The translations under genes were made by a program, and so were the position numbers. The notes below the pieces were generated by a model that searched no databases, was not told the DNA's origin, and saw only the letters and a program-made list of their open reading frames with translations. 23,375 nucleotides of DNA from a virus, in IMG/VR virus record IMGVR_UViG_3300032050_000838, positions 1-23,375 of that record; one strand, written 5' to 3'. Positions 1 through 23,375 of this stretch are shown here, piece after piece (position 1 is the stretch's first letter; the number at the start of each line of letters is the position of its first letter).

Positions 1-1
1 T

Positions 2-727
2 GATACACTCTTGACTATTGATGTGCGTACAATCGCAGGTCAGCAAGATCTATCAAAGCAGGTCATTGAGCGTGGAACTGGCGTAGATGCATTCGTCGTA
101 CAGGACCTAATCCGTTCATGGCACACCACTCTTGACAACCAGATCCTCAATGGTTCTGGAGCATCAGGACAAATTCGTGGTATCCGCAACACCTCTGGCG
201 TTAACTCTGTAACATATACAGATGCTTCACCAACAGTTGCAGAACTATATCCAAAGTTGGCAGATGCTTACCAGAAGATCCAAACTGGCGTATTCATGAA
301 TCCTACACACTGGATCATGCACCCACGCCGCTTGGCATTCTTGCTTGCTGCTGTTGATGATGCAAAGCGTCCACTTGTTGTTCCTACAGCAAATGGTCCA
401 ATGAACGCATTCTCAACTGGTGCAGGTTCAGCATCTTACGGTAACTCTGGCTACTCATTGATGGGTCTACCTATCATTGCTGATGCTAATGTTGTTACTG
501 ATGCAGGTGCAGGTACAAACGAAGATGAAATCTATTGCGTAACAGCACCAGAACTACATCTTTGGGAGCAGGCTGGATCACCATTCGCATTGACATTTGA
601 TGCAACTGGTGCAGGCTCACTCACTGTTAAGTCAGTTGTTTATGGATACTCAGCATTCTCTGCTGGTCGTTATCCTGCAGCAACATCCGTAATTAGCGGA
701 ACTGGTTTAGCAGCACCATCATTCTAA
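2..727 (+). CDS. Major capsid protein, HK97 fold (3' part; start lies outside the window)
   Basis: The reading frame is open from the first bases to the TAA at 725-727, so the 5' end is cut by the window; 241 residues are visible. A TTG at 11 is in frame, but I see no reason to treat it as the start. The visible part matches the C-terminal two thirds of HK97-type phage capsid proteins: a segment on removable ends reading DNQILNGSGASGQIRGI (a hallmark stretch), followed by WIMHPRRLAFLLA and a C-terminal P-domain-like region. The protein forms the icosahedral shell. The next genes are connector and tail genes, as expected in the head-to-tail order of siphoviruses. A hairpin follows the stop, consistent with a separately terminated, highly expressed transcript. 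The family call is strong; the N-terminal delta or scaffold region cannot be judged. Confidence 0.92.
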   Translation, partial: DTLLTIDVRTIAGQQDLSKQVIERGTGVDAFVVQDLIRSWHTTLDNQILNGSGASGQIRGIRNTSGVNSVTYTDASPTVAELYPKLADAYQKIQTGVFMNPTHWIMHPRRLAFLLAAVDDAKRPLVVPTANGPMNAFSTGAGSASYGNSGYSLMGLPIIADANVVTDAGAGTNEDEIYCVTAPELHLWEQAGSPFALTFDATGAGSLTVKSVVYGYSAFSAGRYPAATSVISGTGLAAPSF

Positions 728-795
728 GTTAGATTTGCATAGAGCACAGGGCCTCCCGCACTCTATTGCAATACTTAGAGTAATCTAAGGAAGGG

Positions 796-834
796 CAGGC
801 TGGCAGACGCCCCGATTTGTCAGCCTGTTCCTTT
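796..834 (+). terminator. Terminator-like hairpin after the capsid gene
   Basis: Bases 796-805 pair with 818-827 (10 bp, one G-U pair; arms CAGGCTGGCA and TGTCAGCCTG) around a 12-base loop. The right arm is followed by TTCCTTTT, an interrupted T-tract. It sits 70 bases after the capsid stop and before the connector operon, a common place for a partial terminator that raises capsid mRNA relative to downstream genes. The imperfect T-tract suggests incomplete termination; an RNA processing site is the alternative. Confidence 0.55.
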
Positions 835-847
835 TAAACGAGGGAAA

Positions 848-952
848 ATGAAAAAACTTAAAAAGATATTTAGAATTAAAAAGGAAACAGCAACTGCTCT
901 ACCTAAAGTAGAAAAGGCTATGTTACCTAAATTGGAGAAGAGGAGCAAATGA
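848..952 (+). CDS. Small basic protein, function unknown (34 aa)
   Basis: ATG at 848 is preceded by GAGGG five bases upstream and the frame ends in TGA at 950-952, overlapping the next ATG (949) as ATGA. The 34-residue product is strongly basic: Lys/Arg make up about a third of it, concentrated in the N-terminal dozen residues (MKKLKKIFRIKK), followed by a Leu/Pro/Lys/Glu tail. Good ribosome-binding site and stop-start overlap suggest that it is translated and may couple translation into the connector gene. I recognise no family; an RNA- or DNA-binding or purely coupling role would only be a guess. Confidence 0.55.
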   Translation: MKKLKKIFRIKKETATALPKVEKAMLPKLEKRSK

Positions 953-1572
953 GTCAATCAAGCACAGTTTATACAACTTTGGCTGATGTTAAGAATGCAT
1001 TGCAGATAGAAGATTCTATAGATGATGTTGCTATTGAAGCAGCGATTCTTACTGCCAGTCGTCAGATTGATGAATATTGCCAAAGATTTTTTTACCAAGA
1101 GGGTAGTCAAGCATTCCCTGCTACAAGATACTACACAGCATACAGCCCTTGGTATGTAGAAACAGACGATATCGTTGAAGTAACAGAATTGGCTTGTGAT
1201 GTTGATTTTGAACAGACATATACTCAAATATGGAATGTTACAAGTGCTCCATTAGATGTTATGTACGAGCCAGTAAACAATCCACTAAAGGGATGGCCTT
1301 ATACAAGATTATTGGCTATAGGCTCATATGTATTTCCTTACTTCTTCCCTCAAACAGTGCGGGTATCAGGAATATTTGGATTTCCACAAGTACCATATGA
1401 AGTAGAGATGGCCTGCAAGATTCAGGCATCAAGATTATTTGTAAGAAAGCAATCACCATTTGGAATTGCTGGATCTGTAGAATTGGGTACAGTTAGATTA
1501 AATTCAAGACTTGACCCAGATGTAGAAATGTTGTTAAAGACATTTAGAAGAAATAAGGGATTGGCTTACTAA
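949..1572 (+). CDS. Head-tail connector (gp6-like adaptor)
   Basis: 207 residues. The N-terminus (residues about 8-45) reads YTTLADVKNAL, then an acidic DDVAIEAAILTASRQIDEYC helix pair, the typical start of the HK97 gp6-like connector/adaptor family, which forms the ring under the portal through which the tail joins the head. A GAGGAG ribosome-binding site lies just upstream at 938-943 and the ATG overlaps the stop of the small basic ORF. Its place between capsid and tail genes is as expected. At 207 residues it is longer than minimal gp6 proteins (about 100-110), because of a beta-rich middle and C-terminal extension (residues about 60-170). Adaptor is firm; exact ring position is not. Confidence 0.82.
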   Translation: MSQSSTVYTTLADVKNALQIEDSIDDVAIEAAILTASRQIDEYCQRFFYQEGSQAFPATRYYTAYSPWYVETDDIVEVTELACDVDFEQTYTQIWNVTSAPLDVMYEPVNNPLKGWPYTRLLAIGSYVFPYFFPQTVRVSGIFGFPQVPYEVEMACKIQASRLFVRKQSPFGIAGSVELGTVRLNSRLDPDVEMLLKTFRRNKGLAY

Positions 1573-1973
1573 TGATTCAAATTAGCAAAGTAAGAGAGCG
1601 TATTGGAAAGAATATAGAACGCATATCTGGCATTCGTATTTATGATCAAATCCCAGATGTTGTAGTTCCTCCATGCGCTATAGTAGGTCAATTAGATTTC
1701 ACATTTGATATTGATAATGCTCGTGGTTTGGACCAAGCATCCGTTGATGTTTATGTGATTGTTCAGAGAATCTCCGAAAGAGCAGGGCAAGAGAAACTTG
1801 ATGAACTCTTAGGTGGAACTGGCAATAAGTCAATTAAGACTGCCATAGAATCTGATAGAACATTAGGTGGACTTGTTAATACTCTAAGAGTTATAAGTGC
1901 TGAAAGCGGTACATATGGTTCTGGAGATCAAACATTTTTATCTTATCGTTACAACCTCACAATTTGGGGCTAA
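1572..1973 (+). CDS. Tail terminator / tail completion protein
   Basis: 133 residues, starting at an ATG that overlaps the previous TAA by one base. The sequence has an N-terminal amphipathic helix (VRERIGKNIERISGIRIYD), a PPCAIVG loop, then a beta strand with alternating hydrophobics and a VDVYVIVQRISER strand-helix, ending in a strand YRYNLTIWG. This alpha/beta pattern and the location between connector and tail tube match phage tail terminator proteins, which cap the tail tube and join it to the head. A head-closure (stopper) protein is the alternative. No catalytic motif is present or expected. Confidence 0.65.
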   Translation: MIQISKVRERIGKNIERISGIRIYDQIPDVVVPPCAIVGQLDFTFDIDNARGLDQASVDVYVIVQRISERAGQEKLDELLGGTGNKSIKTAIESDRTLGGLVNTLRVISAESGTYGSGDQTFLSYRYNLTIWG

Positions 1974-1983
1974 GGAGAACAAA

Positions 1984-2226
1984 ATGGAATATACAGTTAC
2001 CTCAAGTAAAACAGTTTGCGGTAAGATTAATGGTGAAAAACTTACCGAAGATGATATAATTGCTTATGGGAGTTCAGTAGAATTTCTCGTCAATGCAGGA
2101 CATATCAAAAAAGCAGGGCAGACACCAAAAGCAGTAAAAGAAATAAAAGAAGAAGTGCAAGTGCTAAAGGAAGAACCAGAAGCATTTGTTTTTAACACAT
2201 TTAACAATGAACAAGGAGATAAATAA
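1984..2226 (+). CDS. Small acidic/lysine-rich protein of the tail region, unknown
   Basis: 80 residues from ATG 1984, chosen because AAGGAG (1973-1978) lies six bases upstream; longer in-frame readings from 1897 would overlap the previous gene by 77 bases and lack a ribosome-binding site. The N-terminal half (residues 1-45) looks like a small folded domain with one Cys and a SSVEFLVNAGHIK helix; the C-terminal part is a charged Lys/Glu helix (about 48-65) probably coiled or unstructured. It lies directly before the tail-tube genes, ending two bases from the next start. I recognise no family; a small structural or assembly role is only suggested by location. Confidence 0.6.
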   Translation: MEYTVTSSKTVCGKINGEKLTEDDIIAYGSSVEFLVNAGHIKKAGQTPKAVKEIKEEVQVLKEEPEAFVFNTFNNEQGDK

Positions 2227-2228
2227 TA

Positions 2229-2654
2229 ATGGCTCGTTTAGTACTTACAAATGTTGAAGTTACTATTGCTGGTGTAAGCCTCGCTGATCACATTGCATCT
2301 GTAACTCTTTCAAGCACATATGATGTTCTTGAAACCACAGCATTCAAAGGTGGAAATGTTCCACAAGCAGCAAAAGAGCGTATCGCAGGTCTTGTAGATA
2401 ACTCAGTAACTCTTGAGTTCCATCAGGATTTTGCAACAGGCGAAGTTGAGCAGACAATCTACCCACTCTTGGGTACAGTTGCTGCAATCAAGGTACAGCC
2501 TGTAAATGCTGCAATTTCAGCAGACAACCCAGAATATCAATTCAATGCGTTGATTTCTGAGTGGACACCTCTAAATGGTGCAGTTGGCGAACTCGCTACA
2601 GCATCAGTTACATGGCCAATCACTGGCGCTATCGTTAAGGATGTAACTCCGTAA
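2229..2654 (+). CDS. Major tail (tube) protein, copy 1
   Basis: 141 residues, ATG at 2229 with AAGGAG at 2214-2219. The protein is beta-rich with the pattern of siphovirus tail-tube proteins: an opening strand LVLTNVEVTIAGVSLADHI, a TYDVLETTAFKG loop, a strand-loop with VTLEFHQDF, and a C-terminal WTPLNGAVGELATASVTWP. Tube proteins stack as hexameric rings around the tape measure. It is followed after one base by a paralogue with which it shares 34 of the last 46 residues, including an identical C-terminal KDVTP. Which copy forms the tube bulk cannot be decided here. Confidence 0.8.
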   Translation: MARLVLTNVEVTIAGVSLADHIASVTLSSTYDVLETTAFKGGNVPQAAKERIAGLVDNSVTLEFHQDFATGEVEQTIYPLLGTVAAIKVQPVNAAISADNPEYQFNALISEWTPLNGAVGELATASVTWPITGAIVKDVTP

Positions 2655-2655
2655 C

Positions 2656-3105
2656 ATGGCCAAAATGGTTCTAACTAACGCAAGTGTGGTATTTGAAGGC
2701 GCATATGATTTTAGCGACCATGTGTCAAGCATAACGCTTTCAACTGTCCACGATGTTTTAGATGTGACTCCTGTGAAGGATGGCGTCATCTATAAAGAAG
2801 TAATTGCAGGTGTTGGAACTAATACAGTAACATTTGATTTCTATCAAGATTTTGCAAACAATTCTATTGAAGAGTTTTTTGGTGGAGAACCAGGAAATCC
2901 TTTGATGCCAAATCGTGTAGGAACAAAGGTTGCATGTGCAGTCAAGCCAATAGCGTCTGCACCAATATCAGCAACAAATCCAGAATATCGCTTTGATGCA
3001 TTAGTAACTGAATGGACTCCGCTAAATGGTGCGGTAGGCCAACTAAGTACTATCGCTGTGTCCTGGCCTATCTCTGGAGCAATCACTAAGGATGTAACTC
3101 CTTAG
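2656..3105 (+). CDS. Major tail (tube) protein, copy 2 (paralogue)
   Basis: 149 residues, ATG one base after the stop of copy 1. There is no Shine-Dalgarno at optimal spacing (AAGGA lies about 14 bases upstream inside copy 1), so translation is probably coupled to copy 1. It keeps the same domain order (LVLTN-like strand, DHVSSITLSTVHDVLDVTP, VTFDFYQDF, EWTPLNGAVG, SWPISGAITKDVTP) and adds about 8-10 residues in the middle (around residues 75-90, FFGGEPGNPLMPNRVGTKV), near where copy 1 reads YPLLGTVAAIKV. The copies arose by tandem duplication. Possible roles are a second tube subunit or a tube-initiating/terminating ring. Confidence 0.78.
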   Translation: MAKMVLTNASVVFEGAYDFSDHVSSITLSTVHDVLDVTPVKDGVIYKEVIAGVGTNTVTFDFYQDFANNSIEEFFGGEPGNPLMPNRVGTKVACAVKPIASAPISATNPEYRFDALVTEWTPLNGAVGQLSTIAVSWPISGAITKDVTP

Positions 3106-3138
3106 TTTAATTAACTAACCTTAAAGGGGCGAAATATA

Positions 3139-3417
3139 ATGGATGGACTAAGTATCAAAGTAAAGACCAGTGACGGAGAAGAAGGCGTTTATAGCCTTCG
3201 TCCCAAGACTCTTGTTGCATTTGAAAACAAATATAATAAGGGTTTTGCTAAGTTGTTAACCGAAGATCAGAAGTTGGAGCATATCTACTTCCTGGCTTGG
3301 GCAGCGATGAAGGATGCTGGTAAGGTAGTAAAGCCTTTTGGCGAGTCATTCCTTGACACACTTGATAGTGTTGAACTGGAGACAGACCCAAATTCAGAAT
3401 CCACAGAGACAGCCTAA
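3139..3417 (+). CDS. Tail assembly chaperone, short product (G-like)
   Basis: 92 residues from ATG 3139, preceded by AAAGGGGCG at 3123-3131. It lies between tail tube and tape measure, the constant place of G/GT chaperones that load the tape measure during tail assembly. The sequence (LRPKTLVAFENKYNKGFAKLL, then EHIYFLAWAAMKDAGKVVKPF) fits the G-type N-terminal domain of actinophage chaperones: a short helical domain with a conserved Trp-containing helix. The last third is acidic and Ser/Thr-rich. Near its end the zero frame contains C-CCA-AAT, a slippery heptamer leading to the longer product described separately. Confidence 0.8.
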   Translation: MDGLSIKVKTSDGEEGVYSLRPKTLVAFENKYNKGFAKLLTEDQKLEHIYFLAWAAMKDAGKVVKPFGESFLDTLDSVELETDPNSESTETA

Positions 3418-3545
3418 CCTATACGGTAGCCATGGTTTCTGTGGAGACTGGCCTTTCTCCCAACGACTTGCTTGAAGCGCCTGACGGTGTACTTGAAGCA
3501 ATTGTTATTTATCTCAAGGAGCGATCCAAGAATGCGAGCAGGTAA
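3139..3545 (+). CDS. Tail assembly chaperone, -1 frameshift product (GT-like)
   Basis: Joined reading 3139..3393 + 3393..3545, 135 residues. The ribosome reads CCA AAT in zero frame at 3388-3393, slips back one base on CCCAAAT (3387-3393) and continues in the -1 frame, which is open from 3375 to TAA 3543-3545. The extension begins FRIHRDSLTYTVAMVSVETG and then SPNDLLEAPDGVLEAIVIYL, a very typical T-domain pattern (a D-S-L turn, a T-G-L-S-P-N-D-L-L motif, a final helix ending in Arg/Lys/Asn). The T domain is known to recruit the tail tube protein to tape-measure-bound G. The -1 frame has no ribosome-binding site of its own and its TAA overlaps the ATG of the next gene, as expected if reached by shifting. 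An 11-bp stem-loop starts 6 bases after the heptamer. Confidence 0.85.
3387..3393 (+). promoter_or_regulatory. -1 ribosomal slippery heptamer CCCAAAT
   Basis: In the phase of the chaperone gene the bases read C CCA AAT, a perfect X-XXY-YYZ heptamer with X=C, Y=A, Z=T. It is inside the only interval (3375-3417) where both the zero and -1 frames are open. Both tRNAs can re-pair in the -1 frame (CCC and AAA). Confidence 0.85.
3400..3445 (+). promoter_or_regulatory. Frameshift-stimulating stem-loop
   Basis: Bases 3400-3410 pair with 3435-3445 over 11 bp (one G-U), with a 24-base loop that can form an inner hairpin (3414-3419 with 3425-3429, one bulge). The spacer to the heptamer is 6 bases, inside the 5-9 base range known to stimulate -1 frameshifting. 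The zero-frame stop (3415-3417) lies inside the loop. Confidence 0.7.
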
Positions 3546-4093
3546 TGAGTAAAGATGTTATAGTGCTGACTGGCGTCAAAGAAACACTAAAAGCATTAGA
3601 AACATTTGATAAGAATGCAGTTAAAGAATTTAACAAGATTCTTAATTCTGAACTAAGCAGTGCTAAAAAAGAAGCACAAGGCTTAGTAAAATCAGAGCCT
3701 CCACTAAGTGGTTGGGCTACTCAGCCTGCTCGCAATCCTCGCTCTCGTGGTGGTGCTGGATGGCCTGCCTGGGATCAAAGCGTTATTAAGGCTGGAATAA
3801 CATCCACAAAGGCTGAGGGTAAGGTTAGAAGAGACTATACAACAAATGCTGGTGCACTAAAAAATAGATCAGCAGCAGGTGTAATTTATGAATTAGCGGG
3901 AAGAAAGAATAAGACCGCAGGTAAGAACAAATTTATAGATAATTTAAGCAGAGAAGATTCTCCATTTATGCCATCAAGATTAATTTGGCATGTGGTAGAT
4001 AAGAATAGAAATAAAATGTCTGAAAATATCTATAACGCTTTGGAAAAGGCTAAATCAACACTACAAAGAAATTTATTAATGAGGAGAGGCTAA
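3545..4093 (+). CDS. HK97 gp10-like tail/neck component
   Basis: 182 residues; ATG 3545 overlaps the chaperone TAA by one base, so translation is probably coupled to frameshifted ribosomes, with no clear own Shine-Dalgarno. The N-terminus DVIVLTGVKETLKALETFD followed by a long helix and KSEPPLSGW matches the gp10-like family of phage head-tail or tail-completion proteins, which begin with a similar GxxELxxxLxxF helix. A Gly/Arg/Trp-rich segment (about 55-75), a beta section ending ELAGRKNK, and a C-terminal basic helix follow. Such proteins more often precede the tail tube; here the gene is between chaperone and tape measure, a placement seen in other phages. Precise role unproven. Confidence 0.62.
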   Translation: MSKDVIVLTGVKETLKALETFDKNAVKEFNKILNSELSSAKKEAQGLVKSEPPLSGWATQPARNPRSRGGAGWPAWDQSVIKAGITSTKAEGKVRRDYTTNAGALKNRSAAGVIYELAGRKNKTAGKNKFIDNLSREDSPFMPSRLIWHVVDKNRNKMSENIYNALEKAKSTLQRNLLMRRG

Positions 4094-4094
4094 A

Positions 4095-6869
4095 ATGACT
4101 ACAGGTGCAGTAATTGCAAGGATTGTCTCTCAATACTCTGATAAAGGTAGTAAGGCTGCCCAAAAAGATATCGCAAAGACAGCCAAAAAGATTGATGATT
4201 TTAATAGAAAAGTAGTAAAGGCTTATGCTGCTGGAGCAGCCGCAGCCGCATTGTTTGCATATAAGGTTGGAAAGTTTGCTGTTAAATCAGCAGTAGAAGA
4301 TGCAAAATCACAAGAAGTTCTTGCTAATGTTTTAAGAACTACAACTAATGCTACAAATGCTCAAATTGCAGCAGTAGAAGATTATATAACAAAGCAACAA
4401 TTACTGACAAATGTTCAGGACACAGAATTAAGAGCGAGTTATGCTACCCTTGTTGCAGCAACAAAAGATACAACAGACGCACAATATCTAAATAGTTTAG
4501 CCGTAGATGTTGCAATTGGAGCAAATAAAGATTTAAGTACTGTAACAAGTGCACTTGCAAAAGCAGCACAAGGAAATTTAAGACCTCTTGAGAAATTAAA
4601 TCTTGGTCTTGATAGAGGAGCCATAGCAGCAGGTGATTTTAAAAGAGTATTTGCTCAACTTGGACAGACTTATTCTGGCACAGCAGCAAAAGTAGCAGCC
4701 AAAGACCCATTTACCAGACTGAAAATACAGTTTAGCGAAATAGCAGAACAACTTGGTACTGCTTTATTACCAGCATTAACAGATCTTGCGCTTAGAATTC
4801 AAACAGAAGTTGTTCCTCAAATTGAAGACTGGATTGAGAAAAATGGAACATTAATAAGCAAGTCCCTTCTTGATCTCGTAAAGACCATTGAAAATATTGC
4901 TAACGCTGGCGTTGCATTAATTACATTCTTGGCAAGATTTGAAACACTTTTAAAGGCGATTGCTTTTATTGCTCCGTTTGGATTTGTGGCATCTCAGTTG
5001 ATGCTTGTTGGTAAATTTACCAAGGGAGTGCTTGATGGAATTGAAACCCTTGTAAAACGAGCAGGCGGACTCAAAACTGTTGGAGGACTACTCAAAGAAG
5101 TAGGCAAAGTTGTTAAAGGCACAACAGGATTCTGGGCAAAATTTGCAGTAGCAATTAGAAATGTATGGACAATTATTTCTATGATTGTTCCTCAAGCAAA
5201 AGCCGTTGCAATTGCTATTGCTGGTATTGGTGCTGGATTTGCCTTAATTAAAATTTTATTTGGCAATAATACAAAAGCCGTAGAAAAAAGTAGCCAGGCA
5301 CTTGGAGAGCAGGCTCGTACTGCATTAAGAGCATCCAGAACTAATCGTCTAACAGCAGAACAACTTAAAAAGAAGACTGAAGAAGAAAAGAAAAATGCAG
5401 ATGCTATTGCAGCCTCTGCTGCTGCACAGAAGAAAGCGCTTGAGCAACAAAAGAAAAATGCAAAGTTTGAAGCAGACTATGCAAAGATCAATGCTCGTAT
5501 AGCCAAAACTCATGGCGTTAAACTATTATCTGCAGAAGAAGAAAAATTAGTTCAAATTAATGCTGCTGAGGCATTGCTAAATAGACAGCAAAAAATTGAT
5601 GAAATAAATAAGCAGAAACTAAAAGATCTTAAAGAAGAAGTTTTGCTAAGAAAAGTTGTTAATGACCTTTCACAAAGATATGATGATATCCTCAAGGCAT
5701 TGGCTGATAACGACATTAGCAGCAAAGATATTGTTGCCCTTGCTGGTAAGTGGGGCGTCACAACAGAAGCAGTAGAAGCATATTTGGCTACAATATTTGC
5801 TGTTGAAGATGGAACAATATCAGATGATGAAGTTATTAATCTTGCACAAAAGTGGGGCAGCACACAAGCCCAAGCAGCACAGTATCTTGATTTCTTCACA
5901 GCATTAAATGATGGAGTTCTAAGCGATTCTGAAATTCAGAAGTTAATGACCAAGTGGAAGATGACTGAAGACCAAGTACGCTTGTACGCTGATTTTGTTG
6001 GTGTAGTAAATGATGGTAAGTTAACTGATGCTGAAATTATTAAAATTCAAGAAAAGTGGAAGTTAAGCACTGACCAAGTTGTTGAATACATCAAGAAGAT
6101 TGGTGCTCCTGTTTCTTATTCAGGTACCCTCATTGATCCTGCTAAGGCAGCAGAAATTGGTTGGCTAAGTGCTACAGCAGCATTAGAAAGATATTTGGCT
6201 CTTTTAAAGGCAGGCACTGGAGTTGTAGTTGGCAAAACTGCACCTGGAGGATTTGTTCCTGGTTCTGGCGAAGATCCTGCAGTAATAGCAGCAGCAAAAG
6301 CGGCAGCAGATGCCGCAGCAAAGGCAGCAGCAGATGCAGAAGCCTTAGCAAAAGAAGCAGCAGATGCAGCAGCCGCAGCAGCAAGAGATGCAGCATTGAG
6401 AGATTATGCAGCAGCAAAAGCAGCAGGCGACATGGAGACTGCATCACTGTATGCAGCACAAGTAGGACCAAGTGCATTGGCAGCAGGAGAATCTGGAGCC
6501 ATTGGTGCAGCATCAATAGCATCAGCATTAAGAGCAGCAGAACAAGCATTGCAAAATGAAAGAATTATGAGTACATATGCTGGTTTCAGGGCTAAAGAAA
6601 ATGCAGACGCAGTCTCAGCAGGTATTCTTGGCGGTAGTATGACAGATGCAGCAGCAGACGCTGCAGAAAGAGCAAGATTTAGAGCACTTACTCAAGGCAC
6701 AGTTGCTACAGGAGCAGGTATTTCTGGTGGTAATTTAATGGGTGCCCCAATTGTTAACATTACTGTACAAGGCTCTGTAACATCAGAACAAGATCTTGTC
6801 CAAACAGTCAGAAATGGACTATTGGCAACACAAACTAATGGAAACTCGTTACTATTAGAGGCAGTTTAA
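4095..6869 (+). CDS. Tape measure protein
   Basis: 924 residues, the longest gene here, ATG 4095 one base after the previous stop, GAGGAG at 4081-4086. It sits immediately downstream of the chaperones as tape-measure genes do; its length sets tail length. In order: a Lys/Ala-rich N-terminus with hydrophobic helix (about 40-60); a helical region; hydrophobic segments (about 270-310 and 360-395) that may enter the host membrane at DNA delivery; a charged coiled coil (about 400-530); four tandem repeats of about 35 residues (535-672); a Gly-rich linker; an Ala-rich helix (about 728-790); and a C-terminal beta segment PIVNITVQGSVTSEQDLVQT typical of tape measures. No peptidoglycan hydrolase domain is seen. 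Confidence 0.93.
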   Translation: MTTGAVIARIVSQYSDKGSKAAQKDIAKTAKKIDDFNRKVVKAYAAGAAAAALFAYKVGKFAVKSAVEDAKSQEVLANVLRTTTNATNAQIAAVEDYITKQQLLTNVQDTELRASYATLVAATKDTTDAQYLNSLAVDVAIGANKDLSTVTSALAKAAQGNLRPLEKLNLGLDRGAIAAGDFKRVFAQLGQTYSGTAAKVAAKDPFTRLKIQFSEIAEQLGTALLPALTDLALRIQTEVVPQIEDWIEKNGTLISKSLLDLVKTIENIANAGVALITFLARFETLLKAIAFIAPFGFVASQLMLVGKFTKGVLDGIETLVKRAGGLKTVGGLLKEVGKVVKGTTGFWAKFAVAIRNVWTIISMIVPQAKAVAIAIAGIGAGFALIKILFGNNTKAVEKSSQALGEQARTALRASRTNRLTAEQLKKKTEEEKKNADAIAASAAAQKKALEQQKKNAKFEADYAKINARIAKTHGVKLLSAEEEKLVQINAAEALLNRQQKIDEINKQKLKDLKEEVLLRKVVNDLSQRYDDILKALADNDISSKDIVALAGKWGVTTEAVEAYLATIFAVEDGTISDDEVINLAQKWGSTQAQAAQYLDFFTALNDGVLSDSEIQKLMTKWKMTEDQVRLYADFVGVVNDGKLTDAEIIKIQEKWKLSTDQVVEYIKKIGAPVSYSGTLIDPAKAAEIGWLSATAALERYLALLKAGTGVVVGKTAPGGFVPGSGEDPAVIAAAKAAADAAAKAAADAEALAKEAADAAAAAARDAALRDYAAAKAAGDMETASLYAAQVGPSALAAGESGAIGAASIASALRAAEQALQNERIMSTYAGFRAKENADAVSAGILGGSMTDAAADAAERARFRALTQGTVATGAGISGGNLMGAPIVNITVQGSVTSEQDLVQTVRNGLLATQTNGNSLLLEAV
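5697..6110 (+). repeat. Four tandem ~35-residue repeats within the tape measure
   Basis: Residues 535-672 of the tape measure contain four diverged copies with the pattern [D/N]DG-x-[I/L]-[S/T]-D-x-E-[I/V], then a KW (positions about 16-17), then T-x-(x)-Q-[A/V] and a Y-[L/I/A] helix end. Copy 1 is the most divergent (starts ALADNDISS). The DG..SD.E opening resembles a half EF-hand or dockerin-type loop. The repeats are conserved in protein but not in DNA, so they are old. Confidence 0.8.
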
Positions 6870-6870
6870 A

Positions 6871-8163
6871 ATGGCAAAACCAAAACTTGGCGTAGAGATT
6901 GATTTTGCAAATGGCCCAGCATTTGGATATCCATTCTTACTGAATGACCCAAATTTTGGTATTTTAGATGAAAACATTCTTGCAGATGCTCCAGCAGACA
7001 TTGTAGACATATCTGCTCAAGTAAGAAGATGCTCTACTCGTAGAGGTCGTAACCGTATTCTTGCCAACTTTGAGGCTGGAACTGCGACGGTAGTGCTAAA
7101 TGATCCTAATTCAGACTTTAATCCTCAGAATACATCATCACCCTACTATGGTAAATTGCTACCTCTTCGTAAAATAAGAATATATGCAGATCAAGACAGA
7201 GGCGATGGAATTATTCAGAGATATTTCATGTTTTCAGGATATATTACTTCATACGATACAAACTTTTATCAAGGAACTAATGAAGATGCTACAGTTACTT
7301 TACAATGTGCTGATGGCTTCCGTCTATTAGCAAATGTTGCTACAGGTGCTGCTCCTCTTACAGTAGATAATTTAAATACAGTTCAACTATCTGGTGCAAG
7401 AGTTAACTCATTATTAGATTTTGCTACTTGGCCAGTAGGACTTAGAAATATTGACACTGGCGATTCTGCTATGCAGGTAGATCCAGGTGGAGAAAGAAAT
7501 GTGTTACAAGCAATTCAAACAATAGAGCAATCTGAGTTTGGTGCTTTTTATATTCAGCCTACAGGAGTTGCAAGATTCTTGGATCGTACAGATGTTTCTG
7601 AATTGGCAGATGTTGGTCCTCGCCTATTTTCTGACCTTGTTAATGTTGGTCTACCATATATTAATTTAGATATAGCATTTGATGATCAACTTATTCTAAA
7701 TGATGTTTCAGTTACAAGGGTAGGTGGAACAACTCAAACAGTTGAAGACCAAGACAGTATTGATACCTATTTTTATAAGTCAGGTCAAAGAACTGGAATT
7801 CTTGTACAAACAGACCAAGAAGCAAACGATCAAGCAAGAATGTTACTTGCAGCAAGAAAAAATGCTGAACTTAGAGTTGATTCTATGACATTATCATTAT
7901 CTACTGATAATAATAGCCTTAATGTTGCTGGATTGACCACAGATATATATCGTTTGATATATGTATATAAGACAATGCCTGGTGGATCAACAGTTGAAAA
8001 AGAATTGTTCGTGCAGGGTGTTCAACACGATGTTACTCCTACAGCATGGACAACAAAGTTCTTTACTCAAGAACCAATTATTCAAGCATTTATCCTTGAT
8101 TCAGCAACTCAGGGTATACTTGGATTAACAGATCCACCCAACAATAACACTTTATCATACTAA
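6871..8163 (+). CDS. Minor tail protein (distal tail/hub region)
   Basis: 430 residues, ATG one base after the tape measure stop. The N-terminal part carries the signature of a widespread actinophage minor tail family: VDISAQVRRCSTRRGRN, then FEAGTATVVLNDPNSDFNP, then SSPYYGKLLPLRKIRI and a FSGYI strand (residues about 45-125). Such proteins occupy the tail-tip position that follows the tape measure and act as baseplate or hub components. The middle contains QAIQTIEQSEFGAFYIQPTG, a typical hub-domain segment, and the C-terminal 150 residues are beta-rich. It probably bridges the tube to tip fibres; no enzymatic motif is visible. Confidence 0.82.
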   Translation: MAKPKLGVEIDFANGPAFGYPFLLNDPNFGILDENILADAPADIVDISAQVRRCSTRRGRNRILANFEAGTATVVLNDPNSDFNPQNTSSPYYGKLLPLRKIRIYADQDRGDGIIQRYFMFSGYITSYDTNFYQGTNEDATVTLQCADGFRLLANVATGAAPLTVDNLNTVQLSGARVNSLLDFATWPVGLRNIDTGDSAMQVDPGGERNVLQAIQTIEQSEFGAFYIQPTGVARFLDRTDVSELADVGPRLFSDLVNVGLPYINLDIAFDDQLILNDVSVTRVGGTTQTVEDQDSIDTYFYKSGQRTGILVQTDQEANDQARMLLAARKNAELRVDSMTLSLSTDNNSLNVAGLTTDIYRLIYVYKTMPGGSTVEKELFVQGVQHDVTPTAWTTKFFTQEPIIQAFILDSATQGILGLTDPPNNNTLSY

Positions 8164-8179
8164 CCATAAGGAGAATAAC

Positions 8180-8896
8180 ATGCCTACAGGCAGTCCAAAC
8201 GCTGGTTATAAGACCTTCAATACTGGAGATGTTTTAACCGCAGCACAGGTACAGTACTACCTGCAAAATCAGTCAATAATGTACTTTGCTGACGCTACAG
8301 CGAGAGACGCTGCCCTGACAGCACCTATCCGTCAAGAGGGAATGTTCGTCTATCTTGCTGATACAAATACCACAATGTACTATGATGGTACTACATGGCA
8401 GTCATTTGGTACTGGCGATGTTACTGGCTTAACAGCAGGGGCTGGAATTACAATTACTAACCCATCTGGTCCTGTTCCAACTATTGCAATATCAACAGGT
8501 GCAACTCTAACATCACCAAAAGAAACAGCAAATATTTCTGCAGTAGCAGCAACAGGAGCAATTAATCTTGATGTTCTTACTGCTGCTGTAAATATTCGTA
8601 CAGTAAATGCTACAGGTAACTGGACAATCAATGTTCGTGGTGATGGATCAACAACCCTTAACTCAATAATGGCAACTGGAGAACAAATCTCAGTAGTATT
8701 TGAGTCACCAAATGGTGCTACAGCATACTATCCAACAGCCTTTAACATTGATGGATCTGCAGTAGTTCCTAAGTGGTTAGGTGGAACCGCACCTTCTTCT
8801 GGTAACATTAACTCTACAGATGTTTATGTTTATACAATTAGAAAAACAGGAGCAGCCACATTTACTGTTATTGCTTCACAAAGTAGATTTGCCTAA
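8180..8896 (+). CDS. Tail tip / fibre-like protein
   Basis: 238 residues, ATG 8180 with AAGGAG at 8168-8173. The N-terminus (TFNTGDVLTAAQVQYYLQNQ then MYFADATARDAAL) is a recurrent attachment module of tail-tip and fibre proteins in environmental phages. A short linker VTGLTAGAGITITNPSG, typical of phage fibre shafts, follows at about 82-98, and the C-terminal beta domain (about 108-238) ends in a DVYVYTIRKTG motif plus FTVIASQSRFA, a jelly-roll-like tip often seen in such proteins. Likely exposed on the virion and possibly involved in adsorption. No collagen-like repeats or hydrolase motif. Confidence 0.7.
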   Translation: MPTGSPNAGYKTFNTGDVLTAAQVQYYLQNQSIMYFADATARDAALTAPIRQEGMFVYLADTNTTMYYDGTTWQSFGTGDVTGLTAGAGITITNPSGPVPTIAISTGATLTSPKETANISAVAATGAINLDVLTAAVNIRTVNATGNWTINVRGDGSTTLNSIMATGEQISVVFESPNGATAYYPTAFNIDGSAVVPKWLGGTAPSSGNINSTDVYVYTIRKTGAATFTVIASQSRFA

Positions 8897-8915
8897 TAAT
8901 TAATAAGGAGTAGAA

Positions 8916-9530
8916 GTGAGTCCATTAGAGCGTTTTCCAAGCGGTATAGGCATACATTTAAGAGCCGCAGTAGCACCAGTTCCTGCACCTATACCTGCCC
9001 CAATTCCTGCTCCAGTGCCTGCACCTATTCCTGCACCTATTCCTGCACCTATCCCAGCACCTGTACCTGCACCTATCCCTGCTCCTGCGCCTGCGCCAGT
9101 AGCCCCAAGTCCAGTTGCACCTTCACCTGTTGCGCCTTCACCAGCACCTGCGCCTGTTGCGCCAAGTCCTGTTGCGCCAAGTCCTGTGGCACCTTCACCT
9201 GCTCCAGCACCTGTTGCTCCAAGTCCTGTGGCACCAAGCCCAGTTGCTCCAAGCCCTGCACCTGCTCCAGTAGCACCGTCACCAGTGGCTCCTTCACCAG
9301 TTGCACCTTCTCCAGTTGCACCTTCTCCAGTGGCTCCGTCACCTGTGGCTCCAAGCCCAGTGGCACCTTCTGGATGTATTCCTGCAAATGGATGCGTACC
9401 TGCATCAGGTGGCCCATCAAGATGTGGAACTTCAAATTGCTGCCAGTGTGAAATTGACGGTTGTACACTTCAAGTATGCTGCGTACCTTGCGGTGGAACA
9501 TGGACTGGAATCAACTGCGATCCATGCTAA
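8916..9530 (+). CDS. Proline-rich repeat protein with cysteine-rich C-terminus
   Basis: 204 residues from GTG 8916, chosen because AAGGAG lies at 8905-8910. Residues 1-18 are a short non-repetitive head. Residues 19-152 are almost only Pro, Ala, Val/Ile and Ser: first PAPIP/PAPVP units, then 16 PVAPS units arranged as three 19-residue super-repeats (three PVAPS plus PAPA) and a run of seven. This should form an extended polyproline II rod. Residues 153-204 have 12 cysteines, including two CC pairs, suggesting disulfides or metal binding. There is no membrane segment or signal peptide. It follows the tail-tip gene and precedes a prolyl-hydroxylase-like gene. A tail-tip fibre or virion decoration is my inference; alternating Ala-Pro/Ser-Pro resembles plant arabinogalactan-protein modules. 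Confidence 0.8.
8967..9371 (+). repeat. Proline-codon repeat tract (PAPIP and PVAPS units)
   Basis: The tract encodes residues about 18-152 of the proline-rich protein. 15-base units vary freely at third positions (CCT, CCA, CCC; GTT, GTG, GTA), so the protein repeat is conserved more than the DNA, suggesting selection on the peptide rather than recent slippage. A 57-base higher-order period is visible in the middle. Confidence 0.85.
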
Positions 9531-9558
9531 TGCAAAATAATTCAATCTATGCTACACT
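9530..9558 (+). promoter_or_regulatory. Predicted promoter for the modification cassette
   Basis: ATGCAA (9530-9535), 17-base spacer, TACACT (9553-9558) with an extended -10 TGC (9550-9552). It overlaps the last base of the proline-rich gene stop and matches the pattern of the other promoters here (TTGCAA-17-TGN-TAYAMT). Predicted start near 9565, 12 bases before the ATG at 9577. Confidence 0.55.
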
Positions 9559-9576
9559 ACTACTAAGGAGAACTAA

Positions 9577-9804
9577 ATGAAAAGAAAATTTATATTCGTT
9601 GTTGATGGCGAAGTAGGAATGAACTTATACTTTGAGGATGAAGGCGATGGAAGCGCAAAGTTCCAGAGAAATGCTGCTCATGCTGCAGTTCTAAGTTCTA
9701 ACCCTCAGATAATTGAGGTTCCTGCTGCTGAAGAACCTTTAGACGATGTTGACTATTTTGGATGGGGCTATGTCAATGGAAAACTCACAAAACCAGAAGC
9801 CTAA
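9577..9804 (+). CDS. Small conserved-type phage protein, unknown function
   Basis: 75 residues, AAGGAG at 9565-9570 seven bases before ATG 9577. The layout is an N-terminal strand FIFVVDGEVGMNLYF, a helix (about 25-42) with RNAAHAAVLSSNP, then IIEVP, an acidic linker and a C-terminal FGWGYVNGKLTKPE. Proteins with this order (VDGEV, AA..LSSNP, P..GW.Y..G.F/L) recur near tail genes of environmental phages, but I know of no assigned function. First gene behind a predicted promoter, and its end overlaps the next gene by 35 bases, so they are likely co-translated. Confidence 0.65.
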   Translation: MKRKFIFVVDGEVGMNLYFEDEGDGSAKFQRNAAHAAVLSSNPQIIEVPAAEEPLDDVDYFGWGYVNGKLTKPEA

Positions 9805-10030
9805 ATCAGCCTGGCAACAATGGAAAGAAAACCTTGGAGAGACAAGGCCATGGGACTTAGTAAATCCAAATGCTGAAAGAGCATCAGAAGAAGAGGCTAA
9901 AAGAAGATTTGAGATATGTAAAGGCTGTCCAGAACTTATTAAACTAACCACACAATGCAAAAAATGTGGTTGTGTTATGGCTGGCAAAGTCAAATTAGAA
10001 AAAGCAACATGTCCCATTGGAAAATGGTAA
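9770..10030 (+). CDS. Zinc-ribbon protein (DUF6171-like)
   Basis: 86 residues from ATG 9770 (MSMENSQ...); ATG 9776 is an equally possible start, while a start at 9746 would deepen the overlap without a better ribosome-binding site. The C-terminal half has six cysteines in the order C-x2-C, then C-x2-C-x-C, then a CPIGKW end. Four or more would bind zinc. This pattern, with a preceding ERAS-EEEAKRRFEIC helix, matches small phage proteins of the DUF6171 type as I remember that family. Function unknown. It overlaps the previous gene and is followed within 12 bases by the hydroxylase gene. A protein-binding adaptor for the modification enzymes is possible but unsupported. Confidence 0.68.
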   Translation: MSMENSQNQKPKSAWQQWKENLGETRPWDLVNPNAERASEEEAKRRFEICKGCPELIKLTTQCKKCGCVMAGKVKLEKATCPIGKW

Positions 10031-10042
10031 ATCGGAGGAATA

Positions 10043-10639
10043 ATGAATAAAGAAGAAATAGCACCTGGAATAGTAGTTTATAGCGATGTAATTCCTGATA
10101 GCGAAAATCTATATAATGAAATAGAAGAAGGAATGCAGTCTGCTGGCATATCTTGGGGCGAGGCAAGGGTAAAAGAGCAAGATGCTAACCATGTCAATCC
10201 AAATGCAAGAGATACAAGTATCATAGGTGTTCCTTACAGAGGACTAACAGAAGTAAATACTGCAAGTTTAGCAGATCTATTTAATAAAAATCTTAGTGAT
10301 TTATTCTTTACTCATTTTGATCCTCTTGAAGCAGACTACAAGGCAATGTTTGCTATAGATACTGACTGGCATGATACTTTTGGAATTCTAAAATATGGAA
10401 AAGGCCAAAAGTTTACTAATCATATAGATGATTGCAGTGAATTTCATAGACGAGTATCTACTGTTTATTATTTAAATGAAAATTACACAGGTGGAGAAAT
10501 TAACTTCCCTCGTTTTGGTATCACATTTAAGCCAAAGGCTAATCAGATGATTGTATTTCCATCTACATTTGTTTATAACCATTCTGTTTCTCCAGTTGTT
10601 GAAGGAACAAGATATGCCGTAGTAAGTTGGTTGCGATGA
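10043..10639 (+). CDS. Prolyl-4-hydroxylase-like 2OG-Fe(II) oxygenase
   Basis: 198 residues, ATG 10043 with CGGAGG at 10032-10037. The double-stranded beta-helix core is in the C-terminal half: His127-x-Asp129 (TNHIDD), the strand STVYYLNENYTGGEINFP, a P-K-A-N-Q-M-I-V-F-P segment, His180 (YNHSVSPV) and Arg190 for the 2-oxoglutarate carboxylate. This is the P4H arrangement (HxD...H plus a downstream basic residue). Such enzymes use Fe(II), O2 and 2-oxoglutarate to hydroxylate peptidyl proline or other side chains. It lies three genes after the proline-rich repeat gene, the obvious candidate substrate. DNA or nucleotide hydroxylation is the alternative. Oxygenase class is strong; substrate is inferred. 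Confidence 0.85.
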   Translation: MNKEEIAPGIVVYSDVIPDSENLYNEIEEGMQSAGISWGEARVKEQDANHVNPNARDTSIIGVPYRGLTEVNTASLADLFNKNLSDLFFTHFDPLEADYKAMFAIDTDWHDTFGILKYGKGQKFTNHIDDCSEFHRRVSTVYYLNENYTGGEINFPRFGITFKPKANQMIVFPSTFVYNHSVSPVVEGTRYAVVSWLR

Positions 10640-11196
10640 AAGATCCATTAGTTGTAAATGACCTTTTAAGTCAAGAAGACTATGACAGACTTCTACTTGC
10701 CCTGGCAAATCCTAAGAGTTTTGAATATTCTGCGGGATTTAGCAGGTACTGTATTGCAGACAATAGCCTACCTATTCTAAAAGAATTAGCAGATAAATTA
10801 GTGCCAAAGGCAAGAGAAGCATTTAATAGCGAAGGTTTACTGCCTACATATGCCTTGTTTGCACATTATGAAGGTCAAGATCCTGAACCAAGTTTATACA
10901 AGCATAAAGACGATAACGCATGTACTTATACTCTTGATATGTGTGTTTATCAGGTAGAGCCATGGGACCTGTTTGTAGATGATAAGGCTTATACGCTTTA
11001 TCCAAATCAGGCACTTGCCTACTATGGAAATGATCAATGGCACTGGAGAGAGAAGTTTCCAAATCCAGAGACTAATCATGTTGCTATGATTTTCTTCCAC
11101 TTTGCAGAACCTGACCATTGGTATTTTACTAAAGGGCCAGATTATCTAAGAGTAATTAGGGGCGAAATAACAGAAGATGAATGGAACAACAGATAA
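10636..11196 (+). CDS. Second 2OG-Fe(II) oxygenase-like protein
   Basis: 186 residues from ATG 10636, which overlaps the previous TGA as ATGA; a TTG at 10627 is in frame but not needed. Likely iron ligands are His90-x-Asp92 (YKHKDD) and His136 in the motif QWHWREKF, with Arg138 as 2-oxoglutarate anchor; the trailing MIFFHF strand also fits. The HWRE motif occurs in a distinct branch of 2OG oxygenases that differs from the P4H upstream, so the two are not recent duplicates. It may hydroxylate a different residue, or the sugar. The C-terminal 25 residues are an acidic, Trp-containing tail. The fold assignment rests on motifs alone. Confidence 0.68.
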   Translation: MKDPLVVNDLLSQEDYDRLLLALANPKSFEYSAGFSRYCIADNSLPILKELADKLVPKAREAFNSEGLLPTYALFAHYEGQDPEPSLYKHKDDNACTYTLDMCVYQVEPWDLFVDDKAYTLYPNQALAYYGNDQWHWREKFPNPETNHVAMIFFHFAEPDHWYFTKGPDYLRVIRGEITEDEWNNR

Positions 11197-12217
11197 AATA
11201 TTCTTCCAACTGTGGAATCCTACAGGTCTAATCAATCAGGTAATGAGCCTGGAATTAGCAATAGGTCTGTCACATGAAACAAAAGCACCTGTTGTAGTGC
11301 ACTATGTAAGCAATAATGGTGACAATCTATATGATTTTAGAACTGTTCCAATCTACACACCCTCAAGATGGTACAACGGACAAAGAGAAGGTTTTACCAA
11401 TCCTGACCAGTTCCCACATCTTTTAGACCTTCTTGATTTTGATGCAAACATCATAGTTGTTGATGAGAAAATAAATACATTCAAGCAAGAAGAAGTAGTC
11501 ATAGGTGATATGATGAATAACTACTACTATAGTAATCAGCCAGAAATAACAGAATATGAACTGGCATTTGCAGAAGGTAGACAAAGATTACCATTAGATA
11601 AGCCAATACACCTAAAAGGAACATTAGGCTGGTACTCAAGATTCTTTTATGGCAGAAGCCCTGAACTAAATAAGACATTATCTTCAGTTAAATTTAAGAA
11701 GGAATATACTGATTTGGCTCACAAAATATCTGCATCTTTGGGTACATTTCAGGGTATGCATTTAAGGCTATCTGATCATATTAAAATGTTTGAGACTACC
11801 CAAGAAATGTTTGAAGACTGGCTAAATAAATTTGAACAGAATAATATACCAATTGTAGTATCTACCTGTGAACCAGGACATAAAATGGTTCAAGATAATA
11901 AACATAGATTTACTCTATTAGATGAGTACATTGTAAATAACTTTGCAGATGACTTTAAATCCCTGCCATTTCAAGACGAAGTGGTATTTGGCTTAATCTG
12001 CAATTTAGTCCTACATGATTCTGTAAATTTTGTGGGTACATCAGGAAGTACTTACAGTGCTTATATCCATAGAATAAGAAATCAAAAGGGCATTGAGACA
12101 TGGGATTTCTTTGATAACCCACCAAAAGCAGAAGGATGGGCATACTCCTGGTTTAACTATCCATTAGATAATGGCAGGAAAATGTGGTGGCGTGAATGGG
12201 AAGAGTCAAAATGTTAA
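11177..12217 (+). CDS. O-fucosyltransferase-like glycosyltransferase
   Basis: 346 residues, ATG 11177, overlapping the previous gene by 20 bases. The N-terminus GLINQVMSLELAIGLSHE is the GDP-fucose protein O-fucosyltransferase-like loop (G-x-x-N-Q-x-x-x-L). About residues 193-202 read GMHLRLSDHI, the H-x-R-x-x-D-H element that contacts the donor phosphates in this family. A C-terminal VNFVGTSGSTYSAYIHRIR fits the conserved acceptor/donor-side segment. No signal peptide, so it acts in the host cytoplasm. In plants fucosyltransferases accept GDP-L-galactose, which the GDP-mannose 3,5-epimerase at 15515 could make. The acceptor may be a hydroxylated residue, given the two oxygenase genes directly upstream. 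Confidence 0.7.
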   Translation: MNGTTDKIFFQLWNPTGLINQVMSLELAIGLSHETKAPVVVHYVSNNGDNLYDFRTVPIYTPSRWYNGQREGFTNPDQFPHLLDLLDFDANIIVVDEKINTFKQEEVVIGDMMNNYYYSNQPEITEYELAFAEGRQRLPLDKPIHLKGTLGWYSRFFYGRSPELNKTLSSVKFKKEYTDLAHKISASLGTFQGMHLRLSDHIKMFETTQEMFEDWLNKFEQNNIPIVVSTCEPGHKMVQDNKHRFTLLDEYIVNNFADDFKSLPFQDEVVFGLICNLVLHDSVNFVGTSGSTYSAYIHRIRNQKGIETWDFFDNPPKAEGWAYSWFNYPLDNGRKMWWREWEESKC

Positions 12218-12288
12218 AAAGAATTAAATATAAGTTTAAGATGTGGCGTAAATACAGAAAAATACCTAAAGGTGGAGTAATCTACTAA
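12211..12288 (+). CDS. Very small basic peptide (25 aa), probable coupling ORF
   Basis: ATG 12211 lies seven bases before the stop of the glycosyltransferase gene and seven bases after GGGAAG; the stop TAA at 12286-12288 overlaps the next ATG. The 25-residue product (MLKRIKYKFKMWRKYRK...) has 11 Lys/Arg. Size and basic character resemble the 34-residue ORF at 848, though they are not clearly homologous. It may simply carry ribosomes across the gap. Confidence 0.45.
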   Translation: MLKRIKYKFKMWRKYRKIPKGGVIY

Positions 12289-13220
12289 TGCTATTTGATG
12301 TATTTAATCCCAGAGTTATTCCTCATATTGGTTATGATAAGACTAATCCTAAGAAAGATTATTCTCAATCCCAGCCAATTTTAGCCAGTCATTCTGAGGT
12401 TGCAAGACCAGAATATAACTATGAATGGAATAGCGATGGTCTGAGGTCCATAGAATTGTCCACAAGACCCTCTGTAATGGCTTTAGGATGCTCTATAACG
12501 CTTGGACAGGGCCTTCCTAATGATATGGCATGGCCCCAACTGCTATCAGGCCTCTATGACGCTCCTGTGGCTTCTATAGCCTACTCTGGAGCCTCTGCAA
12601 ATAAGTTAGTTTCCAGTTTCTTTGGAGCCATACATCAATATCAGTATAAGCCAGATATAGTCATTGCTCATTTTGCTAATTTTGAGAGATTTTATTTTAT
12701 AGATGGGTATGCAAGTGGGCTTAGGGATTGGTATGCCAACCACTCACCTAAAGTCACTAAGGCTACAGCCCCTTGGAATTATCAGGAAATCTTGCCCTAT
12801 GAATGGGTTTATTACCAGAATTTGGATCATATCAAGATGCTTGAGGCGTTTTGTGAAGCGGCAGGAATAAAGTTATATTGGTCTTGCTGGTCAAATGGAC
12901 TAACAGATGAACAAGAACAATTTTTAAAAGATAACTTTAGACACTACATACCAGATCCTACAAGAAAGCAATTTCCATCAAGTTTTGAATTTGGAGTTTT
13001 TGTTAATAATATTTCTGACTTACCTCCTCATTATGAAATGATAAATTGGCCAGGATGCCACTCAGAATGGAAAGAAAAGCATCCAGATGTATTTGACTAT
13101 GCCTACGATTATCATAAATTTTCTGGAGATTGGGGGCCAGGTGCTCATTGGCCTCATCCAGGATTGCATAGACAGTTACATATCGCAGAATTTTGGAATG
13201 AACAACTATGCCAGAAATAG
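12288..13220 (+). CDS. SGNH/GDSL-family hydrolase
   Basis: 310 residues; ATG 12288 overlaps the preceding small ORF stop. Residues 63-75 read VMALGCSITLGQG, the GDSL-type block I in which Ser69 would be the nucleophile. A central FANFERF (about 129-135) could give the block III Asn131, and a C-terminal DWGPGAHWPHPGLH (about 281-294) supplies the D-x-x-H-like and H-P pair. SGNH enzymes in glycan clusters remove or transfer O-acyl groups. It sits between two glycosyltransferase-like genes, so action on the same glycan is likely. A first 45-residue segment precedes the domain without signal peptide. The catalytic Gly block is the least clear. Confidence 0.72.
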   Translation: MLFDVFNPRVIPHIGYDKTNPKKDYSQSQPILASHSEVARPEYNYEWNSDGLRSIELSTRPSVMALGCSITLGQGLPNDMAWPQLLSGLYDAPVASIAYSGASANKLVSSFFGAIHQYQYKPDIVIAHFANFERFYFIDGYASGLRDWYANHSPKVTKATAPWNYQEILPYEWVYYQNLDHIKMLEAFCEAAGIKLYWSCWSNGLTDEQEQFLKDNFRHYIPDPTRKQFPSSFEFGVFVNNISDLPPHYEMINWPGCHSEWKEKHPDVFDYAYDYHKFSGDWGPGAHWPHPGLHRQLHIAEFWNEQLCQK

Positions 13221-14098
13221 TTAAAGAATTTCCAACAGATGATGGAATAGGTGCCATGCTATGGAAAAAGATCTATGCCATGTCCTATGCTAAACAACAG
13301 AATAAATTGTTTGAAGATACTCCACTTAAGTGGTTCTTAATACATTCATCAGATAATATCAAGAGTGAAGATGACCCAAAATATGCTGAGATGCTTGAGA
13401 AATTTAATAATGTTCTACTAAACCCTTGGAAAGATATAGATTTTGATTCTATTCCAGATAAAACATTATGTCCTCATATTGGTCTTGGATGGTCACATGC
13501 TCCAGGAATTATTGCAGAAACAGATTTCTTAGACTATGCACCAGAATTTAATAAGTTTTCTGACACAGTTCATAACTCAATAGTCATACATATTAGACGA
13601 GGAAATGCTGTGCCTGAAAATCCAAGGTACACAGAAGACAAGTTCTACTTTAACCTACTAAAAGACATACCTAAGATAATACAAGATTTACAATTAGATA
13701 ACCCAAGAGTCATTATTACTACTGATGCAAGAAACGAAGAGCCATATACTCCTGTAGGCGAGAAACAAAAGATGTTTAATTGCCAGCCATATTTACATAA
13801 AGATGAGTTTGGTAGATATCCAACAACAGGAATTGATATAGATTTACTTAAAAGTGCTTACCCTAATGTTGAGATAATTGATTACTTAGATACCTATGAT
13901 GCTTTTATTCTTATGCTTACCGCCAAAGTTTTGATAGTTGGGAACTCTGCATTTAGTCAATCTGCTGGATTATTATCTACAAACATGGTTATTGCTATGC
14001 CACCAAAAGAAGGCATGAGTCATATATTAAACAGATTTAAAAATAAAGTTGGACAACTAAACAAAGAGGGGCGTTATGAAAATTCTTGGAATCAATGA
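13208..14098 (+). CDS. Fucosyltransferase-like glycosyltransferase (GT11/GT-B type)
   Basis: 296 residues, ATG 13208, overlapping the SGNH gene by 13 bases. About residues 124-132 read IVIHIRRGN, matching the H-x-R-R-G-D/N motif of alpha-1,2 and alpha-1,6 fucosyltransferases that binds the GDP-sugar. The N-terminal DDGIGAMLWKKIYAM corresponds to the G-x-G-N-Q-like loop, and VGNSAFSQSAGLLS (about 246-260) fits the conserved SSFS-like element. Predicted cytosolic. Two distinct fucosyltransferase-like enzymes in one cassette suggest at least a two-step glycan. GDP-fucose or another GDP-hexose is the probable donor; acceptor unknown. Confidence 0.68.
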   Translation: MPEIVKEFPTDDGIGAMLWKKIYAMSYAKQQNKLFEDTPLKWFLIHSSDNIKSEDDPKYAEMLEKFNNVLLNPWKDIDFDSIPDKTLCPHIGLGWSHAPGIIAETDFLDYAPEFNKFSDTVHNSIVIHIRRGNAVPENPRYTEDKFYFNLLKDIPKIIQDLQLDNPRVIITTDARNEEPYTPVGEKQKMFNCQPYLHKDEFGRYPTTGIDIDLLKSAYPNVEIIDYLDTYDAFILMLTAKVLIVGNSAFSQSAGLLSTNMVIAMPPKEGMSHILNRFKNKVGQLNKEGRYENSWNQ

Positions 14099-15518
14099 AA
14101 CAACACATGATGCATCAGTAACTCTTATAGAAGACGGAAACATATTATTTGCTGGACATGCTGAAAGATTTAGCAAAGAAAAAAATGACTGGTATACAAA
14201 TGACGAATTAATAGATTATGCATTGTCTTACGGAGAACCAGACAGAATAGCGTATTACGAACATAGATGGCTGAAGAAGGCGAGAATAATTACTCGTGGT
14301 GGCTTTGGCGGAGGAAAGCCCTATTATCTCAACAGAGCAGATTTGAAATGGGTGCCAAGAGAATCATTTAGCCACCACTACTCTCACGCTGCAGCAGGGT
14401 ACTACACAAGTAAATTTGATGACGCAGCAATAGTAGTCTTAGATGCAATAGGTGAATTTAACACAACATCTATTTGGGTAGGCGAAGGCTCTAACATAAA
14501 GTCAGTTGAGAAGAAAAACTATCCATTTAGTTTTGGTCTTTTCTACTCAGCCTTTACAAATCTTGTAGGACTAAAGCCTAACGAAGAAGAATATATCTTC
14601 ATGGGAATGGCGGCATATGGAGATTGGCGTAAGTATTATAAATACATAGAATCATATTTTGACAACAAAGATAGACAAGCATATAACTTCCATAGAGGAA
14701 TACATGACTGGCCAATTCCAATAACAGAGCAGGATAGATTTGATATTGCTGCTGCTGTACAACATGTTTATACAGTTAGGCTTTATGAATTTATGATGCA
14801 TGTTAAAAGAATAACTGGCAAGAAAAACCTTGTATTTATGGGTGGATGTGCTTTGAATTGTTCAGCCAATACAAGACTGTGGGAATTATTTGATGATATT
14901 TGGATCATGCCTAATCCTGGTGATGCAGGCTCTTCTTTAGGTGCCGCCGCAGCAGCGTATGGTAAGCATGTAAACTGGCAACATCCATATCTTGGCTATG
15001 ACTTAGGTGGTCCATATCCAGTAACAGATATTATTACAGGATTGATCAGAGACAAAGTAGTTGCTGTTGCTTCAGGCAGAGCAGAGTACGGTCCAAGGGC
15101 TTTGGGTAACAGAAGTATTCTGGCTGATCCAAGAGATCCTGATATCAAAGACAAAGTAAATTTAATTAAGAAGCGTGAACTATTTAGACCATTTGCTCCT
15201 GTAGTGATGGAAGAACATGCTCATAAATGGTTCAAGATGGACTTTACAAGTCCGTACATGCAGTATGCAGTAGAGTGCTTACAACCAGACAAGATTCCTG
15301 CTGTCGTTCACAAAGACGGTACTTCAAGAGTACAAACAGTCAATAAAGAACAACATCCAGGATTATACGAAGTGTTATCAAACTGGTATGCCATGACTGG
15401 AGTTCCAGTGTTGTTAAACACAAGCCTAAATATAAAAGGGCAACCTCTTCTCAATGACGAGAATGACATTGTTGAGTGGGAGAAAACTTACAATACAAAG
15501 ATAGCGGGGCGAAAATGA
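14076..15518 (+). CDS. O-carbamoyltransferase (NodU/CmcH/TobZ family)
   Basis: 480 residues, ATG 14076 after GGGGCG. The start KILGINETTHDASVTLIEDG is diagnostic of the family. The Kae1-like domain has the metal-binding HHYSHA motif (His100, 101, 104), followed by AIVVLDAIGE and FMGGCALNCSANTRLW. The C-terminal YrdC-like domain has GRAEYGPRALGNRSILADPR (from about 334) and FRPFAPVV. These enzymes make carbamoyl-adenylate from carbamoyl phosphate and ATP and carbamoylate a sugar hydroxyl, as in Nod factors, tobramycin and bleomycin. It is shorter than typical members (about 550-600), missing the last tail after LNTSLNIKGQP. It overlaps its neighbours on both sides (23 bases and 4 bases). Substrate is probably the cassette's glycan. 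Confidence 0.9.
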   Translation: MKILGINETTHDASVTLIEDGNILFAGHAERFSKEKNDWYTNDELIDYALSYGEPDRIAYYEHRWLKKARIITRGGFGGGKPYYLNRADLKWVPRESFSHHYSHAAAGYYTSKFDDAAIVVLDAIGEFNTTSIWVGEGSNIKSVEKKNYPFSFGLFYSAFTNLVGLKPNEEEYIFMGMAAYGDWRKYYKYIESYFDNKDRQAYNFHRGIHDWPIPITEQDRFDIAAAVQHVYTVRLYEFMMHVKRITGKKNLVFMGGCALNCSANTRLWELFDDIWIMPNPGDAGSSLGAAAAAYGKHVNWQHPYLGYDLGGPYPVTDIITGLIRDKVVAVASGRAEYGPRALGNRSILADPRDPDIKDKVNLIKKRELFRPFAPVVMEEHAHKWFKMDFTSPYMQYAVECLQPDKIPAVVHKDGTSRVQTVNKEQHPGLYEVLSNWYAMTGVPVLLNTSLNIKGQPLLNDENDIVEWEKTYNTKIAGRK

Positions 15519-16471
15519 AGACAGCATTAGTACTTGGAGCAGGCGGATTTATAGGTAGCCACTTAGTCAAAAGACTAAAAGAAGATGGCTTCTGGGTTCG
15601 TGGAGTAGATCTTAAACATCCAGAGCACTGGGAAACATACGCTGATGACTTTGTAATTGGAGATTTAAGAGATCCAAGCGTTATAGAAAAAGTAATGCCA
15701 ATAAGATTTGATGAAGTGTATCAATTGGCTGCTGACATGGGTGGAGCAGGTTATATCAACTCTGGAGATAATGACGCAGAGGTTATGGGTAATTCAATAC
15801 TCATAAATGTTAATGTTTTAAAACAAGCAGAGAAGGTAAGAGTTAAATCTATATTCTTTTCATCTACCGCTTGTGTGTATCCAGAATATAACCAGATGGA
15901 TCCAGGCAGCATAAACACAAGAGAAGATTCCGTATATCCAGCAGCACCTGACACAGAGTACGGTTGGGAAAAATTATTTAGTGAGCGTTTATATCTTGCC
16001 TACAATAGAAATTATGGCATGAAGAACAAGATAGCCAGATACCACAATGTATATGGACCATACGGTACATGGGATGGCGGTAAAGAAAAGGCACCAGCAG
16101 CAATTTGTCGTAAGGTAGCAAAAGCAACAGATGAAATAGAAATCTGGGGCGATGGTAATCAACATAGATCCTTCTTATACATTGATGAATGTATCAAAGC
16201 AACAGTAGATTTTTATAGACAAGACAAGTACTTTGAGCCAATAAATATTGGTTCTGAGAGAAATGTGTCTATAAATGAGTTGGTGGATATTGTCTGTGAA
16301 ATAGCAGGCAAGAAACTAACTAAGAAGCATGTGCCAGGTCCTCTTGGTGTCCATGCAAGAACTTCACACAATGAACTAATAACATCTGTGTTGGGTTACG
16401 CTCCAGATGAAAACTTGGAGTATGGCCTTACCCAGACTTATCAATGGATACAAGGAGAACTAAACAAATGA
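15515..16471 (+). CDS. GDP-mannose 3,5-epimerase-like NAD-dependent enzyme
   Basis: 318 residues from ATG 15515, which overlaps the previous TGA; GGGGCG lies just upstream, while a GTG at 15476 lacks a site and would be internal to the previous gene. It is an extended short-chain dehydrogenase: GAGGFIG (8-14) for NAD, Cys120 in SSTACVYPE, catalytic Tyr149-x3-Lys153, and the segment NVYGPYGTWDGGKEKAPAA (about 178-196), near-diagnostic of plant GDP-mannose 3,5-epimerase, where Cys and the Lys of EKAPAA are catalytic. Later blocks GDGNQHRSFLYIDEC and NIGSE also match. The product would be GDP-L-galactose, with GDP-L-gulose by partial reaction. Host GDP-mannose would be the source. Confidence 0.87.
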   Translation: MKTALVLGAGGFIGSHLVKRLKEDGFWVRGVDLKHPEHWETYADDFVIGDLRDPSVIEKVMPIRFDEVYQLAADMGGAGYINSGDNDAEVMGNSILINVNVLKQAEKVRVKSIFFSSTACVYPEYNQMDPGSINTREDSVYPAAPDTEYGWEKLFSERLYLAYNRNYGMKNKIARYHNVYGPYGTWDGGKEKAPAAICRKVAKATDEIEIWGDGNQHRSFLYIDECIKATVDFYRQDKYFEPINIGSERNVSINELVDIVCEIAGKKLTKKHVPGPLGVHARTSHNELITSVLGYAPDENLEYGLTQTYQWIQGELNK

Positions 16472-16704
16472 GCATAGAGCAGTGGGCAGGCTTTATAGTA
16501 TCTGCAATCACCATAGCAGTAGCGTTTGCGGGATCCGTAAGGTTTCTCGTGAAACATTATTTATCTGAGTTGAAGCCTAATGGTGGCTCAAGCATAAAAG
16601 ATCAGGTAAATAGATTAGAGGCAAGAATGGATCAAATTATGGTGCTTCTAATAGAATCAAATCAACCCAAGAAAAAGAAAACATTTCAAACAAAGGGCGA
16701 GTAA
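16468..16704 (+). CDS. Holin-like membrane protein (one TM plus coiled coil)
   Basis: 78 residues; ATG 16468 overlaps the epimerase TGA as ATGA and AGGAG at 16453-16457 lies upstream. One transmembrane segment (about 5-30, WAGFIVSAITIAVAFAGSVRF) is followed by a short linker, an amphipathic coiled coil (about 46-66, IKDQVNRLEARMDQIMVLL) and a basic tail. This order directly before the endolysin is common in phages; I recall it in many lysis cassettes. It may be the holin or a pinholin/antiholin; the 17173 protein is the competing holin. Membrane topology is clear, lysis role inferred. Confidence 0.68.
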   Translation: MSIEQWAGFIVSAITIAVAFAGSVRFLVKHYLSELKPNGGSSIKDQVNRLEARMDQIMVLLIESNQPKKKKTFQTKGE

Positions 16705-17180
16705 TGCAAAAATCACAAAATGGATGGCCAGCATCTAAAGATCAAAAAGAAATAGACATACAGATCTTTAAAATAAAGGGCACTGACAGGAAAATGAGAC
16801 TACAGAAAGACGCAGGAGTAATCTTGACTGCCTTTGCTGCTGAGTTTCATGCTCAGGTAGAACCTATTGATGAGGGAGTGTTTGACGATTGGGCATACGC
16901 CTATAGGGATGTTAGAGGTAGTGATTCTGATTTATCAAATCACGCATCAGGAACAGCCATAGATCTAAACGCTACTAAGCATCCATTACATGCGGAAAAT
17001 ACTTTTACAAAGCAGCAGGCTCGTATCATAAGAGAGTTGTGCAGCAAGTACGGAATTCGTTGGGGCGGAGACTATGCAAAGCGCAAAGACGAAATGCATT
17101 TTGAGATAGTTGAAACACCTGACGAAGTAAAAGCAAGAATAAAAAATATGGGGCTAAGAAGGAGTAAGAAAAATGGCTAA
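16704..17180 (+). CDS. Endolysin, M15 (VanY-like) peptidase
   Basis: 158 residues, ATG 16704 overlapping the previous stop by one base, with GGGCGA upstream. The zinc peptidase motifs are clear: SNHASGTAIDLNA (His80, Asp87, the S-x-H-x-x-G-x-A-x-D signature) and EMHFEI (His132, with Glu130 as likely base). The enzyme would cut the peptide stems of peptidoglycan at lysis. The N-terminal 60 residues look like a substrate-side helix rather than a binding domain; no signal peptide is present, so release needs a holin. Adjacent to two membrane proteins and a transglycosylase. Confidence 0.9.
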   Translation: MQKSQNGWPASKDQKEIDIQIFKIKGTDRKMRLQKDAGVILTAFAAEFHAQVEPIDEGVFDDWAYAYRDVRGSDSDLSNHASGTAIDLNATKHPLHAENTFTKQQARIIRELCSKYGIRWGGDYAKRKDEMHFEIVETPDEVKARIKNMGLRRSKKNG

Positions 17181-17388
17181 AGCCAAAATCGTAAAGTCCA
17201 ATAAAGAAAAAGCAATTGCAATGGCCCAGTCATGGGCAAGAGCATCATTTGCCTCAGTTGTAGCCCTCTACATGAGCGGAATCACTGATCCAAAGGTATT
17301 AGCAAACGCATTTTTAGCAGGCTTGCTTGCACCTTTAGCAAAGGCTCTACAGCCAAATGAAAAAGAGTTTGGCGTAAATAGCAAATAA
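17173..17388 (+). CDS. Holin candidate (two short hydrophobic helices)
   Basis: 71 residues, ATG 17173 overlapping the endolysin end by 8 bases, with AAGGAG at 17159-17164. After a basic N-terminus comes SWARASFASVVALYMSG (about 17-33), a loop with ITDPK, then LANAFLAGLLAPLAKAL (about 39-55) and a polar tail. This W-x-R-A, S-G-loop, small-residue-helix pattern fits holins next to endolysins in actinophages and cyanophages. The segments are short but suitable for a two-helix holin. It could alternatively be an antiholin of the 16468 protein. Confidence 0.7.
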   Translation: MAKAKIVKSNKEKAIAMAQSWARASFASVVALYMSGITDPKVLANAFLAGLLAPLAKALQPNEKEFGVNSK

Positions 17389-17398
17389 CTGCTATACT
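17369..17398 (+). promoter_or_regulatory. Predicted promoter of a short transcript
   Basis: TTGGCG (17369-17374), 18-base spacer, TATACT (17393-17398) with extended TGC. The -10 and next bases (17393-17411) match 20326-20344 at 18 of 19 positions, supporting a real initiation region. It lies over the end of the holin gene. Confidence 0.5.
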
Positions 17399-17404
17399 TA
17401 TACT

Positions 17405-17483
17405 ATGCAGTCAGGTCACACTCACACTTAAGGGAATTTGGACTATCACTGCAGAGGGCCTGGAAGCAATTCTGGGCCTTTTT
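17405..17483 (+). ncRNA. Candidate short RNA (~79 nt), promoter to terminator
   Basis: Predicted start near 17405 (7 bases after TATACT) and end at the terminator T-run. The first bases form a 6-bp stem TGCAGT/ACTGCA (17406-17411 with 17448-17453) directly next to the terminator hairpin. No ORF of useful length lies inside. It could be a small regulatory RNA, or a leader ended by attenuation. Existence of promoter and terminator is moderately supported; the RNA itself is inferred. Confidence 0.4.
17455..17483 (+). terminator. Rho-independent terminator after the endolysin-holin genes
   Basis: Bases 17455-17465 pair with 17470-17480 (11 bp, three G-U) around the GNRA-type loop GCAA, followed by TTT and an overall run of five T. 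A classic intrinsic terminator shape. It ends the late lysis transcript and the candidate short RNA. Confidence 0.8.
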
Positions 17484-17562
17484 AACATAACGGGACAACC
17501 AAGGCCTGAAAGTGTCTGAAATCGCCTTATACGGCTTTTAAAGGGCATCTGGAAGGAAACTC

Positions 17563-17604
17563 ATGGGGCGATTCATGGGGCTAACCAAGGAGAATACCTA
17601 TTAA
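17563..17604 (+). CDS. Possible 13-codon minicistron coupled to the transglycosylase
   Basis: ATG 17563 with GGAAGGAA (17551-17558) upstream encodes MGRFMGLTKENTY and stops at TAA 17602-17604, overlapping the ATT start of the next gene (17600). It is too short to judge by composition. Its interest lies in position: a stop-start overlap would deliver terminating ribosomes to the weak ATT codon. Confidence 0.35.
   Translation: MGRFMGLTKENTY
17587..17592 (+). promoter_or_regulatory. Ribosome-binding site that selects an ATT start
   Basis: A perfect AAGGAG at 17587-17592 ends 7 bases before ATT 17600. No ATG, GTG or TTG exists in that frame before 17711, so this site decides the start of the transglycosylase. 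Confidence 0.65.
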
Positions 17605-18001
17605 TAAAAATACAATAATCGGAGGATTATTTGTAGTCATAGCAGTTTTATTATTACAAGTAAGTACTCCACAACCAGCAGTTCCAGTAGTTTATGAGCC
17701 AAGACCTCCAATGATGCAGGTCAATGCAAAGGCGGTAGCGAAAGAATTGCTAACAAAAGAACAATTCTCATGCTTTACCAAGTTGATAGGAAAAGAATCA
17801 GCCTGGAATCCTAAAGCAGAAAATCCAATTTCTACAGCCAGTGGAATAGGCCAAATGCTTGATTCAACTTACGAAGGATTAGGCATGAAAAAATCCAATG
17901 CGGGAATAGCACAATTAGTTGCTACCCTTTCATATATTTCAAGAAGACATGTTCATCCATGTAATGCATGGGAACACTTCAAAAATAAAGGCTGGTATTA
18001 G
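17600..18001 (+). CDS. Membrane-anchored lytic transglycosylase, ATT start
   Basis: 133 residues if initiated at ATT 17600. The extra N-terminus is MNKNTIIGGLFVVIAVLLLQ: a short basic-polar head and one transmembrane segment or uncleaved signal, then a Pro-rich linker (22-39). Starting at ATG 17711 would give 96 residues lacking export signal. The domain (about 48-133) is a small SLT-type lysozyme fold: Glu66 in IGKESAWNPKA as catalytic acid, then NPISTASGIGQMLDSTY, the conserved G-x-x-Q-x element, and two Cys (58, 121) that may form a disulfide outside the cell. It would cleave glycan strands, complementing the M15 endopeptidase. It lies in its own unit after a terminator. Confidence 0.78.
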   Translation: MNKNTIIGGLFVVIAVLLLQVSTPQPAVPVVYEPRPPMMQVNAKAVAKELLTKEQFSCFTKLIGKESAWNPKAENPISTASGIGQMLDSTYEGLGMKKSNAGIAQLVATLSYISRRHVHPCNAWEHFKNKGWY

Positions 18002-18004
18002 AGT

Positions 18005-18034
18005 TTGACATGATACAAGTCGTGATGGTATAAT
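18005..18034 (+). promoter_or_regulatory. Consensus sigma70 promoter
   Basis: TTGACA (18005-18010), 18-base spacer, TATAAT (18029-18034) with extended TGG. Both hexamers are perfect consensus, the strongest promoter in the window. Predicted start 18041. Confidence 0.82.
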
Positions 18035-18040
18035 AATTAT

Positions 18041-18137
18041 ATTGGTTGCCATAATCAATAATAAATGTCAGAACACCTCCTGACTATAGCCTCCAAGGTA
18101 GTTATCTCAATTTCCGCCTTGGAGGTTATTTTTTTTT
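18041..18137 (+). ncRNA. Candidate small RNA (~97 nt) with anti-Shine-Dalgarno loop
   Basis: Driven by a perfect promoter and ended by a strong terminator. Three hairpins: one beginning at the predicted first base (18041-18047 with 18053-18059, one G-U); one with stem GTCAG/CTGAC (18067-18071, 18080-18084) and loop AACACCTC; and the terminator stem. Bases 18074-18081 read CACCTCCT, identical to the 16S rRNA anti-Shine-Dalgarno core, partly exposed in the second loop. C-rich loops that pair with Shine-Dalgarno sequences are a known design of Gram-positive small RNAs. No ORF with a ribosome-binding site fits inside. Function is inferred. Confidence 0.6.
18088..18137 (+). terminator. Strong Rho-independent terminator
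   Basis: Bases 18088-18098 pair with 18117-18127 (11 bp, one G-U; core CCTCCAAGG/CCTTGGAGG), 18-base loop, then nine consecutive T (18129-18137). Ends the candidate small RNA. Confidence 0.88.
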
Positions 18138-18145
18138 GCGGGAAT

Positions 18146-18174
18146 TTGCAATAGAAAAACTCATCTGCTACAAT
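18146..18174 (+). promoter_or_regulatory. Predicted promoter after the small RNA terminator
   Basis: TTGCAA (18146-18151), 17-base spacer, TACAAT (18169-18174) with extended TGC. Predicted start 18181, exactly the first base of a hairpin with stem AAGAGT/ACTCTT (18181-18186, 18201-18206). It probably drives 18586 and the genes after it. Confidence 0.65.
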
Positions 18175-18585
18175 AGTACCAAGAGTCTATATGGAAAGTC
18201 ACTCTTTAAAAAGACTGCCAAACAACTGAATAGATAAATATGGACATAAGTATACGACGAGCACACATAGTTTTATACGCAAGAAGGTTTCTTTACAAAG
18301 GCGTTTATCCCTTCGTTCATATTAGAAAAAATTATAAATCTACAAAACAATGTAGCCTATCCACATTTGGTCGTGTCACTGGGAGGATCAAAGTGTTGTG
18401 TGTTAAATATAGAAATATATTTAGTGAACGCTCCAGGTCAATGAATTATCATTGGATTTAATGTTTTAGGTGTTATATAGTTCCTTATATATAATATTAA
18501 AAAGCCAATTCATTAGAGGACACAAGGATAGGGCCTTTGCATGTTTAAATATTAAAAATTATATTTAGACAATTCAGGAGGAAAT
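18175..18585 (+). other. Gene-poor leader of about 410 bases
   Basis: Between the promoter at 18146 and the ORF at 18586 I see a 5' hairpin and no convincing gene. A 73-codon frame (18240-18461, starting ATG) has no Shine-Dalgarno, and its product is Arg/Lys/Tyr-rich (MDISIRRAHIVLYARR...), with rare-looking codons for this phage; a real small protein cannot be excluded. The remainder is AT-rich. A structured long 5' leader or an undetected RNA is possible. I found no tRNA cloverleaf. Confidence 0.4.
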
Positions 18586-18693
18586 ATGATGAAGTATATT
18601 ATTGGTGGTTGTGCTTTAGGAATAATTTTAGGCAATTTAACAATTGGGCTTGGAGCAGCCTTTGCCCTTTATCTTTGGACAGGTAACAAATGA
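18586..18693 (+). CDS. Small hydrophobic membrane peptide (35 aa)
   Basis: AGGAGG at 18576-18581 precedes two adjacent ATGs (18586 and 18589); the second has the better 7-base spacing. The product, about 34-35 residues, is essentially one Gly-rich transmembrane helix (YIIGGCALGIILGNLTIGLG, then AAFALYLW) with a polar end. The stop overlaps the next ATG as ATGA. Function unknown; small single-helix phage peptides can modulate membrane complexes or lysis, but nothing here decides it. Confidence 0.65.
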   Translation: MMKYIIGGCALGIILGNLTIGLGAAFALYLWTGNK

Positions 18694-18914
18694 AAGAACC
18701 AGGATTGCTATCAAGATTTTGGAAACACAACAATGAATCAGATATAAATAACATGACTGATGAAGAAGTGCTACAATTAGTAGATGAATATCTTGAAAGA
18801 TACATCACTGCTTACCAAAAGCGGAATCCAGGAAAAGACTTACCTAACATAGGTAGTACACTTGCAGATGTAAGAAACAAACGATATAACGGAGACAACT
18901 ATGGAAAACAATAA
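18690..18914 (+). CDS. Hypothetical protein (74 aa)
   Basis: ATG 18690 overlaps the previous TGA. The product has a short N-terminus with KEPGLLSRFWKH, an acidic helix MTDEEVLQLVDEYLERYITAY (about 22-42) and a polar C-terminus with PNIGSTLADVRNKRY. It overlaps the following gene by 14 bases. I recognise no domain and no metal or catalytic motif. Real because of tight packing and good frame, function unknown. Confidence 0.6.
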   Translation: MKEPGLLSRFWKHNNESDINNMTDEEVLQLVDEYLERYITAYQKRNPGKDLPNIGSTLADVRNKRYNGDNYGKQ

Positions 18915-19095
18915 ATGGCAGTTTGTTGATGGAGACATTATTCTGTCATCAGATGATCCACAGCAATTAGAAATGGCAAATCAATGGATTTTGAATTTGA
19001 CGCAGTTAATACGACAACAAGTAATGGAGGAACTGAGCAATGGGAGGACCAATAATGAATATGAACAACCAGAACTACCAGAAGTACCCTGCTGA
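18901..19095 (+). CDS. Hypothetical protein (64 aa)
   Basis: ATG 18901 after GGAGAC, inside the end of the previous gene. It reads WQFVDGDIILSSDDP, then a helix QLEMANQWILNLTQLIRQQVMEEL (about 22-45), and an acidic/Pro-rich tail. The tail of this gene overlaps the next ORF by 41 bases. No family recognised. Confidence 0.55.
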   Translation: MENNKWQFVDGDIILSSDDPQQLEMANQWILNLTQLIRQQVMEELSNGRTNNEYEQPELPEVPC

Positions 19096-19213
19096 GGAAT
19101 TGATTGGAATCAAGATAGCATTAATCAATGCACTTGAGCAATTAGATTTTCTTATTTACAATATGGAACAAGATCTGATTGAATGCGATTGTGAAGACGG
19201 TTGCTGTAAGTAA
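19055..19213 (+). CDS. Small protein with cysteine cluster (52 aa)
   Basis: ATG 19055 with GGGAGG at 19042-19047; stop TAA at 19211-19213 overlaps the next ATG. The 52-residue product has an Asn/Gln/Tyr-rich head, a helix (about 13-42, AEELIGIKIALINALEQLDF) and a C-terminal ECDCEDGCCK with four cysteines in nine residues. The cluster could bind metal or form disulfides. Ribosome-binding site and stop-start overlap support translation. Unknown function. Confidence 0.6.
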   Translation: MNMNNQNYQKYPAEELIGIKIALINALEQLDFLIYNMEQDLIECDCEDGCCK

Positions 19214-20271
19214 TGCGTTTCCACTTAGTTGCTTTACCTCATACACAAGTAACCAAAGAGTTCAGTAGTTGCGCTTATACCGAAAAAGTTATTGGATTTG
19301 CCAACATGATGACTTCCCTTGGTCATGAGGTATTTCTATATGGCTCTGGTCCAGGTACAGATGCAAATGTGACAGACTACATTCAATGCTTACCAGAACA
19401 AGATAGATTAGAAGCAGTAGGAGACAAGCACTATACATCTGCTTCATTTGATAACACTCTTCCACATTGGCAGATATTTAATCGTAATGCCATTCAAACA
19501 ATTGCAAGACACATTCAACAAAAAGATTTTATCTGCCTTATAGGAGGCACTGCTCAAAAGCCAATAGCAGATGCATTTCCTGATCATATGTCAGTAGAAT
19601 GGGGCATTGGTTACTCTGGAGTATTTGCTAAATATAAAGTCTTTGAATCAAACACATGGCGTTCTGCTGTGTCAGCACAATTTAGAAATGCTGCATCTAT
19701 TGATATTAATTTCTTTGATGGCGTTGTAAATGGTTATTACGATGTAGAAGATTTTCCGATGCAGTTAGAGAAAAAAGATTATTATCTTTATATGGGTCGT
19801 ATGACTCAACGCAAAGGCGTAGACATAGCAAGCCAAGCCTGTGAACGATTAGGCGTTAAATTAATTATGGCAGGATCTGGAGACTATATTCCACCTTATG
19901 GAACTTACATAGGTGAGGTAAAGGCTAACGACAGGGCTGCTTTACTTGGTGGAGCAATTGCTACATTTACACCAACCATCTATCAGGAACCCTTCTGTAA
20001 TGTTCATATCCAGTCTATGGCCACAGGAACACCTGTCATAACAACTGATATGGGTATCTTCACAGAAACCGTCCAAAACGGCTTTAATGGCTTTAGATGC
20101 AATACTCTGGCTCAGTTTATTGAGGCGGCGGAACTGGTAAAGAAATTAGATCCAAGGAAAATAGCCACAGACACATATGCAAAATACTCTACTGATATGA
20201 TTAGATATCAATTTGAGGCATATTTTAAGAGATTATTAACATTATGGGAAGATGGATTTTATCAAGTTTGA
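19213..20271 (+). CDS. Glycosyltransferase, GT4 family (GT-B fold)
   Basis: 352 residues. The N-terminal half is acceptor-binding (HLVALPHTQVTKEF, ANMMTSLGHEVFLYG); the C-terminal donor domain has LYMGRMTQRKGVDIA, KLIMAGSG and EPFCNVHIQSMATGTPVITTD, then the conserved ETVQNGFNGFRC. The classical E-x7-E donor motif has its second Glu replaced by Gln in EPFCNVHIQ. It is separated from the main cassette by the lysis region and lies after three small genes. NDP-sugar unknown; targets could be the virion glycan, DNA or host envelope. No membrane segment. Assignment to GT4 is firm. Confidence 0.85.
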   Translation: MRFHLVALPHTQVTKEFSSCAYTEKVIGFANMMTSLGHEVFLYGSGPGTDANVTDYIQCLPEQDRLEAVGDKHYTSASFDNTLPHWQIFNRNAIQTIARHIQQKDFICLIGGTAQKPIADAFPDHMSVEWGIGYSGVFAKYKVFESNTWRSAVSAQFRNAASIDINFFDGVVNGYYDVEDFPMQLEKKDYYLYMGRMTQRKGVDIASQACERLGVKLIMAGSGDYIPPYGTYIGEVKANDRAALLGGAIATFTPTIYQEPFCNVHIQSMATGTPVITTDMGIFTETVQNGFNGFRCNTLAQFIEAAELVKKLDPRKIATDTYAKYSTDMIRYQFEAYFKRLLTLWEDGFYQV

Positions 20272-20302
20272 CCAGTCATGTCTGATAAATATGGCTAAGA
20301 GT

Positions 20303-20331
20303 TTGCAATATACAGAAACATCTGGTATACT
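20303..20331 (+). promoter_or_regulatory. Predicted promoter for the nuclease/zinc-ribbon operon
   Basis: TTGCAA (20303-20308), 17-base spacer, TATACT (20326-20331) with extended TGG. Predicted start 20338; a 6-bp hairpin TGCAGT/ACTGTA (20339-20344, 20351-20356) begins one base later. ATACT-TAT-AGTAT (20327-20339) is also a palindrome that could be an operator. Confidence 0.65.
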
Positions 20332-20381
20332 TATAGTATGCAGTTGAAAGACTGTAAATACTAACAAAGGAAATTGAGACT

Positions 20382-20531
20382 ATGAACAAAAACTTAGATA
20401 GTTTAATGTGCGTATTTTGCGAGGGATTTATCGCAGACGCAATTGATTACACAAAGACACAATTCTGTGCACCATGTAACGAATACAAAGGCGTAATAAC
20501 CGTCAGAGAATTTCTGGAGGTATACGCATAA
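20382..20531 (+). CDS. Small zinc-ribbon protein (49 aa)
   Basis: ATG 20382 follows AAAGGAAA at 20366-20373. The product has MCVFC (C-x2-C) and CAPC (C-x2-C) separated by 18 residues, a zinc-ribbon spacing, with a C-terminal helix ITVREFLEVYA. The stop overlaps the next ATG as TAATG. First gene after the promoter at 20303; probably a nucleic-acid or protein-binding accessory of the endonuclease downstream. No named family. Confidence 0.62.
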   Translation: MNKNLDSLMCVFCEGFIADAIDYTKTQFCAPCNEYKGVITVREFLEVYA

Positions 20532-21232
20532 TGAAAACATGTTCAGAATGCAAGCAAGAAAAAGCATTATCAGAATTCTATAATACAGATGCTTTTAAGA
20601 AATATAAATTTGGTGTTGACTTCAAATGCAAGTCATGCCGAAATGGATACAATTTAAGGGTAAGCAGAACATCTGGTAAATTTACCTGTACAGTAGACCA
20701 ATGCGATAGAAGACATTATGCAAAAGGCTACTGCCGTTTACACTATGATCGTGTAAGAGATTATGGAAGAACAGATATTCTAAAAGAAGTTCTACCATTA
20801 GACCAAGAAAAGCAATTCTACAGAACCATAAACGGAAAAGTTTACAAGGGAAATCTATATTCTCTTGAGAGTAGAATCTGGCATAAGTATAAGATGACAG
20901 TAGAACAATGGACTGCTCTTGCTGAAAATGGTTGCAATATTTGTGGAGCAGCAACAGGAACTGCATCAGACCGTCATTTACATGTAGACCATGACCATGC
21001 TTGTTGCCCTGGTAAGACTTCATGTGGTGAATGTGTAAGAGGCATTGTTTGTAATTCATGCAACACAGCAATTGGCCGTTACGAAAAGGGTACTCTAAGA
21101 GATGATTATCCAAAGAGAGATGGCATCATAAAGTACCTACAAGACTACACTGCTCGTCGTAAGAAACTTGACAATATCAAAACACTTCATGATGTATTTG
21201 TAGATCCTCAAGGAAAGTACAAGGAGTGGTAA
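20531..21232 (+). CDS. Recombination endonuclease VII-like, zinc-finger fused
   Basis: 233 residues, ATG 20531 with TGGAGG at 20515-20520. Two N-terminal zinc modules: C4-x2-C7...C33-x2-C36 and C53...C58...C68-x2-H71 (the YCRLHYDR type). The C-terminal half is a treble-clef His-Me nuclease of the endonuclease VII family: YKMTVEQWTALAENGCNIC, then HVDHDH (151-156) and GIVCNSCNTAIGRYEKG (171-187). T4 endonuclease VII resolves branched DNA before packaging; a similar debranching role is likely, though homing or free-standing HNH activity is possible. C135/C138 and C174/C177 form the structural zinc site. Confidence 0.88.
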   Translation: MKTCSECKQEKALSEFYNTDAFKKYKFGVDFKCKSCRNGYNLRVSRTSGKFTCTVDQCDRRHYAKGYCRLHYDRVRDYGRTDILKEVLPLDQEKQFYRTINGKVYKGNLYSLESRIWHKYKMTVEQWTALAENGCNICGAATGTASDRHLHVDHDHACCPGKTSCGECVRGIVCNSCNTAIGRYEKGTLRDDYPKRDGIIKYLQDYTARRKKLDNIKTLHDVFVDPQGKYKEW

Positions 21233-21236
21233 TGAA

Positions 21237-21626
21237 ATGGATAAAAGAGTTTGTATCAAGTGTGGCATTGAGTATCCGCTACAAGAGAAGTACTTTGCTT
21301 ATGCTCATGGCTCAACTACAAGGTACCTTACCAAGTGTAGAGAATGCGTCAGAGAATACCAAGAAGAATATAGAATCAGAAAACAAGAAGAAGAAGTAGG
21401 TGGCGGAATGTACGAGATAAAAGAAATACCAGAAGCAACAAAGAAGCGTAAAATAGTTAATGCTTTAAACTACATTCATCTACAAGCGTTTGGAGAGCAA
21501 CTAATGGAAGATATATATTGGTGCAAGACTGATGACTGTGTTCAGATAACTGAAAGCATTTGTGGTGCATGTGATAAGCCTATGGAAAAGATTGGCTTCA
21601 TAGACTACAACGAGGACAACAAATGA
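21237..21626 (+). CDS. Zinc-finger protein, unknown (129 aa)
   Basis: ATG 21237 with AAGGAG at 21221-21226. The N-terminus has C-x2-C (CIKC) and a second C-x2-C (CREC) 25 residues later, similar to the first zinc module of the preceding endonuclease, followed by a basic-acidic linker (about 42-58). The C-terminal half contains a WCKTDDC pair and CGACDK, possibly a second zinc site. It overlaps the next gene by 4 bases. Possibly derived from an endonuclease VII N-terminus, but without nuclease motifs. Confidence 0.6.
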   Translation: MDKRVCIKCGIEYPLQEKYFAYAHGSTTRYLTKCRECVREYQEEYRIRKQEEEVGGGMYEIKEIPEATKKRKIVNALNYIHLQAFGEQLMEDIYWCKTDDCVQITESICGACDKPMEKIGFIDYNEDNK

Positions 21627-21895
21627 ATATTGTTTGGATGATACTTGCTGCATCATTAGCATTCTTTTGTGCAAGAAGTATTTTAATCTGGGGCTTCCTT
21701 GGATATGCAGTTGGATGGCCAGTCTTAATAATCCTTCCATTACTTGGAGTAAAGGTAAAGAGATGGGAAGAAAGACTTGCTACTCTTGACTCAATCAATG
21801 AGAAACTAAAAGAAAAAGCAGAAAGTCAAAAGCCAGAAGGATATCAAGAGTTTGATAATGTTGATGACTTGTTCAAACAATTAGAGAAAAAATAG
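21623..21895 (+). CDS. Membrane protein with C-terminal charged helix (90 aa)
   Basis: ATG 21623 overlaps the previous TGA. Two hydrophobic segments, residues about 2-22 (IVWMILAASLAFFCARSILI) and about 25-43 (FLGYAVGWPVLIILPLLGV), are followed by a basic KVKRWEERL and a charged helix to the end. A hairpin-type membrane protein with cytosolic tail. Superinfection exclusion or membrane takeover would be plausible phage roles, but I have no direct evidence for either. Confidence 0.6.
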   Translation: MNIVWMILAASLAFFCARSILIWGFLGYAVGWPVLIILPLLGVKVKRWEERLATLDSINEKLKEKAESQKPEGYQEFDNVDDLFKQLEKK

Positions 21896-21903
21896 GGGCG
21901 CAA

Positions 21904-22659
21904 ATGGAATGTCAACTATGTCAGCATGATGCAAGAGATGAGAAGTATCTTTGCAGACGCTGTGAGAGTATTATGAGAGATCAACTCTCTGACATTCCTA
22001 CCCTGCAACAAGAAGCAAAAGGATTCCTGGTTCCAGGTAGAACTGGATCAGGAGCACCAAACTCTGAAAGGTCAATAGGCTTTAATGTAGCAGCAATGGA
22101 TTACTCTATGGCTGTGGATATCTTGCCAGTCCTACATACATATGAGGCTAAGATCAGAAGAGGTAGAAACCTAACACCGCCAGCCCTGTTGAGGAAGCAT
22201 CCAAGTATTGAGACAGAGGTTGCTGCAACAGCCCAGTTTCACATTACTCATTTAGGGTGGAGCCTACAACAGGACTGGATTGGTGATTTTGCGAGGGAAG
22301 TTAAAGAGATCCATGCCAAAGGATTAGCAGTAACTAAATCCTTCATAGAGAAGACAAGAAGAATACCATGTCCAACAGATCAATGTAAGGGTAAGATAGC
22401 AATAGATATTGAGCAGATCTTAGGTGAGGTAAACTGCCTAAAATGTAGAGGTTCTTGGACTCTATATAGATTATTACAGTTGGCTATGGCTAATCCAGAT
22501 AGAAGGTTTTGGCTGGATGAAGAGGCTATCTGTCTATGGTTAAATATCACCAAGAGAGAACTCATGAAGGTTATAGACAGCCATAAGGTTCCCAAGAGGA
22601 ATGGACTCTATGACTTATCTACAATAGTTAGGATAAGAAATGAAGTTGCGAGTTTTTAG
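21904..22659 (+). CDS. Zinc-ribbon and helix-turn-helix DNA-binding protein
   Basis: 251 residues, ATG 21904 after AGGGGCGC. N-terminal C-x2-C pairs (CQLC, CRRC, residues 3-19) form one zinc knuckle; a helical middle follows; a second ribbon is CPTDQC...CLKC (about 162-186, ending RGSWTLYRLLQL); the last 45 residues (WLDEEAICLWLNITKRELMK, then KVPKRNGLYDLSTI) look like a MerR-like winged helix-turn-helix. This arrangement is well known in actinophages as a conserved DNA-binding protein. Probably a transcription regulator. Its position just before a strong promoter (22646, which starts inside its last codons) invites autoregulation. Confidence 0.75.
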   Translation: MECQLCQHDARDEKYLCRRCESIMRDQLSDIPTLQQEAKGFLVPGRTGSGAPNSERSIGFNVAAMDYSMAVDILPVLHTYEAKIRRGRNLTPPALLRKHPSIETEVAATAQFHITHLGWSLQQDWIGDFAREVKEIHAKGLAVTKSFIEKTRRIPCPTDQCKGKIAIDIEQILGEVNCLKCRGSWTLYRLLQLAMANPDRRFWLDEEAICLWLNITKRELMKVIDSHKVPKRNGLYDLSTIVRIRNEVASF

Positions 22660-22674
22660 TATTTCTGCTATAAT
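22646..22674 (+). promoter_or_regulatory. Predicted promoter overlapping the regulator gene end
   Basis: TTGCGA (22646-22651), 17-base spacer, TATAAT (22669-22674), extended TGC. Predicted start near 22681; a GGGT/ACCC stem (22679-22682, 22696-22699) lies at the start. The leader to the ATG at 22755 contains no ORF. Confidence 0.68.
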
Positions 22675-22754
22675 GAGAGGGTCTGTACTTTGTGCACCCA
22701 AAATCAGGGCGGAATCTAAAGAGTACCAATCAATCCCAATAAAGGAACTAATCC

Positions 22755-22988
22755 ATGTATAATCTACATTTAGTAATAGGACCAGTTCAAGTAGGATTAG
22801 AGACAGATGAGAAGTTATCCTTTGATGGTGTTGAGTCCCTATTAAACAGAGGAACACTAACTGCACTAACATTATTCAATGGACATATGGGTGCCATGGT
22901 CAAGTATGAGAACTACGATAATGAAGAAGATCATGACTGTGAAGAATGTTCAATAGAAAATAATATAAATAATAATGAAGAAATTTAA
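22755..22988 (+). CDS. Hypothetical protein (77 aa)
   Basis: ATG 22755 with AAAGGA at 22741-22746. The first 55 residues look like a small beta-alpha domain (YNLHLVIGPVQVGL, SFDGVESLLNRGTLTALTLF, GAMVKYENY); the rest is very acidic, Asn/Glu-rich with CEEC. Conserved-looking but not recognised. First gene behind the promoter at 22646; overlaps the HNH gene by 14 bases. Confidence 0.58.
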   Translation: MYNLHLVIGPVQVGLETDEKLSFDGVESLLNRGTLTALTLFNGHMGAMVKYENYDNEEDHDCEECSIENNINNNEEI

Positions 22989-23274
22989 TTCACCTTGTTT
23001 ATATTGTGGCATCATATCTCGTGGCGGTATCTGTAGAGATTGCAAGAATGCAATAGAGGCAAGGGATCCCAAGAGAAAAGAAAGAAATAAACAATACGAT
23101 CATGAATGGAATAAGATAAGTAGATTAGCCAGATCCCTACAGCCCTGGTGCTCAAGATGTGGATCAAAAAATGACCTGACGGCGGACCATATATTATCTC
23201 TGGCGAATGGTGGCTCAAATATACTGGAAAATGTCATGGTTTTGTGCAGAAAATGCAATTCATCTAAGAAATAA
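22975..23274 (+). CDS. HNH endonuclease
   Basis: 99 residues, ATG 22975 inside the previous gene. Zinc pairs CLYC and CRDC in the first 25 residues precede a compact HNH domain: WCSRCGSKNDLTADHILSLA (about 59-78, with the D-H of ADHI), GGSNILENVMVLCRKCNSSK. This is the McrA-type phage HNH, frequently encoded just before terminase genes and needed for packaging with terminase in some phages. The window ends 100 bases later, so the neighbour cannot be seen. Confidence 0.88.
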   Translation: MKKFNSPCLYCGIISRGGICRDCKNAIEARDPKRKERNKQYDHEWNKISRLARSLQPWCSRCGSKNDLTADHILSLANGGSNILENVMVLCRKCNSSKK

Positions 23275-23316
23275 AATATAAAATTAATCTAAAATAAACA
23301 CTTCCACTACTGGCAC

Positions 23317-23350
23317 ACCCTCCTGGCACTATCCAGGTATGGGTATTTTT
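23317..23350 (+). terminator. Terminator-like hairpin at the right end
   Basis: ACCC-T-CCTGG (23317-23326) pairs with CCAGG-TAT-GGGT (23333-23344), an interrupted stem (5 + 4 bp, internal loop) with a 6-base loop, followed by ATTTTT. It would end the transcript after the HNH gene. Confidence 0.6.
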
Positions 23351-23375
23351 CTGCGTATGCGTAATCACAGGAAAC

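Follow-up and report, generated by a model that had tools for sequence, protein, structure and literature searches.

A phage small RNA family predicted to expose a copy of the 16S anti-Shine-Dalgarno sequence in changing scaffolds

A short RNA locus in a clade of phages carries a copy of the anti-Shine-Dalgarno (anti-SD) sequence of 16S rRNA, and the locus, its predicted structure and the accessible motif are kept among relatives in scaffolds that change. We consider it likely that the locus encodes a trans-acting small RNA that lowers translation of a subset of mainly host mRNAs. A strong host-type promoter of its own would drive the RNA and an intrinsic terminator would end it. The functional element would be an unpaired copy of the 16S anti-SD sequence (CACCUCCU). 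Further pyrimidine-rich loops would assist it, as would, in many members, a GUUGCCAU loop that is the complement of AUGGCAAC. The RNA would base-pair with the ribosome-binding sites (RBSs) of mRNAs with strong SD sequences in competition with the 30S subunit, and translation, probably stability too, of the mainly host subset would fall during infection. The RNA is presumably expressed in infected cells, where the repression would be expected to affect the host and may benefit the phage.

Locus, promoter and predicted RNA

The sequence analysed, here called the window, is the whole 23,375-nt stretch of IMG/VR virus record IMGVR_UViG_3300032050_000838. A sigma-70-type promoter lies on its plus strand (18005-18034, +), with TTGACA at 18005-18010, TATAAT at 18029-18034, an 18-nt spacer and a TG before the -10 box. 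This promoter matches 12 of 12 positions, as the preliminary description had it, and is the only perfect one in the window, where shuffles predict 0.07. With the start site inferred from the promoter, the predicted small RNA is ~97 nt long (18041-18137, +). Its calculated fold of -30.9 kcal/mol (z = -5.9) was equalled by 0 of 200 shuffles, and the three hairpins that had been described from inspection were recovered in it. Hairpin 1 (18040-18060, +) contains the GUUGCCAU motif (18045-18052, +), the complement of AUGGCAAC, which is made of a start codon, an Ala codon and AC. Hairpin 2 (18067-18084, +) is predicted as GUCAG[AACACCUC]CUGAC and contains the anti-SD motif CACCUCCU (18074-18081, +). 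The strong terminator previously noted at the end of this span is an intrinsic one (18086-18137, +) in the predicted fold, with a 17-bp stem at 18086-18129 and nine T coming next, which would be nine U in the RNA.

The middle hairpin had been said to present the 16S-tail copy at its loop. In the predicted fold this is true of six of the eight motif bases, which are unpaired in the loop AACACCUC; the final two (CU) are within the stem. The asserted identity to the 16S 3' end was found as well, because the window RNA has 8 nt, CACCTCCT, in common with the 16S 3' end GGATCACCTCCTTTCT, which all 13 low-GC Actinomycetes genomes tested contain. The 8-mer CACCTCCT (18074-18081) has its sole exact copy in the window here, and ~0.5 copies are expected by chance, so that the match alone is within chance and relatives are needed to decide. 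The anti-SD match gains its significance from being conserved among relatives and not from the 8-mer itself. No conserved ORF was found within the RNA among the members, and a short coding gene was rejected, since the ATG frames vary between members and have no SD.

The RNA unit separates the lysis genes from the operon that follows, and another promoter followed by a second, larger structured noncoding element comes directly after it. This conserved element of ~270 nt (18171-18440, +) has its own promoter (18146-18174) and recurs in relatives (L036:5577-, L037:6094-, L020:5549-, L018:5936-, L105:4997-, L004:5860-). Among seven relatives, its 50 predicted pairs show one broken cell and four pairs changed on both sides. 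It had no Rfam match at gathering score, and a 73-aa ORF at 18240-18461 is interrupted by TGA in L018 and is probably no gene. At least three versions of the structured element exist among relatives, and version B (ACTTCAGRGCGTTTAGAGATC..) or C (AATGCGCTACAGAC..) occupies the same place in others (L014:5684-, L026:2284-, L021:3595-, L033:5545-, L012:5604- and L016:5982-, L029:2407-, L023:5582-). This suggests a modular exchange of noncoding elements, in a region that resembles a cassette of noncoding RNAs.

Several other features were observed nearby. Just past the holin-like gene, a second promoter-terminator unit (17369-17485, +; L010:4666-) is a candidate small RNA, with the promoter TTGGCG-18-TATACT at 17369 in the window and TTGACA-17-TATAAT in L010. 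In almost every relative examined, the transglycosylase-like lysis gene (17600-18001, +) has an apparent ATT start 5-9 nt past an AAGGAG-type SD; a conserved AUU start codon of this sort is known from infC. An ORF near the tail genes (8916-9530, +) has long repeats of a 14-residue type and a cysteine-rich end. The ORF block between the tail and lysis genes (10043-16471, +), which includes a carbamoyltransferase (14076-15518) and an ORF that looks by eye like a sugar epimerase (15476-16471), perhaps serves surface glycan synthesis.

Constant motif and changing scaffold among relatives

Relatives were gathered via the neighbouring M15 endolysin, which gave 80 contigs, and pattern scans gave a few more. 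The RNA unit was present in 29 of 29 close-clade contigs (lysin at least 74% identical) with ~1 kb or more past the lysin gene, and was not seen in the more distant contigs (lysin 68% identical or less). The homologous RNAs amount to 26 distinct forms in 15 groups below 80% identity. Promoters of the relatives match at 10-12 of 12 positions with spacers of 17 or 18 nt, and a terminator is found in every member.

CCUCC is present in all 26 RNAs, and the following base is U except in L010. The (R)CCUCC(U) motif is mostly unpaired in the predicted folds of all members, with a mean unpaired probability of 0.86 as against 0.40 for the whole RNA, and is less exposed in two of them (L105 and L003/L081, ~0.6-0.66). 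Shuffled 5' parts contain CCUCC by chance at a mean of 9% per group; the product over the 15 groups is ~3e-18, which is no true probability because the groups are related. Relative L024 has 12 nt, GGATCACCTCCT, in common with the 16S 3' end, and the longest 16S-tail copy among the members, GGAUCACCUCCU, is also from L024.

The place of the motif differs between members. It is seen in the hairpin-1 loop GUUGA[..]UCAAC in L003, L004, L015 and L016, in hairpin 2 (GUCAG[..]CUGAC, GUCG[..]CGAC or CAUCA[..]UGAUG) in the window, L024, L010 and L033, in both hairpins in L036 and L037, and single-stranded between two hairpins in L021, L022, L026 and L029. Hairpin 1 carries GUUGCCAU in about half of the members, with a stem that changes around the constant motif. 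The preliminary description had proposed a discrete small RNA with the exposed anti-SD sequence as its functional element, and had counted loop bases varying freely between conserved flanks as evidence against it; we observed the opposite, a loop that is kept and flanks and hairpins that vary, in line with the proposal.

Covariation had been anticipated in all three stems, and was seen in one. In the terminator stem, five of the nine counted pairs are changed on both sides with 100% paired, and its pairing and covariation scores exceeded those of every shuffled or slid version. Conservation does not extend to the two upstream hairpins, which are replaced, having been rebuilt with different stems in different places, and do not simply covary. 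A single covariance model for the whole RNA was accordingly judged unsuitable. The terminator loops of relatives are pyrimidine-rich (UCUCCU, UCCC, CUCUCAUUCUC).

These comparisons bear on the question of whether the RNA could be a cis element only, that is, an attenuator leader or the terminator that ends the late (lysis) operon, with CCUCC kept for the GGAGG arm of the terminator or for another local reason. The RNA does follow the last of the lysis genes, and the GGAGG in the 3' arm of the window terminator could pair with the CCUCC loop. However, a separate promoter lies directly after the terminator, no leader ORF is conserved, and a cis element would have no need of a motif that moves between hairpins. 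Furthermore, L020 and L036 have CCCC/GGGG as terminator arms and still CCUCC in the loop, so that the loop-arm pairing is lost. We therefore regard the cis reading as very improbable.

Several candidates from the wider scans were set aside. A host origin of the RNA was rejected, because the promoter-plus-motif pattern had 0 matches in 395 Actinomycetes genomes. Outside the clade, most viral contigs matching the promoter-motif scan had no terminator and no such fold, and the matches were taken as chance. A collection scan for GTTGCCAT-N3-33-CACCTCCTR was discarded as swamped, probably by ordinary gene starts on the opposite strand. The AGGAGGTG..ATGGCAAC arrangement on the minus strand of relatives was rejected as a real gene, since its frames end at differing points.

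Predicted pairing with host and phage mRNAs

Mycobacteriophage capsids share up to 44% identity with the phage capsid. Bacterial genomes with a relative of the lysin are for the most part actinobacterial, and two contigs are in MAGs that bear the names of other phyla; no close isolate phage was found. The clade probably infects freshwater actinobacteria, a group that counts among the most abundant bacteria of lakes and whose phages are only now being cultured (PMC10202952). Small low-GC Actinomycetes genomes, presumably Nanopelagicales-like to judge by their size and GC, served as stand-ins for the host, and the identity of the mRNAs that would be affected is a prediction from these stand-ins.

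In two host-like genomes, 69 and 86 strong sites for the anti-SD loop were predicted at gene starts, as against 11 and 15 inside genes. Loops shuffled at the same composition matched the number of strong RBS sites in 22 of 100 and 19 of 100 shuffles; about a fifth of them doing as well means that C-richness carries much of the RBS preference. The start region pairs strongly with the RNA in ~6-7% of genes in the two genomes, suggesting a target subset rather than a total block.

SD sequestration had been suggested as a way to switch off host or phage translation. The anti-SD element on which this idea was built is well supported; a general shut-off is not supported, given the small fraction of strongly pairing genes, nor is a discrimination of host from phage, as the SDs of both pair with the RNA about equally. 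The accompanying statement that AGGAG is used before most genes was too strong, as AGGAG is found at ~22% of the phage starts that have a detectable SD, pooled over the phage set. We also considered that the RNA might spare phage mRNAs through a purine after CCUCCU, but the duplex energies of host and phage SDs had no clear difference and this idea is unsupported.

The similar pairing of phage SD sites is what control of the phage's own genes would predict, with the RNA acting via phage RBSs on the timing of lysis or of the transition to the following operon. The position of the RNA between the lysis genes and that operon would suit such a role, as would the TTCAGGAGGAAAT found before the start of the first downstream gene in the window. 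Nevertheless, these phages have few AGGAGG-type SDs, which occur at differing genes in relatives, and the holin-like gene mostly has the start ATGGCTAA, a poor fit to the GUUGCCAU loop, for which reason it was also rejected as a two-loop target. Own-gene control seems quite unlikely to us.

One host gene stands out when both loops are considered jointly, which raises the possibility of an antisense RNA dedicated to a single host mRNA and repressing one essential protein, the conserved DUF4193 protein. In this reading AGGAGGUG would be bound by the anti-SD loop and the gene start AUGGCAAC by the GUUGCCAU loop; the two loops follow each other in the order that the DUF4193 arrangement AGGAGG-N3-14-AUGGCAAC requires. 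All 61 genomes examined from the host-like order have DUF4193, and a scan of them for AGGAGG-N3-14-ATGGCAAC hit it in 9 of 16 places; its start is ATGGCAAC in 14 of 17 readable cases. It ranked first of 1168 and of 1209 genes for the two loops jointly in two host-like genomes. On the other hand, about half of the members have other hairpins instead of GUUGCCAU, and GUUGCCAU is partly paired in several predicted folds. Against decoy start loops, GUUGCCAU was 12th of 1024 in G233, a genome picked after it had shown the DUF4193 pattern, and 125th of 1024 in G130; with such ranks DUF4193 is a lead and not a result. A dedicated DUF4193 antisense RNA is in our estimate unlikely. A broader version, in which the 16S-tail-copying phage RNA family would halt host growth at a few essential mRNA starts, DUF4193 foremost, within a cassette of exchangeable noncoding RNAs, is put forward tentatively and is likewise rather unlikely.

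Relation to known RBS-targeting RNAs and implications

As a probable trans-acting regulator of mainly host mRNAs, the phage RNA would belong to the RBS-targeting small RNAs, with which it has in common its own promoter, an intrinsic terminator, the lack of a conserved ORF and an accessible anti-RBS segment. We place it in this known kind as a new phage family, a variant set apart by exposing a literal 16S-tail copy on a scaffold that can be exchanged. No Rfam family, including the Yfr models, matched the RNA at gathering score in the window and 12 relatives, or near the locus with E values of up to 10 allowed.

The 6C RNA, or B11 (RF01066), is an actinobacterial small RNA with C-rich hairpin loops that represses by pairing with RBSs, and its overexpression halts growth (PMC10470900). 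The phage RNA is similarly short and actinobacteria-associated, with C-rich hairpin loops, a terminator and RBS pairing, the last only predicted here. In contrast, 6C is host chromosomal and its loops are C runs, whereas the phage RNA copies the 16S tail. The RF01066 covariance model found nothing at gathering score in the window and the 12 relatives, nor near the locus when E was relaxed to 10; where 6C is marked by two loops with runs of about six C, the phage RNA has CACCUCCU-type motifs in its loops. A search of 41 genomes from the host-like order recovered no 6C RNA.

Yfr1 and Yfr10 have a short C/U-rich anti-RBS motif that is single-stranded between two hairpins in Yfr1 and looped in Yfr10, and Yfr10 keeps this motif as the rest varies in sequence, structure and place (PMC6778093). 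The phage RNA resembles them in architecture only, as a conserved unpaired C/U-rich anti-RBS motif in a variable scaffold; the Yfr motif is a different one, and those RNAs are encoded on cyanobacterial chromosomes.

Two RNAs of phage origin are also comparable. The noncoding RNA from Pleft of mycobacteriophages L5 and D29 has no protein product, is strongly expressed and is toxic to the host (PMC5712189), and thus shows that actinophages can make a host-harming RNA. It differs in being ~500 nt long, processed and made early, and homology was rejected because the right end of D29 (48000-49127) contains no CCTCC on either strand. The c4 RNA of phages P1 and P7 blocks translation by pairing of its loops with an RBS (review, PMC12197685). 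Such loop pairing is only predicted for the present RNA; moreover, c4 acts on one phage mRNA (ant), has no 16S-tail copy and had no Rfam match in the window. We know of no sequence relation between the two.

Phage RNA-based interference with host translation initiation is little documented, and in the open-access literature searched a single paper mentions phage-encoded, small RNA and anti-Shine-Dalgarno jointly, its subject being a Caulobacter RNA sponge. If the present reading is confirmed, the unit of selection would be the exposed anti-SD sequence, with the scaffold free to change as reported for Yfr10. Such freedom of the scaffold would explain why model-based searches miss RNAs of this type, and the combination of a promoter, an accessible CCUCC and a terminator would then be a route to finding more of them.
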